This document shows, one piece after another, positions 1 to 64,000 of a DNA stretch of 64,000 nucleotides. The notes under the pieces are model-generated. The model was not told the DNA's origin. It searched no databases and saw only the letters and a list, made by a program, of their open reading frames with translations. This DNA comes from Haloimpatiens lingqiaonensis (lineage in GTDB: Bacteria > Bacillota > Clostridia > Clostridiales > Clostridiaceae). The position numbers and the translations under genes were made by a program. The first letter of the stretch is position 1. Every line of letters starts with the position of its first letter. The stretch is from the NCBI RefSeq assembly GCF_901447495.1, contig NZ_CABDWS010000004.1:1-64000 (forward strand). The letters run 5' to 3'.

Positions 1-157
1 ATAATAATGTAAAAAAATGTACATAATTATTAATTACTATAAAATTTTATGAGTAAAATTTTATTTATTTAAATTTAATTTTAAAATTTATACTGGAAAA
101 GTTAAAAATTTAATAAATATATATAAGTATCTATAGAAGGGAAGGAAGAAAAATTTT

Positions 158-2671
158 ATGAATATTAGCTTTTTAGGAGGAGCTGGTGAAGTAGGTGCTA
201 GCTCTATACTTTTAAGGGTTTGTAATAAGAATATATTGCTGGATTGTGGTATAAGACAAAGTGCCAGCAAGGATCCATTACCTGATTTTAGAACTATACA
301 GGAAAAAGGCGGGGTAGATGCTATAGTAATAAGTCACGCACATATGGACCATATAGGTTCTCTGCCAATAATAAGCAATGAATACCCTAATGCCAGAATA
401 TATATGAATAATATGACAAAAGATTTAACTAGAGTGCTTTTGTATGACAGTTTAAAGATTATGAACAGCAGAGAAAGTGAGATTCCCCTTTATGCAGAAA
501 ATCATGTGGAGGATATGCTTGATAGAATTTTTACCATAAATTATGGTGTAGAATTTGAAATGTTTGAAGATATTAAAATAGTATTTTACAATGCTGGACA
601 CATAGCAGGAGCTTCTTGTGTGTACATTAAGACACCTGAAGGGGCATTGTTTTATTCAGGGGATTTTTCATTGTTTTCACAAAATACTGTAGAGGGGGCA
701 AAATTTCCTAAGCTTAGGCCCGATGTAGCTATTTTAGAATGTACCTATGGGGACAAACTTCATTCTAATAGGCAGGTAGAGGAAAAAAGACTTGTAGATT
801 TAGCCAAAGAATGTATAGGAAATAAGGGTAAAATGCTCATTCCATCCTTTGCATTAGGTAGAGCACAGGAAATAATACTGATGCTTAAAAAGGCTATGAA
901 TAAAGGAGAGATTCAGAAGGCTAAAATTTATGTGGATGGTATGGTGAAAAATATAAATGCTGTGTACAAAAGAAATCCTCTATATCTTAGAAATTCTTTA
1001 GGAAAAAAGATATTAAGGGGTACAGAGCCTTTTTATGATGATAATATAATTGCCGTGGATAATAAAGAAATTAGGGAGGGCATATTAAATAGTAGTGAAG
1101 CTTCTATAATAATTGCTAGCTCGGGCATGTTGACTGGTGGATGGAGTCCTGTTTATGCGGAAAAAATATGTTCTATGGAAAATGGATATATAGTTATAAG
1201 CGGGTATCAAGATGAGGAGTCACCGGGAAGAAGGCTTTTAAATTTACTAAGTGAGCAGGAAGAGAAGGAACTTGAAATTAATGGTAAAATCTTACCTGTA
1301 AAGTGTCATATAGAGAAGGTAGGCTTGTCTGCTCATGGAGACAAGAGTGAAATTAAAGGAGTAGTAGAGAGATTGCAGCCTAAGGAACTTTTTTTAGTTC
1401 ACGGTGAAAGAGAAATAATAGGAAACTTTGCAAAAGAACTTATGCAGGAGAGTAGAGGGAGAATATACACTCCAGAAAGCGGAGAAACCTATAATATAGA
1501 TATTAAAAATAAAAGAAAGCAGCTTCAAAGGGCTCCTTTAAAAGCTATGAAAAATCATGAAGTTTTAGGGGAAGATAATATAAAAGAGCTTTGGGAATAT
1601 GTAAGAGAAATATACCAAGATAGACTTTTTACAGTGGAAGAGCTTTATTATATTTGGACAGGAAAAAAAGCATTTATGGAAGATAAAATAGTCAATGTAC
1701 AAAAGCTTATCTTAAATTCCCCTTATTTTGAACCAGATGAAAGAAGACTATTTTTATTTAAGGCTGAAAGTTTAGATAATGTGGAGAAAAGCCTAAAAAA
1801 GGAAGGATTAAAACCTAATGAAATATCACAACTGATTCAGGAGAGGTTTGGAAAATTTAATTATAAAAAAGCTGGTTTAATAATGGATAAAAAGAAAGTT
1901 GTGCTTTATTTTAATTTTCCCAATACCGTTTCAAAGGATATATATCAATTAATAGAGGATTTTAAAGAGGAATTTTCTTGGGATATAACCATAGGTGATA
2001 GCGTTAATACTAATGCAGTAGAATTTTTATTAAAAAATTTATTTGAATCTTCATATATAAAAAAAATATCCTATAAATTAGATGAGCATAAGGTTATATT
2101 GGATTTATATAATGAAAGTTTATTTATGCAAAAATATAGTGAAAGGGATATTGAGAATAAAATTGATGAATTTAATAAAAATACTGGTATGAAATTAGAA
2201 ATGAAAACTGGATTCAATGGTAGCAAAGATAAACTTGAAATGGAAGATATAATAAAAACATCAAATAAAAATGAAATGGAACAAAATGCAGCTATAAAGT
2301 ATTTAGATGATAGTTTTATGGATGAAGAGTTTAGACCCTATAAAAAGAGCATAAAAAATATATCAAATCAAAGGTATATGGAGCTGGTTTTTATAACTCC
2401 TATGGTAGGGCAGCGATATTTAGATAAATTAAAGGATATTTCAGAAAACATAGGCTGGAATATAAAAATATCAACTTCCTGCAATCAAAATGAAATTATC
2501 ACCATAGCATTGAAACTTTGTAATGAAAGAGGAATTTTGCTAAAAAAGAATCCAGCCTTTAGTCCATTTAATTTGTCAGTAACCTTAAAGCCACAGGAGG
2601 CCATAGATTTAGAAGTGTTTGAGGAAATTAAGAAGATATTTGAACATAAGACAGGGTGTGAGATTCATTAG
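158..2671 (+). CDS. beta-CASP metallo-beta-lactamase RNase/CPSF-like protein, long form
   Basis: Likely a cytoplasmic zinc-dependent ribonuclease of the beta-CASP branch of the metallo-beta-lactamase fold (RNA processing or decay). Seen: SHAHMDH motif with H60, H62, D64 and H65; AGHIAGA with H148; YSGDFS with D169; then the beta-CASP signatures SSGMLTGG, SAHGDKSEI and LVHGE. These resemble CPSF73/TTHA0252-type proteins more than RNase J. Residues ~1-450 cover the catalytic core. A further ~390 residues, Lys/Glu/Asn-rich, form a C-terminal extension with no domain I recognise; the usual family length is about 430-560 residues. The start follows GAAGGAAG with good spacing. The gene converges on the ribonucleotide reductase gene. 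Family is confident; substrate is unknown. Confidence 0.85.
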   Translation: MNISFLGGAGEVGASSILLRVCNKNILLDCGIRQSASKDPLPDFRTIQEKGGVDAIVISHAHMDHIGSLPIISNEYPNARIYMNNMTKDLTRVLLYDSLKIMNSRESEIPLYAENHVEDMLDRIFTINYGVEFEMFEDIKIVFYNAGHIAGASCVYIKTPEGALFYSGDFSLFSQNTVEGAKFPKLRPDVAILECTYGDKLHSNRQVEEKRLVDLAKECIGNKGKMLIPSFALGRAQEIILMLKKAMNKGEIQKAKIYVDGMVKNINAVYKRNPLYLRNSLGKKILRGTEPFYDDNIIAVDNKEIREGILNSSEASIIIASSGMLTGGWSPVYAEKICSMENGYIVISGYQDEESPGRRLLNLLSEQEEKELEINGKILPVKCHIEKVGLSAHGDKSEIKGVVERLQPKELFLVHGEREIIGNFAKELMQESRGRIYTPESGETYNIDIKNKRKQLQRAPLKAMKNHEVLGEDNIKELWEYVREIYQDRLFTVEELYYIWTGKKAFMEDKIVNVQKLILNSPYFEPDERRLFLFKAESLDNVEKSLKKEGLKPNEISQLIQERFGKFNYKKAGLIMDKKKVVLYFNFPNTVSKDIYQLIEDFKEEFSWDITIGDSVNTNAVEFLLKNLFESSYIKKISYKLDEHKVILDLYNESLFMQKYSERDIENKIDEFNKNTGMKLEMKTGFNGSKDKLEMEDIIKTSNKNEMEQNAAIKYLDDSFMDEEFRPYKKSIKNISNQRYMELVFITPMVGQRYLDKLKDISENIGWNIKISTSCNQNEIITIALKLCNERGILLKKNPAFSPFNLSVTLKPQEAIDLEVFEEIKKIFEHKTGCEIH

Positions 2672-2712
2672 CAATTAATAATTAATAATTAATAATTAAT
2701 TATTAATAATTA
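2662..2712. repeat. AATTAAT heptamer array
   Basis: Short tandem array of a 7-bp unit AATTAAT directly after the stop codon of the beta-CASP gene. It belongs to the 7-bp-period arrays found in many gaps of this window. Confidence 0.6.
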
Positions 2713-2715
2713 AGT

Positions 2716-2749
2716 AAAAAGTAAGAGGTAGTTATACCTCTTACTTTTT
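2716..2749. terminator. Bidirectional intrinsic terminator
   Basis: A perfect 15-bp hairpin (AAAAAGTAAGAGGTA, loop GTTA, then its complement) has A/T runs on both sides. It lies between two convergent genes and can serve both. Confidence 0.85.
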
Positions 2750-2799
2750 ATATCTTACTCAATTGTCAATTGTTAATTGTCAACTGTCAATTCTCAATT

Positions 2800-5700
2800 C
2801 TACGAGCATCCCGTAGTGGATCCGCAGTCTAGGCATACTTTACAGGTTCCATTTTGAACCATTCGGTTACTGGAGCAATTAGGGCAGGTTTCTGTATAAA
2901 GTCTTTCACCTTCTATTTTAGCATCATTGGAGGTTTGATCACTTCCATTATTATTAGTTTTTATATTTTTTAGATTATATTTTATATTTTCTAAGTTGTT
3001 AGAGTTTAAGCTTTCATCACTAGTTTTTGCAGTATTAATTTCCTTTGATTTATTTTCTTTTACGTCTAAGCCAGACTTAGATTTACCGCCAAGGGCATTT
3101 AAGTCTAAACTTCCTAAAAGTCCTTTAGAGCCCTCAGAAGTGTCATTATCTAAGTATTCTGGTTTTACTTGACATCTGCTGTAGTCGCCTACTTCTATAT
3201 CGATTATTTTACTTACTAAATCTGAAATAGAGGATACGTATTTTATATATGGGTGTTTTTGTACAAATCCATAAGGTTCATATATCTGTCCCCTTAACAT
3301 GGCAGAAATATCCTTTGGTGGTACATGATATTGAAGCATTACAGATAAGGACTTTGAAAGAGAGTTTAAAAGTCCCATTATGGTAGTACCTTCTCTATCA
3401 GTGGTTATATATATTTCTGATATTTCACCGTATTCATTTCTATTTACTGTGGTGTAAATTTTTACATTATCTATTTGAGCAGGATGAGTTTTACCTTGAC
3501 GTATTCCGTAGAGTTTATGTCTTGTGGAATATTTATGCTCATATTTTAAAGTGTCTATTTCTTCAGTTAAACCTTTTGCCTTTTGCAACAACTCTTGGTA
3601 ATTTAGGTCTTCTAAGGATTTTTCTTTGGAATCCGTTAGAGTGTTGTTAAGAGGCTGGCTTACCTTTGAGGAGTCTCTATATATAGAAATTCCTTTTACC
3701 CCAAGCTTCCAGGATTTTAATATTACATTTTTAATATCCTCCACTGAAGCTTCCTTTGGAAGATTAACGGTTTTTGATATGGATCCGGAAATAAGTGGAG
3801 TTAAGGCTGCCATCATAAGCACATGACCCCTGTAGGAAATATATCTCTTTCCGCTGCCACAAACATTGGCTGTATCAAAAATAGGTAAATGATCTTCCTT
3901 AAGATGTGGTGCGCCTTCTATTTTTCCATCCACTATTTTTTCATATTGGAATCCGTCTTCTACCACCGTTTCTTTTCTCAATATATAATCTATAATTTCT
4001 TTTATTTCATTAGAGGAATATCCTAAGCTTTCAAGAGAATCTTCTATAACAGGGTTTACAATGGTCATGTATCCGCCGCCAGAAAGCTTTTTATACACAA
4101 AGTGACTAAAATATGGTTCTATGGAAGTTGCACCGCAATCCATAGCCAAGGATATAGTACCTGTAGGCGCTATGACAGATACCTGAGCATTTCTATAGCC
4201 GAATTTTTCACCACATTCTAATGCTTTTTTAAAGCTATCCTTTAAATTATTACCTATATAATCAAGTCCCATTTTTTCTAAAATATCATGATTAACTTTA
4301 AAAGGTACATAGTTTAAGTCTTCAAAATTATCTTTTAAGGCACCAGCAACTCTGCAGTGATTTCTTATAACCTTAAGCATATATTTTTTATTTATTTCAT
4401 ATTTAGGGAAGGCTCCTATTTTTTTTGCCATCAATGAGGATACATAATAGGAATGTCCCGTTAATATACCTGTAAGGGCAGAGGACATATGTCTAGCCTC
4501 ATCTGAATCGTAGGGGTACCCCATAACCATAAATAGGGAAGCTATGTTTGCAATGCCAAGGCCAGTGGTTCTAAACATATGAGTTTTTCTGGCAATTTCT
4601 TCTGTAGGAAACTGTCCCCAATTTATTGATGCCTCTAATAGTAATTGTATAAGACCTACTAAATGAATATATTCATCCACTTTAAATTTCTTTTTATTAT
4701 GATCATAAAATTTATATATGTTTATAGAGGCTAGATTGCAGGAGGTATCGTCTAAAAAAGCATATTCTCCGCATGGATTAGTGGCGTTGATTCTATTATG
4801 TTTTGCTCCAAATTTACCATCTTCTCCTGCAGGACATGTATGCCATGCATTGAAGGTGTCGTCAAATTGGGAAGCTGGTTCTGCACATTCCCAAGCACAT
4901 TTATTAAAGGAATTCCACAAATCCTTAACCAATACTTCTTTATTAACGGAGTCATCCACCCTACCTTTTAATTCTATGGTTGCCTCTGGATTATTATTTA
5001 AGTTTTCAACCTTTTGCATAAAGGAATCTGAGAACCTTATGGAGTTATTGGCGTTTTGACCTGAAACTGTTTCGTAAGCTTCTCCTTCAAAGCTAGTGTC
5101 ATAGCCCATTTTACCTAAATCTCTTACCTTTTGCTCTTCTTTTGCCTTCCAATTAATGAAGTCCATAATTTCAGGGTGATCTATGTCTAGGGAAACCATT
5201 TTAGCAGCACGTCTTGTGGTACCGCCAGATTTTATGGCTCCTGCATTTCTATCCAAGGCCTTTAAAAAACTCATTAGACCAGAAGAAACACCGCCGCCTG
5301 AAAGTTCTTCATTTTTAGCCCTTATAGCAGAAAAGTTAGTTCCAGTACCAGAACCGCCTTTGAACAATCTAGTTTCAGTTACAAAGTGATCTGAAATGGA
5401 GCGCTTACCAAGAAGTTTATCCTCTATAGACAATATAAAGCATGCAGAAGCTTGGGTTCTAGTATAAGAATCCGCACTTTCTACAACTTTATTTAATGTT
5501 TTATCAAAATAATAATTTCCTTGCTTATTTCCATTGATTCCGTAGCATAATGATAAGCCAGTATTGAACCACTGAGGAGAATTAGGGGCATACATTTGAT
5601 TTAAAAGTCCAAAGACCATTTCATCATAAAATATGGAGGCTTCTTCTTCTGTTTCTATAATTTTTTCCTCTTTTAAAGATTCACACCAAAAGCTTACCAA

Positions 5701-5976
5701 TCTATGGGAAAGCATCTTCATGCTGTTTTCATAACCTAATTTATTAGGAACGCCTGATTTTCTAAAATATTTTGAAGCTATAATATCGCAGGCATTTTGT
5801 GAATAGTGTATTGGAAACTCTAGGTCTTTCATTTCCAATAATATTTTGCCGCTTTTGTGATCCTTTAAAATTACATCTGTTTTTTTCCACTGAAAAAGGT
5901 CGTAAACATTTTTATCCTTATTGTTTTCCAAATCTTTTGTAAATACTCTTTTAAATAAATCTTTTATATCATTCAT
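2800..5976 (-). CDS. nrdJ: Class II (adenosylcobalamin-dependent) ribonucleotide reductase
   Basis: Reduces ribonucleotides to deoxyribonucleotides with a radical generated from adenosylcobalamin, so it needs no oxygen and no NrdB partner. Seen: the active-site signature ATNPCGE with N400, C402 and E404, and the partner redox cysteines C179 (ASACF) and C413 (TSCNL). The C-terminus (~1035-1058) is a Cys-rich tail, CPNCSS...CKVCLDCGS, typical of long NrdJ proteins for zinc binding and re-reduction. Length is 1058 residues. A low-complexity linker of ~80 residues, rich in Ser/Asn/Lys, precedes the zinc tail. The gene has its own promoter with two NrdR-box-like sites. No cobalamin riboswitch is visible upstream. 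Confidence 0.93.
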   Translation of the reverse strand: MNDIKDLFKRVFTKDLENNKDKNVYDLFQWKKTDVILKDHKSGKILLEMKDLEFPIHYSQNACDIIASKYFRKSGVPNKLGYENSMKMLSHRLVSFWCESLKEEKIIETEEEASIFYDEMVFGLLNQMYAPNSPQWFNTGLSLCYGINGNKQGNYYFDKTLNKVVESADSYTRTQASACFILSIEDKLLGKRSISDHFVTETRLFKGGSGTGTNFSAIRAKNEELSGGGVSSGLMSFLKALDRNAGAIKSGGTTRRAAKMVSLDIDHPEIMDFINWKAKEEQKVRDLGKMGYDTSFEGEAYETVSGQNANNSIRFSDSFMQKVENLNNNPEATIELKGRVDDSVNKEVLVKDLWNSFNKCAWECAEPASQFDDTFNAWHTCPAGEDGKFGAKHNRINATNPCGEYAFLDDTSCNLASINIYKFYDHNKKKFKVDEYIHLVGLIQLLLEASINWGQFPTEEIARKTHMFRTTGLGIANIASLFMVMGYPYDSDEARHMSSALTGILTGHSYYVSSLMAKKIGAFPKYEINKKYMLKVIRNHCRVAGALKDNFEDLNYVPFKVNHDILEKMGLDYIGNNLKDSFKKALECGEKFGYRNAQVSVIAPTGTISLAMDCGATSIEPYFSHFVYKKLSGGGYMTIVNPVIEDSLESLGYSSNEIKEIIDYILRKETVVEDGFQYEKIVDGKIEGAPHLKEDHLPIFDTANVCGSGKRYISYRGHVLMMAALTPLISGSISKTVNLPKEASVEDIKNVILKSWKLGVKGISIYRDSSKVSQPLNNTLTDSKEKSLEDLNYQELLQKAKGLTEEIDTLKYEHKYSTRHKLYGIRQGKTHPAQIDNVKIYTTVNRNEYGEISEIYITTDREGTTIMGLLNSLSKSLSVMLQYHVPPKDISAMLRGQIYEPYGFVQKHPYIKYVSSISDLVSKIIDIEVGDYSRCQVKPEYLDNDTSEGSKGLLGSLDLNALGGKSKSGLDVKENKSKEINTAKTSDESLNSNNLENIKYNLKNIKTNNNGSDQTSNDAKIEGERLYTETCPNCSSNRMVQNGTCKVCLDCGSTTGCS

Positions 5977-6021
5977 ACAATAGCTGGTATCACCAGCTTT
6001 TCACCTCCATTTAATATCTTT

Positions 6022-6081
6022 ATTATACCCGGATTTTATACTATATATAGTAAATAGCATAAAAAAACATACCATATGTTG
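6022..6081 (-). promoter_or_regulatory. nrdJ promoter with paired NrdR-box-like sites
   Basis: On the minus strand a -10 TATAAT lies at 6027-6022. Box 1 is the perfect palindrome TACTATATATAGTA (6039-6052), overlapping the -35 region. Box 2, CCATATGTTG (6072-6081), matches the NrdR core CwAtATaTwG at 8 of 10 positions. Box centres are 31 bp apart. NrdR is known to bind paired boxes about three helical turns apart and to repress ribonucleotide reductase genes. Binding here is inferred. Confidence 0.7.
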
Positions 6082-6356
6082 TATTATAAGATAGAAACAA
6101 TACAATTTCAAATTAGCAAGGTTTTATTAAACAAGAATTTATAGAGAATTTATTATAAATACCTATTATTATCTTTTATTTTTGAAGTATATAATAGATA
6201 TGTGATAGTAATTAATTTCCAAATCATATTAGTAATTAATTTAACTTTTGCAGTGAGCATATAAAAAATGAAAATTAAAAATCTTTATTTTAATTTTCAC
6301 ATATAATATATAGAATTAGAAAAACTTTAAAATATATATGTATTTATATATTATTC

Positions 6357-6365
6357 TGGTATAAT
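6357..6365 (+). promoter_or_regulatory. Extended -10 promoter of the lipoprotein gene
   Basis: TGGTATAAT, an extended -10 element, lies 32 bp before the lipoprotein start codon. No clear -35 element is visible. The rest of the 6082-6356 gap is AT-rich sequence in which I see no gene. Confidence 0.55.
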
Positions 6366-6397
6366 TGTAATTATATACGAAATAGGAGGGAAATTTC

Positions 6398-7438
6398 ATG
6401 AAAAAGATTAAGTTAATTACTTCAATGCTTATTTTATCATTAGTTACATTCTTATTAGGAGGATGTGGAGCTGGTGATAAATTATTTAAAGCAATAGACA
6501 ATACTTCAAATCTAAAATCCTATGCTTTTAAGGCGGATTATAAGGTTAAGGTTTCAGCAAAGGAAAATGCAGCTGCGGGTATGGAAGCTTTACAAAATTT
6601 GGATATGAAAATAGATGGTCGTACAATTACAGAAAAAAATAAAAATGCAAAAATGGATATGAATATTGACTATAATATTTTAGGACAAAAGATAAAACTT
6701 AATATGATATCCTCTGTGGATATGGATAAAGAAGATTATAAAATATTCATAAAGCTTCCAGAAGAATTAAAAACTGAAATGAAGTTAAAGGAGAAAAATA
6801 TAGATTATTTATATATAGGTAAAGATACTATAGAAAAAATGAATAAGGAAGCAGGAAATGCAGCATCAGCAATGCCTCAAAACGAAATCAAGGACATGGC
6901 TGAAAGCATGACAAATTTACAAGAAGGATTAAGCCAGTTAGTAAAGGGATATATAGATGAAAATGGTAAAAAAATACTTACAAATGAAGGAAAAAAGGAA
7001 ATAGATATAAATGGTAAAAAGGAAAAGGTTGATGTATACCAAATGAAAATAGATGATGCTGGTTTTAAGAAATTTTTAAAAGCCTTTTTATCAGATAAAA
7101 AAAGAAGAACACAACTAGAATCTGTATTAGATAAGGTTCTTGTAAAAGATGATAAGGGTAAGGTTGATTACAAAAAAAGTTTAGAAAATGTAGATAAAAT
7201 GCCTAAAACTATAGGAGAAAAGGGAGTTACGGTTCAATTTGGAGTTAAGGATAACTATGTAGTTAGTGAAAAGATAAGTATGGATTTAATACTAGAAGAA
7301 ATGAGAATGGATTATAACATAGACATGGTACTTTTTGATTTAGATAAGAAAATGGAAATAAAAATTCCAGAAAAAGATAGCAAAGTTAAGGATTTTTACG
7401 ACTTTATGTTTGAAATGATGTCTAATCTATTTGAATAA
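6398..7438 (+). CDS. Membrane-anchored lipoprotein, LolA/LppX-like fold suspected
   Basis: Predicted surface lipoprotein of unknown function. Seen: a lysine-initiated signal peptide and lipobox (LLGGC, Cys at 23), followed by ~320 residues rich in Lys, Asp and Met. Segments such as 'KADYKVKVSAKENAA...MKIDGRTITEKNKNAKMDMNI' alternate beta-strand style. This is typical of the Gram-positive lipoproteins with a half-barrel fold (DUF6612/LppX-like), which are thought to bind lipids or cell-envelope ligands. The start follows AGGAGGG. It stands alone between the nrdJ promoter and an E-type repeat. The fold assignment is an inference from pattern only. Confidence 0.6.
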   Translation: MKKIKLITSMLILSLVTFLLGGCGAGDKLFKAIDNTSNLKSYAFKADYKVKVSAKENAAAGMEALQNLDMKIDGRTITEKNKNAKMDMNIDYNILGQKIKLNMISSVDMDKEDYKIFIKLPEELKTEMKLKEKNIDYLYIGKDTIEKMNKEAGNAASAMPQNEIKDMAESMTNLQEGLSQLVKGYIDENGKKILTNEGKKEIDINGKKEKVDVYQMKIDDAGFKKFLKAFLSDKKRRTQLESVLDKVLVKDDKGKVDYKKSLENVDKMPKTIGEKGVTVQFGVKDNYVVSEKISMDLILEEMRMDYNIDMVLFDLDKKMEIKIPEKDSKVKDFYDFMFEMMSNLFE

Positions 7439-7448
7439 TTATCTTTAT

Positions 7449-7597
7449 AACTTTGGCAGTTATAAAATTTGCAGATAAGTAATAGGTAAAAAGTGGGAGT
7501 TAACGGCAGCTACGTCCCTAGATAACGATCGCTAACCTTCAGTTGGAGTAAAAACTCCATCTGAAGCTAAGAGCTCTGTTTATATGCGAAATTTGAG
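7449..7597 (+). repeat. Type E two-hairpin repeat, copy 1 (5'-truncated)
   Basis: Carries the E core from GTGGGAGTTAACGGCAG through the CTGAAG...CTTCAG-type hairpin to AGAGCTCTGTTTATA. It is bounded by AACTTTGGCAGTTATAAA on the left and TTTATATGCGAAATTTGA on the right. The left half of the first hairpin is missing compared with the copies at 19.8, 38.9 and 55.5 kb. It lies 59 bp upstream of the Rrf2 gene. Confidence 0.75.
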
Positions 7598-7655
7598 CCA
7601 CTAACTTATAGAAGATTGTGAATTCCATATAATTATGTTAAATAGGAGTGAAAAT

Positions 7656-8084
7656 ATGAATATAACTCAAGAAACAGATTACGCTATAAGAGCAGTGTTA
7701 TGTTTAACTGTAGCAGGGGAAGGGAAAATTTTAGAAGCAAGGGTTATATCAGAGAGACAATCCATACCTATGAGATTTTTATTAAAACTGCTTAGGAAAC
7801 TTAAGAGTGCAGGTATAGTTAAATCTTATAGAGGCGTAAAGGGCGGATATTCTTTAGGAAGAGCTCCAGAAAATATCACTTTAAAAGATGTTATAGAAGC
7901 GGTAGAAGGGCCCATATGCATAAATAGATGCACTTATTCCCCACAGGAATGCAATGCCAACAAAAATGGAAAATGTGCAGTACATCATGCATTGATGGGA
8001 GTTCAAAAAAAACTCATTAGAGAGTTAGAAGAAGTTAATTTTAAAAAGCTTAAGGAAGAAACGGATATGAATTGCTATAGGTAA
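7656..8084 (+). CDS. Rrf2-family transcriptional regulator with Fe-S-type cysteines
   Basis: Winged-helix DNA-binding regulator of the IscR/NsrR/CymR group. Seen: the N-terminal MNITQETDYAIRAVL signature, the recognition region RFLLKLLRKLKSAGIVKSYRGVKGGY (split here for description: wing at ~59-67), and C88, C92, C99 and C107. The last three are spaced similarly to the [2Fe-2S] ligands C92/C98/C104 of IscR. The chosen ATG is preceded by AGGAG at 6-nt spacing; an in-frame ATG 21 nt upstream has no good ribosome site. No isc/suf or sulfur-metabolism genes adjoin it, so its targets cannot be told. An E-type repeat sits directly upstream. Confidence 0.85.
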   Translation: MNITQETDYAIRAVLCLTVAGEGKILEARVISERQSIPMRFLLKLLRKLKSAGIVKSYRGVKGGYSLGRAPENITLKDVIEAVEGPICINRCTYSPQECNANKNGKCAVHHALMGVQKKLIRELEEVNFKKLKEETDMNCYR

Positions 8085-8094
8085 AAGAAGTAAA

Positions 8095-8178
8095 AATTGA
8101 GAATTGACAATGGACAATTGAGAATTGACAATGGACAATTGACAATGGACAATGGACAATTGACAATTGAGAATTAAG
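8095..8178. repeat. Heptamer array of ACAATTG type
   Basis: Tandem units GACAATT/GACAATG/GAGAATT with a 7-bp period begin about 10 bp after the Rrf2 stop codon. Confidence 0.75.
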
Positions 8179-8209
8179 TAAAAGGTAAAAAGTAAGAAGT
8201 AAAAGTGAA

Positions 8210-8440
8210 GGATGATTTTCCTCCACTGCGTTACGGAAAATCTTTAATTAAATAAATGGTATAGTGGGAAAAGGTATAACTGATTCATTAAATGAAGTGG
8301 TTATACCTTTTCTTTTAAGGGCTTAAAAAATCTTTTATTGGCGATATCTAGGTAAAATATGGAAATATCAAATATCAAATATCAATTAATGTTGAAATTC
8401 CTATGGAATTTCTTAGGTTTAGAATTTGTGGAGAAAGTAA
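8210..8440 (+). repeat. Type B intergenic module, copy 1
   Basis: About 230 bp, near-identical to modules at 15.2, 17.9, 25.5 and 62.4 kb. It contains three small hairpins: GATTTTCC...GGAAAATC, GAAAAGGTATAACT...GGTTATACCTTTTC, and GAAATTCC-TAT-GGAATTTC. No ORF is conserved between copies. A second, partial copy (the first hairpin only) lies at 8501-8550, separated by a heptamer-type AGTAAAA tract. The remaining 8551-8815 stretch holds TA-rich sequence and an ACTTACTT-type tract with no gene. Confidence 0.8.
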
Positions 8441-8500
8441 GAAGTGACAATTGAGAATTAAGTAATAGGTAAAAGGTAAAAGTAAGAAGTAAGAGTTAAG

Positions 8501-8550
8501 GAGGATTTTCCTCCACTGTGTTATGGAAAATCTTTAATTAAATAAATGTA
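8501..8550 (+). repeat. Type B module, partial copy
   Basis: Only the first ~50 bp of module B (GGATTTTCCTCCACTG... through TTTAATTAAATAAAT) is present. This looks like a tandem partial duplication of the module just upstream. Confidence 0.65.
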
Positions 8551-8818
8551 ATGGTAAAACAAGACAATAGGTAAAAACTCAAAATAAAAATGCAATTTGA
8601 AATTACTTATTTAGGTTTTATGGGGTAAGTGAAAGTATAGCTACTTTTGCGATCTATCGGTCTGCGTAATTATCAGTCCTTTAAGCAAGAGTTCTTAAAA
8701 AATTAATTATAAAAAAACTCTTTGAGTTTTATCCTAAACTCTTACTTCTTACTTTTTACCTCTCATTTATCCTCAAATTATAATTATAATTTTTAGTGAA
8801 AAAATATGCATTTTTTTA

Positions 8819-8846
8819 TTGACATAGGGCACTTTACTGTGATAAA
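8819..8846 (+). promoter_or_regulatory. Sigma-A-type promoter of the APC permease
   Basis: TTGACA at 8819-8824 is followed after 16 bp by GATAAA, preceded by TGT (extended -10). It lies ~44 bp before the permease start. Confidence 0.6.
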
Positions 8847-8889
8847 TTAAGCATATTAATTTTTAAATACGGAGGTTGATAAGCTTAAG

Positions 8890-10245
8890 ATGAAAAAGGA
8901 AATGTCACTTAAAAAACAAATGGGTCTTTTAACTGCTACTATGTTGGTTGCAGGAAATATGATTGGTTCAGGTATATTTATGCTTCCTGCTACTTTGGCA
9001 AATACATCAGGTACAGGTGCAACTATACTGGCGTGGATATTAACAGGTATAGGTTCCATATTTTTAGCTTTATCCTATGCAAATTTAGGATCTAAAATAA
9101 CTAAAACAGGTGGACCTTACGAATATCCAAAAGAGGCTTTTGGAGATTTTATTGGATTTTTAAATGCATGGTTATATTGGAATGCTTCGTGGATAGGTAA
9201 TGCAGCTATAATAACATCAGTAGCTAGTTATACTGGAGCTTTAATACCGGCTATATCAGGAAATGCATTTTTATCTTTTATATATACAAGTAGCATTTTA
9301 TGGATATTTACAATAATTAATATAATGGGAGTTAAAAAGGCTAGTGCAATTCAAACAGCCATTACTATATTTAAGATAGCTTTATTTTTTGTATTTATAG
9401 TTATAACAGCGTACTACTTTAATCCAGAATTTTTAAAACCAGCCTTTCCACAAGGAAGAGGCATTAATACTTTACCAGCAGCTATGGCATGTACACTTTG
9501 GGCTTTTACAGGTTTTGAAAGTGCTTCTGTAGCAGCAGGTGAAATAAAGAATCCTGAGAAAAATATTAAATTAAGTACTATTTTTGGAATTTTAATAGCT
9601 ATAGTAGTATATATACTTATAAGCATTGGAGCTATGGGGGCTATACCACAAGAAGAGTTAGCTAAAAGCTCAGCACCTATTATAGAAATATTTTCTAGAT
9701 TTTTAGGCAGTGGAATTACTAAATTTATATTAGTAGCTTCTATTATAAGTGTGATAGGTACTACCACTGGTTGGATTTTTGCAACAGCTCGTGTTTCTTA
9801 TGCAGCAGGACAGGGTGGAATATTCCCTCCTATATTTGCAAAGGTTCATCCAAAATACAATACACCACATGCTTCCTTAATAATAGGATCTATACTTACA
9901 AATATACTTTTACTTATGAATTATACAAAATCTATGCTTTCTGCATTTAATTTCATAATGCTCTTGGCTACAGTGGCATACTTGCCTGTTTACGCTTTTG
10001 CAGCAGCTGCAGAAATAAAATTAATGATAAGAGAAAATAAAGCAATGGATTTAAAAACAATTATTAAAAAGTGTATAATACCTTGTCTAGGATTAATATA
10101 TGTATTTTGGGCTATGGCAGGTTCAGGCATGGAAGTATGTTTATACGGATTATTACTTGCAGTGATGGGAATTCCTTTTTATATATATGTTCAAAAGAAG
10201 AAGAGAGTAAAGGAATCTGTAAATTCAGTAATAACAGATTGCTAA
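8890..10245 (+). CDS. APC-superfamily amino acid/polyamine permease
   Basis: Integral membrane transporter of the basic amino acid/polyamine antiporter group of the APC superfamily. Seen: a 451-residue protein with about 12 hydrophobic segments. TM1 contains the unwound-helix signature GNMIGSGIF (~22-30); other marks are the conserved FTGFESAS (~208-215) and the E-I-K-N-P-E-K motif (~219-225) typical of the family. The substrate cannot be read from sequence; relatives exchange arginine, ornithine, agmatine or putrescine. GGAGG lies 13 bp before the ATG, a little far, so a nearby ATG (8902) remains possible. It is monocistronic, with its own promoter and terminator. Confidence 0.85.
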   Translation: MKKEMSLKKQMGLLTATMLVAGNMIGSGIFMLPATLANTSGTGATILAWILTGIGSIFLALSYANLGSKITKTGGPYEYPKEAFGDFIGFLNAWLYWNASWIGNAAIITSVASYTGALIPAISGNAFLSFIYTSSILWIFTIINIMGVKKASAIQTAITIFKIALFFVFIVITAYYFNPEFLKPAFPQGRGINTLPAAMACTLWAFTGFESASVAAGEIKNPEKNIKLSTIFGILIAIVVYILISIGAMGAIPQEELAKSSAPIIEIFSRFLGSGITKFILVASIISVIGTTTGWIFATARVSYAAGQGGIFPPIFAKVHPKYNTPHASLIIGSILTNILLLMNYTKSMLSAFNFIMLLATVAYLPVYAFAAAAEIKLMIRENKAMDLKTIIKKCIIPCLGLIYVFWAMAGSGMEVCLYGLLLAVMGIPFYIYVQKKKRVKESVNSVITDC

Positions 10246-10259
10246 AATTAAACTATAAA

Positions 10260-10300
10260 ACTAGGGCATTTATTTTGAATGTAATGCTCTAGTTTTTTTT
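10260..10300 (+). terminator. Intrinsic terminator after the APC permease
   Basis: An 11-bp stem (ACTAGGGCATT / AATGCTCTAGT with one G-U) is followed by eight T residues. Confidence 0.85.
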
Positions 10301-10510
10301 ATAGATATAATAGTAAATAAGTTATTAAAATCAATGACCAATAATCAAGTATCATTATTACATTGAGCATTGCTCATATCTTTTGTTATAATACTAAAAA
10401 GATAATTATGATTTTATAACTGCGAAAGTTGAATAAATAATAAATACCTTGTAAAAGATTTTTGTATATATTAGAATTAATTAAAAGATTTTAGGAGAGG
10501 GGGAATATGT

Positions 10511-11014
10511 ATGTTAACTAATTTTAAGGACAAAAATCCTAATATACAGGATGAAACTTTTATAGCTCCTTCAGCGGATATAATAGGTGATGTAACCATA
10601 GAAGAGGGCGCTAATATATGGTATGGAGCGGTTTTAAGGGGAGATACTAATAAAATTTACATAGGAAGGAATACAAATATACAGGATAATTCTGTAGTTC
10701 ATGTGGATGTGGATAAACCTTGCATCATAGGGGATGGAGTTACTGTAGGACACAGAGCTATAATACATGGATGCATAGTAAAAGATAATGTTTTAGTGGG
10801 TATGGGTGCTACCATATTGAATGGCGCTGAAATAGGTGAAAATACCATAATAGGAGCTGGAAGTTTAGTGACTCAAAATAAGAAAATACCTTCAGGAGTT
10901 TTATGCATGGGAGTTCCTGCAAAGGTAGTGAGAGAACTTACAGAAGAGGAAATAGAGGGTATTAAAAAGTCAGCACAGCATTATGTGGAGCTTTCTAAGG
11001 AGTACGGAATTTAG
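10511..11014 (+). CDS. Gamma-carbonic-anhydrase-like hexapeptide-repeat protein
   Basis: Left-handed beta-helix protein of the gamma-carbonic anhydrase/YrdA/PaaY group. Seen: repeated hexapeptides such as ADIIGDVTIEEGANIWYGAVLRGD, with metal-binding His candidates in HVDVD (~68), GHRAIIHG (~78-85), and the typical C-terminal cap MGVPAKVVRELTEEE. Length, 167 residues, is normal. The ATG is preceded by GGAGAGGGGG. Bacterial homologues bind zinc or another metal; carbonic anhydrase activity is proven only for a few, so the catalytic role is uncertain. It stands alone; a GCGAAAGTTGAAT repeat end lies 75 bp upstream. Confidence 0.85.
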   Translation: MLTNFKDKNPNIQDETFIAPSADIIGDVTIEEGANIWYGAVLRGDTNKIYIGRNTNIQDNSVVHVDVDKPCIIGDGVTVGHRAIIHGCIVKDNVLVGMGATILNGAEIGENTIIGAGSLVTQNKKIPSGVLCMGVPAKVVRELTEEEIEGIKKSAQHYVELSKEYGI

Positions 11015-11063
11015 TATTTTATATGAAAGTTTATATTATTATTTGCAATTATTTTAATCAAAA

Positions 11064-11105
11064 GACCCCACTTTAGGTAAGCAAGTGGAAGAAGAATTCA
11101 CTATA
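11064..11105 (+). repeat. Degenerate hairpin resembling an IS200/IS605 right end
   Basis: CCCCACTT...AAGTGG with a GAATTCAC tail. It has the shape of the sequences at 36470-36515 and 57728-57766 and is partly like 47296-47335. No transposase is present. Assignment to the IS200/IS605 family is tentative. Confidence 0.35.
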
Positions 11106-11190
11106 AGGAGGATACCTTTAGTTGTTAAGAACATAGCAAAATGTACTTAATAGAGTAATATGTACTTATAGAAGGGGAGTGAGCTAACTC

Positions 11191-11679
11191 ATGTTTAAAT
11201 TAGATGGAATTGAAAAGATGACTTTAGAGCAAAAATATAAATATATGGTTATGTTATTAAAAGGACAAATTAGTTCAGAAGAGGATTTAATAGCTAATTT
11301 ATCCAATGCTTCAGCCATAATTAATGTTATATTAGATAGGATAAACTGGGCAGGATTTTACATAATGAGGGATGGTGAATTGGTTTTAGGGCCATTTCAG
11401 GGAAGACCTGCATGTAATAGAATAAAAGTTGGCAAGGGTGTATGTGGTACTGCAGTGCAGGAAAAAAGAGTTGTAAGAGTTGAAAATGTACACAATTTCC
11501 CTGGGCACATAGCTTGTGATTGTCAAAGCAATTCAGAAATAGTAATTCCTATAATGAAAAATGGCCAAGTTTTCGGCGTTTTAGATATAGATAGTCCGGA
11601 GTTAAATAGGTTTGGAGATTTAGAGGAAGAGTACTTGGTTAAGTTTGTGAAGGCGCTGGAGGAAAGCTTTGAGAATTGA
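11191..11679 (+). CDS. msrC: Free methionine-(R)-sulfoxide reductase (GAF domain)
   Basis: Cytoplasmic GAF-fold enzyme that reduces free L-methionine-(R)-sulfoxide, part of oxidative-damage repair. Seen: INWAGFYI, LVLGPFQGRPAC, GKGVCGTAV, ENVHNFPGHIACD and GVLDIDSP, all hallmarks of fRMsr rather than of signalling GAF domains. C75, C85 and C109 have exactly the spacing (10 and 24) of the catalytic and resolving cysteines C84/C94/C118 of the E. coli enzyme. Full length at 162 residues. The start follows GGGGAGTGAG. It is monocistronic and converges on the P-type ATPase gene. Confidence 0.93.
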   Translation: MFKLDGIEKMTLEQKYKYMVMLLKGQISSEEDLIANLSNASAIINVILDRINWAGFYIMRDGELVLGPFQGRPACNRIKVGKGVCGTAVQEKRVVRVENVHNFPGHIACDCQSNSEIVIPIMKNGQVFGVLDIDSPELNRFGDLEEEYLVKFVKALEESFEN

Positions 11680-11752
11680 CAATTGACAATTGACAGTTGA
11701 CAGGTGACAATTGAGTTATTACCTAGTACCTAGTACCTAGCACTTAGTACCT
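11680..11752. repeat. Heptamer arrays CAATTGA and CCTAGTA
   Basis: Two adjacent 7-bp-period arrays: TTGACAA units followed by ACCTAGT units, starting immediately at the msrC stop codon. Right after them, a TTTATATGCGAAAATTGAATT repeat end (11768-11788) is present. Confidence 0.75.
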
Positions 11753-11796
11753 TACTTTTATATAGAATTTATATGCGAAAATTGAATTAATAATTA

Positions 11797-11880
11797 AAAT
11801 AGGAAATATATTTTGCGGGATCATTTCTAAACATATGTAGAGATGTTTAGTGAATTTGGCAAAACATATTTCCTATTTTT
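11797..11880. terminator. Long branched terminator between convergent genes
   Basis: AAAATAGGAAATATATTTTGC pairs with GCAAAACATATTTCCTATTTTT around an inner hairpin CTAAACAT...ATGTTTAG. The runs of T/A at the ends suit termination in both directions. Confidence 0.7.
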
Positions 11881-11999
11881 AGTTATTTGATTTTCCGTTA
11901 TTTAATAGTTAATTTTTGAACTTTAATTTTATTATTAAAATTTTATATTTTAACTTTGTTATTTGATATTTATTCTTTGATATTTTATCTAAGTCTTTG

Positions 12000-14657
12000 T
12001 TATTTATTTCTTGCTCTTTTAACCGCTTTAACTATTTCATTAACTAGTAGAGGCATTAAGCTTAGTATGGATACAAATAACCAATCCATAGCGTTAAGGT
12101 CATGTACTTTAAATATATTAGCAAGGAATGGAACTGTTATTATAACATCCTGTAGGAATATACCTATAAGTATTGAACCTATTAAAAGTTTATTTGTAAA
12201 TAATCCTATTTGGAATATGGATTTATTTTCGTTTCTCATATTTAATGAGTGAACTAATTGAGATACACTTAACACAACAAAAGACATAGTTTGAGCATGC
12301 TCTAGTGCATCTGGGTCAATAACTTCTGGTAGTAATGGGAATAAAACACCAGATTTAGTGTAAACTTTAATTCCTACTACAAAAGCAGTTAATGTTAACA
12401 AGCCTATAAGTATTCCATTTCCTATTAAGCTTACAGTAGAACCTTTGAACAAGCTGTCTTTAGGGTTTCTAGGTTTATAATCCATAACTCCAGGGTCACC
12501 AGGGTCAACACCAAGAGAAAGAGCTGGTAATGTATCAGTTATAAGGTTAACCCACAAAATGTGTATTGGTATAAGTGGAGTAGGCCACTTTAAAAGTACT
12601 GAAAGGAATATACTTATTATCTCACCTATATTACATGAAAGCAGGAACAATATTGATTTTTTAATATTATTAAATATATTTCTACCTTCTTCAATAGCTT
12701 TAACTATGGTAGAGAAGTTATCATCTGTAAGTACCATGTCTGCAGCACCTTTGGCAACGTCTGTACCAGTTATACCCATAGCAACACCTATGTCAGCAGC
12801 TTTTAATGAAGGAGCATCATTTACTCCGTCACCAGTCATAGAAACTATATTGCCCTTTGACTTAAAGGCTTTTACTATCATAACCTTATGTTCTGGGGAA
12901 ACCCTTGCAAATACTCTTAAATTATCTACCTTTTCATTTAACTCTTCTTGAGATAGTTTATCTAACTCCATACCAGATATGGATTGACTTTCATCTGTAG
13001 CTATATTTAATTCTTTAGCTATGGCAAAAGCAGTCTTTTTATGGTCACCAGTAATCATTATAGTTTTAATGCCAGCACTTTCACATAAAGCTATAGAATC
13101 TTTAACTTCTAGTCTTGGAGGGTCTATCATTCCTACTAGACCAATAAATGTTAGATCTTTTTCTAAATCTTCTATAGATATATCAGGAGAATCTATAACC
13201 TTATAAGCTGCTCCTAAAACTCTTAAAGCATCCTCAGACATTGCATAGGAAGCTTTTATTATTTGATCTTTAAGATCTTCAGTAAGGTTTACTAATTCAC
13301 CATTTATATATGCTTTGTTAATTATAGTAAGTAAATTATCTATAGCACCTTTAGTCATTACGTAATACTTGTCACCGTATTTATTTACAGTAGTCATTAA
13401 TTTTCTATCAGAATCAAATGGAATTTCATTTACTCTTGTATGAGTAGCATCTAAATCTTCCTTAAGTATGTTAAATTTATTTCCTGCAGCTAGTAGTGCT
13501 ATTTCTGTTGGGTCTCCAGTCTCTGAATCTGTAGAGAAAGTAGCATCATTACATAGCACTAAGTTTTCCATAAGAAGTTTTTGCACAGGATTTTCTGGGT
13601 TTAAATCTTCAATATTGTATAATGAATCATCTGCAAAGAATTTTGTAACAGTCATTTTGTTTTGAGTTAAAGTACCCGTTTTATCTGAGCAAACAATGTT
13701 TACTGAACCTAAGGTTTCTACTGCAGGCAATTTTCTAACTATAGCGTTTCTCTTTATCATCTTTTGAACGCCCATAGCAAGTACAATGGTAACTATAGCA
13801 GGAAGTCCTTCAGGAATAGCTGCTACAGCTAAGCTTATAGAGGTTAAAAACATTTCAAATACAGGTCTCTTTTGAAGCAATCCAACCACAAACATAACTC
13901 CACATATAGCTAGAGCACCTATACCTAAAACTTTTCCCAATTCCTCAAGTTTCTTTTGAAGAGGAGTTTGCTCATTTCCACTTTCGTCAAGCATTTTTGC
14001 TATTTTACCTATTTCAGTGTTCATTCCTGTACCTACAGCTACGCCAAGACCTCTTCCATAGGTTACAAGTGTGGACATAAATGCTGAGTTCTTTTGGTCA
14101 CCTAAAGGAACTTCCTCATTTAATGTAAGATCAGCATTTTTTTCTACTGGAACAGATTCTCCTGTAAGGGCAGATTCTTCAACCTTTAGGTTTGCAGTTT
14201 CCACAAGTCTTAAGTCACAAGGGATAAATCTACCAGCATCAAGTACTACCACATCACCAGGAACTACTTCTGTGGAAGAAATTTCTTTTACTTCTCCATT
14301 ACGTTTAACCAAGGCCTTAGGGGTGGAAAGTTTTTTAAGAGCGTCAAGAGCTTTTTCAGCTTTAGATTCTTGAATAACTCCTACTACTGCATTAATTATT
14401 ATAACTATTCCTATTATAATAGAGTCGCTTATTTCCCCTAAAAAACCAGAGGCTACAGCAGCAGCTAAAAGTATGTATATTAATATATCATTCAGTTGTT
14501 CAAAAACCATCTTGAAAAGGCTTTTTTGTTTTTTAGCAGCTAGCTGATTTAAACCATATTTTTCCTTTCTTTTTTCGACTTCTTCTGAGGAAAGACCAGT
14601 AGAAATATTTGTATCCAGTTCTTTTATGGTTTCCTCTTTACTTTTTTTGTACCACAT
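12000..14657 (-). CDS. P-type cation ATPase (Ca2+/Mn2+ type), Mn2+-riboswitch controlled
   Basis: P2-type (SERCA/PMCA-like) ATP-driven cation pump in the cell membrane. Seen, numbering from the preferred start: TGES at 165-168, PEGLP at 282-286, phosphorylation loop DKTGTLT at 325-331, MTGDGVNDAP hinge, and four hydrophobic N-terminal plus six C-terminal segments; 885 residues, a normal length. The ATG at 14657 is preceded by GAGGTG at 6 nt; an ATG six codons upstream is less likely. It would often be annotated as a calcium pump, but a yybP-ykoY Mn2+ riboswitch lies in its leader. Lactococcal YoaB-type pumps under this riboswitch are tied to Mn2+, so Mn2+ export is my inference. Confidence 0.9.
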   Translation of the reverse strand: MWYKKSKEETIKELDTNISTGLSSEEVEKRKEKYGLNQLAAKKQKSLFKMVFEQLNDILIYILLAAAVASGFLGEISDSIIIGIVIIINAVVGVIQESKAEKALDALKKLSTPKALVKRNGEVKEISSTEVVPGDVVVLDAGRFIPCDLRLVETANLKVEESALTGESVPVEKNADLTLNEEVPLGDQKNSAFMSTLVTYGRGLGVAVGTGMNTEIGKIAKMLDESGNEQTPLQKKLEELGKVLGIGALAICGVMFVVGLLQKRPVFEMFLTSISLAVAAIPEGLPAIVTIVLAMGVQKMIKRNAIVRKLPAVETLGSVNIVCSDKTGTLTQNKMTVTKFFADDSLYNIEDLNPENPVQKLLMENLVLCNDATFSTDSETGDPTEIALLAAGNKFNILKEDLDATHTRVNEIPFDSDRKLMTTVNKYGDKYYVMTKGAIDNLLTIINKAYINGELVNLTEDLKDQIIKASYAMSEDALRVLGAAYKVIDSPDISIEDLEKDLTFIGLVGMIDPPRLEVKDSIALCESAGIKTIMITGDHKKTAFAIAKELNIATDESQSISGMELDKLSQEELNEKVDNLRVFARVSPEHKVMIVKAFKSKGNIVSMTGDGVNDAPSLKAADIGVAMGITGTDVAKGAADMVLTDDNFSTIVKAIEEGRNIFNNIKKSILFLLSCNIGEIISIFLSVLLKWPTPLIPIHILWVNLITDTLPALSLGVDPGDPGVMDYKPRNPKDSLFKGSTVSLIGNGILIGLLTLTAFVVGIKVYTKSGVLFPLLPEVIDPDALEHAQTMSFVVLSVSQLVHSLNMRNENKSIFQIGLFTNKLLIGSILIGIFLQDVIITVPFLANIFKVHDLNAMDWLFVSILSLMPLLVNEIVKAVKRARNK

Positions 14658-14725
14658 ATAATTCACCTCTTTCATATTATTTAATATAATTGGATAATTT
14701 ATTATAAAATTTTTAATTTGTTATA

Positions 14726-14767
14726 TAAAAAAGACCTTTGTCCTAAGGAGTATTAGGACAAAGGTCT
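14726..14767 (-). terminator. Riboswitch expression-platform terminator
   Basis: On the minus strand AAGACCTTTGTCCTAA, loop TACTCC, TTAGGACAAAGGTCTT, then T's. The 5' arm of this hairpin contains the 3' strand of the aptamer's P1 stem (CCTTTGT), so aptamer and terminator exclude each other. Ligand binding would allow read-through into the ATPase gene. Confidence 0.85.
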
Positions 14768-14858
14768 TGCAAACTCGAGTGTTAGAGTAAACTGTCCGGG
14801 CTAAGCCGTAATGACGAACAGTTTAAAGTATTGCTACTTTTGCTACTCCCCTTTGTAT
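14756..14858 (-). promoter_or_regulatory. yybP-ykoY manganese riboswitch aptamer
   Basis: The minus strand reads ACAAAGGGGAGTAGC, then a variable arm, then CGTCATTACGG, then ACTCTAACACTCGAG, then TTGCAAGACCTTTGT. This fits the yybP-ykoY consensus: the GGGGAGUAGC loop, the UCAUUACG-type segment, and closure by GCAAGACC with P1 ACAAAGG/CCTTTGT. This class is known to sense Mn2+. It sits ~100 bp before the P-type ATPase start and is followed by a mutually exclusive terminator. Confidence 0.88.
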
Positions 14859-14914
14859 ATAACAACTTAGGTAATTATAACACATTATGCATATATTGTG
14901 AAGTAAGTGCATAT

Positions 14915-15147
14915 GAAAAATCTGATTTTAATTCCGTGATAAATGTGAAATTTTGAACTTGAACAATACGCCAAGAACTTCTAATATTTGTCCATTTAAA
15001 TCCCCTAAAGTTTTCAAACTTACTCGTGCCTCGCTCAGGCAATGAAAACTTCTTAACGGTGCTTTAAATGGACAAATAAAGAAGTTCTAAGGCTAGTTCA
15101 ATAGTCCTAAATTTCACATTTATCACTCCATTAAAATCAGATTTTTC
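14915..15147 (+). repeat. Type A long-hairpin repeat, copy A1
   Basis: An imperfect palindrome over its full 233 bp. It starts GAAAAATCTGATTTTAAT and ends ATTAAAATCAGATTTTTC. Both arms continue inward (GATAAATGTGAAATTTT / AAATTTCACATTTATC; ATTTGTCCATTTAAA / TTTAAATGGACAAAT) to a GC-richer tip, CTCGTGCCTCGCTCAGGC. No ORF is conserved. It is joined directly to module B. Confidence 0.9.
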
Positions 15148-15189
15148 AGTTCATGCATATATCGTCACGGGAGAGAACGGCCTACTAAA

Positions 15190-15430
15190 GGATGATTTTC
15201 CGCCGCTTTGCTATGGAAAATCTTTAATTGAATATAAACAATGGTATAGTGGGAAAAGATATAACTGATTTATTAAATGAAGTAGTTATATCTTTTCTTT
15301 TAAGGGCTTAAAAAATCTTTTATTGGCGGTAGCCAGCGAAAATATAGAAATATTAAATATCAAATATCAAATATCAATTAATGTTGAAATTCCTATGGAA
15401 TTTCTTAAATTAGAATTAGTGGAGGAAGTA
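15190..15430 (+). repeat. Type B module, copy 2
   Basis: Same three-hairpin module as at 8.2 kb, here following hairpin element A1 after a 40-bp linker (TCATGCATATATCGTCACGG...CCTACTAAAG). This linker also appears next to other A copies. Confidence 0.85.
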
Positions 15431-15680
15431 AGAAGTGACAATGGACAATTGAGAATTAAGTAAGAGGTAAGAAGTAAAAAGTTGAGCACTTAAAAAATTA
15501 TTTTGGCGTAGCCCGCTGATTTATAATGAAAGATTTATACAAACAAATGCCTTACGGCAAAATGAATGGAATTTTAATTACTATTTTATTTTAATAAGTA
15601 TCATATAACTTTTCGAAAGGCTCCGCCTAAAAGATTATAAGCGCTTTTTTATTTATAAATTAAAGATTTTCTGAATAAAA
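15431..15680. repeat. Composite repeat filler (module F)
   Basis: Contains segments shared with 18.2, 25.8 and 62.7 kb: GTAGCCCGCTGATTTATAATG, AAGGCTCCGCCTAAAA and AAAGATTTTCTGAATAAAATG. The last is a diverged inverted piece of module B. No ORF is seen. Confidence 0.65.
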
Positions 15681-15700
15681 TGAAGAAAATCCACATTATT

Positions 15701-15763
15701 TGATATTTGATATTTGATATTTGATATTTGATATTTGATATTTGATATTTGATATCTGATATT
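15701..15763. repeat. TTGATAT heptamer array, about nine units
   Basis: Near-perfect tandem array of the 7-bp unit TGATATT. Shorter arrays of the same unit are at 18478, 25915 and 62815. Confidence 0.9.
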
Positions 15764-15811
15764 TATATATTTAGTCTGGCTATCGCCAATAAAAGATTTA
15801 AGCTAAGTCCA

Positions 15812-15915
15812 AAAAGAAAGATAACATAATTTCGCGTTGTCAAATTATGTTATCCTTCTCTAGCCCTCTGGTCCTCTAGCACACTAGCCCACTGAAAATT
15901 GTGACAGCGTCACAA
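15812..15915. terminator. Hairpin cluster (GATAACATAATTT stem, octamer tract, TTGTGAC palindrome)
   Basis: GATAACATAATTT...AAATTATGTTATC can act as a terminator. It is followed by CTAG-type octamers and the palindrome TTGTGACAGCGTCACAA. The same order (stem, octamers, TTGTGAC palindrome) recurs at 18546-18667. No gene lies from here to 16289. Confidence 0.55.
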
Positions 15916-16289
15916 TATTCTTAAATTTGCTTATTAAGCATAAAAAATTGTAAGAATAAGGTATGAGTTTTGCTTATTACTGTTAAAAAAATATATAAAT
16001 GAATTAAAAACAACAAAGTTTTTTTAAAATTTTTTATATAAGTTAATATTTCTTGTAAAAAAGTTGTAATAAATTCGAAAAAAAATAACAAATTTGCAAT
16101 AGGTGAATTTGTATAATTCAATAGTAAAGCACTTATTTTTGTGGAATTATCGTTAAAGATTTAAGAAAGTTTGCTTTGGATTTACTGAGTTTGTGTAGGA
16201 GGTGTGTTTTTATAAGGAAAACAATATCTTTTATATATATGCCACCAACGGATAATAGTTGTTAAACTTTTATTCAATATTAAAATATT

Positions 16290-16362
16290 TTTAGAAAAAA
16301 GCATGTGTCTAACTTTGTAAAATCAATTATGCTACTATTTGACAAAGTGTTGCTTTTCTAAA
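16290..16362 (+). promoter_or_regulatory. Interrupted inverted repeat in the MFS transporter leader
   Basis: TTTAGAAAAAAGCA and ACTTTGT are matched downstream by ACAAAGT and TGCTTTTCTAAA, making a ~73-nt imperfect hairpin. It lies ~175 bp before the MFS gene. A TTGACA at 16339-16344 sits in the right arm, so the structure may overlap a promoter. Function unknown. Confidence 0.4.
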
Positions 16363-16538
16363 CAAAATATATTATATTGTAATTGATTTCAGGATTCACA
16401 TTTAGGCCTAACATGGAATTATGAAACCAAATATTATGCAGTTGAAATTATTACAATAAATCCTTTAATATGAAAAATTAAATATATAAATGTTTTTAAG
16501 ATTTTAATCGTTAAGATTAATCGGGGGGGAGCAAAAAC

Positions 16539-17861
16539 ATGGAAATGGGAAAAAGATCTAGTTTTAATAGTTGGATGTTTATAATATCCTACATATTTAT
16601 GGGAATTCTAGGTGGAGTAGCTCTTGATACAATGGTTACATTCCTTGACGCATCTGCAGCTACAAAGGGAATAGCTGCTAGTATGTCAATAATAATGGGA
16701 ATAGGCTTCTACGGTGGAGCAGCCCTATTATTAATAGTACCTAAATTGGGATACAAAAAAGTTTTAGCATTTTCACCTATAGCTTTTATAGGTGGTACAT
16801 TCTTAATAACTAAGTCAAGTTCAGTTATGCTAGTAGCTATAGCGGCATCAATAATAATGATAGGTGTATGTATGTTTGATGCTATATTATCACCATTCTT
16901 AAGCTGTTATACTACAGAAGAAAATAGAGAAAAAATATTTTCAACAACACTATGGACAAACATAGCAGGTATGGTTGTTGGAACATGGTCAGGTGGAAAA
17001 TTAATTGCTAATAGATTTGCTTCTAGATTAGGAGTAGGATACGGAGAGGCAAAAGCACTAACAGAAAAAATAGCTGAATTTAATCCTACACAATTACAGG
17101 CATATGTTGGAGCTCATAAAGATGCTTTATTAATATATGCAATAGTAGCAGCAATATCACTTATACCAATATTATTAATAAAAGAAGTTCCTCAAGACTA
17201 TAAGAAAGTCAAGAAGGAAACAAAAGAAAAAATGAATTGGAAAGCATTCTTAAATAAATATATTATATTATTTGTACTTTTCTCATTCTTAATAAGACTT
17301 GGAGCATCATTAATAACTCCTTACTTCTCAGTATTCTTAAGCAGAATGGGAATAGATAGAGCAACTATTTCATCACTTATTTCTTATCAATATTTTGCAA
17401 TGGTAATATTTATATTTGTATCACCATGGATTGTTAAGAAAATGGGAAGAGTTGTGTCTCTAGGTGGACTAGCATTAATATCAATACCATTTATGTTGCT
17501 TATAGCAAATGGAGCAGCATTTGGAAGTCATATGGTAATGGCAGTAGGAACTGGTTTATTCTTGAGATCAGGATTCATGAATGCATCTCAGCCAGTACAA
17601 CAGGCTCTACCAATGGAATTTGTAACTAAAGAAGCTAGACCGGTTTATAATGCGGTTATATATGTAGCGCAAGGTATCGCACAAGTAGTAGCTGGAATAT
17701 TTGGAAAACAATTCTTGTTCTTACAACCAAACGGATATTCAAAAGCTTACTATGTTACAGCAGTTATATATACAATAGCATCAGTAATGTTGTTGGTAGT
17801 ATTTATGAAGAAATACAACAGACCACAACACGAAAACAAAACAGAAGAACAAGCAGCATAA
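16539..17861 (+). CDS. Major facilitator superfamily transporter
   Basis: 440-residue membrane transporter with about 12 hydrophobic segments in two halves, separated by a charged cytoplasmic loop (EVPQDYKKVKKETKEKMNWK, ~211-230). No classical drug-efflux motif C is obvious, and I cannot assign a substrate. The unusually early acidic and aromatic features of TM1 (YIFMGILGGVALDTMVTFLD) are not diagnostic. The ATG is well placed after GGGGGGAG. Compared with neighbours, codon use is slightly more biased to TTA/ATA and A-ending codons, which can indicate high expression. A hairpin terminator follows the stop at once. Confidence 0.75.
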   Translation: MEMGKRSSFNSWMFIISYIFMGILGGVALDTMVTFLDASAATKGIAASMSIIMGIGFYGGAALLLIVPKLGYKKVLAFSPIAFIGGTFLITKSSSVMLVAIAASIIMIGVCMFDAILSPFLSCYTTEENREKIFSTTLWTNIAGMVVGTWSGGKLIANRFASRLGVGYGEAKALTEKIAEFNPTQLQAYVGAHKDALLIYAIVAAISLIPILLIKEVPQDYKKVKKETKEKMNWKAFLNKYIILFVLFSFLIRLGASLITPYFSVFLSRMGIDRATISSLISYQYFAMVIFIFVSPWIVKKMGRVVSLGGLALISIPFMLLIANGAAFGSHMVMAVGTGLFLRSGFMNASQPVQQALPMEFVTKEARPVYNAVIYVAQGIAQVVAGIFGKQFLFLQPNGYSKAYYVTAVIYTIASVMLLVVFMKKYNRPQHENKTEEQAA

Positions 17862-17862
17862 G

Positions 17863-17894
17863 CATAAATTGCGGCATAAGTGCCGCAATTTATG
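17863..17894 (+). terminator. Hairpin terminator after the MFS gene
   Basis: CATAAATTGCGGCA, loop TAAG, TGCCGCAATTTATG: a perfect 14-bp stem starting at the stop codon. It lacks a strong T-run. A related hairpin follows the activase gene at 62303-62336. Confidence 0.6.
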
Positions 17895-17899
17895 ACTTA

Positions 17900-18240
17900 A
17901 GTGTGCCAGTGTGCCAGTGGACTAGTTGGCTAGTGAATGAGGATTTTCCTCCACTGCGTTACGGAAAATCTTTAATTGAATATGAATAAGGGTATAGTAA
18001 GAAAAGATATAACTGTTTTATCAAACAAGGTAGTTATATCTTTTCTTTTAGGTTTAAAAAATCTTTTATTGGCCATAGCCAGCGAGAATATAGAAATATT
18101 AAATATCAAATATTAAATATCAAATATCAATTAATGTTGAAATTCCTATGGAATTTCTTAAATTAGAATTTGTGGAGGAAGCATGAATTAAGTAATAGGT
18201 AAAAAGTCAGAAGTTTAGCATTTAGAAAGTTTTTTTTGCG
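17900..18240 (+). repeat. Octamer tract and type B module, copy 3
   Basis: A GTGTGCCA/GTGGACTA octamer tract (17900-17938) is followed by a full module B (17941-18185) and a heptamer-like AAGTAATAGGTAAAA tract. From 18240 to 18545 only module F pieces and a TTGATAT array are seen. Confidence 0.75.
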
Positions 18241-18545
18241 TAGCCCGCTGATTTATAATGAAAGATTTATTATAGAAGATGGTTGGGGTAACCTACTTTT
18301 CGTGAAAACTTAAAATAGAAATGCAATTGAAAATTATTTATTAAAGTTATTAAGGTTCTATGGGATAAGTGAAAGTATAACTATTTTTGCAATCTATCGG
18401 TCTGCGGGCTGACTAGCCCTTTCTTTTTTATAAATTAAAGATTTTCTGAGTAAAATGAAGAAAATCCACATTATTTGATATTTGATATTTAATATTTATA
18501 TATTTAGTCTGGCTGTCGCCAATAAAAGATTTAATTTAAGCCTAA

Positions 18546-18591
18546 AAGATAGCTAACACAATTTCACAACGTGAAATTATGTTAGCTATCT
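18546..18591. terminator. Strong bidirectional terminator
   Basis: AGATAGCTAACACAATTTCAC pairs with GTGAAATTATGTTAGCTATCT, with T's following. It lies downstream of the chromate-transporter pair (minus strand). An octamer array CTAGCCCA (18592-18645) and the TTGTGAC palindrome (18652-18667) lie between it and the gene. Confidence 0.7.
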
Positions 18592-18671
18592 TTTACTAGC
18601 CCACTAGCCCACTAGTCCACTAGCCCACTAATTTTGGCCCACTGAAAATTGTGACAACGTCACAATTATTC

Positions 18672-19199
18672 TTATATTCCATAGAGAATTACGCCTAGTA
18701 TTCCTGAAATTACTATAATCAAAATTGGATGAATTTTTGTTTTAAAAGATAAAACAGCTATTATAATTCCAATTAAAATAGCTCGTATTTCAACGTAAGA
18801 ATCCTTGCCTAGTTGGATAAATGCTGCGATTATAAGCCCAACTAAAGCAGGACGCATACCTAAAAGGGCTGACTTTAATAGAGCGGAATCTTTAAACTTC
18901 ATAGCATAATGAGTGGCTATGGTGACTAATATAAAAGAAAAAGTTATAACACCTAATGTTCCAAAAAAACTTCCCTTTATTCCAGCTACTTTGTACCCTA
19001 CAAAGGTGGCGGAATTGATTGCTATAGGACCTGGAGTCATTTGAGATACGCCTATTATATCTTTAAATGTATCAAAATTAATCCAATGATGGTTTTCAAC
19101 TATTTCCTTTTGAATCAATGGAAGCATGGCGTATCCACCGCCAAAACTAAAAGCACCTATCTTTAAAAAAGTTAAGAATATGTCTATTAATAATCTCAT
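18672..19199 (-). CDS. Chromate transporter family, half-size subunit (second)
   Basis: Half-size CHR-family membrane protein of 175 residues. Seen: the family signatures FLKIGAFSFGGGYAMLPLI near the N-terminus and SQMTPGPIAINSATFVGYK (~50-68), then four to five hydrophobic segments. Paired half-size CHR proteins act together as a heterodimer in the families studied. Chromate export, or more generally oxyanion transport, is inferred. The preferred ATG overlaps the last base of the upstream subunit's stop (TAATG), implying translational coupling. A longer reading starting 60 bp upstream would overlap the neighbour and lacks a good ribosome site. Confidence 0.85.
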   Translation of the reverse strand: MRLLIDIFLTFLKIGAFSFGGGYAMLPLIQKEIVENHHWINFDTFKDIIGVSQMTPGPIAINSATFVGYKVAGIKGSFFGTLGVITFSFILVTIATHYAMKFKDSALLKSALLGMRPALVGLIIAAFIQLGKDSYVEIRAILIGIIIAVLSFKTKIHPILIIVISGILGVILYGI

Positions 19200-19744
19200 T
19201 ATTCCACCTGCTTTCTTAAGAAAATTATGCCGTATAGTGCAGAACATATTACCACCCATATAGGGCTTACTTTAAATACAGCTATGGCAATAATGGATAA
19301 TATTATAATTATATAATTTATGTAGGTTTTTTTTACTGACTTGAACAGACTGGTTATGGCCACTAATATTAGGATTGGTACAGCAGCACCTATACCCTTG
19401 AAAATTAAATCAATTATGTAGTTGTTTCTAAATTCCACAAATAGGGCAGCCACTACAAGTATAATAAAAAATGAAGGCATTATGACCCCAAGTAAAGCAA
19501 GTATTGCTCCCATGAGACCGCCTAGTTTATATCCTATAAAGGTGGAGCAGTTTACTGCAAGAGCCCCTGGAAAGGATTGAGAAATTACAATTATATCTAC
19601 AAATTCTTCTTTTGAGATCCAATTTCGTCTAGTGACAACTTCAGCCTCTATAAGGGGAATCATTGCATAGCCCCCGCCAAAGGTAAAGGCGCCTATTTTG
19701 AAAAAGGTCCAATACATGGTTAAAAGTTTTTTCATAAAATTCAC
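19199..19744 (-). CDS. Chromate transporter family, half-size subunit (first)
   Basis: 181-residue partner of the gene just downstream. Seen: FFKIGAFTFGGGYAMIPLIEAEV, SQSFPGALAVNCSTFIGYK, and five hydrophobic stretches. The two halves are ~40% alike by eye in these motifs, as expected for an ancestral duplication split into two genes. First gene of a two-gene operon on the minus strand. Whether the natural substrate is chromate or another anion cannot be told from sequence. Confidence 0.85.
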   Translation of the reverse strand: MNFMKKLLTMYWTFFKIGAFTFGGGYAMIPLIEAEVVTRRNWISKEEFVDIIVISQSFPGALAVNCSTFIGYKLGGLMGAILALLGVIMPSFFIILVVAALFVEFRNNYIIDLIFKGIGAAVPILILVAITSLFKSVKKTYINYIIIILSIIAIAVFKVSPIWVVICSALYGIIFLRKQVE

Positions 19745-19816
19745 CTCACAGAATTAATTATACCTTGCAGTTTTTATATGTGCAAATGATTAGAAGTTTA
19801 ATTTATTTTTAAATAA

Positions 19817-19993
19817 CTCAACTTTCGCATATAAATTTTATCCGATGACTCCCTGTCGTAACACTCCCACTTCTAACAAAGTGGGAGATAACGGCAGCTA
19901 AGTCCCTGGATAACGATTTCTTAGCTTCAGTTGGAGTAAAAACTCATCCATCTGAAGCTAAGAGCTCTGTTTATAACTAAGAAAGTTGAATAA
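19817..19993 (+). repeat. Type E two-hairpin repeat, copy 2 (complete, with inverted ends)
   Basis: Bounded by CTCAACTTTCGCATATAAA and TTTATAACTAAGAAAGTTGAA. The core holds a TATCC...GGATA outer pairing, a CTGtCGT...ACGGCAG hairpin, and CTTAGCTTCAG...CTGAAGCTAAG. It lies ~105 bp before yaaR on the same strand. A further TGTGAAAGTTGAAT end lies at 20064-20077. Confidence 0.8.
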
Positions 19994-20099
19994 TCAATTT
20001 AGTAAGTGAAGAAACTTATGTTTAATACGAATATTATTTAGAGAAGGATTGTAGTTTTATATCTGTGAAAGTTGAATATATTAGAATAGAGGTGAAATT

Positions 20100-20522
20100 G
20101 TGGAGATAAATAGAGTAGGAAGAAATGTAGGAATTTCACAAGAAAAACACGAGATTAAAAGTAAAAAGGATTTTTCACAAAATTTTAATTTTGCAAGGCA
20201 GCAAAAATCCCAAAAGGAAATGAAAGAACTACTTGATAATATAAAGAAAAAAGGGAATAGATTGGCCATTACTAAATCTTATAGAGATGTGAAGGCTTAT
20301 AAAAATCTTATAAAGGAATATTTACAATCAGTGTTATCACATATGTATAAGGTAGAAAAGGACATAAGCTTTTGGCAAACTCAATATTTTATAACTGTGG
20401 AAACGGTGGATATGAAGTTGGAGGAAATTACTAATGCTATTTTGAATGAGCAAATTGAAAATTTAAATATAGCTAGTACTATTGATGAGATAACTGGGTT
20501 GGTGGTAGACCTGTATAAATAG
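20100..20522 (+). CDS. yaaR: YaaR family protein (DUF327)
   Basis: 140-residue cytoplasmic, helical, highly charged protein matching the YaaR/DUF327 pattern. Seen: KSYRDVKAYKNLIKEYLQSVLSHMYKV (central helix, ~62-88) and the C-terminal NAILNEQIENLNIASTIDEITGLVVDLYK. The role is not established; in Bacillus and Clostridium it is often near recombination, chromosome-replication or flagellar genes, but not here. The start is GTG, with GAGGTG 5 bp upstream. The stop codon TAG is itself the first part of an octamer array. Confidence 0.8.
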   Translation: MEINRVGRNVGISQEKHEIKSKKDFSQNFNFARQQKSQKEMKELLDNIKKKGNRLAITKSYRDVKAYKNLIKEYLQSVLSHMYKVEKDISFWQTQYFITVETVDMKLEEITNAILNEQIENLNIASTIDEITGLVVDLYK

Positions 20523-20785
20523 TGGGCTAGTTGGCTAGAGTGCTAGAGTGCTAGAATTTAGTGGGCTAGTTGGCCAGAGTGCTAGAGTGCCAGAAATTAG
20601 AGGGCTAGTTGGCTAGAGGGCTAGAGGGCCAGAAATTAGAGGGCTAGTTGGCCAGAGTGCTAGAGGGCCAGAAATTAGAGGGCTAGTTGGCTAGAGTGCT
20701 AGAGTGCTAGAATTTAGTGGGCTAGTTGGCCAGAGTGCTAGAGTGCCAGAAATTAGTGGGCTAGTTGGCTAGAGATTAGGGAAGC
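20521..20785 (+). repeat. Octamer tandem array (GTGGGCTA-like), ~265 bp
   Basis: Over 30 imperfect units of 8 bp (GGGCTAGT, TGGCTAGA, GTGCTAGA, GGGCCAGA), arranged in higher-order blocks of about 60-65 bp that repeat AGAGTGCTAGAATTTAGTGG. The array begins at the yaaR stop codon. It is not a CRISPR: there are no unique spacers. Confidence 0.9.
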
Positions 20786-20810
20786 TAGAGTGATAGGTGG
20801 GTAAAGAAAT

Positions 20811-20846
20811 TTGCCTTTTCCAGTTATGGTTCAGTGGAAAAGGCAA
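20811..20846. terminator. Terminator hairpin between yaaR and nadE
   Basis: A perfect 12-bp stem TTGCCTTTTCCA / TGGAAAAGGCAA with a 12-nt loop, located between the convergent genes. Confidence 0.7.
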
Positions 20847-20881
20847 GGGTGGTTTTATAAGTTTTAAGGGTTAACTAATAG

Positions 20882-22792
20882 TTATAGAAAGCTGTTAAAG
20901 CTGGCGTCGGATGGCATTCTCCAATCGCCTCGAGGTGAAAGGCTTATGGAACCTACCTTTGGACCATCAGGTAGGGCAGAACGCTTAAATTGTTGAGTGA
21001 AAAATCTTTTTATGAATTTTTCTAGCCACATATCTATAGTTTCTTTATCATAATCTTCTTTAAATGCATTTTCCGCAAGGAATAGCAATTTTTCTTTAGT
21101 AGTTCCTGTTTTGATGAAATGATATAGGAAGAAATCATGAAGCTCATAAGGACCTACTATATCCTCTGTTTTTTGAGTTATTTCACCATTTTTATCCTTA
21201 GGAAGCAGTTCAGGACTTACAGGAGTTTCTAGTATATCAATAAGTATATTAGATATATCCTCAGGTACTTCCTTTTCTGCTACATATCTTACTAAATATC
21301 TAACCAGTGTTTTAGGCACAGAGCAGTTTACAGAATACATGGACATATGATCACCATTATATGTGCACCAGCCTAAAGCCAATTCAGATAAATCTCCAGT
21401 ACCTATTAGTAATCCGCCTTCTTTATTGGCAATGTCCATAAGTATTTGAGTTCGTTCTCTTGCTTGAACATTTTCATAGGTTACATCGTGATTTTCTACA
21501 GGGTGATTTATATCTTTGAAATGCTGTACACAAGCATCCACTATATTAATTTCTCTAAAATCTGTTTTCAGCTTTTTGCAAAGAGATACTGCATTGTTAT
21601 AGGTTCTATCTGTAGTTCCGAAGCCAGGCATAGTAATAGTTATTATGTTTTCACTTGGAATTCCTAGAAGACGGAAAGTCTTTAATACAACTAAAAGGGC
21701 TAAAGTAGAGTCTAAGCCGCCAGAAATACCTACTACAGCTTTTTTTAAGTTAGTATGAGCTAATCTTTTAGCTAAGGCAGCAGTTTGAATATTAAAAATT
21801 TCACTACATCTTAGACTTCTTTCATCAATGTTTTTAGGTACAAAAGGATGCTTATCTATGTACCTTGTAAATTCACCTAAATTTAAATTTGAAAATTGGA
21901 AAGGAATTTCTAAAGCATCAAAGGGACATAATTTAATTCCATCTCTAAAGGATATATTTTTAAGTCTTTCAGCTATTAACCTGTCTAGATCTACTATAGA
22001 AGTTATAATTTCATTTTCTCTATTGAATCTATTATTTTCTTTTAGGATATTTCCATTTTCACCTATTAAAAGATGGCCTCCGAAAACTAAATCTGTAGAG
22101 GATTCAAACACTCCAGAGGATGCATAGGCATAGGCACACATGCAGCGAGCGCTTTGATTGGAAATTAAATTTTTTCTATAGGAAGCTTTGCTAACCAATT
22201 CATTAGAAGAGGAAAGATTTCCTATAATATTAGCGCCAAGCAGACTTAAATAGCTGCTAGGAGGTATTGTAACCCAAAGGTCTTCACAAACTTCTACTGC
22301 AAATTTTAAATCTCCACAAGTAAAAATTAAATTTGTTCCAAAGGGAATTTCATTTTGAAATTTTAAGTTAACATGTTTATTTATTATTCCAAGTCCCTCA
22401 GAAAACCATCTTTTTTCATAAAACTCCGAGTAATTAGGTATGTAGCTTTTAGGAACTATACCTAGAACTTCTCCTTTAAATATAATGTATGCGCAATTAT
22501 ATAGGCATGAATTATAGTATAGTGGAGCTCCAACAGCTATTAATATATCTTTATCCTTTGAAAATAAGCATAGGTTTTCTATAGCTTCTTCACTTTTAAT
22601 TAGTAATTTTTTTTGATTAAATAAATCAGCACAAGTATATGAGGTTATTGAAAGCTCAGGGAAAACTACAATTTTAGAGTTATCTTCTAAAGCTTTATCT
22701 ATACACGATTTTATATTTTTTAAGTTAAAATCTGTATCGCCTACATTGGTTATAGGGCAGGCGGTGGATAATTTTATAAATCCATTGCACAT
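20882..22792 (-). CDS. nadE: Glutamine-dependent NAD+ synthetase
   Basis: Makes NAD+ from deamido-NAD+, ATP and glutamine, the last step of NAD synthesis. Seen: an N-terminal nitrilase-type glutaminase with catalytic triad E46 (FPELS), K115 (VPKSY) and C169 (VEVCEDLW), then an ATP-pyrophosphatase synthetase domain with the P-loop VVGISGGLDSTLAL, KTEDIVGPYELHDFF, and a C-terminal SLSPRGDWRMPSD. Length of 636 residues suits the large two-domain bacterial type. I chose the ATG after TTGGAGTGAG; a longer frame adds 20 hydrophobic residues without family support. Monocistronic on the minus strand. Confidence 0.94.
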   Translation of the reverse strand: MCNGFIKLSTACPITNVGDTDFNLKNIKSCIDKALEDNSKIVVFPELSITSYTCADLFNQKKLLIKSEEAIENLCLFSKDKDILIAVGAPLYYNSCLYNCAYIIFKGEVLGIVPKSYIPNYSEFYEKRWFSEGLGIINKHVNLKFQNEIPFGTNLIFTCGDLKFAVEVCEDLWVTIPPSSYLSLLGANIIGNLSSSNELVSKASYRKNLISNQSARCMCAYAYASSGVFESSTDLVFGGHLLIGENGNILKENNRFNRENEIITSIVDLDRLIAERLKNISFRDGIKLCPFDALEIPFQFSNLNLGEFTRYIDKHPFVPKNIDERSLRCSEIFNIQTAALAKRLAHTNLKKAVVGISGGLDSTLALLVVLKTFRLLGIPSENIITITMPGFGTTDRTYNNAVSLCKKLKTDFREINIVDACVQHFKDINHPVENHDVTYENVQARERTQILMDIANKEGGLLIGTGDLSELALGWCTYNGDHMSMYSVNCSVPKTLVRYLVRYVAEKEVPEDISNILIDILETPVSPELLPKDKNGEITQKTEDIVGPYELHDFFLYHFIKTGTTKEKLLFLAENAFKEDYDKETIDMWLEKFIKRFFTQQFKRSALPDGPKVGSISLSPRGDWRMPSDASFNSFL

Positions 22793-22961
22793 TGAACTCA
22801 CTCCAATTCTATAAGTAAATATTATTTTCACTTTAATAAGTATTTTCATCAATTCTTCTATAATTATAACATGTAATGGTACATAAGAAAAAGTTACCTA
22901 CATATTTATATTAAAGTTGGTAGACTAGGTGAGAGTTGAGAATTGAGAATTAAGGCGGTAG

Positions 22962-23195
22962 GAAAAATCTGCTTTTAATTCCGTGATAAATGTGAAATTT
23001 TGGACTGTGAACAATACGCCAAGAACTTCTAATATTTGTCCATTTAAAGCCCCTAAAGTTTTCAAACTCACTCGTGCCTCGCTCAGGCAATGAAAACTTC
23101 TTAACGGTGCTTTAAATGGACAAATAAAGAAGTTCTAAGGCTAGTTCAATAGTCTAAAATTTCACATTTATCACTTCATTAAAAGCAGATTTTTC
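22962..23195 (+). repeat. Type A long-hairpin repeat, copy A2
   Basis: 234-bp palindromic element with ends GAAAAATCTGCTTTTAAT and ATTAAAAGCAGATTTTTC. It differs from A1 at the third arm position, with both arms changed. Linker GGTGGAGATGGCCTACTAAATG follows, but module B is absent. From 23225 to 23616 I see only AT-rich DNA with no gene. Confidence 0.9.
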
Positions 23196-23616
23196 AGTTA
23201 AAGAGTACTTGCTTTGTGGGTGGAGATGGCCTACTAAATGAAGGAAAAAACTCCTTTGAGGTTTTAATATTTTAAATTTAAGAAAATAATGTAAAGCTCA
23301 AAGTTTATGAGTGAAAGTTGGTTAATCACTTAATGTTTAGTATAATTGATAAAAACATTAGAAAACATAAGCAAAACATAGGTACAATTATTAAAAACGC
23401 TTTAAATAGTAATAATTAACGTTTAATCAAATGTGAATAAACTTTTAATCTTTTGTTTCATACTGTATAATATGAATAAATCAAAGTTTAGCAGAAATAC
23501 TCCTAAATAAATGTCATAAATTTTAATATAACATAATATATTAGAGGATATAAATTAACAATATAGAATATATATTTTATGAAATAAGTGTTAATTTTAC
23601 ATTTAATAATTATTAA

Positions 23617-23795
23617 TTCAACTTTCACAGTTATAAAATAAAAATATAAAATTTGCAGTTAAGTAATACTTAGGTTAGGTACTAGGTGCTAGGTACTAGG
23701 TGCTAAAATATAACATTTGTAGGTAAGTAATATTTTTTACTTCTTACTCCTTACCTTGTATAGTGTAGAACTTAAAATTTATATGCGAAAGTTGA
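23617..23795 (+). repeat. Inverted-end element with heptamer filling
   Basis: TTCAACTTTCACAGTTATAAA on the left and TTTATATGCGAAAGTTGA on the right enclose AGGTACT/AGGTGCT heptamers and a CTTACTT tract instead of an E core. It lies 65 bp upstream of the NfeD gene. Confidence 0.65.
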
Positions 23796-23859
23796 GTTAT
23801 TAATATTGAAACTTTACTTAGGGGTATTTAAAAATAATTTATGAAAGGGGTTGAATTTT

Positions 23860-24306
23860 ATGGATTGGTTTTTACTGGTTATATGGCTTATAGTTGGAAT
23901 TGGAACGCTGCTAATAGATATATTAACTAGTGCATTTTTATTTGTTTGGTTTACCGCAGGAGCTATAGCAGCCATAATATGTTTAACATTAGGATTATCT
24001 TTTTCTACCCAGCTCATAGTATTTATAGTAGTCAGTGCTTTATTTATGGGCACAGGTTATCCAATTATAAAAAAGAATATCAAAAAAACTGTACCTAAAA
24101 CAAAAACTATGGAAGAAGGATATATAGGAAGAGAACTATTAGCTGAAAATGATATAGAAGCTAGAGGAAATTTGAAATTAGATGGTATATATTGGACTGT
24201 TGAAAACAAAGGAGAATATATTAAAAGGGGTGATAAATTAAAAATAATAGGAATTGAAGGCAATAAACTTATAATACAAAAGATAAAAAAACCTTCGGAA
24301 GAATAA
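23860..24306 (+). CDS. NfeD family membrane protein
   Basis: 148-residue short NfeD-like protein. Seen: three to four N-terminal transmembrane segments (WFLLVIWLIVGIGTLLIDIL and others, to ~residue 70), then a C-terminal OB-fold-type beta domain with YIGRELLAENDIEARGNLKLDGIYW and IKRGDKLKIIGIEGNKLIIQK. The ATG is preceded by AAAGGGG at 9 bp; a TTG three codons earlier would disrupt that spacing. It is followed 57 bp later by an SPFH protein, the standard NfeD-slipin/flotillin pairing, in which both act in membrane microdomain organisation or protease-linked quality control. Confidence 0.85.
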   Translation: MDWFLLVIWLIVGIGTLLIDILTSAFLFVWFTAGAIAAIICLTLGLSFSTQLIVFIVVSALFMGTGYPIIKKNIKKTVPKTKTMEEGYIGRELLAENDIEARGNLKLDGIYWTVENKGEYIKRGDKLKIIGIEGNKLIIQKIKKPSEE

Positions 24307-24363
24307 TTATTAAGATGATCTCAATCCAATATTAAAAAAAATATAAAAAGGAGTGTTTAAGTT

Positions 24364-25305
24364 ATGGCAGGAAAAATTATAACAATAATTATATTATTTA
24401 TAGTTATAAGTACATTATTGAGTTCTATAAAGGTTGTAAATACTGGTTATGTATTTTTGGTTGAAAGATTTGGACAATTTCATAGGATATTAGAACCAGG
24501 TTGGCATTTAGTAATCCCATTTGCAGACTATGTAAGAAAGAAAATATCTACAAAGCAACAAATATTAGATATACAACCTCAAACAGTTATAACTAAAGAT
24601 AACGTAAATATATCTATAGATAATGTTATTTTTTATAAAGTTTTAAATGCAAAGGATGCAGTTTACAATATAGAAGATTATAAATCAGGTATAGTTTATT
24701 CAACTATTACAAATATGAGAAACATAGTTGGAGATATGAGTTTAGATGAAGTTTTATCTGGAAGAGATAGAATCAATAATAAACTTCTACAAATAGTAGA
24801 TGAAATAACAGATGCTTATGGTATAAAAATACTTTCAGTAGAAATTAAGAATATAATACCACCAGCAGAAATTCAAAATGCTATGGAAAAACAAATGAAA
24901 GCAGAAAGAGATAAGAGAGCTACAATTTTACAAGCAGAAGGACAAAAACAAAGCCAAATAGAAAAGGCACAAGGAGAAAAGCAAGCTAGAATACTTGGAG
25001 CAGAAGCTGAGAAAGAAGCTAATATAAGACGTGCAGAAGGTCTTAAAGAATCTCAACTTTTAGAAGCACAAGGTAAGGCAGAGGCTATAAGAGCTATAGC
25101 AGAGGCTCAAGCAGAAGCTGTAAGAAGAGTCAATGCAGCTATCATCGAATCTGGTACTGATGAAAGAGTAATTGCACTTAAACAAGTGGAGGCTCTTCAA
25201 GAAATGGCTAAAAACCCTGCTAACAAGCTTATACTTCCAAATGAAACCCTATCTTCATTAGGAAACATAGCTGCCATAGCAGACACACTTAAAATGAACA
25301 AATAG
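24364..25305 (+). CDS. SPFH/Band 7 (slipin-like) membrane protein
   Basis: 313-residue stomatin/prohibitin-type scaffold protein. Seen: one N-terminal membrane anchor (~1-22), the SPFH core (VERFGQFHRILEPGWHLVIPF; VITKDNVNISIDNVIFYKV), then a helical coiled-coil stretch (~170-255) rich in Glu/Ala/Arg (AEAEKEANIRRAEGLKESQL), and a short hydrophobic C-terminus. It forms a two-gene unit with the NfeD gene. In such pairs the SPFH protein oligomerises at the membrane and NfeD binds it. GGAGTGTTTAAGTT precedes the ATG. Confidence 0.9.
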   Translation: MAGKIITIIILFIVISTLLSSIKVVNTGYVFLVERFGQFHRILEPGWHLVIPFADYVRKKISTKQQILDIQPQTVITKDNVNISIDNVIFYKVLNAKDAVYNIEDYKSGIVYSTITNMRNIVGDMSLDEVLSGRDRINNKLLQIVDEITDAYGIKILSVEIKNIIPPAEIQNAMEKQMKAERDKRATILQAEGQKQSQIEKAQGEKQARILGAEAEKEANIRRAEGLKESQLLEAQGKAEAIRAIAEAQAEAVRRVNAAIIESGTDERVIALKQVEALQEMAKNPANKLILPNETLSSLGNIAAIADTLKMNK

Positions 25306-25331
25306 AATAGATTGTGAAGTAAGTGCTATAG

Positions 25332-25397
25332 GAAAAATCTGCTTTTAATTCCGTGATAAATGTGAAATTTTGGACTGTGAACAATACGCCAAGAACT
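25332..25397 (+). repeat. Type A half-element (left arm only)
   Basis: The first 66 bp of element A (GAAAAATCTGCTTTTAATTCCG ... CGCCAAGAACT, quoted in parts) end abruptly at AAGAACTAAG, where a CAATTGA heptamer array begins. The mirror image of the same junction is at 42.25-42.37 kb. Confidence 0.8.
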
Positions 25398-25399
25398 AA

Positions 25400-26000
25400 G
25401 GGACAATTGAAAATTGACAATTGACAATGGACAATTGATAATTAAGTAAGAAGTAAAAGATTGGGTACTAGGTGCTAGGAAAGGAGGATTTTCCTACACT
25501 GCGTTACGGAAAATCTTTAATTGAATATAAGCAATGGTATAGTGGGAAAAGGTATAACTGATTCATTAAATGAAGTGGTTATATCTTTTCTTTAAGGCTT
25601 AAAAAATCTTTTATTGGAGATAGGCAAACTACATATATTAAATAATAAATATCAAATATCAAATATCAAATATCAAATAATGTTGAAATTCCTATGGAAT
25701 TTCTTGAATTTATATTTTTTTAAAACTTCTTCAGGAGTTTTATCCTTCCCTAGTACCTAGAACCTAGAACCTAGTACCTAAAAATTAAGAATTACACTAA
25801 ATTATTTGGAGATTGCATACTAAAAGAACGGCTCCGCCTAAAAATATTATAAGCTCTTTCTTTTTTATAACTTAAAGATTTTCTGAATAAAATGAAGAAA
25901 ATCCACATTAATTGATATTTGATATTTAATATCTGATATTTATATATTTAGCCTGGCTATCGCCAGTAGGCTGGTCCCTCACCGTGACGATATACACATA
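25400..26000. repeat. Composite block: heptamers, module B copy 4, module F, inverted B end
   Basis: Order: CAATTGA heptamers (25400-25450), module B (25485-25710), CCTAGAA heptamers (25748-25785), CTCCGCC module F piece (25830-25870), an AAAGATTTTCTGAATAAAATG piece, a TTGATAT array, and GCCTGGCTATCGCC. It then runs into an inverted A element. The whole gap between the SPFH and MATE genes consists of repeats. Confidence 0.75.
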
Positions 26001-26004
26001 CCCT

Positions 26005-26239
26005 GAAAAATCTGCTTTTAATGGAGTGATAAAATTGAAATTTGGGACTATTGAACTAGTTTTAGAACTTCTTTGTTTTGAAATTTAAAGCCCCGTTAAG
26101 AAGCCTTCATTGCTTGAGCGAGGCACGAGTGAGTTTGAAGGCTTTAGGGGCTTTAAATTTCAAAACATTTAGAAGTTCTTAGCGTACTGTTCACAGTCCA
26201 AAATTTCAATTTTATCACGGAATTAAAAGCAGATTTTTC
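26005..26239 (-). repeat. Type A long-hairpin repeat, copy A3 (inverted)
   Basis: 235-bp palindrome in the opposite orientation. It carries the variant inner arms TTTTGAAATTTAAA / TTTAAATTTCAAAA and the outer arms GATAAAATTGAAATTT / AAATTTCAATTTTATC instead of the A1 arms. Confidence 0.9.
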
Positions 26240-26264
26240 TTATGCCACTTCCGTCACAATTTTC

Positions 26265-27611
26265 CTATTTTAGTTCTTTGATGCTTCTGAATAGGAAAAT
26301 TGCTGTAAGAATAAAGGAAATTACGTCTGCGCAAGGTTGTGACATCCAAAGGCCGTCTAATTTAAATAAATTAGGAAGTATTAATATAAGTGGAATTAGA
26401 ATAACCACTTGTCTAAGAAGACTTAGTAACATAGCAGTCTTAGCCTGACCTATGGCTTGGAAATAGTTAGAACCTACAATTTGCATACCTATTATAGGTA
26501 GGAAAATCAAATCTATTCTAAGACCACGAGTCCCTATATTTAAAAGTTCTATGTCCTTTGTTGTAAATAAACTTATTAATGTTTTAGGGAATATTTGAAC
26601 ACATAAAAAGCCAAGGGTAGCTATGATAGTGGCAGCTAATATGGCTAATTTTAATGCCCTTTTAACTCTTTTGTAATTTTTAGCTCCATAATTATAGCCA
26701 ATAATAGGCTGAACACCTTGATTTATTCCAAACATAGGCATAAAAATAAGCATTGATATACTATTTATTATACCCATGGCAGCTACAGCTTTATTTCCAC
26801 CGTAAGTATAAAGGCCACGGTTGTATAAGACTACTACTACGCTGGCAGCTATTTGCATTGCAAAAGGGGACATACCTATAGCGAATATTGATTTTACAAT
26901 TTTTAAATCTAGTTTTAAGTTTTCTTTTTTTACTTTTAAAATACTTCCACTTCTTTTGCTTGTAAAATAATACATAACCCATATAGTATTAAAGGTTTCA
27001 GAAATTACTGTGGCAATGGCAGCACCTTTAATTCCCATGCCAAATAAGAATATAAATATTGGATCAAGAATAATATTTATAAGGGCTCCAAATATCATTG
27101 TAAGCATTGCCATCTTAGGATTTCCTTCTGCTCGAATGCTGTTGTTTATACCAAAGCCTATATTTTGCAGAGGAGCACCTAAAAGTATTATGGTTATATA
27201 TGTTTTAGCATAAGGAATGCTTTCTTTTCCAGCTCCAAATAGTATTAATAGTTTATCAAGAAATATAATTCCTAAAATACCTATTATTAAGGATATTAAT
27301 CCATCAAGAAATACTGCATTGCCCAGTATTCTTTCTGCTTCTTCTTTCTTTTTTTCTCCTAGCTTTATAGAAATAAGAGCTGAAGTACCTATGCCCACTA
27401 ACATTCCAAAGGCCATTATGGTTGTGGATATGGGCATGGTGCTAGTTAGCCCAGAAAGGGCATCGGTACCTATTTTGTCTATATGTCCTATATAGGCTCT
27501 ATCAACTATGCTGTATAGAGCATTTACCAGCATACCAATAATAGCGGGTATGGAAAATTTAACTAATAATTTTCCAATACTTTCTGTACCCAATTGTTTA
27601 GATTTGTCCAT
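26265..27611 (-). CDS. MATE family multidrug/toxin efflux transporter
   Basis: 448-residue membrane protein with about 12 hydrophobic segments, of the DinF/NorM superfamily (polysaccharide and MATE exporters). Seen: an N-terminal SIGKLLVKFSIPAIIGMLVNALYSIVDRAYIGHI, in which the P-A-I and V-D-R-x-Y-I-G-H pattern is typical of clostridial MATE proteins, and the matching second-half QPIIGYNYGAKNYKRVKRAL. It would use a Na+ or H+ gradient to export organic cations; the substrate is unknown. Monocistronic. It ends 26 bp from hairpin repeat A3, which may serve as its terminator. Confidence 0.9.
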   Translation of the reverse strand: MDKSKQLGTESIGKLLVKFSIPAIIGMLVNALYSIVDRAYIGHIDKIGTDALSGLTSTMPISTTIMAFGMLVGIGTSALISIKLGEKKKEEAERILGNAVFLDGLISLIIGILGIIFLDKLLILFGAGKESIPYAKTYITIILLGAPLQNIGFGINNSIRAEGNPKMAMLTMIFGALINIILDPIFIFLFGMGIKGAAIATVISETFNTIWVMYYFTSKRSGSILKVKKENLKLDLKIVKSIFAIGMSPFAMQIAASVVVVLYNRGLYTYGGNKAVAAMGIINSISMLIFMPMFGINQGVQPIIGYNYGAKNYKRVKRALKLAILAATIIATLGFLCVQIFPKTLISLFTTKDIELLNIGTRGLRIDLIFLPIIGMQIVGSNYFQAIGQAKTAMLLSLLRQVVILIPLILILPNLFKLDGLWMSQPCADVISFILTAIFLFRSIKELK

Positions 27612-27823
27612 GTAATTCTTCCTTTCTTTGAAAAAAATAAATATAATATATAAGTTATTTTTTATTTAATTTTTATGTTTTTTATTTATGATTATATGTA
27701 AATTATAAAATAATAGTAATTTAAAATTTTGGAAATTGAGTTAATAATAAATACAAGATATATCAAGGCATAATATATTTATAACATTTTATAAAGTACA
27801 TTTGCAACGAAGGAATAGTATTT

Positions 27824-27853
27824 TTAACGAAAAGTTATTAATTGGTGTATAAT
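27824..27853 (+). promoter_or_regulatory. Probable promoter of map
   Basis: TATAAT at 27848-27853 with a weak TTAACG about 18 bp upstream. The gap 27612-27823 is very AT-rich; I see no gene in it. Confidence 0.5.
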
Positions 27854-27922
27854 AGAGATATGGTGGAAATTAATAATTAATTATTAATAGTTAATAGTGA
27901 TAAAAAAGTTGGAGGTGTTTTT

Positions 27923-28789
27923 TTGAAAAAAGAATTTTGGAACAAATTATGTTGGTGTGGAAGTGGAAAAAAATATAAGGATTGTCATTTGGATTTAGAT
28001 ATGAGATTAGAAGCTTTAGCGGCAGAGGGGCATATAGTGCCTGATAGAGATATGATAAAAACAGATTTAGAAATAGAAGGTATAAGAAAAAGTGGTAGAC
28101 TTACCAAGGCTATATTGGATATGGTAGGAGAAAAAATAAAAGAAGGGGTTACTACTGAAGAGGTGAATAATTGGGTGCATCAGTTTACTGTAGAACATGG
28201 CGGAATACCAGCGCCTCTTAATTATATGGGATATCCTAAAAGTGTGTGTATTTCTATAAATGAAGTGGTTTGTCATGGTATACCTAATGAAGAAACAGTT
28301 TTAAAGAATGGTGACATAGTAAATGTAGATGTAACCACTATATTAGACGGGTATTATTCTGATTCTAGCAGAATGTATATAATTGGTGAAGGCAGTGAAG
28401 AGGCAAAAAGATTAGTGAAGGTGGCTAAGGAGTGTTTATATGAGGGTATAAAGGAGGTTAAACCTTTTGCTACCTTGGGGGATATTGGATATTCGGTGCA
28501 AAAGCATGCAGAGAAAAATGGATATTCTGTAATAAGAGATTATGGTGGACACGGTATAGGATTAGATTTCCACGAGGACCCTTTTGTGGCTCATTGTGGT
28601 GAAAGAGGAAGGGATATGGTTTTATTCCCAGGTATGGTATTTACCATTGAGCCTATGATTAACCAGGGAACTTATGAGTACGATGTTTTAAAAGACGGTT
28701 GGACAGTGCTTACTAAGGATAGAAAACTTTCAGCTCAATGGGAGCACACAGTGCTAGTTACAAGAGAAGGCTATGAAATATTAACCTAA
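27923..28789 (+). CDS. map: Type I methionine aminopeptidase with N-terminal SEC-C zinc motif
   Basis: Removes the initiator methionine from nascent proteins. Seen: the N-terminal zinc motif CWCGSGKKYKDCH (~9-21, SEC-C type, as also found at the C-terminus of SecA). It is followed by a MetAP catalytic domain with metal ligands in NVDVTTILDGYYSDSSR (two Asp), GGHGIGLDFHEDP (His), FTIEPM (Glu) and QWEHTV (Glu). 288 residues, ~40 longer than plain E. coli MetAP because of the motif. The start is TTG after GGAGGTG. The motif is thought to aid ribosome association; that role is inferred. A second, housekeeping map elsewhere in the genome would be usual. Confidence 0.93.
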   Translation: MKKEFWNKLCWCGSGKKYKDCHLDLDMRLEALAAEGHIVPDRDMIKTDLEIEGIRKSGRLTKAILDMVGEKIKEGVTTEEVNNWVHQFTVEHGGIPAPLNYMGYPKSVCISINEVVCHGIPNEETVLKNGDIVNVDVTTILDGYYSDSSRMYIIGEGSEEAKRLVKVAKECLYEGIKEVKPFATLGDIGYSVQKHAEKNGYSVIRDYGGHGIGLDFHEDPFVAHCGERGRDMVLFPGMVFTIEPMINQGTYEYDVLKDGWTVLTKDRKLSAQWEHTVLVTREGYEILT

Positions 28790-28851
28790 TGTTTAAAATA
28801 TCCACAAAATGGATAGAACTATAGGTATAAATAAATTTTAGGAGGGTATAT

Positions 28852-30147
28852 ATGGATATATTGGATATGAGAAATAATGGTGATGTAATATTCAATCCAA
28901 TAGAGAGGGTGAGTGATAAAATAATTTTTGAGAAAATAAAAAAGGTAGGTCATATGTTTCCAGATCACAGGGTGTTTGGATATTATGGTTATGATTTGGA
29001 AACTAAAAAATTAAGAAGACTAACAAGTAATTCGCATAGTTTATACAAAGGAGTAGTTTATAATAAGTTCATTGAGGGTGAGGACTGTATATACTATGTA
29101 ACAAGGGACAGGGAAAAGAATAGAGATCTATATACTTTGTATAGAGTTGATTTAGAGGGACTAGGCAAGGAGTATACTTTATTTAATTTTTACTTGGAAA
29201 AACAATATTCTGATATGGAATTTGAGATGATAAACCATCAGTATATATGTGTTTTTGCAAGTGAACCAAATGTTATGAGTATAGGACAGCAATTAGAATT
29301 AAAAGATAGTGAAGAACAATATGGGTATCAAAAGGGATATATGTTTAATATAAACTCAGGAGAACAATGGGAAATAAAGGATAAAGATTTTTTAAGAGGA
29401 TTTAGCCAAGTTTTCTTTAGAACGGAATTAGCAGGAGAAAAATGTATTGTTTATGAGGAAAATTATTTAGATCCAGGGACAATAGAAGATATATATAATA
29501 CTTATTATAAGAAAAAGTATAAATATATAAAAGCTGATGATATAGAAAATATTGAAGATGAGTTTTATCTTAACGACCATTTGCAATATACTACTGTGGA
29601 AAAATTTATTCAAGAAGTAAAAGAAGGAAAAGAAGAATTGACTTTTAATAGTATAGCTTATAAGGGTTTTGAGGGTTACGAAATATTTTCAGGGATCGAC
29701 AAGGACAATATATATTTTGCCATAAAGGATTTTGAAAAACCTAATGAGGAAATAGTAACTTTTTTAGACAGAAAGACTATGAAAAAGACCATGTATAATA
29801 TAAAAATGGATAATAAATACGAGGAAAGTGCAGAAAGTATAGAGCACATTGAGGATAACGTAGATATAAAATATAGTTTAGCAGGAAAAAATAAAAATAT
29901 AATTGCTTATAAGTATATGGATAATGAAACTTATTGCGTAAAAGAGTTATTAAGAGGTAAGGTGGAATATACTTATCCACATAAATTAGGAAAAATGAAG
30001 GAGCTTGTAGAGGATAGATATATAATAGCTTGTGAAGATAGCATGTGGAATGAGCAGAAAATTAATGTAATAGATATAAAAGAAAATAAAGTGAAAAGCT
30101 ATAAGGGATTTTTCAAAATAGTTGATGATACTATGGTTTTATTTTAG
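28852..30147 (+). CDS. Protein of unknown function, possible beta-propeller-like repeats
   Basis: I do not recognise this 431-residue protein. It is soluble (no signal peptide or membrane segment), acidic, and rich in Tyr, Lys and Glu. Short strand-turn patterns of the type 'YYGYDLETKKLRRL', 'IYYVTRDREKNRDLYTLYRVDL', 'GYMFNINSGEQWEI' and 'INVIDIKENKVKSY' recur at intervals of 40-60 residues. This is the pattern of WD/YncE-like propeller blades, but no family motif is present. GGAGGG precedes the ATG. It lies between map and the lar operon on the same strand, 84 bp before larC. Confidence 0.5.
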   Translation: MDILDMRNNGDVIFNPIERVSDKIIFEKIKKVGHMFPDHRVFGYYGYDLETKKLRRLTSNSHSLYKGVVYNKFIEGEDCIYYVTRDREKNRDLYTLYRVDLEGLGKEYTLFNFYLEKQYSDMEFEMINHQYICVFASEPNVMSIGQQLELKDSEEQYGYQKGYMFNINSGEQWEIKDKDFLRGFSQVFFRTELAGEKCIVYEENYLDPGTIEDIYNTYYKKKYKYIKADDIENIEDEFYLNDHLQYTTVEKFIQEVKEGKEELTFNSIAYKGFEGYEIFSGIDKDNIYFAIKDFEKPNEEIVTFLDRKTMKKTMYNIKMDNKYEESAESIEHIEDNVDIKYSLAGKNKNIIAYKYMDNETYCVKELLRGKVEYTYPHKLGKMKELVEDRYIIACEDSMWNEQKINVIDIKENKVKSYKGFFKIVDDTMVLF

Positions 30148-30231
30148 TTTTTTTGTATAAAAAGTTGTTATACTGAAAAGCATTCTTATGCTATATTATT
30201 AATATGATATTTAACAGTTAGGAGATAAAAG

Positions 30232-31443
30232 ATGAAGGTATTATATTATGATTGTTTTTCAGGTATTAGCGGAGATATGAACCTAGGTGCCATGATAGAT
30301 TTAGGCGTGGATGAGAATTATTTAATTAATGAACTTAATAAATTAAGTATAAATGAGGAATTCAGTATAGAAATAAAAAAAGATGAAAGAAAAGGAATAA
30401 GTGGCACCAAAGTAGATGTTATTTTAAATAAATTAGAACATGGATATCACCATAATGAGGAGCACCACCACGGAGAGCATCATCACAGAAGTTTTAAAGA
30501 TATAGAGAAGATAATAAATGAAAGCTTACTAGAAGAAAGTGTTAAGGTTATAAGTTTAAGTATATTTAGAAAGCTGGCAGAAGCAGAAGGAAAAGTGCAC
30601 AATAAGGATTTATACCAAGTGCATTTTCATGAAGTTGGTGCTGTAGACTCTATAGTGGATATAGTTGGAGCAGCCATATGCTTCCAATATTTAAATGTGG
30701 ATAAAATCTTATGCTCTCCAGTGCAGTTAGGTGGAGGATTTGTAAAGTGCGCCCATGGGGTAATACCTGTACCAGCTCCAGCTGTTATGGAGGTTTTAAA
30801 AGGAGTGCCTGTAAAGATGGGGGCAGTGCCTTTTGAAACTACTACTCCAACGGGGGCAGCTATATTGAAGACCATGGTTAGCAAATTTACTGAGGAAAAA
30901 GAATTTATTGTAGAGGCTATAGGCTATGGAGTAGGGAATAGGGATACGGAGATTCCTAATTTGCTTAGGGTTTATTTAGGAAGGGTAGAGAAAAAGCAGG
31001 AGTTTTATTTTAAAGAAAACTGCTTTATATTAGAATGTAATATAGACGATATGAATCCAGAAATTTATGATTATGTATACCATAAGCTCTTTAAACAGGG
31101 AGCTTTGGATGTGTTTATTACTTCTATAATGATGAAAAAAGGTCGTCCTGGGGTAAAGTTAAGTGTACTTTGTCATAAGGATAATAAGGAAGAACTTAAA
31201 AAGATATTATTCAAGGAAACCTCTACATTAGGAGTTAGAGAGTGCAGCATGGTTAGAGATGTACTAAAGAGGGATTTTTCTGTGGTAAAAACTTCTTATG
31301 GGGATATTAGAGTTAAGAAGGCCTATGTAGATGAAGAGGATGTTAAGGTAAAAGCTGAATATGATGACTGTAAAAAGGCTGCATTAGAATATAATGTGCC
31401 AATAAGAAAAGTACTTAGGGAAGTTTACAATAGCATAAAGTAA
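30232..31443 (+). CDS. larC: Nickel-pincer cofactor biosynthesis protein LarC (single ORF)
   Basis: CTP-dependent cyclometallase that inserts nickel into the pyridinium bis-thiocarboxylate pincer cofactor. Seen: the N-terminal YYDCFSGISGDMNLGAMIDLG, a His-rich loop with HGYHHNEEHHHGEHHHR (~72-88), likely for nickel handling, VHFHEVGAVDSIVDIVGAA, and the C-terminal ECNIDDMNPEIYDYV and MMKKGRPGVKLSVLC. It is 403 residues in one frame; in Lactobacillus plantarum the gene is split in two and joined by ribosomal frameshifting, which is not needed here. GGAG lies 7 bp before the ATG. First gene of larC-larE-larB, with 14- and 20-bp gaps. Confidence 0.94.
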   Translation: MKVLYYDCFSGISGDMNLGAMIDLGVDENYLINELNKLSINEEFSIEIKKDERKGISGTKVDVILNKLEHGYHHNEEHHHGEHHHRSFKDIEKIINESLLEESVKVISLSIFRKLAEAEGKVHNKDLYQVHFHEVGAVDSIVDIVGAAICFQYLNVDKILCSPVQLGGGFVKCAHGVIPVPAPAVMEVLKGVPVKMGAVPFETTTPTGAAILKTMVSKFTEEKEFIVEAIGYGVGNRDTEIPNLLRVYLGRVEKKQEFYFKENCFILECNIDDMNPEIYDYVYHKLFKQGALDVFITSIMMKKGRPGVKLSVLCHKDNKEELKKILFKETSTLGVRECSMVRDVLKRDFSVVKTSYGDIRVKKAYVDEEDVKVKAEYDDCKKAALEYNVPIRKVLREVYNSIK

Positions 31444-31457
31444 AGGGGCGATAGCAG

Positions 31458-32261
31458 GTGGAAAATTCTTTACAAGAAAAGTACTTAAAGCTTTTGGAAT
31501 ATATTAAAACATTAGATAGTTGTGTGGTGGCTTTTTCAGGAGGAGTGGATAGTACTTTTTTATTGAAGGCATGTATTGATGCTTTGGGTGATAATGTTTT
31601 GGCAGTTACTATAGACACACCATATATTCCTAGGTGGGAAATTAAAGAAGGAAAAGATTTTGCAAAAAAGTTAAAGGTAAAGCATAAATTTATAAATATT
31701 CCTATAATGGATGAAATAAAGAATAATCCTATAGATAGATGTTATTTATGTAAAAAACAAGTATTTTCTGCCATAAAAAAACTCGCCTCTGAAGAAGGAT
31801 ATAAACATGTTGTAGATGGTACAAATTATGATGACACAAAAGACTACAGACCTGGAATGAAGGCTTTAAAGGAATTGGGTATAAAAAGCCCTCTTATGTA
31901 TATGGAATTTAACAAAAGGCACATAAGGGATTTATCAAAAGAACTAGGTTTATCCACTTGGAAAAAGCCAGCTTATGCTTGTTTACTTTCAAGAATTCCT
32001 TATGAAAGTTATATAAAAATAGAGGATCTTAAGAAAATAGAGAAATCAGAAAAATATCTTATGAATATTGGATTTAAGGCTGTAAGAGTTAGATGTCATG
32101 GTGATTTAGCTAGAATAGAAGTAGATAAAAATGACTTTAAAAATATATTGGAAGAAGAACTTTTAGATGTTATAGGTGATAAACTTAAAGAATACGGATT
32201 TAAATACGTAACCTTAGATGTAAAAGGATACCGAATGAGCGGATTGGAATTGAAAAAATAG
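31458..32261 (+). CDS. larE: Sulfur transferase LarE, three-cysteine type
   Basis: ATP-dependent PP-loop enzyme that adds sulfur to the pyridinium dicarboxylate precursor of the nickel-pincer cofactor. Seen: PP-loop SGGVDST at 27-33, C95 and C98 (CYLC), and C175 (PAYACLLSR). The L. plantarum enzyme sacrifices one cysteine (C176). LarE proteins with three such cysteines have been shown in other organisms to hold a [4Fe-4S] cluster that can carry the sulfur, so this one is probably catalytic rather than sacrificial (inference). The start is GTG, given by position after GGGGCGATAGCAG; no ATG is nearby. Confidence 0.92.
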   Translation: MENSLQEKYLKLLEYIKTLDSCVVAFSGGVDSTFLLKACIDALGDNVLAVTIDTPYIPRWEIKEGKDFAKKLKVKHKFINIPIMDEIKNNPIDRCYLCKKQVFSAIKKLASEEGYKHVVDGTNYDDTKDYRPGMKALKELGIKSPLMYMEFNKRHIRDLSKELGLSTWKKPAYACLLSRIPYESYIKIEDLKKIEKSEKYLMNIGFKAVRVRCHGDLARIEVDKNDFKNILEEELLDVIGDKLKEYGFKYVTLDVKGYRMSGLELKK

Positions 32262-32281
32262 TAGAGGAAGGAAGTTATTTC

Positions 32282-33028
32282 ATGAATGAAAATGAAATAA
32301 GAGAATTACTTGAAAATGTAAAAAATGGTCATTGTGAAGTAGAAGAGGCATTAGATAATTTAAAGGAACTTCCTTTTAAAGATCTAGGATATGCCAATAT
32401 AGATAACCATAGAGAAATAAGAGTAGGATACCCTGAGGTTATATACTGTGCAGGAAAGACTGTGGAACAGGTAAGGGGTATAGTAGAATTTATGAATACT
32501 AAAAATAACAATATATTAGCTACTCGTGCCACTGAGGAAATGTTTAGGGCAGTGAAGGAAGTTTGCGGTGAGGCTAAATACAATAGCATGGCTAAAATAA
32601 TAACCATAGAAAAAAGAGAAATACCTAAAAAGGATACATACATAGCGGTGGTTACTGCAGGAACTTCAGATATGCCTGTGGCAGAAGAAGCAGCGGTTAC
32701 AGCAGAATTTTTAGGAAATAAAGTAGAAAGAATAATAGATGTGGGTGTAGCCGGTATTCATAGGTTATTTAATAAATTAGAAATAATAAGAGGTGCCAAG
32801 GTTATTATTGTAGCTGCTGGTATGGAAGGTGCCTTAGCTAGTGTGGTTGGAGGACTGGTGGACAAACCTATAATAGCAGTGCCAACTAGTGTAGGATATG
32901 GAGCAAGTTTTAATGGATTAGCAGCTCTTTTATCTATGCTAAATAGTTGTGCCAGTGGAGTTAGTGTTGTAAATATAGACAATGGATTTGGTGCAGGATA
33001 TTTGGCAAGTGTGATAAATAAACTTTAA
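32282..33028 (+). CDS. larB: Pyridinium-3,5-biscarboxylic acid mononucleotide synthase LarB
   Basis: First enzyme of nickel-pincer cofactor synthesis; it carboxylates and hydrolyses nicotinic acid adenine dinucleotide. Seen: 248 residues with a PurE-like C-terminal domain, including VVTAGTSDMPVAEEAAVTAEFLG (~123-145), VGVAGIHRL, VVAAGMEGALASVVGGLVDKPIIAVPTSVGYG and a Gly-rich DNGFGAGYLAS end. An AGGAAGG ribosome site is present. It closes the lar operon. LarA (lactate racemase or another client) is not in the window, so the cofactor must serve a distant enzyme. Confidence 0.93.
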   Translation: MNENEIRELLENVKNGHCEVEEALDNLKELPFKDLGYANIDNHREIRVGYPEVIYCAGKTVEQVRGIVEFMNTKNNNILATRATEEMFRAVKEVCGEAKYNSMAKIITIEKREIPKKDTYIAVVTAGTSDMPVAEEAAVTAEFLGNKVERIIDVGVAGIHRLFNKLEIIRGAKVIIVAAGMEGALASVVGGLVDKPIIAVPTSVGYGASFNGLAALLSMLNSCASGVSVVNIDNGFGAGYLASVINKL

Positions 33029-33034
33029 ATATTG

Positions 33035-33063
33035 TTGACATAAGTATTTTTAAAGGATATAAT
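33035..33063 (+). promoter_or_regulatory. Consensus sigma-A promoter TTGACA-17-TATAAT
   Basis: A perfect -35 (33035-33040) and a perfect -10 (33058-33063) with optimal 17-bp spacing, just after the larB stop. It drives a transcript into the terminator at 33172 and, on read-through, into the aro genes. Confidence 0.85.
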
Positions 33064-33069
33064 TATAAT

Positions 33070-33205
33070 TGGTAAAGATAAAAATTTCTATGAGATATTA
33101 ATATAGGTGTTATTATAGTTACCGTTAAAAGGAGCAAAAGAAACAAAAAAAGCAGGATGATATGTTGGCAGCGCTCACTCCGTATGGGGTGGGCGCTTTT
33201 GATGT
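33070..33205 (+). ncRNA. Candidate ~135-nt sRNA or attenuated aro leader
   Basis: Bounded by the consensus promoter and a strong terminator. I recognise no known riboswitch or T-box in it. It contains a purine-rich stretch (AAAAGGAGCAAAAGAAAC) and a possible 21-codon ORF starting at 33161, encoding MLAALTPYGVGAFDVLYFIII, whose codons overlap the terminator stem. Read-through would enter the chorismate mutase-shikimate dehydrogenase gene 115 bp on. It is either a free small RNA or a transcription attenuator; sequence alone does not decide. Confidence 0.45.
33172..33203 (+). terminator. Strong intrinsic terminator upstream of the aro genes
   Basis: AGCGCTCACTCC, loop GTAT, GGGGTGGGCGCT, then TTTT: a 12-bp GC-rich stem, unusual in this AT-rich window. 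Confidence 0.8.
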
Positions 33206-33319
33206 ACTTTATTTTATAATTATTTAGATAATTGCCTAAATAAGTGATATTATAAATAGAGTTTTTTAGATGGAAATGAATTAAGTTGTAGGATTAATTC
33301 CAAAACAAGGGAGGAAATT

Positions 33320-34417
33320 ATGTACAATATACAAGAATTAAGAGATGAGATAGATAATATAGATAAAGAGATAGCTAAACTTATGGAAAAAAGAATGAAG
33401 ATAGTAAAAAAAATAGCTTTATATAAGAAAAGTAAAGATATGCCCTTTTTAGATACTAAAAGAGAGAAAGAAGTTATAAATAAAAATTTAGATTATGTTA
33501 ATAATAAGGAGTTTTCTCCATATATTGCGGGAATATTTGAAAGGATAATGGATGAAAGTAAAAAATATCAGCATTGTTTTATTAAATATAAAAGTCTATA
33601 TGGACTTTTAGGAGAAAAATTAGTACATAGCTTATCACCAGAGATACATGAACATATATTTAAGGAAAAATCCATAAATGGATATTACGAAATTTTAGAA
33701 TTAAAAAAAGAAGAAATTAAAGAAGTCTTAAATGAATTGGATAAATTAAGGTTTAAAGGAATTAATGTTACAATTCCCTACAAAGTAGATATTATGCAGT
33801 ATGTGGACGAAATAAGTAAAGAAGCCAGAGAAATAGGGGCAGTAAATACTGTAAAGTTTTGTAATGGGAAATCCATAGGGTATAATACAGATTATTTTGG
33901 ATTTAAAAAGGTTTTGAAAAAATGGTCTATAGATGTAGAAGGTAAAAATGCTGTGATTTTGGGCAGTGGTGGAGCTGCCTCTATGGTTTATTATTGCTTG
34001 TTAAAAGAAGGGGTGTATAATATAACTATTGTAACTAGAAATAGAGAGGCAGTGAATAAAAAAGGGACTTTCCCAAGGGCTAATATAGTAGAATATAAAA
34101 ATTTAAACCAATTAAAAGATGAATTAAGGGATGAATATATTATAGTAAACACTACTCCTTGCGGTATGTATCCAAACATAGAGGAATCTCCAGTACCTAG
34201 AGAATTTTTAAGTAATTTTAAATGGGCAGTGGATCTTATATATAACCCCAAGGAGACCGTATTTCTAAAGTATGCCAGAGAAGAAGGAATAAAATATGTA
34301 AATGGGCTATACATGCTAGCAGCCCAAGCTGTGGCAGCAGAGGAAATATGGAATGAAATAAAGATAGAAGAAGGATTAATTGATGAAATATATGAGGTTT
34401 TAAAAGAGAAATTATAG
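33320..34417 (+). CDS. Chorismate mutase-shikimate dehydrogenase fusion
   Basis: Bifunctional aromatic amino acid pathway enzyme. Seen: residues ~1-88 form an AroQ-type helical chorismate mutase (QELRDEIDNIDKEIAKLMEKRMKIVKKIALYK, quoted as the first helix). Residues ~90-365 form AroE: substrate motif SLSP at 104-107, NVTIPYK with catalytic K155, NTDYFG with D191, the Rossmann GSGGAA at 215-220, and the C-terminal GLYMLAAQAVAAEEIW. Chorismate mutase fused to other Aro enzymes is known, but fusion to AroE is uncommon. GGGAGG precedes the ATG. It heads a run of aro genes; the other pathway steps are absent from the window. Confidence 0.92.
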   Translation: MYNIQELRDEIDNIDKEIAKLMEKRMKIVKKIALYKKSKDMPFLDTKREKEVINKNLDYVNNKEFSPYIAGIFERIMDESKKYQHCFIKYKSLYGLLGEKLVHSLSPEIHEHIFKEKSINGYYEILELKKEEIKEVLNELDKLRFKGINVTIPYKVDIMQYVDEISKEAREIGAVNTVKFCNGKSIGYNTDYFGFKKVLKKWSIDVEGKNAVILGSGGAASMVYYCLLKEGVYNITIVTRNREAVNKKGTFPRANIVEYKNLNQLKDELRDEYIIVNTTPCGMYPNIEESPVPREFLSNFKWAVDLIYNPKETVFLKYAREEGIKYVNGLYMLAAQAVAAEEIWNEIKIEEGLIDEIYEVLKEKL

Positions 34418-34498
34418 ATAGAAATTAAATTTAAAGTGAAAAAACAAATATGTAATTTCATTAAGTTGTATTAAATAAAGAGATTTAAATATATTAAT

Positions 34499-34520
34499 TA
34501 TTCAACCTTCGCAGTTATAA
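34499..34520 (+). repeat. Solo inverted-end fragment (TTCAACCTTCGCAGTTATAAA)
   Basis: Matches the left end of E-type elements, lying in the gap between the fusion gene and shikimate kinase. No matching right end is clear. The remaining ~170 bp before the kinase contain no gene. Confidence 0.5.
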
Positions 34521-34691
34521 ATATAAAGGTAAAATGTAAACTTGAAAATTTAGAAAAAAGGAGAAAAATTTTTTAGTAGCTATTTTGAGTTGAGGGTTGA
34601 AAATGAAAGACAAAATTCCTTTAGAGTTTTTGATAAATATAAGTTTAAGAAAGTTTGAGTTAATTAATAAGTTGGGAAATAGGTGTTTAAA

Positions 34692-35183
34692 ATGAAAAAG
34701 AACATAATATTAATAGGTATGCCAGGCTGTGGAAAAACTACTTTGGGAAAGAAACTTAGCAGTGAATTAAATATGAAATTTTATGATTTAGATGAATACA
34801 TAGAAAAAAGAGAAAAGAAAAGTATACAAGATATATTTAAAAATGGAGAAGAAAGTTTTAGAAAAATAGAAAGTGAAGTTTTAAGTGAAGTTTGCAATGA
34901 TAAACCCTGTATAATAGCCACAGGAGGCGGCATAATAAAAAAACATGAAAATATAGATATGATGAAAAATAGTGGTGTAGTTATTTTTATAGATAGGCCG
35001 TTAGAAAAAATAATGGAGGATATTGAAATAAAAAATAGACCTTTATTAAAAGAAGGAAAAGAAAAATTAAAGGCATTATATAATGAGAGATACGAACTTT
35101 ACATGAAAAGTTGCCACTATAGATTAGAAAACTCAAAGGATGAGAAAGCAGCTATAAAAGGCATTTTAGAGATAGTTTCTTAA
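34692..35183 (+). CDS. aroK: Shikimate kinase
   Basis: Phosphorylates shikimate with ATP (fifth step of the shikimate pathway). Seen: P-loop GMPGCGKTT at 8-16, FYDLDEYIEKRE, FRKIESEV, ATGGGIIKK (shikimate-binding GGG) and the lid region KNRPLLKE. 163 residues is the usual length. I take the ATG preceded by AGGTG at 6 nt; a GTG three codons earlier would overlap that site. Between aroE and the dehydroquinase gene, same strand. Confidence 0.93.
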   Translation: MKKNIILIGMPGCGKTTLGKKLSSELNMKFYDLDEYIEKREKKSIQDIFKNGEESFRKIESEVLSEVCNDKPCIIATGGGIIKKHENIDMMKNSGVVIFIDRPLEKIMEDIEIKNRPLLKEGKEKLKALYNERYELYMKSCHYRLENSKDEKAAIKGILEIVS

Positions 35184-35247
35184 GTTATTAGAAATTGCCA
35201 CTTGATGGTAATATGTTAAAGTTATATTGAAAGAAAGGGGAGTTATT

Positions 35248-35673
35248 ATGAAGATTTTAGTAATAAATGGACCTAATATAAATTTTTTAGGCATAAGAGA
35301 AAAAAATATATATGGAAATACTAATTATAAAGATTTATGTGCTTATATAGAAGAGCAGGGTAAAGATTTAGGTTTAGAAGTGCAGGTGGTTCAAAGTAAT
35401 ATAGAGGGTGAAATTATAAATTTCATACAAGAGGCCTATGGAAAGTATGATGGTATAGTAATAAACCCCGCTGCCTATACTCACTATAGTATAGCTATAA
35501 TGGATGCCATAAAAGCAGTGAATATAAAAACTGTTGAGGTTCACATTAGCAATATACATAGCAGGGAAGAATTTAGAAGAAAATCTGTCATAGCTCCTGC
35601 ATGTATTGGCCAAATCAGTGGATTTGGCACATATGGATATGTAATGGCATTAATGGCATTAAAGAATTGTTAA
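35248..35673 (+). CDS. aroQ: Type II 3-dehydroquinate dehydratase
   Basis: Dehydrates 3-dehydroquinate to 3-dehydroshikimate (third step). Seen: LVINGPNINFLGIREKNIYG (the N-terminal loop with catalytic Arg/Tyr region), NPAAYTHYSIAIMDAI, and VEVHISNIHSREEFRRKS with the catalytic His. 141 residues, typical of the small dodecameric type. The ATG chosen follows AAAGGGGAG. Last gene of the aro run; hairpin repeat A4 starts 13 bp after the stop and may terminate it. Confidence 0.93.
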   Translation: MKILVINGPNINFLGIREKNIYGNTNYKDLCAYIEEQGKDLGLEVQVVQSNIEGEIINFIQEAYGKYDGIVINPAAYTHYSIAIMDAIKAVNIKTVEVHISNIHSREEFRRKSVIAPACIGQISGFGTYGYVMALMALKNC

Positions 35674-35686
35674 GGAAGTACGGTAG

Positions 35687-35921
35687 GAAAAAACTGCCTT
35701 TAATTCCGTGATAAAATTGAAATTTTGGACTGTGAACAATACGCTAAGAACTTCTAAATGTTTTGAAATTTAAATCCCCTAAAGCCTTCAAACTCACTCG
35801 TTCCTCGCTCAGACAATGAAGGCTTCTTAACGGGGAGTTAAATTTCAAAACATAGAAGTTCTAAAGCTAGTTCAATAGTCCAAAATTTCAATTTTATCAC
35901 TCCATTAAAGGCAGTTTTTTC
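35687..35921 (+). repeat. Type A long-hairpin repeat, copy A4
   Basis: Ends CTGCCTTTAAT / ATTAAAGGCAG: a third paired state of the same arm. Inner arms are GTTTTGAAATTTAAA / TTTAAATTTCAAAAC as in A3. It is followed by the shared linker and a partial module B (35966-36005). Confidence 0.9.
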
Positions 35922-36204
35922 AGGTCATACGTACATTGCTTATGGGAGGAAGGCGGCCTACGAAAGGAGGATTTTCCTCCGCTTTGCTATGGAAAATCTT
36001 TAATTTATAAATAAAAAAGCGCTTATAATCTTTTTTAGGCGTAGCCTTCGTTTAGTCGCCAATCCCTAGTCCACAGTCCTCAATCCTTTAAAAATTAGTG
36101 ATAATTCTTAGTTAGTAGATAGGTACTAAGATATAGGTACTAGGTGCTAGGAGCTAGGTACTAGAAAATAGAAATGTTGAAATTTCACAGGAATTTCAAC
36201 ATTT

Positions 36205-36280
36205 CTAGAACCTAGAACCTAGAACCTAGAACCTAGAACCTAGAACCTAGAACCTAGAACCTAGAACCTAGAACCTAGAA
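36205..36280. repeat. CTAGAAC heptamer array, about 11 units
   Basis: Near-perfect 7-bp tandem array. Each unit contains CTAG, so UAG occurs every 7 nt on both strands. An AGGTACTAGGTGCTAGG-type variant lies at 36118-36160. Between 36006 and 36117 only module F pieces are seen. Confidence 0.9.
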
Positions 36281-36366
36281 TGAGTACCTAGTTATAATTT
36301 TTTTAACAGTGGGCATAATAACCTATATAAAGTACACACATTTATTATATATTAAGTTCCATGATA

Positions 36367-36397
36367 AAAGGCTAATTAGATGCTCTGATTAGCCTTT
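36367..36397 (+). terminator. Hairpin AAAGGCTAAT...ATTAGCCTTTT
   Basis: A 10-bp stem with a T-rich 3' end, standing in a gap with no recognised gene immediately upstream. It may end read-through from aroQ. Confidence 0.65.
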
Positions 36398-36424
36398 TAT
36401 ACTATAAAAATTAATATAGAGGAT

Positions 36425-36515
36425 GGAATAACCTTCATGGCGTGGGTAAACTTGTTTAGTTAGAAAGATTGACCACGAAGCCGCTAGCTTCTATAAGTGG
36501 TGGTAGTTCACTTAA
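36425..36515 (+). mobile_element. Remnant resembling an IS200/IS605 right end (omegaRNA-like)
   Basis: GGCGTGGGTAAAC ... GATTGACCACGAAGCC, then the stem CCGCT-loop-AGTGG and the tail TGGTAGTTCAC. This layout (GAAGCC, hairpin, GTGGTAGTTCAC) is what I know from right ends of clostridial IS200/IS605-type elements, where TnpB's guide RNA scaffold ends. No tnpA or tnpB is present. It lies just upstream of the HMA-domain gene. From memory of family pattern only. Confidence 0.4.
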
Positions 36516-36541
36516 AATGAAAAGAAAGGAGAATGCTATTA

Positions 36542-36745
36542 ATGAAAAACAGCCATTATGAGGTTTCAGGTCTAGGGAATTCACAGGATAAAACCAAAGT
36601 ATTAAATGCATTAGACAGAATAGAAGGAGTTCAAGAAGTGGCAGTAGATTTAGCACGAGGAACCATAGAAATAGGATACAACAGTCCAGCTACTAAGGAA
36701 AAGATAATTAAATGCATAGAGAACACTGGATATACAGTAAAATAG
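36542..36745 (+). CDS. Small HMA-fold protein lacking the CXXC metal motif
   Basis: 67-residue ferredoxin-like (heavy-metal-associated) fold. Seen: HYEVSGLGNSQDKTKVLNALDRIEGVQEVAVDL...TIEIGY...KEKIIKCIENTGYTV, the beta-alpha-beta-beta-alpha-beta order of copper chaperones. The usual CXXC after the first strand is replaced by GLGNSQD; the only Cys is in the second helix. Metal binding by the standard mode is therefore unlikely. AGGAG lies 10 bp before this ATG; an ATG three codons upstream is too close to it. No copper ATPase adjoins. Confidence 0.75.
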   Translation: MKNSHYEVSGLGNSQDKTKVLNALDRIEGVQEVAVDLARGTIEIGYNSPATKEKIIKCIENTGYTVK

Positions 36746-36767
36746 ACAAGAAAACTTGTCTATTTTA
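36738..36767. terminator. Bidirectional terminator between HMA gene and yitT
   Basis: TAAAATAGACAAG, loop AAAA, CTTGTCTATTTTA: a perfect 13-bp stem overlapping the HMA stop codon, with T/A runs for both directions. Confidence 0.85.
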
Positions 36768-36781
36768 CTTATTGAAATTAT

Positions 36782-37651
36782 TTAGTTTGATAAGCTCTTA
36801 AATCCTTCACCAAGGGTTTCATGAACATTGTAAGTTATTATAAAAGCTTTTCTGTCAGTTTCATGTATAAATTTTTTTAATTTTATAAATTGTTTTTTAT
36901 CTAATACTGTATTTATGATTTCTTTTTCCTCATTGGTATAGGCACCTTTTCCTATATATAGAGTAGCACCTCTATCCAATTCTTCAATTATAAATTTCTT
37001 TATTTTTTCTCCTTCAGTGCTTAGTATTTCTACCTTTTTGTAGTCATTTAATCCACTGATTACCACGTCTATTATTATGCCAAGAATTATTACTCCTAAT
37101 AAAGCGTACATACCTTTTTTTATTCCAAAAGTATAAGTAGCTAATATAGTTATTACTAAATCTACTATTAAAAGAGCTTTTCCTAATTCAATGTGAGCAT
37201 ATTTATTAAGTATTTTAGCAACTATATCAGTACCACCAGTAGATGCATTTTGTTCAAAAACTATAGCTATACCAACAGCACATAATAGAGAACCAAATAA
37301 TAATTCTATTAATAAATCATCTGTGAATGGTTTAGACATAGGCATAGTTTTTTCCATAATCCATACCATTAAGGAAAATGCAAAACTTGCATAAACGGAT
37401 CTGGCTCCAAAACTAGAATCTATAAATACAAATCCTACCACAAATAAAACCAAATTCATTAAAGTCATCAATAAACCTATACTTAAATTTGGAATGTAAG
37501 GTTGAATTACCATAGCAAGACCACTAACGCCACCGGCAGCGATATCATTTGGAACTAGAAAGAAATATGTACCAGCTGCAGTTATGATAAGTCCAATATG
37601 GAGTAAAATCATTTCTTTTAAAAACTCTTTAGCGTTAAAAACTTTCTTCAT
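36782..37651 (-). CDS. YitT family membrane protein (DUF161 + DUF2179)
   Basis: 289-residue protein of unknown molecular function. Seen: about five to six N-terminal transmembrane segments with the family motifs FLVPNDIAAGGVSGLAMVI (~32-50) and EQNASTGGTDIVAKIL (~134-149). They are followed by a soluble DUF2179 domain (~210-289) with EELDRGATLYIGKGAYTNEEKE. Proposed to be a transporter. GGGAGG lies before the ATG. A hairpin with a T-run 150-180 bp upstream on the same strand may attenuate it. Confidence 0.87.
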   Translation of the reverse strand: MKKVFNAKEFLKEMILLHIGLIITAAGTYFFLVPNDIAAGGVSGLAMVIQPYIPNLSIGLLMTLMNLVLFVVGFVFIDSSFGARSVYASFAFSLMVWIMEKTMPMSKPFTDDLLIELLFGSLLCAVGIAIVFEQNASTGGTDIVAKILNKYAHIELGKALLIVDLVITILATYTFGIKKGMYALLGVIILGIIIDVVISGLNDYKKVEILSTEGEKIKKFIIEELDRGATLYIGKGAYTNEEKEIINTVLDKKQFIKLKKFIHETDRKAFIITYNVHETLGEGFKSLSN

Positions 37652-37800
37652 ATTTAAAACCTCCCTTAAATTTTTTATCTAATAAGTATTTTTATATTTT
37701 ATATTTTATGGACTTTTATAGAAAATTGGCAAAAATCTTTGTTGTTTGCCTCAGTTATAGTTTACTAAATTATTTAAAAATTAATAATTTATTATTTTCC

Positions 37801-37833
37801 ATAAAAAAATCTCTTAACCAAAGGCTAAGAGGT
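37801..37833 (-). terminator. Intrinsic terminator-like hairpin in the yitT leader
   Basis: On the minus strand CTCTTAGCC, loop TTT, GGTTAAGAG, then ATTTTTTT. There is no minus-strand gene upstream, so it either ends an unseen small RNA or attenuates yitT. The rest of 37652-38190 is very AT-rich with no gene seen. Confidence 0.55.
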
Positions 37834-38220
37834 ATAATCAACAGAGAAGAACATTCTGTATCTTTTGTTTTAAGTTATATTTAAATTTCAGTTTAAATTT
37901 GCAAATTTCAACTATATATTACAATGTTTTAATAAAAATATCAATACTTAGTTTTAAAGTGCTAAATGAAGTTTAAATATTTGAAATATTTACAACTATA
38001 TTTTTAATTTAATATTAATTTTTTTACTAGTTACTAAATGTAATTATAGAATTTTAAATAATAAAATTTGCTATACTAAAATATTGTTAAAAATTAATAA
38101 GAAAATAATAAAAGAGGAATATAAATTCTATTGAAATGCAAAAATATATATATTATAATTAATTTAATGTGAAAAAAAATTAGTACCATGAAAAAAAATT
38201 ATCATCGAGGAGGAAAAAAT

Positions 38221-38598
38221 ATGAATAAATCAGTTATTTCAACAAATGCAGCACCAGGTGCTATAGGACCATACTCTCAAGGAATAAAAATAGGAGAATT
38301 AGTATATACTTCAGGACAACTTCCAATAGATCCTAAAACAGGTGAAATGCCAGCTACTATAGAAGAGCAAACAAAACAATCATTAGAAAATGTAAAAGCT
38401 ATATTAGAAGCAGCAGGTAGTGACTTAAGCAAAGTTGTTAAAACTACTGTTTTCTTAAGCGATATAAACAACTTCGGTAAAATGAATGAAGTTTATGCAC
38501 AATTCTTTACAGCTGATTATCCAGCAAGAAGTGCATTCCAAGTAGCTAAATTACCTAAAGATGCTTTAGTTGAAATAGAAGTAGTAGCTATAGCATAA
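38221..38598 (+). CDS. ridA: RidA family enamine/imine deaminase
   Basis: Hydrolyses reactive 2-aminoacrylate and other enamines or imines released by PLP enzymes. Seen: the family pattern APGAIGPYSQGIKIGELVYTSGQLP (~9-33), NVKAILEAAGSDLSKVVKTTVFL, and PARSAFQVAKLPKDALVEIEVVA with the key Arg (~102). 125 residues, normal. GAGGAGG is 6 bp before the chosen ATG; a longer frame of 11 codons includes that site. The YheO-type regulator downstream is 575 bp away across two repeats. Confidence 0.93.
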   Translation: MNKSVISTNAAPGAIGPYSQGIKIGELVYTSGQLPIDPKTGEMPATIEEQTKQSLENVKAILEAAGSDLSKVVKTTVFLSDINNFGKMNEVYAQFFTADYPARSAFQVAKLPKDALVEIEVVAIA

Positions 38599-38668
38599 TA
38601 CAAGGATATTTAAAATATGTTATATAGCTATAAAAAAGATTAAACCTCAAAAAAGGTACAATGCGGTG

Positions 38669-38919
38669 GAATTATGAAATTTCTCTTCCATGACTTGCAT
38701 AGAAGCTCGGAACAATAAATTTAATTTAAGAAATTCTAATCTTTTAGCCAGATAAAATTATCTAACGCTCACATTCAGCGTCGTGCCTCAGGTTCGCTAG
38801 CCTGGCGTCCTTGCCAGGCTTACGATAATTTTATCTGTCTAAAAGAAGAATTTCTAAAATTAAATTTAAATAGTTCCTTTGCTTCTTATGCAAGTTATTC
38901 CAGAGAAATTTCATAATTC
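38669..38919. repeat. Type D long hairpin with branched GC-rich tip
   Basis: 251 bp. The left arm (GAATTATGAAATTTCTC...) is complementary to the right arm (...GAGAAATTTCATAATTC), continuing through AAATTTAATTT, AGAAATTCT and CAGATAAAATTATC. The tip has two GC-rich small hairpins, CGCTCACATTCAGCG and CCTGGCGTCCTTGCCAGG. Same architecture as type A but unrelated sequence. Only one copy in this window. Confidence 0.85.
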
Positions 38920-38950
38920 GATATTTTGGTGGGAAAATCATAAAAATAGT

Positions 38951-39085
38951 TTATCCGATGACTACCTGCCGTAACACTCCCACTTTTAACAAAGTGCGAG
39001 TTAACGGCAGCTACGTCCCTGGATAACGATCTCTAACCTTCAGATGGAGTAAAACTTCATCTGAAGCTAAGAGCTCTGTTTATAA
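38951..39085 (+). repeat. Type E two-hairpin repeat, copy 3
   Basis: TTATCCGATGACTACCTGCCG through AGAGCTCTGTTTATAA, ~90 bp upstream of the YheO-type regulator and in the same orientation. One base of the first stem differs (GTGCGAG for GTGGGAG), giving a mismatch. Confidence 0.85.
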
Positions 39086-39173
39086 CATAAAGAGTTAGAT
39101 ATAAATTGGGTTATTTTAAGTTTTGGGCTTAAGATGACCCTTTTATAGATTAAGGTTTTAAGGAGAAAAGGTA

Positions 39174-39839
39174 ATGAGTAGTAGAGACAAATTAAAAAAA
39201 TATATACCACTAGTGGAGTTCATGGGAAAAGTACTTGGAAAAAATTCTGAAGTGGTTTTGCATGATATAAATAATTTAGATAATTCTATAGTGGCAATAG
39301 CTAATGGGCATATAAGTGGTAGAACTGTTGGGGGACCCGTTACAGATTTGGTTTTAAAGATATTAAAGGATGGAAGTTATAAAGAGAAAAATTATATATG
39401 TAATTATAAGGGAGTCTCTAGAGATAATAAAACGTTGAAATCCTCTAGTTATTTTATAAAAGATGATAATGGAAAGTTAATAGGAATGATATGTATTAAT
39501 ACGGATATTACCAATATTATAAAGGTAAAAGATATGTTAGATGCCTTTGCATTTATAGAAGAGGAAGATACTGAAAAGGAATCAGAGGAATCTGGGGAAG
39601 TATCTGTATTTGAAAATCTAGATAAAAATGTTGAGGATGTAATTAGTTCCATAATAAATAGTGTAATGGAGGAATATTCAATACCACCAGAAAGAATGAG
39701 TTTAGAGGAAAAAATGCAAGTAGTTAAAAAGTTAAATGAAAAGGGTGTATTTTTATTAAAAGGTGGAGTAAGTGAAGTGGCTAAAAGCTTAAGGGCTTCA
39801 GATACTACTATATATAGATATATAAACAAGTTAAAATAG
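39174..39839 (+). CDS. YheO/DauR-like PAS-HTH transcriptional regulator
   Basis: 221-residue regulator. Seen: an N-terminal YheO-type PAS domain (IPLVEFMGKVLGKNSEVVLHDINNLDNSIVAIANGHISGRTVGGP, ~11-55), a linker rich in Glu/Ser, and a C-terminal HTH (~170-221: LEEKMQVVKKLNEKGVFLLKGGVSEVAKSLRASDTTIYRYINKLK). DauR-type members repress D-arginine or other amino acid degradation genes, and some sit with ridA genes, as in this region. The target is not evident. AGGAG is present before the ATG, and a terminator follows. Confidence 0.87.
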   Translation: MSSRDKLKKYIPLVEFMGKVLGKNSEVVLHDINNLDNSIVAIANGHISGRTVGGPVTDLVLKILKDGSYKEKNYICNYKGVSRDNKTLKSSSYFIKDDNGKLIGMICINTDITNIIKVKDMLDAFAFIEEEDTEKESEESGEVSVFENLDKNVEDVISSIINSVMEEYSIPPERMSLEEKMQVVKKLNEKGVFLLKGGVSEVAKSLRASDTTIYRYINKLK

Positions 39840-39845
39840 TTGAAG

Positions 39846-39890
39846 AATCAGTTTTACTTTTGTATTATAAAGGTGAACTGATTTTTTTTT
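39846..39890 (+). terminator. Intrinsic terminator after the YheO-type regulator
   Basis: AATCAGTT...AACTGATT stem with an extended, partly mismatched upper part, followed by nine T's. The next gene starts 14 bp later. Confidence 0.8.
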
Positions 39891-39904
39891 AGAGGAGGCT
39901 TGAA

Positions 39905-40617
39905 ATGGCGACTATTTTATTAGTGGAAGATGATGAAGCTTTAGCTATGGGAATAGAATATAGTTTAAAAAATGAAGATTTTAATGTTTATGTAGGAAAT
40001 ACTATAAAAGAAAGCAAGAAAATTTTTATGGAAAATCCAATAGATTTAATATTACTAGATGTAACTTTGCCTGATGGAAATGGATATGATTTATGTAAAT
40101 ATATAAGGGAAAAAAGCCAGGTGCCTATAATATTTTAACTGCCTGTGATGATGAAGTAAATATTGTATTGGGATTAGATATGGGTGGAGATGACTATATA
40201 ACTAAGCCTTTTAGGTTAAGAGAAATGATATCTAGAATAAAGGCAGTTATGAGAAGAAAGAACTTTGCAGCTGATAAAAAATTAGTGGAGAAAAAATCTG
40301 AAGCATCGTCAAATATAATACAGTCAAATGGTATAGAAATACATACCTTAAAGACACAGGTGTTTAAAGAGGAAAAAGAAATTTTTCTTACTCCTGTAGA
40401 ATATAAGCTTTTGTGTTTATTTATTCAGAATCCCAATATAACCTTAAAGAGGGAAGTTATACTAGAAAAACTTTGGGATTCTTCGGGAGAATTTGTGGAT
40501 GACAATACTTTGTCTGTTTATATAAAAAGGCTTAGAAAAAAAATAGAGGATAATGATTCCCATATAAAATCTATAGTAACGGTTAGAGGGATAGGATATA
40601 AGTGGAGTCAACAATAA
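39905..40617 (+). pseudogene. OmpR-family response regulator broken by a 1-base frameshift
   Basis: Receiver plus winged-helix response regulator, partner of the histidine kinase 40 bp downstream. Seen: ILLVEDDEALAMG with acidic pocket, LLLDVTLPDGNGYDLC with the phospho-Asp, then PIIF followed by an in-frame TAA at 40136-40138. Adding one T to the four-T run at 40133-40136 restores LTACDDEVNIVLGLDMGGDDYITKPF and the DNA-binding domain ending IKSIVTVRGIGYKWSQQ. The intact product would be ~237 residues. It could be a true mutation, a phase-variable tract or a sequencing error. If real, the kinase has lost its partner. Confidence 0.85.
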
Positions 40618-40656
40618 AATATATAAATAATGAATTATATGAAAAGGGTGGATTTT

Positions 40657-41907
40657 ATGAGGGAATTTTATAGAAATTATGAAGTTAAAAGAATTACCGT
40701 AATGCTTATTGCTTTAAATATAATATTTTTAATTGGAACATATTTTTATACTGAAAATAAAGTAAAGATCTTGTCAAGGGAAATAGTAAATCAAAATGCT
40801 GCAGTGGTGGGTGTAGCTCTTCAAAAGCATCCAGATTTGGAGGAAGATTTGATTAGATGTTACACCAATGGGGCAACTAAAGAAATATTAGCTAAGGGAG
40901 AAAAAATGCTAGAGAGCTATGGCTACAGTATAAGAACCCCTTTAGAAAAAATGCCTATTATTAATCACATGTACAGTACTTTCTCAAAAATTAATTTATT
41001 TAGTATAGTACTGATTTTTGTATTTACCATAATTATAATAATGAGAGAATATAAATATATCTTTAAAAAAATAAAAGTTATAAGCAAAGCTGCAGAAAAA
41101 GTTGTAGAGGGTGACTTTACTGTAAAAATATTAGAGGGCAAAGAAGGAGAATTTAATATATTAGCACATCAGTTTAATCAAATGTCTGTAAGACTAGAAA
41201 ACAGCATAGAAAATCTAAAAAAAGATAAAAATTTTTTAAAGGAAATAATTTCTGATATATCCCATCAATTAAAAACACCCCTATCGTCTCTTATGCTTTT
41301 TAACGAACTTTTTTTGGAGGGTTCTATAAAAAGTGAGGAAGAAAAAAATAAATTCTATATTAAAAGTAAAATTCAATTGGAAAGAATGGAGTGGCTTATT
41401 AAAAATTTATTGAAGATAGCCAAGATTGAAGCTAATGCTGTGGAATTTGAAAAAACATATAATCCTATTTTACTTACAGTAAATAAGGCCTTGGAGCCAT
41501 TAAAGGTAAAGTGGGAATCAAAAAATCAAAGGGTAAATGTAGATATAAATAGGTATGTAAAACTTAAACATGACGTTAATTGGACGGCAGAAAGTATAAC
41601 TAATATAGTTAAAAATTGCATAGAGCACACTGAAGAGGGCGGAGAAATAAACATAATAGCATCAGAAACTCCCATCTATACCAGCTTGGTAATTAGTGAT
41701 AACGGATCAGGAATAGCAAAGGAAGATTTGCCTCATATATTTGAAAGATTTTACAAAGGTAGGAGAAATAAGAATAGTGACAGTGTAGGCATAGGACTTG
41801 CGCTCTCAAAGAGTATTATAGAAGGGCAAGATGGAAGCATTCAGGTTAGAAGCCAGGAGGGGGAAGGCAGTGAATTTACCATAATGTTTCTTAAAGGAAC
41901 TATATAA
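40657..41907 (+). CDS. Sensor histidine kinase
   Basis: Membrane histidine kinase of a BceS/VanS-like two-component system, 416 residues from the preferred start. Seen: TM1 (~10-30) and TM2 (~110-130) flanking a ~75-residue extracellular part, a HAMP linker, an H-box DISHQLKTPLSSL with the phospho-His, an N-box NIVKNCIEHT, a G1 DNGSGIAKEDLPHIFERFYKG, and a G2 GIGLALSKSI. AAGGGTGG lies 5 bp before the ATG; an ATG nine codons upstream has no such site. Downstream, across a repeat-filled 590-bp gap, is a FtsX-type ABC pair, the usual partner of these sensors. Confidence 0.9.
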   Translation: MREFYRNYEVKRITVMLIALNIIFLIGTYFYTENKVKILSREIVNQNAAVVGVALQKHPDLEEDLIRCYTNGATKEILAKGEKMLESYGYSIRTPLEKMPIINHMYSTFSKINLFSIVLIFVFTIIIIMREYKYIFKKIKVISKAAEKVVEGDFTVKILEGKEGEFNILAHQFNQMSVRLENSIENLKKDKNFLKEIISDISHQLKTPLSSLMLFNELFLEGSIKSEEEKNKFYIKSKIQLERMEWLIKNLLKIAKIEANAVEFEKTYNPILLTVNKALEPLKVKWESKNQRVNVDINRYVKLKHDVNWTAESITNIVKNCIEHTEEGGEINIIASETPIYTSLVISDNGSGIAKEDLPHIFERFYKGRRNKNSDSVGIGLALSKSIIEGQDGSIQVRSQEGEGSEFTIMFLKGTI

Positions 41908-41930
41908 GAATGTTGCGACGCAACATTCTT
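41906..41930 (+). terminator. Hairpin at the kinase stop codon
   Basis: AAGAATGTTGC, loop GAC, GCAACATTCTT: an 11-bp perfect stem. CAATTGA heptamers follow. Confidence 0.65.
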
Positions 41931-41995
41931 ATAATTGACAATTGACAATTGACAATTATGGATGTTTTGCTAATGCAAAACTAAAATTAAAAACA

Positions 41996-42040
41996 GAAAA
42001 AGACCTAAATATAGATAAATTCTATGTTTAGGTCTTTTAA
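41996..42040 (+). terminator. Second terminator hairpin in the kinase-ABC gap
   Basis: AAAAGACCTAAA...TTTAGGTCTTTT, flanked by further complementary arms (AAAACTAAAATT / AAATTTTAGTTTT). It separates kinase transcription from the ABC genes. Confidence 0.75.
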
Positions 42041-42074
42041 AATTTTAGTTTTTCTGTAAGAAAAACTTCCTTCA

Positions 42075-42300
42075 TTGTCCATTGTCAATTGTCAATTGTC
42101 AATTCGTGCTTCCCCCATAAATTCTAAATTTAAGAAATTCCATAGGAATTTCAACATTAATTGATAATTGATATTTGATATTTCTATATTTTCCCTAGCA
42201 CCTAGTACCTAGTACCCAGTACCCAGTACCTAATCTTTTACTTCTTACTTAATTCTCAATTGTCCATTGTCAATTGTCAATTTTCAATTGTCCCTTGTTC
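42075..42300. repeat. Heptamer arrays (CAATTGT, TTGATAT, CCTAGTA, CTTACTT)
   Basis: Four kinds of 7-bp arrays in a row, with the inverted GAAATTCC hairpin of module B between the first two. They end at CCCTTGTTCCTTAGTTCTTAG, where a half type A element begins. Confidence 0.8.
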
Positions 42301-42303
42301 CTT

Positions 42304-42369
42304 AGTTCTTAGCGTACTGTTCACAGTCCAAAATTTCAATTTTATCACGGAATTAAAGGCAGTTTTTTC
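42304..42369 (-). repeat. Type A half-element (one arm, inverted)
   Basis: The 66-bp arm ending ATTAAAGGCAGTTTTTTCC. Together with the heptamers it reproduces, inverted, the half-A/heptamer junction of 25.33-25.45 kb. Confidence 0.8.
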
Positions 42370-42398
42370 CTACGGCACTTACTTCACAACATATTCCC

Positions 42399-42456
42399 TT
42401 TCTTACAAAATTGTAAGAAATAAATTCACTTATATGTAAGAAATGTCTGTTATCAT
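42399..42456 (+). promoter_or_regulatory. Operator palindrome and extended -10 promoter of the ABC operon
   Basis: TTTCTTACAA-AA-TTGTAAGAAA is a perfect 22-bp palindrome (42399-42420). The half-site TGTAAGAAA recurs at 42435-42443, 23 bp after the first. An extended -10, TGTTATCAT (42448-42456), follows without a good -35, as expected for an activated promoter. The likely binder is the response regulator encoded (frameshifted) upstream. Confidence 0.65.
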
Positions 42457-42500
42457 AGAAGCATAAGGTTAAGAGAAAATAATGAGCAGGAGGAATATTC

Positions 42501-43181
42501 ATGGAAATTTTAAAAACACAGGGTCTTACTAAGACCTATGGAAAAGGGGAAATAAAAGTAGAGGCCTTAAAAAATGCCAATATAACCATAAACAAGGGAG
42601 AATTTGTAGCAGTAGTAGGGGCTAGTGGTTCTGGAAAGAGTACTCTTCTTCATATGCTTGGGGGAGTAGATAAGCCAACAGAAGGAGAAATTATTATAGA
42701 TGGGGTTAATATTTCTAAACTTAAAGAAGAGAAGCTAGCTATATTTAGAAGAAGGAAGGTTGGATTCATATTTCAGTTTTATAATTTAATACCTGTTTTA
42801 ACAGCTGAGGAAAATATGATGATGCCACTTTTATTGGATTATAAAAGGCCAGATGAAAAGTATATGAATGAATTAATAGATATATTAGGATTAAGAGATA
42901 GATTGGATCACTTGCCATCAGAATTATCAGGGGGGCAGCAGCAGAGGGTGTCCATAGGAAGAGCATTAGCCTACAAGCCTTCTATAATACTTGCGGACGA
43001 GCCTACTGGAAATTTAGATAGTAAAAATTCTAAGGAAATTATAGAGCTTTTGAAATTTTCTGTAAGAAAATATAATCAAACCCTAATAATCATAACTCAT
43101 GATTTAAATATAGCTTCCCAAGCAGATAGAATTATCCACATGGCAGATGGGGTTATAGTTAAAGATGAGGTGGTAAGGTAA
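42501..43181 (+). CDS. ABC transporter ATP-binding protein (LolD/MacB/BceA type)
   Basis: 226-residue ATPase. Seen: Walker A GASGSGKST (~38-46), Q-loop QFYNLIP, ABC signature LSGGQQQRVSIGRAL, Walker B ILADEPTGNLDS, and switch His ITHD. The sequence is of the type that pairs with FtsX/MacB permeases, in antimicrobial-peptide resistance or lipoprotein release. Its stop overlaps the permease start (TAATG), so the two are translationally coupled. AGGAGG lies before the ATG. Confidence 0.93.
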   Translation: MEILKTQGLTKTYGKGEIKVEALKNANITINKGEFVAVVGASGSGKSTLLHMLGGVDKPTEGEIIIDGVNISKLKEEKLAIFRRRKVGFIFQFYNLIPVLTAEENMMMPLLLDYKRPDEKYMNELIDILGLRDRLDHLPSELSGGQQQRVSIGRALAYKPSIILADEPTGNLDSKNSKEIIELLKFSVRKYNQTLIIITHDLNIASQADRIIHMADGVIVKDEVVR

Positions 43182-45775
43182 TGAAGAGTTATTTAGACAT
43201 AACTAAAAGATATTTAAAAAATCAAAAGAAAAGAACCATATTGACCTCTGTTGGAATAATACTTTCAGTGGCTTTAATATGTGCAGTGGGAACGCTTTTA
43301 GTTAGTTTTAGGCAAAGTGAAATAGAATCTATAAAAAAGAATGAAGCTGATTATCATGTGATGTTTAAAGATGTAGGTTATGATGAGATTAATAAGATAA
43401 AAAATCATGTGGATACAGATAAAGTTGGTATTGTAGGAGAATTAGGAAAGAGTAAAATTTATCAAGCTACAAAACAAGAAGTTGAAGAAGAGGCAATGCC
43501 TCAATATAAATATATAGAAATTGAGGCAGTTGATAAGGAAGCATTAAATATGCTGCCTACTGAATTAAAAGAAGGAAGAATTCCTAAAAATTCAAATGAA
43601 ATTGCTATTGAGGAGTGGGCTTTAGAGTATCTTCCAAAGGGGATAAAAGTGGGAGATAAGATAACTTTGGATTTGGGTGGATTTCTTGAAAAGAAAAATC
43701 CTTCAAAAGAAGAAGAGGGAGTTCCAATTGAAAGAGAGTATAGAGAAGGGGTTAAAAAAGATTTTATATTAACAGGTATAATAAGTGATAAATTTTATTC
43801 ACAATACAATGAAAGAGCCAGGGGATTAACTTTTATTGATGATTACCAAAAGGATAAAAAGTACAATGCGTTTACACAAGTAAAGAAGAAAAAAGATGTT
43901 GAAAAATATGTAAAAGAGATTATGAGTAATTTAAAATTATCTAGTGATGAAAAAGAGGATGAAAAAGTAAATTATAATCACTATTTGTTGACATTAGAAG
44001 GAAGAAGCAAGGATAAAAATATTAATAAATCCATGTTTACCATAGTTGCTTTTATAGTTTCTATAATAATTGTATGTACTATCTTGGTTATATACAATAT
44101 TTTTCAAATATCTGTTATAGAGAGGATAAAGCAATTTGGTATATTGAGATCTATGGGGGCTACACCTAAACAAATAAGAAAGATTGTTTTTAGGGAAGCA
44201 TCGGTTTTAAGTTTAGTATCTATTCCTATAGGACTTATAAGTGGAATATTTGCTATGAAAATATTGTTTATAGTAATTAAGATGATTTTAGGAGATATGA
44301 TAAATATAGAGTTTATAACAGTGGTATCACCTAAAGTATTGATAATAAGTTCATTAGTTGCATTGCTAACAGTGTATATATCATCAATTAAACCAGCTTT
44401 AACTGCTTCTAGAATATCGCCTCTAGAGGCTATAAGAAACAATTTAGGCAATAAAAAGGGAAAAGTAAGAAGGATAAAAAGTAATTTTCTTGTAAATAAG
44501 ATATTTAAAGTAGAAGGTGAAATAGCCTATAAAAATATTAAATTAAATAGAAAAAGATTTATTGTAACCATAGGTTCTATGATTATAAGTATAGTTTTAT
44601 TCATAGTATTTGGTAGCATGTTGGATTTTGGCGAAGAATTTAACAGTTTTAAAAAGCATTCTTATCAAGATTATACATTATCTATACAGGCGCCAACTAA
44701 TAAGGGATTTTCAGATAAGGAATATGAAAAGGTAAAAAGTATAACTGGAGTGGATAAAGTATATAGATTATTTGAAGATAATAATTATTTTACAGAAGTT
44801 TCAAAAGAAAAAGTAAATAAAATTTATTTAAATAATAGACATGATCAAGAGGAAAAAGGAAAGAATGCTAAAGTATTTACAACATTTAAGGGATTTGATA
44901 ATGAACAGTTAAAACTTTGTAAGGAAAAATTAGTTAGCGGAAAAATAGATGAAAAAATAATGAATGATGAAAGAGGAGTATTAGTAGTACAAAATTCAGT
45001 GGTATATGATGAAAAAGCTAAAAAAACTTCTATGATTAATATTACTGATTTTAAGGTTGGAGATGAAATAGAAATAGGAAAATATGGTGGAACCAATTCA
45101 AATAATACCAATAAGGTAAAGGTAGTTGGAATATTAAAAGAGAGTCCAATAGGTAAATTTGTGCCTGATGGAGGAATAGTTGTAATAACTACAGAAAAAT
45201 TGTTTAAAGAAATTAAAAAAGACAATACTTATCATTCTATGGACATAATTTTAGATAAAAATGCTGATAGAGATAGTGTTACAAAAAGCCTTAAAGAATT
45301 TGTTAAAGCAGATAAAAGGGTGTCATTTATGGATACAAAGGAAATGCTGGAGAATATGAGAAAATCAGACTTGATAATGAAAATATTCTTATATGGTTTT
45401 ATAACCGTAATAGCTTTAATAAGCAGCTTAAATATAGTCAATACTATAAGTACTAATTTAATGCTTAGAAAAAGAGAAATTGCAGCCTTAGAAGCCATAG
45501 GAATGACAGCAAAACAAGTGAAAAAGATGGTTTATTTAGAGGGAGTTCTTTATGGTATTATAAGTGCCATACTAGGATCTTTCATAGGAAGCGGCTTAAG
45601 TTATGCTCTAGGAAAAATGATAGGCAATATAAGAGGGTTCCAGTGGACAATACCTTGGAAATTCATAGGTATAGCTGCAGCAGGTGCTATGCTCATAGCT
45701 TTAATTTCATCTTATTTCCCTCTAAGACGTATAAAAAATGAAAGTTTAATTGAAAATATAAGGATGGAAGAATAA
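43181..45775 (+). CDS. ABC transporter permease with two FtsX domains
   Basis: 864-residue permease. Seen: TM1 near 20-40, a large extracellular region, three membrane segments around 285-420 ending in PALTASRISPLEAIRNN. This is followed by a second repeat with TM near 475, an extracellular part, and three C-terminal segments with LRKREIAALEAIGMTAKQVKKMV and FPLRRIKNESLIENIR. It works with the ATPase just upstream, probably as a mechanotransmission-type machine against antimicrobial peptides or for lipoprotein or cell-wall functions (inference from the linked two-component genes). A terminator follows. Confidence 0.9.
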   Translation: MKSYLDITKRYLKNQKKRTILTSVGIILSVALICAVGTLLVSFRQSEIESIKKNEADYHVMFKDVGYDEINKIKNHVDTDKVGIVGELGKSKIYQATKQEVEEEAMPQYKYIEIEAVDKEALNMLPTELKEGRIPKNSNEIAIEEWALEYLPKGIKVGDKITLDLGGFLEKKNPSKEEEGVPIEREYREGVKKDFILTGIISDKFYSQYNERARGLTFIDDYQKDKKYNAFTQVKKKKDVEKYVKEIMSNLKLSSDEKEDEKVNYNHYLLTLEGRSKDKNINKSMFTIVAFIVSIIIVCTILVIYNIFQISVIERIKQFGILRSMGATPKQIRKIVFREASVLSLVSIPIGLISGIFAMKILFIVIKMILGDMINIEFITVVSPKVLIISSLVALLTVYISSIKPALTASRISPLEAIRNNLGNKKGKVRRIKSNFLVNKIFKVEGEIAYKNIKLNRKRFIVTIGSMIISIVLFIVFGSMLDFGEEFNSFKKHSYQDYTLSIQAPTNKGFSDKEYEKVKSITGVDKVYRLFEDNNYFTEVSKEKVNKIYLNNRHDQEEKGKNAKVFTTFKGFDNEQLKLCKEKLVSGKIDEKIMNDERGVLVVQNSVVYDEKAKKTSMINITDFKVGDEIEIGKYGGTNSNNTNKVKVVGILKESPIGKFVPDGGIVVITTEKLFKEIKKDNTYHSMDIILDKNADRDSVTKSLKEFVKADKRVSFMDTKEMLENMRKSDLIMKIFLYGFITVIALISSLNIVNTISTNLMLRKREIAALEAIGMTAKQVKKMVYLEGVLYGIISAILGSFIGSGLSYALGKMIGNIRGFQWTIPWKFIGIAAAGAMLIALISSYFPLRRIKNESLIENIRMEE

Positions 45776-45778
45776 CGG

Positions 45779-45818
45779 GGCTGTGGCATTAAAGAATTTA
45801 ATTTTTAGTGCCACAGCC
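45779..45818. terminator. Bidirectional terminator, GGCTGTGGCA stem
   Basis: GGCTGTGGCA / TGCCACAGCC with a 20-nt AT-rich loop that is itself partly paired (TTAAAGAATTTAA). It lies between the ABC permease and the convergent L,D-transpeptidase gene. Confidence 0.8.
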
Positions 45819-45835
45819 ACTTATTGTTTTTTTAG

Positions 45836-46543
45836 TTATTCCTCAAGCTCTATGCCTAATTTTTTATAAAATGCAGCATTTATGATATTGGATATGGGAA
45901 GCTTATTGTCCTTTTGAAACTTATGGACTATTGCTTTCATTCTCTCACCGTAAACGCCATCAGGATTTCCATTATAGTATCCTTTTTCCTTTAAATATTT
46001 TTGAACTTCATACACATCGGAGCCTCTCATGCCAGGCTCTAAAGGCCTTAAATAGGAACCAAAATTTCCATAAGGACCACCATTTATTATAACTTTGGTG
46101 CCGTGAGGAGTTATTTTATAAAGCTCCTTAACATCGTTGTTTCTCATTCTTATACATCCATGGGAGGAACTCCAGCCTATGGAGCCTGGTTTATCAGTAC
46201 CATGTATACCATATTTACCCCAGGGAACATTGAAACCCATCCAGCGCCCCCCAAAGCCTTCTCCCCAAGTATCTTTACTTATGATAGTCCAAGTACCTAT
46301 GGGAGATGGGGTAGAGGGTTTACCGCCAGCTACTGTATAAGTTTTCAACAATTTATCCTTTTGAAAAACCCCTAAAGTATTAGCTTCTAAATCCACCACT
46401 ATAACTATAGGTTTTTTAGACTCATAACCTTTTATATTTACCCCAGAAACTTTTTTAGAATTTTTCTTAAAAAATATAAAAAAAGATAAAACTATAATTA
46501 ATATTATAATTATAAATACAAAATAACCTTTAAATCTCTTCAC
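45836..46543 (-). CDS. L,D-transpeptidase (YkuD) with peptidoglycan-binding domain
   Basis: Cell-wall cross-linking enzyme, membrane-anchored and extracellular. Seen: one N-terminal TM (~8-26), a YkuD domain (~44-155) with IHGTDKPGSIGWSSSHGCIRM carrying the catalytic His and Cys, then a PG_binding_1 domain (~165-230: LEPGMRGSDVYEVQKYLKEKGYYNG). 235 residues. In most family members the binding domain is N-terminal; here it is C-terminal. Such enzymes make 3-3 cross-links insensitive to many beta-lactams. Monocistronic, minus strand. Confidence 0.92.
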   Translation of the reverse strand: MKRFKGYFVFIIIILIIVLSFFIFFKKNSKKVSGVNIKGYESKKPIVIVVDLEANTLGVFQKDKLLKTYTVAGGKPSTPSPIGTWTIISKDTWGEGFGGRWMGFNVPWGKYGIHGTDKPGSIGWSSSHGCIRMRNNDVKELYKITPHGTKVIINGGPYGNFGSYLRPLEPGMRGSDVYEVQKYLKEKGYYNGNPDGVYGERMKAIVHKFQKDNKLPISNIINAAFYKKLGIELEE

Positions 46544-46697
46544 CCTTTAACACCCCCATATAATTATATGAGGTGTTAAAGAGTAAAATTATAATTAAAT
46601 TAAGTTTGTAATATAAATTTTAAGTGAAATTTTGTTATTTATTTAAAGGTTATAAAATTACCATAGGATTTATTGTATTATTGGATTATAATATAAA

Positions 46698-46754
46698 TTG
46701 AACTTTCGTAGTTGAAAAACATTATATAGTTTAAAATTTATGTACGAAATTTGA
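46698..46754. repeat. Minimal inverted-end element
   Basis: TTGAACTTTCGTA and TGTACGAAATTTGA enclose ~30 bp. It lies 28 bp upstream of hutP. It is the smallest version of the E-type end pair in this window. Confidence 0.6.
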
Positions 46755-46781
46755 TTAAAAAAGAATTGTGAGGTTGAATTT

Positions 46782-47201
46782 ATGGATTTAGATAGTATGG
46801 ATGTGGCAAAGGCAGCTATTGAAATGAGCATATCTAAAAGGGAAGAAGAAAAAGAGCTGGAAGATATATTTAGAAAAAAAGATATACTAACTACAGCTGT
46901 AAATATTGGTGGTAATATAAACAATACCATGTCTAAAATTATAGAGAGAGCTCTTGTAGCTTCTAAAAAGGGTGGTTTGATTCCAGAAAATTCTCATCTA
47001 TATGACGGAGCCGTAATAGGTGCCACTAAGGAAGCACTAATTCAAGTGCTTCAAAAGGCTAGTGGATTGAATGTGGGCGGTAAAATTGGCATAGCAAGAA
47101 GTGGAGAACACTTATGTGTCACTATATTTATGAGTATAGGACTTTTGCATTTAAATGAAATAGCCATAGGACTTGGGCACAGAGCTATACCAAAAGAGTA
47201 G
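46782..47201 (+). CDS. hutP: HutP-like RNA-binding antiterminator
   Basis: In Bacillus, HutP binds L-histidine and Mg2+ and then UAG-repeat RNA to prevent termination in the hut operon. Seen: 139 residues with GGLIPENSHLYDGAVIGATKEALIQVL (~65-91) and the signature GGKIGIARSGEHLCVTIFMSIGLLHLNEIAIGLGHRAI (~98-136), including the His residues used for Mg2+/histidine binding in HutP. No hut catabolic genes lie near. GTGAGG precedes the ATG. Clostridial HutP homologues without hut operons are known to exist, but their target is not known to me. Confidence 0.87.
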   Translation: MDLDSMDVAKAAIEMSISKREEEKELEDIFRKKDILTTAVNIGGNINNTMSKIIERALVASKKGGLIPENSHLYDGAVIGATKEALIQVLQKASGLNVGGKIGIARSGEHLCVTIFMSIGLLHLNEIAIGLGHRAIPKE

Positions 47202-47597
47202 TAAAAATATATTATCAATGGTAGAGTTCAAAAATATAATATTGACAATTTTGAAACAATATTATAGAATAATAAACATAATTTTTAATTAAAAGGTCTT
47301 CACTTTAGCAGAAGCAAATGGATGAAGGATTAAATATAAAATTAGAATTGTAGCTCTCTCAGGAATAAATTCTTATTAGCCTGTGGAGAAAGTAGATTTT
47401 GTAGGATTAAATTAATATTGTAGGATTGTAGTATTGTAGGAGAATTTATTGTTTTATTAGAATTGTAATTAAACCGCTATAAAATTAATGTCACCATGAA
47501 ATTAATGTGCAAATTAATGTTGCAGGTAGGTATGGTAAGGTGTAAAAATTGCAATTAAGCCCTTATAGTATAGGGTTTTGTTTGTATATGATAAATA
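47202..47597 (+). promoter_or_regulatory. Long leader of the TrpXYZ-like operon, unexplained
   Basis: A ~400-nt gap. It holds a degenerate hairpin GGTCTTCACTTTAGC...GGATGAAGG (47296-47325), direct repeats ATTGTAGGATTGTAGTATTG (47419-47443), three AAATTAATGT repeats (47482-47525), and a small hairpin CCCTTAT-AGT-ATAGGG (47560-47575). It has no T-box GGTGG-ACCGCG element and no riboswitch I recognise. A terminator follows, so attenuation is likely. Confidence 0.45.
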
Positions 47598-47628
47598 AAC
47601 TCTCTAATTCTAATAGAGAGTTTTTTTT
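47598..47628 (+). terminator. Attenuator-type terminator before the TrpX-like gene
   Basis: AACTCTCTA, loop, TAGAGAGTT followed by eight T's, 20 bp before the GGAGG of the substrate-binding protein gene. Confidence 0.8.
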
Positions 47629-47659
47629 ATAAAAAAATTTATATTTGGAGGATGGTAGT

Positions 47660-48676
47660 ATGGTAGGAAAGAAAAAACTTTCATGTCTTATGGCTTTTTT
47701 GGTGAGCCTGTCATTTTTAGGAGGATGCAAAAACATAGGCGCCTCTCAATCACAAAAAACTTTAAAGGATAAAAAGATTATAAACATTGGCATTTCTCAA
47801 TTTGTGGAGCATCCAGCTTTGGAATCTGCTAGAAAGGGATTTATGGATGCATTGAAGTCCAAGGGATATGAGGAAAATAAGAATATCAAAGTGGATTTTC
47901 AAAATGCCCAAGGAGATATGGCAACAACTCAAACCATAGCACAAAATTTTGCGTCTAAAAATGAAGATTTAATCTTTGCAATTGCGACGCCTTGTGCACA
48001 ATCAGCATTTAATGTTATAAAAGAAAAACCAATATTAATAACTGCAGTTACAGATCCTGTACAATCTGGATTAGTGAAATCTTTAGAGGTACCTTCAACA
48101 AATGTAACAGGTACTTCAGATAGCGTATCTATAGATAAACAGCTACAGCTTATAAAAGATATAATTCCAAGGGCAAAAACCATTGGGGTTGTATATAATA
48201 CCAGTGAAAAAAATTCAGAGCTTCAAGTGAAAGATATTAAAAAAGCTGCAGAGAAATTTGGATTTAATATTAAAACATCAGGAGTAACTAATGTAAATGA
48301 AGTGGCTCAGTCGCTAAATTCAATAGTGGGAAAGATAGATGTATTATATGTTCCAACAGATAATACAATAGTTTCTTCTATGCCATTAGTGGTAAATGAA
48401 TGTTATAAAAGAAATATACCTATTATAGGGGCGGAAAGCGCTCATGTTAAGGCAGGAGCTGTGGCTGCCAATGGAATAGATTATTATAAATTAGGTTTTC
48501 AAACAGGAATTATGGCAGTGGACATTATAAATGGTAAAAATGTAGAAGAAATGTCTATACAGACATCTAAAGATACTAGTACTGTAATAAATAAAGACGC
48601 ATGTGAAAAACTTAATATCAGTATACCTAAAGAACTTGAAGAAAAGGCTCAGATAGTTACTGGGGGTGTACATTAA
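47660..48676 (+). CDS. ABC substrate-binding lipoprotein (TrpX-like, PF04392 type)
   Basis: 338-residue lipoprotein. Seen: a signal peptide with lipobox SFLGGC (Cys ~24), then a periplasmic-binding-protein fold with INIGISQFVEHPALESARKGFMDALKSKGYEENKNI, the typical opening of the ABC_sub_bind family, VYNTSEKNSELQ and NGIDYYKLGFQTG. Relatives bind tryptophan, tyrosine or other aromatic amino acids; the ligand here is inferred. The ATG at 47660 has GGAGG at 8 bp; an upstream TTG overlaps that site. First gene of a three-gene overlapping operon. Confidence 0.88.
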   Translation: MVGKKKLSCLMAFLVSLSFLGGCKNIGASQSQKTLKDKKIINIGISQFVEHPALESARKGFMDALKSKGYEENKNIKVDFQNAQGDMATTQTIAQNFASKNEDLIFAIATPCAQSAFNVIKEKPILITAVTDPVQSGLVKSLEVPSTNVTGTSDSVSIDKQLQLIKDIIPRAKTIGVVYNTSEKNSELQVKDIKKAAEKFGFNIKTSGVTNVNEVAQSLNSIVGKIDVLYVPTDNTIVSSMPLVVNECYKRNIPIIGAESAHVKAGAVAANGIDYYKLGFQTGIMAVDIINGKNVEEMSIQTSKDTSTVINKDACEKLNISIPKELEEKAQIVTGGVH

Positions 48677-49608
48677 TGGACTTTTTATTAAATATTTTGG
48701 AGCAGGGCATTATATTTGCCATGGCATCCATAGGTGTTTATATAACATATAAGATTTTAGATTTTCCAGATCTTTCTGTAGAGGGCACATTCCCTTTAGG
48801 AGCAGCCATAGCGGCAGTGGCAATACTTAAAGGCATGAATCCATTTGCAGCATGTGCGTTAGCTACATTAGGTGGAGTTATGGCAGGGGCTGTTACAGGC
48901 ATACTTCATGTGAAATTTAAAATTACCAATCTTTTGTCTGGAATACTTGTGATGATATCTCTTTATTCCATAAATTTGAGGATAATGGAGAAATCTAATA
49001 TACCTTTGTTTGGTCAAAAAACTATATTTAACTTATCGTTAGCACCTATATTTATAATTTTAATATTGTCAGGGGCAACTAAACTTATAGTGGATTTATT
49101 TTTAAAAACTAAATTGGGATTTATTTTGAGAGTTACAGGGGATAATGAACAATTAGTAACTTTGCTAGGGGTAAACAAGGATTTTATTAAGGTTGTAGGA
49201 CTTATGATTTCTAATGGATTAGTGTCCCTATGTGGTGCTGTTACTGCTCAATATCAGGGATTTTCAGATGTAGGTATGGGTACAGGTATTGTGGTTATGG
49301 GACTAGCCTCAGTTATTATGGGAGAATCTATTTTAGAAAAATTTAATTTTGTAAAGGGAAGTACCATGGCAATACTTGGTGCAGTATTGTATAAAGGTGT
49401 AATAGCCTTGGCTTTAAAACTAGGACTTCCACCTACAGACTTAAAACTAATTACCGCTGTTATTGTAGTAATAGCTTTATCCCTTAATAATATAAGTTGT
49501 AGAAATTTTAGTTTAAGATTTGCAGGATTCAGCTTAATAAAGGCATTTAAGTGTAAAGAAGGAGGTGCTTCTAGTGCTTCAGATAAAAAATCTATACAAA
49601 GTGTTTAA
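48676..49608 (+). CDS. ABC transporter permease (TrpY-like)
   Basis: 310-residue permease of the branched-chain-type (BPD_transp_2) fold. Seen: eight to nine hydrophobic segments, the ITYKILDFPDLSVEGTFPLGAAIAA signature (~23-47), and KTKLGFILRVTGDNEQLVTLLGVNKDF, the cytoplasmic coupling segment (~148-174). Its ATG overlaps the stop of the binding protein (TAATG). Its 3' end overlaps the ATPase gene by 35 bp. Same operon as both. Confidence 0.9.
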   Translation: MDFLLNILEQGIIFAMASIGVYITYKILDFPDLSVEGTFPLGAAIAAVAILKGMNPFAACALATLGGVMAGAVTGILHVKFKITNLLSGILVMISLYSINLRIMEKSNIPLFGQKTIFNLSLAPIFIILILSGATKLIVDLFLKTKLGFILRVTGDNEQLVTLLGVNKDFIKVVGLMISNGLVSLCGAVTAQYQGFSDVGMGTGIVVMGLASVIMGESILEKFNFVKGSTMAILGAVLYKGVIALALKLGLPPTDLKLITAVIVVIALSLNNISCRNFSLRFAGFSLIKAFKCKEGGASSASDKKSIQSV

Positions 49609-50362
49609 TAAGGGGACAGTTAATGAAAATGTATTATTTAATAATTTTAACTTAAAGGTAGAAGAGGGCGATTTTATAAGTATAATAGGCAGTAATGGGG
49701 CAGGTAAATCAACCCTTTTAAATATAGTGTCTGGAAATATAGATTTAACTGAAGGTTCCATAATATTAAATGGTTCGGAAATTTCTAGATTACCTGAATA
49801 TAAAAGAACTAAGCAAATAGGCAGGGTATTTCAAAATCCTTCACTAGGTGTATCACCAAATATGACTATATTAGAGAACATGTCCATGGCGTATAATAAG
49901 GGAAAGAAATTTAATTTCTCCTTTGCTATAAATAAAAATAACATAAATATGTTTAAGGAAACTCTTTCAAAATTAAACATAGGTTTAGAAAACAAATTAC
50001 ACAATAAAGTAGGACTTTTATCTGGAGGTCAAAGACAAGCTCTTTCTCTTATAATGGCGGTAATGGCAAAGCCTAAACTTTTATTACTAGATGAGCACAC
50101 TGCTGCTATAGACCCTAAAACCTCAGAGATAATAATGGATATAACAAGTGACATAGTAGAAAAAAATAAAATAACTACTTTAATGGTAACTCATAATTTA
50201 AATGATGCCATAAAAATGGGAAACAGGCTTATAATGATCCATAAGGGACAGGTGGTTATGGATATAAGGGGAAATGAAAAGAAAAATTTAACTGCAGATA
50301 AGCTTTTAGATGAATTTAAAAAACTTGAAAATGCCATAAGCGACAGTGTTTTGTTTGCATAA
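49574..50362 (+). CDS. ABC transporter ATP-binding protein (TrpZ-like)
   Basis: 262-residue ATPase. Seen: Walker A GSNGAGKST (~39-47), Q-loop VFQNPSLGVSPNMTILENM, signature LSGGQRQALSLIMAV, Walker B LLLLDEHTAAIDP, and switch MVTHN. The LDEHTAALDP form of Walker B is typical of the TrpXYZ/YtrB-like group. The start is GTG, 9 bp after AAGGAGG, inside the permease gene. The operon ends in a perfect hairpin. Confidence 0.9.
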   Translation: MLQIKNLYKVFNKGTVNENVLFNNFNLKVEEGDFISIIGSNGAGKSTLLNIVSGNIDLTEGSIILNGSEISRLPEYKRTKQIGRVFQNPSLGVSPNMTILENMSMAYNKGKKFNFSFAINKNNINMFKETLSKLNIGLENKLHNKVGLLSGGQRQALSLIMAVMAKPKLLLLDEHTAAIDPKTSEIIMDITSDIVEKNKITTLMVTHNLNDAIKMGNRLIMIHKGQVVMDIRGNEKKNLTADKLLDEFKKLENAISDSVLFA

Positions 50363-50396
50363 ACACGGTATGGTATGTAGAATTAGGTGCTAGGTG

Positions 50397-50431
50397 CTGA
50401 AAAAAATTCAGCAAAGCTGAATTTTTTTCAG
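50397..50431. terminator. Bidirectional terminator, 16-bp perfect stem
   Basis: CTGAAAAAAATTCAGC, loop AAA, GCTGAATTTTTTTCAG. It lies between the convergent ABC operon and queT. An AGGTGCT heptamer pair and CTTACTT tracts flank it. Confidence 0.85.
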
Positions 50432-50531
50432 TATCTCTTACTTACAAATTAATTATAAAAACCCCTAGAGTTTTATCCTTAACTTTTACTTATTAACTCT
50501 TACTTATTAGTTCTTACCTCGTACTTAACTC

Positions 50532-51038
50532 TTACTTACCTATAAACTTTTTCAATACAGGATTCTTTTGAAAAACTTCTAATAGTGGAAGGCCCAATCC
50601 GTAGCAACAAAGGGCTTCACCCCAGGCAACTTCAAGGGATATAAGCCATAGTGGCATATCCGGTACATATAGATATTTTAGCATAAGACCTATAATTATT
50701 GCATTGGATATAACCGCTGGTAATGGTGCTAAAAGTTTATTGTATTTAAAATTAGTTTTACCTATATAATAGGTAGCTATAGCAGCGATTAATGTGGCAA
50801 AGGTTCCTAAAACCATGTCCACAGTGCCCACAGGGCTAATAATATTGGAAATTAAACATCCAATGGTTAGTCCAGGAATAGCATAGGGTGTTATGAAAGG
50901 TAAAACTGTAAGCCCTTCAGCAATTCTATATTGAACCACTCCAAAGGACATAAAAGATAATGATATGGTAAGCACTGCATAAATTGCAGCAATTACTGAG
51001 GCGAACACAAGGCCTCTTACTTTTTTTGATGAATTCAT
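50532..51038 (-). CDS. queT: Queuosine-precursor ECF transporter component QueT
   Basis: S-component (substrate-binding membrane subunit) of an energy-coupling factor transporter for a queuosine precursor. Seen: 168 residues with five to six hydrophobic segments, SFGVVQYRIAEGLTVLPF (~40-57, a family signature), NIISPVGTVDMVLGTFATL, and LISLEVAWGEALCCYGLGLPLLE. The ATG at 51038 is preceded by GGAGG at 11 nt, and a preQ1 riboswitch covers that site. A longer frame starting upstream would run through the riboswitch and is rejected. The general ECF module is not in the window. Confidence 0.9.
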   Translation of the reverse strand: MNSSKKVRGLVFASVIAAIYAVLTISLSFMSFGVVQYRIAEGLTVLPFITPYAIPGLTIGCLISNIISPVGTVDMVLGTFATLIAAIATYYIGKTNFKYNKLLAPLPAVISNAIIIGLMLKYLYVPDMPLWLISLEVAWGEALCCYGLGLPLLEVFQKNPVLKKFIGK

Positions 51039-51050
51039 AATTATTAATAC

Positions 51051-51093
51051 CTCCGTAGTTTTGTTTTTAGACAGGTCGCTACGAACTGTCCCG
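51051..51093 (-). promoter_or_regulatory. preQ1 class I riboswitch (translational)
   Basis: On the minus strand: stem GACAG / CTGTC around loop TTCGTAGCGAC, then an A-rich linker TAAAAACAAAA, then CTACGGAGG. CGTAG in the loop can pair with CTACG next to the ribosome site, forming the H-type pseudoknot of preQ1-I and hiding GGAGG when ligand is bound. This fits the queT gene downstream. Confidence 0.88.
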
Positions 51094-51200
51094 TATAAAT
51101 TTAGCACAGAAAATCTTTCAAGTCAACTAGTAACAACAGTTCATATTATTACGCAAATTGAATATATATTATATATAAGAATGTAAAAGGAAAGATAGTA

Positions 51201-51500
51201 ATGAATGGATATATTTTTATAGTTATGGCTTTTATAATAGAAAGTGTCTGGGAAACATTGAAAAATATTGTGGTTAAGGGAAAGGTATCAAAAGATAGAG
51301 TAGGTACTATCATTATAGCTTTGGTGGTAGTATTTGTGAGCAATATAGACATTATTGATTTTTTTGGTGTAAATATGAGATATGGAGTAGGTAAAATATT
51401 GACGGCAATTTTAATTTCTAGGGGATCTAATTTTACCCATGATCTTGTAAGTTTAATAAGTAATGAATATCAGTATAGAAAAAGCAATAATGTTGATTAA
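51201..51500 (+). CDS. Small membrane protein of unknown function
   Basis: 99 residues. Seen: two or three hydrophobic segments (~3-20, ~37-58, and a weaker ~68-75) and a short charged C-terminal tail (NEYQYRKSNNVD). I do not recognise the family. AAAGGAAAGATAGTA precedes the ATG. It has a likely promoter in the AT-rich 51150-51185 stretch. It lies divergently from queT and upstream of the M16 peptidase gene. Confidence 0.65.
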   Translation: MNGYIFIVMAFIIESVWETLKNIVVKGKVSKDRVGTIIIALVVVFVSNIDIIDFFGVNMRYGVGKILTAILISRGSNFTHDLVSLISNEYQYRKSNNVD

Positions 51501-51567
51501 ACTTCACCAAATAATATTTATACTATTATAATATGGCTAACTTTCATAAAATTGTGATAAAGTAAAT

Positions 51568-51655
51568 TTAAAGAGCTCTGTTTATAATTGAATTAACCTT
51601 TAATATTAAAGGGCGGATTTCACTAAAACTTTTGGTGGCTCATCCCTTTTAATTT
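51568..51655 (+). terminator. E-repeat fragment followed by terminator-like hairpin
   Basis: AAAGAGCTCTGTTTATAATTGAATTAA is the 3' end of an E element. Then ATTAAAGGG...CCCTTTTAAT forms a hairpin with an internal loop. It lies between the small membrane protein and the M16 gene. Confidence 0.55.
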
Positions 51656-51744
51656 GAGTATATATAAATTATAATAGTTGTATCCTTACCTATTTGGTGA
51701 GGATTTTATTTAGAAGTATATAAAAAGGAGAATAGAGTTTAAGT

Positions 51745-52992
51745 ATGAAGAAATATTTCGATACTAAGGAGACTATTTTTGATAATGGTCTAAAATTAAT
51801 AAGTATAAAGAAAAATACTAGGATTGCCAGTGTTAATTTAGCAGTTAAAATAGGTTCACTATATGAAGAGGAAAAGGAAAGAGGATTAAGTCATTTCATA
51901 GAACATATGCTTTTTAAGGGCACTGATAATAGAAATAATGAACAATTAAATGATGAATTAGAGCAGTTAGGTGGAGAGTATAATGCCTATACTGATTATA
52001 CAAGTACTGTTTATACAGTAACATCCCTTTGTGAGGAGTTACCTAAAGCTGTAGAGCTTTTATCTGATATGGCTATAAATTCTAACTTTGATAGAGAGGA
52101 ATTAGAAAAGGAAAGAGGAGTTATATTAGCAGAAATAAGGACAAGCAACGATGATATAGAGGACTTTAGTTTTAGAGCTATAAATTATACGGCTTTTAAG
52201 CACAGTCCACTTAAATATGATACTATTGGTGAAGAAAAGACTGTAAAAAATTTTTCAAGAGAAAATCTTATAGATTACTATAAAAGCTATTATGTGCCAA
52301 ATAATTGCTGTATAGTAGTGGTGTCTTCCTATGAGCACCAAGAAATAATAAATTTAGTGGGAAAATATTTTAACTGTTGGAGAAGGAAAAGTATAAAAAA
52401 GAAAGAAATAGTTATAGAGGAAAATAATCCCATAAGGGAGTTTGTAATTAAAAATGATATGGAACAAAGTACTATAATGTATTTGTACACTTTTCACCAT
52501 TTAGAAAAAAATAAAGAATTAGTTTTAAAAATTTTAAACCATAGATTTGGTGAGAGTTCAAATTCCATATTATTTAGAGAATTAAGAGAAAAAAGAGGAC
52601 TGGCATATGATGTGTATACTAATTTAGATTTGACCAAGGGAGTAAAAAATCTATACATATATACATCTGTAGCTAGAGAAGATGTGGATGAAGCATTAAA
52701 AATAATTGACTCATGTATAAATGATGTAAAAGAGGAAAAAATAATATTTGATGGTAAAGCTATAGATTTAATGAGAAAAATACTAAAGACATCTATAGCA
52801 GCAACTATAGAAGATTCCACTGCACTATGCTCCTATGTTTTAGGACAAGTTCTTGAAGAAGAGGATATTTATGAGTTTGAAAAACATATAGAAGAATTAA
52901 ATAATATATCTAAAGAACACATATATGGAGTAGCCAGAGAAGTGTTTAATAATCCAACGGTGCAGGTTTTATTAAGCGAGGAGGAGAATTAG
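51745..52992 (+). CDS. M16 family zinc metallopeptidase
   Basis: 415-residue pitrilysin/processing-peptidase-type enzyme (PqqL/YmxG-like). Seen: the inverted zinc motif HFIEH at 50-54, a downstream Glu ligand within RGVILAEIR (~128-136), and the C-terminal half motif RELREKRGLAYDVYTNL (~278-294). The two halves are the usual M16 duplicated fold. Processing substrates are unknown. GGAG lies 12 bp before the ATG. Its stop codon overlaps the recX GTG start. Confidence 0.92.
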   Translation: MKKYFDTKETIFDNGLKLISIKKNTRIASVNLAVKIGSLYEEEKERGLSHFIEHMLFKGTDNRNNEQLNDELEQLGGEYNAYTDYTSTVYTVTSLCEELPKAVELLSDMAINSNFDREELEKERGVILAEIRTSNDDIEDFSFRAINYTAFKHSPLKYDTIGEEKTVKNFSRENLIDYYKSYYVPNNCCIVVVSSYEHQEIINLVGKYFNCWRRKSIKKKEIVIEENNPIREFVIKNDMEQSTIMYLYTFHHLEKNKELVLKILNHRFGESSNSILFRELREKRGLAYDVYTNLDLTKGVKNLYIYTSVAREDVDEALKIIDSCINDVKEEKIIFDGKAIDLMRKILKTSIAATIEDSTALCSYVLGQVLEEEDIYEFEKHIEELNNISKEHIYGVAREVFNNPTVQVLLSEEEN

Positions 52993-53963
52993 TGAATTCT
53001 GTAATAACAAAGATAGAAGTACAAAAAAGGGATAAAAATAGAGTTAATATATATATTAATGAAGAATTTGCCTTTGGATGTAATGCAGAATTAGTTTATA
53101 CTTATGATTTAAAGAAAGGCAAGCAGGTAGATTTAGAATTTTTGAAATCTGTGGTGGAGGAAGATAACTATTTAAATGGCAAAAATTACTCTCTAAAGGT
53201 AATAGAAAAGACCTATAAAACAGAAAAAGAAATTAGGGATAAATTATATAAAAAGGAATATGGAGATAAGGTTGTAGATAGAATAATATGCTTTTTAAAA
53301 GAGTATAAATTTTTAGATGATAATAAATACACTGAAGCTTTTATAAAAGATCGCATGAATAAATACGGAAAGAATAAGATAAAATATGATCTTATAAAAA
53401 AGGGTATAGATGAAGATTCCATAATTGAAAAATTATATAGTATAAGCTGCCAAAATGAATATGAAAGAGCATATACATTGGGAGAGGGGAAGTTAAAAAC
53501 CTTAATTAAAACAGAAAAAGAAGTGGAAAAAAATATATATAAAATATATAAAAAAATCTGCGATTTCTTAATAAGAAGAGGGTTTGATTATAATATGGTA
53601 AATAGTGTAATAGAACAATTGAGAAATTCAGAGATTTTAGATGGTTACAAAAATCTGCAAAAGGATAATGAAAAAGAAAATTTTAATAATGAACAATATA
53701 GAATTATAAAAGGTGAAAAGAATTTTAGTAAAGGGCTAGATGTATTTACAAATGAGGAAAGCTTTAATGAAGAACAGGATATAATTATAAAAGATGAGGA
53801 GGAAAGTTATCAAGAGCTTAAAGAATTGGCTTTAAAAAGATATAAAATAATATGTAAATCAGAAAGTGATGATATTAAGATATTTAGAAGATTATCTTCC
53901 TATTTAATGAGAAGAGGATATTCTTATGAGGAAATAAAAAAAGTATTAAGTGACATTGTTTAG
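52992..53963 (+). CDS. recX: RecX family protein with duplicated C-terminal module
   Basis: Regulator of RecA filament growth. Seen: residues 1-210 match RecX (ITKIEVQKRDKNRVNIYINEEFAFG; KTEKEIRDKLYKKEYGDKVVDRIICFLKEYKFLDD; KKICDFLIRRGFDYNMVNSVIEQL). After a ~50-residue Asn/Glu-rich linker, a second copy of the last three-helix module follows (YQELKELALKRYKIICKSESDDIKIFRRLSSYLMRRGYSYEEIKKVL, ~273-322). Length is 323 against about 210-270 in relatives. The start is GTG, overlapping the M16 stop (TAGTG), so the pair is coupled. Confidence 0.88.
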   Translation: MNSVITKIEVQKRDKNRVNIYINEEFAFGCNAELVYTYDLKKGKQVDLEFLKSVVEEDNYLNGKNYSLKVIEKTYKTEKEIRDKLYKKEYGDKVVDRIICFLKEYKFLDDNKYTEAFIKDRMNKYGKNKIKYDLIKKGIDEDSIIEKLYSISCQNEYERAYTLGEGKLKTLIKTEKEVEKNIYKIYKKICDFLIRRGFDYNMVNSVIEQLRNSEILDGYKNLQKDNEKENFNNEQYRIIKGEKNFSKGLDVFTNEESFNEEQDIIIKDEEESYQELKELALKRYKIICKSESDDIKIFRRLSSYLMRRGYSYEEIKKVLSDIV

Positions 53964-53969
53964 GGGTTT

Positions 53970-54037
53970 TGTAAGTAATACTCCTTACTTTTTACCTTGT
54001 GTAGTGTAGAGCTTAGAATTTATATGCGAAAGTTGAG
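53970..54037 (+). repeat. Solo right half of an inverted-end element
   Basis: CTTACTTTTTACCTTGT-type tract, then GTAGTGTAGAGCTTAGAATTT and ATATGCGAAAGTTGAG. It is almost the same as 23733-23795. It lies 73 bp before the transglutaminase gene. Confidence 0.7.
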
Positions 54038-54109
54038 TGGTTAAGAATCAATATTAATAATATATATAGAATACTGCTTACTATAGCAGGCGGGATGGGA
54101 GGTTATAGA

Positions 54110-55330
54110 GTGTATAGGGAGTTTTTTCAAAATTTTATTAGGAATATTAACCCTATAAATATATTACTTCTTGCCATTTTTATATATCCTATTTTAAAAG
54201 GCTTCATAGTGAAATTTTCTTCAAAGAATTTAAAAAAAGATGTAAATGGTGTAGAAACAAATGTTTCTTTTTTAATATCCATAATTTTAGGTATATATTG
54301 GATGAAAAATATATTTTTTAATCACAATAAAGGAATATATAAAAGTATATATGAGCTTATTCCTAAGGAAGCTAAAATGTATGTTATGAGAAAGCCCATA
54401 GTGGTTTATTTAGTGGCAATTCCAATATCAGTATTTATTATCCACAATTTATTTATGTTTATAATTGTAGGAATAAATAAAATAACTGTTTATCCTATAT
54501 TTGATGGCATAGAAAAGAAAATAAGGGAAAAGGGCAATGGAATTAGAAGAGTTTTAGGTGCAATATTTCAAATACCTAGAGCTATATGTTATGTTATATT
54601 TTTGACTTTCTTATTGAATTTTTTATCTATAGTAAATATAAAGCCTGGTTTAAACAGCTATTTGGCAGATTCCAAATACTATAACAGTATATGTAAGGCT
54701 ATAGTAATACCTATAAATAGTTCTAAAGTTGCAAAAAAGCTTCCTAATATAGTTAATAATTCTTTTAAAATAGTTATAAAAGATGATAATAGTCCAGATG
54801 ACAAAAAATACAACAGTTCAAATGTAAAAAATACTAGTAAGACAATAGTATATTATAATGGTATAACATTGGAGGAAGGAATAAAATCTAACGAGGATAT
54901 AGATAATTTTGCCAGAAATTTAGTTGCTGGCTATGGTACTGATGAGAAAAAGGCTCAAAAAATTTATAACTGGATAGGAAAAAATATAGCTTATGATAAT
55001 GAGAAGGCTGAAAAGGTGTTTAAGAATATATACGACATTAAGTCTGGAGCCATACCAACCTATTATACGAAAAAAGGCATATGTTTTGATTACTCTTGCT
55101 TATATGTGGCCATGTGCAGAGCAAACAACATTAAGGTTAGAATGATAACAGGCAGAGGCTTTAATGGAGTAAGTTGGGTTGGACATGCATGGAATCAAGT
55201 TTATCTGAAGGAAGAGGGCAGATGGATAAATGTAGATACCACTTTTGCTAAAGGTGGGGACTATTTTGATAGCAATAGATTTTCCATAGATCATGCAGAT
55301 GCAAATGTGGCAGGAGAATGGCAAAATTAG
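54110..55330 (+). CDS. Membrane-anchored transglutaminase-like protein
   Basis: 406 residues from the preferred GTG, with GGGAGG at 7 bp. Seen: four hydrophobic segments in the first ~190 residues, an extracellular region, and a transglutaminase-like domain (~270-406). That domain has the catalytic Cys in KKGICFDYSCLYVAMCRA, the His in SWVGHAWNQV, and the Asp in RWINVDTTFAKG. Such domains are usually cysteine peptidase-like or protein cross-linking; the activity is not established. The stop codon TAG begins an octamer array. An ATG five codons upstream is possible. Confidence 0.83.
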   Translation: MYREFFQNFIRNINPINILLLAIFIYPILKGFIVKFSSKNLKKDVNGVETNVSFLISIILGIYWMKNIFFNHNKGIYKSIYELIPKEAKMYVMRKPIVVYLVAIPISVFIIHNLFMFIIVGINKITVYPIFDGIEKKIREKGNGIRRVLGAIFQIPRAICYVIFLTFLLNFLSIVNIKPGLNSYLADSKYYNSICKAIVIPINSSKVAKKLPNIVNNSFKIVIKDDNSPDDKKYNSSNVKNTSKTIVYYNGITLEEGIKSNEDIDNFARNLVAGYGTDEKKAQKIYNWIGKNIAYDNEKAEKVFKNIYDIKSGAIPTYYTKKGICFDYSCLYVAMCRANNIKVRMITGRGFNGVSWVGHAWNQVYLKEEGRWINVDTTFAKGGDYFDSNRFSIDHADANVAGEWQN

Positions 55331-55430
55331 TGGGCCAGTGGGCCAGTGGGCTAGAGTGCTAGAGTGCTAGAGGGCTAGGGGACCAGAGGTCCAGGGTGCT
55401 AGATATTAGAGTGCCAGCGATTAGGGGGCA
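55328..55430 (+). repeat. Octamer tandem array GTGGGCCA/GTGCTAGA
   Basis: About a dozen 8-bp units, starting at the transglutaminase stop codon, like the array after yaaR. Confidence 0.85.
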
Positions 55431-55500
55431 GTTGATGGATTATTAAGGAAAATGAAAATTAGTTGATAGTTTCAAGGGATAAAACTGATCAACTAATTTT

Positions 55501-55636
55501 TTTATCCGATGACTACCTGCCGTAATACTCCCACTTCTAACAAAGTGTGAGTTAACGGCAGCTACGTCCCTGGATAACGATCTCTAACCTTCAGATGGAG
55601 TAAAAACTCCATTTGAAGCTAAGAGCTCTGTTTATT
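55501..55636 (+). repeat. Type E two-hairpin repeat, copy 4
   Basis: TTTATCCGATGACTACCTGCCG through AGAGCTCTGTTTATT. Its last bases reach the stop codon of the convergent TPR gene, so an upstream-leader role is excluded for this copy. Just before it, AGTTGATAGTTTCAAGG...GATCAACTAATTTTTTT (55461-55505) looks like a terminator. Confidence 0.85.
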
Positions 55637-55982
55637 TTTTATATTGATTCAATATGAAATTTATGGCTTTTTCACAGTCGGTATCTTCAGGATTTAAGGC
55701 CCAGGCGGTATTAAAATATAGGAGAGCCTTTTGTTTGTTGTTTAACATTGAGTGGCAGTAGGCTAAATTAAAAAAATATTTACTTTGAGCATCTTTTTCT
55801 ATGGCACAACATAAAAATGAAATGGCCTTATTATAATTTTTTAATTTAATAAGACATACTGCTACATTATATAAAGAAGAGGCTTCGTTGATTTTTTCAT
55901 TAGCAGATTTTTTATACATATCTATGGCTTTTTTATAATTTTGGGTATGGTAGAGCTCATTACCCTTTTGAAAGTAGTTCAT
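55632..55982 (-). CDS. Small tetratricopeptide-repeat protein
   Basis: 116 residues forming about three TPR units: YFQKGNELYHTQNYKKAIDMYKKSA, SSLYNVAVCLIKLKNYNKAISFLCCAIE, YFFNLAYCHSMLNNKQKALLYFNTAWALNP. Alpha-helical, soluble, with no signal peptide. A protein-binding role is inferred from the fold. AGGAGG is present before the ATG. It stands alone. Its last bases touch an E-type repeat. Confidence 0.85.
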   Translation of the reverse strand: MNYFQKGNELYHTQNYKKAIDMYKKSANEKINEASSLYNVAVCLIKLKNYNKAISFLCCAIEKDAQSKYFFNLAYCHSMLNNKQKALLYFNTAWALNPEDTDCEKAINFILNQYKK

Positions 55983-56090
55983 TAATATACCTCCTAGAAT
56001 ACTTTTGTAAAAAATCTATTTAAATTTTAGAATATTAGTTATTACATTAATATCCATGAGGTTATAAAAATATTCATTTGTTTACATAAT

Positions 56091-56891
56091 TTAATAAATT
56101 TTCTTGTTGAGTTTTTTTTCAAAAATAGCTACCACTTCGTACATGGCATAAGCAAGAATGCATAAGATTATAATACTCATCATAACCATATCCAGTTGAG
56201 AAACTTGCCCACCATAAATTATTAAGAAGCCCAATCCTTCCTTAGCTACTAGAAATTCACCCATTATGACACCAACCCAGGATAGCCCTACATTTATTTT
56301 TAGGGAAGAAACTAAAGTTGGTACAGAAGCTGGAAGAATTAAATTTGTTAAAACTTGAAATTTAGTTCCGCCAAAGGTTTGGAGCAATTTGATTTTGTCT
56401 TCATCAATGGATTTAAAGCCTACCAATACATTTATTATGGTGACTATTATGGATATTAAAATTGCAATTACTATTATAGAACCATAGCCATTTCCAGCCC
56501 AAAATATAATTATAGGTGCAAGGGCAACTTTAGGCAGAGCATTTAAAACTACTAAATAGGGGTCTAGAACCTTGTAGGCAAAATCTGACCACCAGAGAAG
56601 AATAGCTATAAATGTTCCTAGTACGGTACTAAAGATAAAACCCAGTATAGTTTCGAGGCAAGTTACTCCCATGTGTTTAAACAAAGTACCTTCTTTAAAT
56701 ATTTTTATTAAACTAGTTACCATTCTAGAAGGGGTGCTGGTTAAAAAGGGATCAACCCATCTTAAATCACCAGCTATTTCCCAAAGGGCAAAAAAGAAAA
56801 TTAGGATTAATATTCTTACAATTATAATTTTATGTTTTCTTTTTTTTACGGCTTGTATATATTTTTTGTGTTCATCACTGTATTCCATCAT
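56091..56891 (-). CDS. ABC transporter permease (SsuC/TauC/ThiX-like)
   Basis: 266-residue permease with six hydrophobic segments and the coupling motif LKINVGLSWVGVIMGEFLVAKEGLGFLI (~200-227, the EAA loop region). Belongs to the taurine/sulfonate/nitrate/pyrimidine-precursor import group. The start ATG overlaps the ATPase stop (ATGA), with AAGGAG 8 bp upstream; a frame starting six codons earlier is less likely. It works with the ATPase upstream. Substrate unknown. Confidence 0.9.
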   Translation of the reverse strand: MMEYSDEHKKYIQAVKKRKHKIIIVRILILIFFFALWEIAGDLRWVDPFLTSTPSRMVTSLIKIFKEGTLFKHMGVTCLETILGFIFSTVLGTFIAILLWWSDFAYKVLDPYLVVLNALPKVALAPIIIFWAGNGYGSIIVIAILISIIVTIINVLVGFKSIDEDKIKLLQTFGGTKFQVLTNLILPASVPTLVSSLKINVGLSWVGVIMGEFLVAKEGLGFLIIYGGQVSQLDMVMMSIIILCILAYAMYEVVAIFEKKLNKKIY

Positions 56892-57646
56892 GAATTTAGC
56901 TCCTTCCATATAGTATTGAAGTAGTATCTAAAATTAGGTGCCTCCCTGCGTTTAAGAGGAGAATTATATTTTTCTTCGAATTCTACTGGAATAATTTCTT
57001 TAATTATTGCAGGTCGTTTGGATAGAATAAGTATTCTATCAGACATAGAAATAGCTTCTGATAAATCGTGAGTGACCATTATAGTAGTCTTTTTTTCTTT
57101 GTGTATTATTTTAAAAACCTCATCATTTAGATTTAACCTGGTTTGATAATCTATAGCTGAAAAAGGTTCATCTAGTATTAAAACTTCAGGATTAATGCTT
57201 AGAGTTCTTATAAGTGCTACCTTTTGCCTCATACCTCCAGAAAGTTGTTTTGGATGATGATGTCTAAATTCCCATAATCCATAGCTATGAAGAAGGTTTT
57301 CTACATTTTTTAGATTATCTTCTGTGATGTTTTTTTTAATTTTAAGACCTAAAATAACATTATCCCACACTGTTAGCCATTCAAATAAATTATCCTTTTG
57401 AAACATATAGCCTATTTGAGGTTTCGCTTTACTTATATACTTATTATTAATTAGTACATTTCCAGAAGAAGGGGGAAGAAGTCCGGATATTATGTTTAAT
57501 AAGGTAGATTTACCACAACCAGAGGGACCTACTATACTTAGAAATTCTCCTTCTTCTATATTAAAACTTATATCTACTAAAGCACTAGTTTCATTTTCTA
57601 ATGTATGATAATTCATGTATATATTTTGAATTTGCAATTTGCTCAT
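56888..57646 (-). CDS. ABC transporter ATP-binding protein (SsuB/TauB-like)
   Basis: 252-residue ATPase. Seen: Walker A GPSGCGKST (~39-47), Q-loop MFQKDNLFEWLTVWDN, signature LSGGMRQKVALIRTL, Walker B VLILDEPFSAID, and switch MVTHDLSEA. Typical of nitrate/sulfonate/taurine-type importers. First gene of a two-gene unit. A binding protein of the right family is at 63.2 kb on the same strand, beyond the oppositely oriented activase gene. Confidence 0.92.
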   Translation of the reverse strand: MSKLQIQNIYMNYHTLENETSALVDISFNIEEGEFLSIVGPSGCGKSTLLNIISGLLPPSSGNVLINNKYISKAKPQIGYMFQKDNLFEWLTVWDNVILGLKIKKNITEDNLKNVENLLHSYGLWEFRHHHPKQLSGGMRQKVALIRTLSINPEVLILDEPFSAIDYQTRLNLNDEVFKIIHKEKKTTIMVTHDLSEAISMSDRILILSKRPAIIKEIIPVEFEEKYNSPLKRREAPNFRYYFNTIWKELNS

Positions 57647-57694
57647 TTATAACACCCCCTACATAGTTTAGTATATGAAAAAGGGTGTTATAGT

Positions 57695-57845
57695 GTTATA
57701 TTGTTTTTTCTGTAGTATCTTTAAACAAGAAGACACCACTTCAGCGTGAGGAATTGGTGGAGAGTTCACAGGAAGATATTACATATGAAGAAGCATGTTC
57801 TAGAGTTATTAAACTGATTATTAATGATATTCACTATGATAAATA
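57695..57845 (+). other. Gene-less 370-bp gap with IS-end-like hairpin and open-frame remnant
   Basis: GACACCACTT...AATTGGTG with AGAGTTCAC (57728-57766) resembles the right-end hairpins at 11064 and 36470. The same DNA has an open frame without a start, encoding KTPLQREELVESSQEDITYEEACSRVI..., ending TAG at 57845. It may be chance or the tail of a decayed gene. 57846-58000 is AT-rich promoter DNA. Confidence 0.35.
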
Positions 57846-58014
57846 GTGATAATGTAAAACCATATTAAAATATCCTAAAAATTTAACTAAAGCATTAGAT
57901 TCTTAAAGTTGAAATTTTTATATGTGTGTACTAAAATGATATAATCATGGATAAATATAATATATAGATATAAAAGAAATAAATGTAAAATAGTAAATAA
58001 TGGAGAAGATGATT

Positions 58015-61000
58015 ATGAAAAAAATGTTTCATTTAGGTCTAGATGTAGGTTCTACCACAGTTAAATTAGTAGTTTTAAATGGACAAGATGAAGTAGTTTA
58101 TAGTAAATATCAAAGACATTATTCAGACATAAAAAAAACAATAGTGGATGTTGTAGACGAAGCTTATGCTAAGTTTAAAAATAGTTACATAACTATAAAG
58201 GTCACTGGCTCTGGAGGGTTGGGTGTTTCAAAATGGCTATCCATAGGATTTATACAGGAAGTAGTTGCGAGTACTAAAGCTATAAAAAAACACATACCAA
58301 ATACAGATGTGGCCATTGAACTTGGTGGCGAGGATGCAAAAATAACATATTTTGATTCGGGTATAGAGCAGAGAATGAATGGTACCTGTGCAGGGGGTAC
58401 AGGTGCATTTATTGATCAAATGGCAGCACTTTTGCAAACAGATGCTATGGGGCTGAATAAGTATGCGGAAAATTATAAGGTGATTTATCCTATTGCTGCT
58501 AGGTGTGGAGTTTTTGCTAAAACAGATATTCAACCACTTTTAAATGAGGGAGCAGCAAAAGAGGACATAGCTGCGTCTATATTTCAAGCAGTAGTGAATC
58601 AAACTATAAGTGGACTTGCTTGTGGAAAGCCCATAAGAGGAAATGTGGCTTTTCTTGGAGGACCATTGTACTTCCTAAAGGGTCTAAGAGATAGATTTAT
58701 AGAAACCTTAAATCTAAAGGATGAACAGGTGATTTTTCCAAATAATTCACAATTATTTGTAGCGCTAGGGGCAGCTATCTCATCTAAAGAAGAAGAGAAA
58801 ATTTTAGCTGAAGATTTAATGGATAAATTAAGAAATAAGGAATTTAAAGGTGAGCAGGAAGTTCACCGATTAAGACCACTTTTCTTAAATCAGGAAGAAT
58901 TACTAGAGTTCAGAAAAAGACATGAATATACTAGGGTTGGAAGAAAGGATTTGAGTCAGTATAGTGGAAATTGTTTTCTTGGAATAGATGCAGGTTCTAC
59001 CACTACAAAAGCGGCACTTATAAGTGATGAGGGACAACTTATTTATTCTTACTATGGAAGCAATGGAGGTAATCCACTACTTTCCACAATAAATATATTA
59101 AAGGATTTGTATGGTAAGTTACCCAAAGAAGCCTGTATAGTTAATTCTACTGTAACAGGATATGGAGAGGGACTTATAAAAGCTGCCATGAAGGTGGATA
59201 TAGGAGAAATAGAAACAGTTGCTCACTATAAGGCAGCAGAATTTTTCCTACCATCAGTAGACTTCATACTAGATATTGGTGGACAAGATATGAAATGCTT
59301 GAGAATTAAAGATGGTGTTATTAACAGCATAATGTTAAATGAAGCTTGTTCATCAGGATGTGGCTCTTTTATAGAAACTTTTGCACATTCATTAAATATG
59401 TCTGTACAGGATTTTGCAAAGGAGGCTCTTAAGGCTGAAAGCCCAGTGGATCTAGGTTCAAGATGTACTGTATTTATGAATTCAAGAGTTAAACAGGCAC
59501 AAAAGGAGGGAGCTTCTGTAGGAGATATATCTGCGGGACTTTCTTATTCTGTAATTAAGAATGCTCTTCAAAAGGTAATTAAAATAAGAAATCCAGAAGA
59601 AATGGGAGAAAATATTATAGTCCAAGGAGGAACCTTCTATAACGATGCGGTTTTAAGAAGTTTTGAACTTATTTCAGGAAGAGAGGCTATAAGACCAGAT
59701 ATTGCAGGTATAATGGGTGCCTTTGGCGCTGCAATTATAGCTAAGGAGAGATACCAGCAAGGCAGAGAAAGTACTCTTTTAAAAGCTAACCAATTAGAAG
59801 ATTTTAAATGTGAAATGGAAATGAGAAGGTGCGGCTTGTGCGGAAATAACTGTATGCTCACTGTAAATAAGTTTTCAGATGGAAGAGAATTTATATCAGG
59901 AAATAGATGTGAAAGAGGAGCAGGTATAAAGGATAAGAAAGAAAAGCTTCCAAATTTATTTGATTATAAGTATAAAAGAACATTTTCCTATGCTCCTTTA
60001 AAGAAGGAAGAGGCTAAAAGGGGAGTTATAGGAATACCAAGGGTTCTTAATATTTATGAAAATTACCCATTTTGGTTTACATTTTTAACAGGCTTAGGAT
60101 TTAGAGTGGAACTATCCTGTCGTTCAACTAGAAAAGTATACGAAATGGGCATAGAAACTATTCCATCAGAATCCGTTTGTTATCCTGCTAAGATAGCACA
60201 TGGTCACATAATGGATCTTATAAATAGAGGAGTTAATACAATATTTTATCCATGCATACCTTTTGAAAAGAAAGAAATAGATGGAGCAGATAATCACTAC
60301 AATTGTCCTATAGTAACTTCTTATGCAGAGGTTATCAAAAACAATATGGACATTATAAAGGATAAGCATATTAAATTTATGAATCCATTCTTTTCATTAG
60401 ATGACAAGAAAAAATTGGCTAAAAGGTTATATGATGAGTTTAAGGATTTTAAAGTAAGTAAGCAAGAAATAAATGAAGCCTTAGATAGGGCATGGATTGA
60501 AAGAGAAAAGGTAAAAGAGGATATAAGAAAAAAAGGTGAAGAGGTACTAGCTTATTTAGATACTACTGGTAAAAAAGGAATTGTATTGGCTGGAAGACCT
60601 TATCACATAGACCCAGAAATAAATCATGGACTTCCTAATTTGATAAATGAGTATGGCATGGCGGTTTTAACGGAGGATTCTGTATGTCATTTAGGTAAAA
60701 TAAATAGACCTTTAAGAATTGTAGATCAATGGGTTTATCATTCAAGACTTTATGCTGCAGCAAGTTTTGTAGGTGAAAGGGATAATTTAGAGCTTATTCA
60801 GTTGAACTCCTTTGGATGCGGATTAGATGCGGTTACCACAGATCAAGTGCAGGAAATATTAAATGCCCATGGAAAAATATATACAGCTTTAAAGATAGAC
60901 GAGGTTAATAATCTAGGAGCAGTTAGAATAAGAATCCGTTCTTTAAAGGCAGCCATGGATGAGAGAAACAAAAATGGATTAAAAGTAAAGAAAGCATCTA

Positions 61001-62301
61001 CTGCTTTAGAAAAAGTTATCTTTACAGAAGAAATGAGAGAAAAGCATACCATATTAGCACCACAAATGTCTCCTATACATTTTCAATTTTTACAGGAGGC
61101 CATGAGATGTGGAGGATATAATTTAGAAATACTTCCAGCAGTAGACAATGAAGCTATAGAAGAGGGTCTTAAATATGTAAATAATGATGCCTGTTATCCT
61201 TCTATTATAGTAGTAGGTCAAATGATTAAAGCTTTAAAATCAGGAAAATATGATTTGAATAATACATCGGTGATAATATCTCAAACTGGCGGCGGATGCA
61301 GGGCTACTAATTATATAGGTTTTTTGAGGAAGGCCCTTAAGGATGCAGGACTTGAGCATATACCTGTAATATCATTAAATTTTGTTGGACTAGAAAAACA
61401 ACCAGGATTTAAATTAGATATTTCCCTAGCTAAAAAATCCATGATGGCTTTAGTTTACGGAGATTTGCTTATGAGAGTGCTTTATAGAGTAAGACCTTAC
61501 GAAAGAATAAAAGGTTCTGCTAACCAGTTGTATAGTAAGTGGGTTGAAAAATGTAAGAATTCTATAGATAAAGGCGATACTAAGTTATTCAATAAATATG
61601 TTTATGAAATAGTTGAGGATTTTGATAACTTAGAAATAAAGGATATTAAAAAGCCAAGGGTAGGTCTTGTAGGTGAGATACTTGTTAAATTCCATCCTAC
61701 AGCCAATAATAATATAGTGGATATAATAGAGAGCGAAGGAGCAGAAGCAGTAATGCCTGACCTTACAGATTTTTGTCTATATGTAGCTTATAATTATCAG
61801 TATAGAAGAAAATATTTATCAGGCAGCAGAATGGCAGAGTTCTTTGGTAAAATAGGTATAAAATATATAGAACACTATAGAAAACATATGAAGCGAGCTT
61901 TACAAAATAGTAAAAGGTTCACTGCGCCTGCTACCATTGAAAAAATGGCAAAGGGAGCAAGAGAAATACTTTCCATAGGGAATCAAACAGGAGAAGGCTG
62001 GTTTTTAACAGCTGAAATGATAGAACTTATAGAAAGTGGAGCTAAAAATATAGTTTGTATGCAGCCTTTTGCATGCCTGCCAAACCACGTAACAGGTAAA
62101 GGCATGATAAAAGAGTTAAAGCGAAGATATAAGGGTGCCAATATTGTAGCAGTAGACTATGACCCAGGTGCCAGTGAAGTAAATCAATTGAACAGAATTA
62201 AACTTATGCTATCCACGGCCTTTGAAAATTTAGAAAATGAGGAAAAAACTCACCAAGTACAGTTTACTCAACAAGAAATAGCAGCCTCCAACGAAAGATG
62301 A
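58015..62301 (+). CDS. Giant 2-hydroxyacyl-CoA dehydratase activase fusion (BcrA/BadF-type + DUF2229)
   Basis: 1428-residue fusion related to the ATP-dependent electron-donor proteins that activate 2-hydroxyacyl-CoA dehydratases and benzoyl-CoA reductases. Seen: two ASKHA ATPase domains (~5-260, [11 protein letters not shown] and [12 protein letters not shown]; ~320-590, [11 protein letters not shown] and [12 protein letters not shown], the latter the cluster-binding pattern). A Cys-rich motif [10 protein letters not shown]...GNRCERG lies at ~605-640. A DUF2229 region and a C-terminal dehydratase-like domain follow ([31 protein letters not shown]). GGAG lies before this ATG. No dehydratase subunits adjoin, and the physiological substrate of this widespread family is unknown. 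Confidence 0.88.
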
Positions 62302-62371
62302 TAAGCATAAATTGCGGAGCAATTTATGGCTTAAGTGTGCTAGTGTGCCAGTGGGCTAGAGGGCTAGTAAA
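62302..62371 (+). terminator. Hairpin and octamer tract after the activase
   Basis: CATAAATTGC GGAG CAATTTATG hairpin, related to the one after the MFS gene at 17863, then GTGTGCTA/GTGGGCTA octamers (62335-62368). Confidence 0.6.
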
Positions 62372-62620
62372 GGAGGATTTTCCTCCACTGCGTTACGGAA
62401 AATCTTTAATCAAATAAGTGGTATAGTGGGAAAAGGTATAACTGATTCATTAAATGAAGTGGTTATACCTTTGCTTTTAAGGGCTTAAAAAATCTTTTAT
62501 TGGCGATAGCCAGGGAAAATATAGAAATATCAAATATCAAATATTAAATATTAAATATCAAATATCAAATAATGTTGAAATTCCTATGGAATTTCTTAAA
62601 TTAGAATTTGTGGAGGAAGT
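62372..62620 (+). repeat. Type B module, copy 5
   Basis: Complete three-hairpin module followed by heptamer tracts and module F (62690-62830, with GTAGCCCACTGATTTATAATG and AAGGCTCCGCCTAAAAA). Then comes an inverted module B end (62885-62930) and the linker before A5. Confidence 0.85.
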
Positions 62621-62972
62621 AAGAAGTGACAAGTGACAATGGACAATTGAGAATTAAGTAAGGGTTAAGAAGTAATAGGTAAAATTTCAGAAGTTTAGCA
62701 CTTAAAAAGTTTTTTGGACGTAGCCCACTGATTTATAATGAAAGATTTATTTTAATAAGTATCATATAACTTTTCGAAAGGCTCCGCCTAAAAAATATTA
62801 TGAGCCCCTTATTTAATATTTGATATTTATTATTTATATATTTAGCCTGGCTATCGCCAATAAAAGATTATGAGCGCTTTTCTATTTATAGATTAAAGAT
62901 TTTCTATAGCAAAGCGGCGGAAAATCATCCTTTAGTAGGCTGTCCCCCCCCGTGACCATATACGCATGAACT

Positions 62973-63205
62973 GAAAAATCTGATTTTAATGGAGTGATAA
63001 ATGTGAAATTTAGGACTATTGAACTAGTCTTAGAACTTCTTTATTTGTCCATTTAAAGCACCGTTAAGAAGTTTTCATTGCTTGAGCGAGGAACGAGTGA
63101 GTTTGAAAACTTTAGGGGCTTTAAATGGACAAATATTAGAAGTTTTTGGCGTACTGTTCAAGTCCAAAATTTCACATTTATCACGGAATTAAAAGCAGAT
63201 TTTTC
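62973..63205 (-). repeat. Type A long-hairpin repeat, copy A5 (inverted)
   Basis: 233 bp, with arms GATAAATGTGAAATTT / AAATTTCACATTTATC. Its ends are not fully matched (CTGATTTTAAT against TTAAAAGCAG), so it shows an intermediate state of a paired arm position. It lies 23 bp from the stop of the binding-protein gene. Confidence 0.9.
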
Positions 63206-63227
63206 CTATGCCATTACATCACTATCT

Positions 63228-64000
63228 CTATTTTGTGTTTTTCATTACTTTTTCTGCAAAACTGTTGTTGACTATCTTTTCAAAAGGTGGTCTTTGAGGT
63301 ATTAGATCTGATTTATAGGATTGAATAATATCCATAAGTCTATTTAAGTCTTCTTTTTTCATAACTGGAGTTTCTGCAAAAGCATTTGTAGCTCTATAGT
63401 TTTTAATAACTTTAGATAGAATTTCTTCATCGCTGCCTGGGAAGAAACTTTTTATGGATTTAGCCACGTCTTTATCACTGTGATTCTTAACCCATAACTG
63501 AGATTTATGGATGGCTCTTGTAAACTTTTCTAATATTTCAGGGTTTTCTTTCATATATGATTTAGTAGAAAAATAACAGGTATATGGTATAGTACCGGCA
63601 CTTTCTCCAATGGAGGCAACAATGTGACCTGAGTTATCCTTTTCTAGCAAACTGGCAGTAGGTTCAAAAAGAGCTACGTAATCGCCAGTACCAGATTTAA
63701 AAGCACCGGATGTGGCAGTGAAAGCTAAATTTGTAATTAGTTTAACATCTTTATTTGGGTCTATACCATGATTTTTAAGAACATATTCAAGAGACATTTC
63801 AGGCATGCCGCCAGGTCTACCACCTATTATGGTTTTTCCCTTTAGAGATTCCCAGTTAAAATTATCTTCTTTATTTCTACCCACTAAGAAGGAACCATCT
63901 GTTTGAGTTAATTGTGCAAATAATACAGGATAATCTTCTTTGTTTTGATTATAAATATATATAACCTGTTCTGGTCCACAAAAACCTATGTCTGCACTTT
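63228..64000 (-). CDS. ABC substrate-binding protein (SsuA/NMT1-like), 3' part, cut by window edge
   Basis: The open frame continues past position 64000, so the N-terminus, including any signal peptide, is missing. A GTG at ~63884 is internal, not a start: upstream codons read ...SADIGFCGPEQVIYIYNQNK... in the same frame. Seen: LKGKTIIGGRPGGMPEMSLEYVLKNHGIDPNKDVKLI, typical of NMT1/THI5/SsuA-type binding proteins, and YFSTKSYMKENPEILEKFTRAI. Ligands in the family include sulfonates, taurine, nitrate and thiamine precursors. It is the likely partner of the ABC pair at 56.1-57.6 kb, which has no binding protein of its own. Confidence 0.88.
   Translation of the reverse strand, partial: SADIGFCGPEQVIYIYNQNKEDYPVLFAQLTQTDGSFLVGRNKEDNFNWESLKGKTIIGGRPGGMPEMSLEYVLKNHGIDPNKDVKLITNLAFTATSGAFKSGTGDYVALFEPTASLLEKDNSGHIVASIGESAGTIPYTCYFSTKSYMKENPEILEKFTRAIHKSQLWVKNHSDKDVAKSIKSFFPGSDEEILSKVIKNYRATNAFAETPVMKKEDLNRLMDIIQSYKSDLIPQRPPFEKIVNNSFAEKVMKNTK

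Follow-up and report, generated by a model that had tools for sequence, protein, structure and literature searches.

A predicted small RNA of Haloimpatiens, probably derived from a T-box leader, is complementary to the 5' leader of the RNase Y gene

The window analysed here is a 64-kb stretch of DNA from Haloimpatiens lingqiaonensis, whose genome (W or G000) was compared with those of two congeners (G001 and G002). Upstream of the lar genes the window contains map, and the larB open reading frame (ORF), including its stop codon, ends at 33028. The gene 3' of the element described here, at 33320, encodes a fusion of chorismate mutase and shikimate dehydrogenase (CM-aroE). The space between larB and this gene holds the following features:

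33035..33063, + strand: sigma-A type promoter, perfect TTGACA-17-TATAAT, read from the sequence and in the same place in all three congeneric genomes
33070..33203, + strand: predicted small RNA of ~134 nt, its start placed from the promoter and its end from the terminator
33071..33123, + strand: imperfect 5' hairpin in the predicted fold, where a T-box has Stems I/II
33102..33112, + strand: conserved block TATAGGTGTTA, reading AATAGGTGTTA in both congeners; its complementarity to the rny start region AATGCCTATA is not significant alone
33122..33139, + strand: conserved core CCGT(T/C)AAAAGGAGCAAAA, complementary to the rny 5' leader and overlapping the 3' strand of T-box stem III
33150..33168, + strand: T-box remnant AAGCAGGATGATATGTTGG, with UGAU instead of the UGGN of true T-boxes in all three species
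33170..33200, + strand: intrinsic terminator, a 12-bp stem and a short T run, with compensatory changes at two pairs in G002

The promoter begins 7 nt past the last base of the larB stop codon, with TTGACA at 33035-33040, a spacer of 17 nt and TATAAT at 33058-33063. It is the only perfect TTGACA-17-TATAAT site in the whole window, for which shuffled sequences give a mean of 0.02 (n=100). Genome-wide, G000 contains 30 perfect sites versus 4 for a reversed control pattern, and the two congeners contain 43 versus 3 and 32 versus 3. Five of the 30 perfect promoters of G000 directly precede T-box leaders (contigs C5, C67, C79, C99 and C110), and the one on C99 stands before a T-box of the aspartate--tRNA(Asn) ligase type. 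The terminator hairpin at 33170-33197 consists of the 12-bp stem and a 4-nt loop and is followed by the short T run. The perfect consensus promoter and 12-bp terminator of the original prediction are thus borne out, at 33035-33063 and 33170-33197, and would delimit an RNA of ~134 nt with a fold z of -2.9. The accompanying suggestion of an abundant small RNA holds up as far as the small RNA is concerned: at sequence level the element has a consensus promoter and a terminator of its own, is short and non-coding, and is kept across the genus. In the predicted fold of this RNA, 15 of the 17 pairs of the 5' hairpin at 33071..33123 can form in all three species, without compensatory changes, and the hairpin is absent from the single-sequence fold of the G002 RNA. 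The core is largely unpaired in the predicted W RNA and about half paired in the predicted G002 RNA.

The element occurs in all three genomes of the genus examined, each time with a perfect promoter, and a covariance model built from these same three copies (R1) matches all three genomes. Because promoter, core and terminator recur in three of three genomes, their combination evidently reflects more than chance. With gaps excluded, the element is 96% identical between W and G001 and 74% identical between W and G002. Four-fold sites of map agree at 61% (57/94) in the first pair and at 33% (26/79) in the second, where 32% would be expected at random. The retention of 74% identity between W and G002, whose four-fold sites are saturated, indicates that the element is under constraint, in a sample of three species of which two are close. 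The conserved blocks are TAGGTGTTA, CCGTnAAAAGGAGCAA and AAGCAGGATGATA; one block of 13 nt is invariant, and one of 16 nt has a single variable position.

The map neighbourhood in other genera contains no element in the eight outgroup loci searched. A DNA search of the family gives matches in 69 of 206 genomes; among those listed outside the genus, nearly all are short and fall on the A+T-rich promoter and the 5' portion, and no locus retrieved through this search from outside the genus carries the core motifs at their proper positions. A pattern scan of a genome collection returns 20 stretches, of which only one is the element (the copy of G001) and the rest look like chance; the window's own genome and G002 are not among these matches. 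Viral contigs yield one stretch, without an R1 match.

R1, which was made from the three elements only, was also run on the 206 genomes of the family, and at E<=0.05 it matches 14 genomes: the three of the genus, with 11 matches outside it. The search of relatives that had been proposed with a covariance model thus recovers the element in three of three genomes of the genus, and outside it leads in seven of 11 cases to T-boxes. Six of the seven are T-boxes above the Rfam cut-off (eight of the 11 matches were given to Rfam), and the seventh, L050, contains T-box sequence with a score not above this cut-off. All seven precede ORFs that resemble Asp/AsnRS by translation, and the three genes tested (L044, L048 and, from the genus, L063) are all aspartate--tRNA(Asn) ligases. 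Among the remaining matches, L042, L043 and L045 resemble ordinary terminators or the ends of coding sequences, and L051 was counted as a miss.

The element resembles T-boxes (RF00230) of the aspartate--tRNA(Asn) ligase type in the 3' strand of stem III, CCGTTAAAAGGA, in the AGGATG-TA segment, in a terminator with a CTCACTCC arm and in the consensus promoter. These three sequence motifs stand in register in a joint alignment of element and T-boxes, and the likeness is one of the 3' half, comprising the stem III region, the T box and the terminator. A model of ten T-boxes of this type from which the element was left out (R2) finds the element in 74 kb with E values of 1.1e-7 (G002), 3e-6 (G001) and 5e-4 (W); seven of the ten T-boxes were chosen through their R1 match and three by likeness, so that R2 is biased and not independent of R1. 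The terminator contributes part of the R2 score: in G001 and G002 its opposite strand reaches 16.5-20.7 bits. With the terminator removed, the three elements take the top three places in an nhmmer search, but at E values of 1.7-2.3. For each species, none of 200 dinucleotide-shuffled sequences attains the corresponding profile score (z 3.7, 5.9 and 5.7), in a test that used the same biased T-box set as R2. On these sequence comparisons we regard common descent of the element and the T-boxes as likely.

In all three genomes of the genus, a second T-box antiterminator/terminator that has no Stem I of its own follows the T-box leader before the aspartate--tRNA(Asn) ligase-like gene (G000:C99:6433-6767, L061 and L118; G001:C9:253249-253583; G002:C1:1266212-1266565). 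Another T-box leader lies just past the window, at G000 contig C4:66494-66804 (97.6 bits). Passages of a T-box review (PMC7583486) and of a database paper (PMC7778990) speak of T-boxes in tandem and of a Stem I that is short or truncated; a stem-I-less small RNA is not mentioned in those passages.

Several parts of a T-box are missing or changed in the element. Stem I with its specifier loop is absent, just ~52 nt lying between the predicted start and CCGT. A search of 401 bases with the Rfam model RF00230 leaves the element unreported at E<=10; in the same genome the model gives 22 matches at E<=0.1. The T-box bulge reads UGAU in all three elements versus UGGY in all ten of the T-boxes compared. 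A T-box-like antiterminator with a 7-nt bulge can be folded in G002 (-5.2 kcal/mol), and its fold is changed in W and G001. The terminator exceeds the antiterminator segment in stability by 16.7-20.4 kcal/mol, as against 8.0-14.7 kcal/mol in the ten T-boxes. Unlike T-boxes of the aspartate--tRNA(Asn) ligase type, the element also stands alone, with no synthetase gene behind it; the next gene is CM-aroE, of the aromatic pathway, in W and G001 and a membrane-protein gene in G002. Because Stem I is missing, RF00230 is silent, the bulge is UGAU and the balance between antiterminator and terminator has changed, the element, although a likely T-box descendant, appears to fall outside the T-box riboswitch family. 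To judge by these features it is no longer a tRNA sensor of known kind. At the gathering cut-off, an Rfam scan of the window reports nothing but a TwoAYGGAY RNA elsewhere (RF01731; 38715-38869, - strand, 67.5 bits, above the gathering score), and the best match of a permissive Rfam scan around the element is the terminator-like Ref55, at 23 bits versus a cut-off of 43.

In all three species, the 5' leader of rny, the gene of RNase Y, contains a complement of the invariant core CGTYAAAAGGAGCAAAA. With G-U pairs allowed, the longest complementary runs measure 18 nt in W and in G001, each with one G-U pair, and 19 nt in the third species, G002, where all pairs are Watson-Crick; with Watson-Crick pairs only, the run shortens to 13 nt in W and G001. 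Among the matches listed at <=1 mismatch, the complement of the core is found only in the element itself and at one further site per genome, C36:4511-4526 in G000 and C9:932808-932823 in G001. Both sites are rny 5' leaders, in antisense register to the small RNA, and the rny copy of G000 belongs to TIGR03319 (RNase Y). The sequence TTTTGCTCCTTTTGACG is present in the rny leaders of all three congeners and ends 29 nt before the ATG in each of them.

The rny leaders were read at 26 loci, namely those of the three congeners and 23 from other genera. In the 400 nt upstream of the gene at these 23 loci, the best match to the site has 5 to 8 mismatches, and the longest complementary runs that these leaders form with the element, of 7 to 17 nt, fall elsewhere in it. 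A scan of the family for the rny site at <=2 mismatches gives matches in 135 of 206 genomes; these matches are known by genome only, so the absence of the site from other genera rests on the 23 leaders. The predicted duplexes of the elements with their own rny leaders have energies of -42.7, -41.3 and -53.7 kcal/mol, values that none of 200 mononucleotide shuffles per element reaches (minima -38.2, -36.7 and -46.1). With the 23 leaders from other genera, the elements form duplexes of at best -35.7, -36.1 and -39.5. The sequence AAAAGGAG is Shine-Dalgarno-like and can match leader segments that resemble an anti-Shine-Dalgarno sequence.

The anatomy of the element, its constraint, its kinship with T-boxes, the loss of the tRNA-sensing parts and the complementarity to rny in three of three species lead us to favour, with a probability of about 0.7, a stand-alone, T-box-derived antisense RNA that would act in trans to control RNase Y synthesis. 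Such an RNA would be transcribed from the consensus promoter, would have arisen from the 3' half of an aspartate--tRNA(Asn) ligase-type T-box leader, and would base-pair through its core with the leader of the rny mRNA in the cell. The pairing would then set the synthesis of RNase Y. A further step, which we put forward tentatively and at somewhat less than even odds, is that the T-box half has become an antisense RNA dedicated to RNase Y and that, being of a kind that RNase Y may degrade, it reports on and adjusts the level of the enzyme, the core and the loop of the rny leader having been kept complementary in the genus.

The complementarity to rny might instead be coincidental, in which case the T-box-derived small RNA would act on other mRNAs or on a protein; we consider this unlikely. 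Watson-Crick runs of 13-14 nt to any part of the element do occur by chance in the 64-kb window (two sites of 13 nt and one of 14), so the case for rny rests on the runs of 18-19 nt, their conservation and their location. Two blocks, the core and the invariant block AAGCAGGATGATA, were tried as target seeds. For the latter (complement TATCATCCTGCTT, <=1 mismatch) no target is evidently common to the three genomes, which leaves the RNA partly unexplained. Chance perfect matches to the core pattern, however, should number only ~0.004-0.008 per genome, by a hand estimate from the counts at two and three mismatches. Total matches at <=3 mismatches are not above the reversed control in G000 (62 versus 75) and are somewhat above it in G001 (102 versus 73) and G002 (79 versus 56). 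In three of three species the complementary site also falls within a 5' leader, is correctly oriented and keeps the same distance, despite saturated four-fold sites.

That the element acts in cis as a leader or attenuator for the aro genes behind it, as the original prediction had envisaged for the shikimate genes, is improbable. In the window the terminator does lie ~119 nt before the aroE start, and G001 has the same order of larB, element and aroE. In G001, however, the distance between terminator and aroE start is 328 nt, and the two spacers have no clear similarity. In G002 the element comes directly after map and before the gene of an ABC2-type membrane protein (Pfam ABC2_membrane_3, 30.4 bits, just below the cut-off of 31.6), with no aro genes; we take this protein to be YhgE-like. 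Conservation upstream of aro genes therefore extends to W and G001 and not to G002. Since map adjoins the element in G002 and lies upstream of the lar genes in W, the element tracks the map region, not the aro genes. The antiterminator, altered in W and G001, likewise speaks against attenuation. The membrane-protein gene after the element in G002 (L120) is an ORF of just 111 codons, which may reflect a real lesion or an assembly error.

Attenuation by a leader peptide had been considered because of a possible 21-codon ORF overlapping the terminator. This ORF is present at 33162-33227 (terminator 33170-33197) and is itself overlapped by a 20-codon ORF at 33157-33219. In G001 it is cut short at 7 codons, and in G002 it has no ATG. 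The ORF at 33157 has an ATG in all three species and varies in length (20, 11 and 25 codons) and in sequence, the G002 version being little similar. With no conserved short ORF, we reject leader-peptide control, as we do the aro attenuator and a simple relic on the evidence given for each.

That the element is a decaying T-box relic without function is very improbable: Stem I is lost, UGGN is changed and no aminoacyl-tRNA synthetase gene follows, yet a perfect promoter is kept in three of three genomes, 74% identity persists where neutral sites are saturated, and the 13-nt block is invariant beside a 16-nt block with one variable position. A specifier-less tRNA sensor that reads acceptor ends through the remaining T-box bulge is scarcely credible, for although G002 can fold the T-box-like antiterminator, the bulge is UGAU and not UGGN in all three species, the fold is altered in W and G001, and the terminator outweighs the antiterminator by more than in any of the ten T-boxes.

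If the element acts as an antisense RNA on rny, the structure of the rny leader may indicate how. In the predicted fold, the leader forms a hairpin in which a CACCUU farther upstream pairs with the Shine-Dalgarno sequence. The helix has six pairs that are possible in 14 of 14 aligned family leaders, without compensatory change, in an alignment that was cut at the CACCTT-like strand and that leaves out two of the 16 family leaders (L213 and L229), which makes it a biased test. The sequestering hairpin (CACCTT...GGAGGTG) is seen in leaders L204-L212, L214-L216, L219 and L222 and may represent a general form of cis control of RNase Y in Clostridiaceae. The target site of the core forms the apical loop and inner stem of the hairpin and is partly paired in the free leader. 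In silico, the Shine-Dalgarno sequence has a probability of being unpaired of 0.01-0.02 in the free leader and of 0.00-0.02 with the target occupied, so that it is not freed; with both the target and the CACCU strand occupied, the probability is 0.22-0.28. In joint folds, by our reading, AUAGGUGUU pairs over the rny start codon in G001 and G002 and not in W. This second contact over the start codon is not significant, being equalled in 276 of 2000 shuffles for W and in 926 of 2000 for G002.

Pairing of the element with the rny leader might therefore work in either direction. Repression would follow from a duplex near the start codon, with a possible second contact over the AUG, and we lean slightly towards it for this reason. 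Activation is conceivable because the free leader already hides its Shine-Dalgarno sequence, and pairing may remodel the leader. A homeostatic circuit in which RNase Y degrades the RNA that controls RNase Y would fit activation better, although this is speculation. The rny gene of G002 (G002:C1, L206) has its frame broken after codon 42 at an A run, by a real lesion or an assembly error.

Trans-encoded base-pairing sRNAs have their own promoter, an intrinsic terminator and a conserved seed complementary to a 5' leader. The element resembles them in its promoter, terminator and conserved leader-complementary seed. It would differ from the usual case in that its predicted pairing is long and contiguous (18-19 nt) and that it would be directed at the gene of a major decay-initiating RNase. 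SreA and SreB of Listeria are described in passages of PMC8079631 as SAM riboswitches that act in trans on the prfA mRNA. The element is like them a riboswitch-type RNA with a (predicted) pairing to a distant 5' UTR; unlike SreA, which is still a working cis riboswitch, it has lost its sensor, is T-box-derived and would have rny as its target.

RNase Y is presented in the abstract of PMC11321564 as a major endoribonuclease of most Firmicutes. In B. subtilis, according to passages of PMC10303841, it keeps its own synthesis in check by cleaving the rny mRNA; the main text of that paper uses neither the term sRNA nor the term small RNA. The control proposed here would likewise act on rny through its mRNA, including a 5' leader with the ribosome-binding site in secondary structure, whereas in B. 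subtilis it is RNase Y itself that cuts the rny mRNA. RNA polymerase bound to the rny mRNA of B. subtilis is reported in part of PMC11077062. In the titles and abstract beginnings of the open-licence literature, neither a T-box-derived stand-alone RNA nor an sRNA against rny appears. If our reading is correct, an antisense RNA to the rny mRNA would constitute a new layer in the control of RNA turnover. It would also represent a riboswitch without a ligand that has turned into a trans regulator, and both its probable source, aspartate--tRNA(Asn) ligase-type T-boxes, and its new target, the rny mRNA, can be identified.

Past the terminator, a stretch of ~35 nt (window 33209-33242) has an 89% match at G000:C51:9629-9663.
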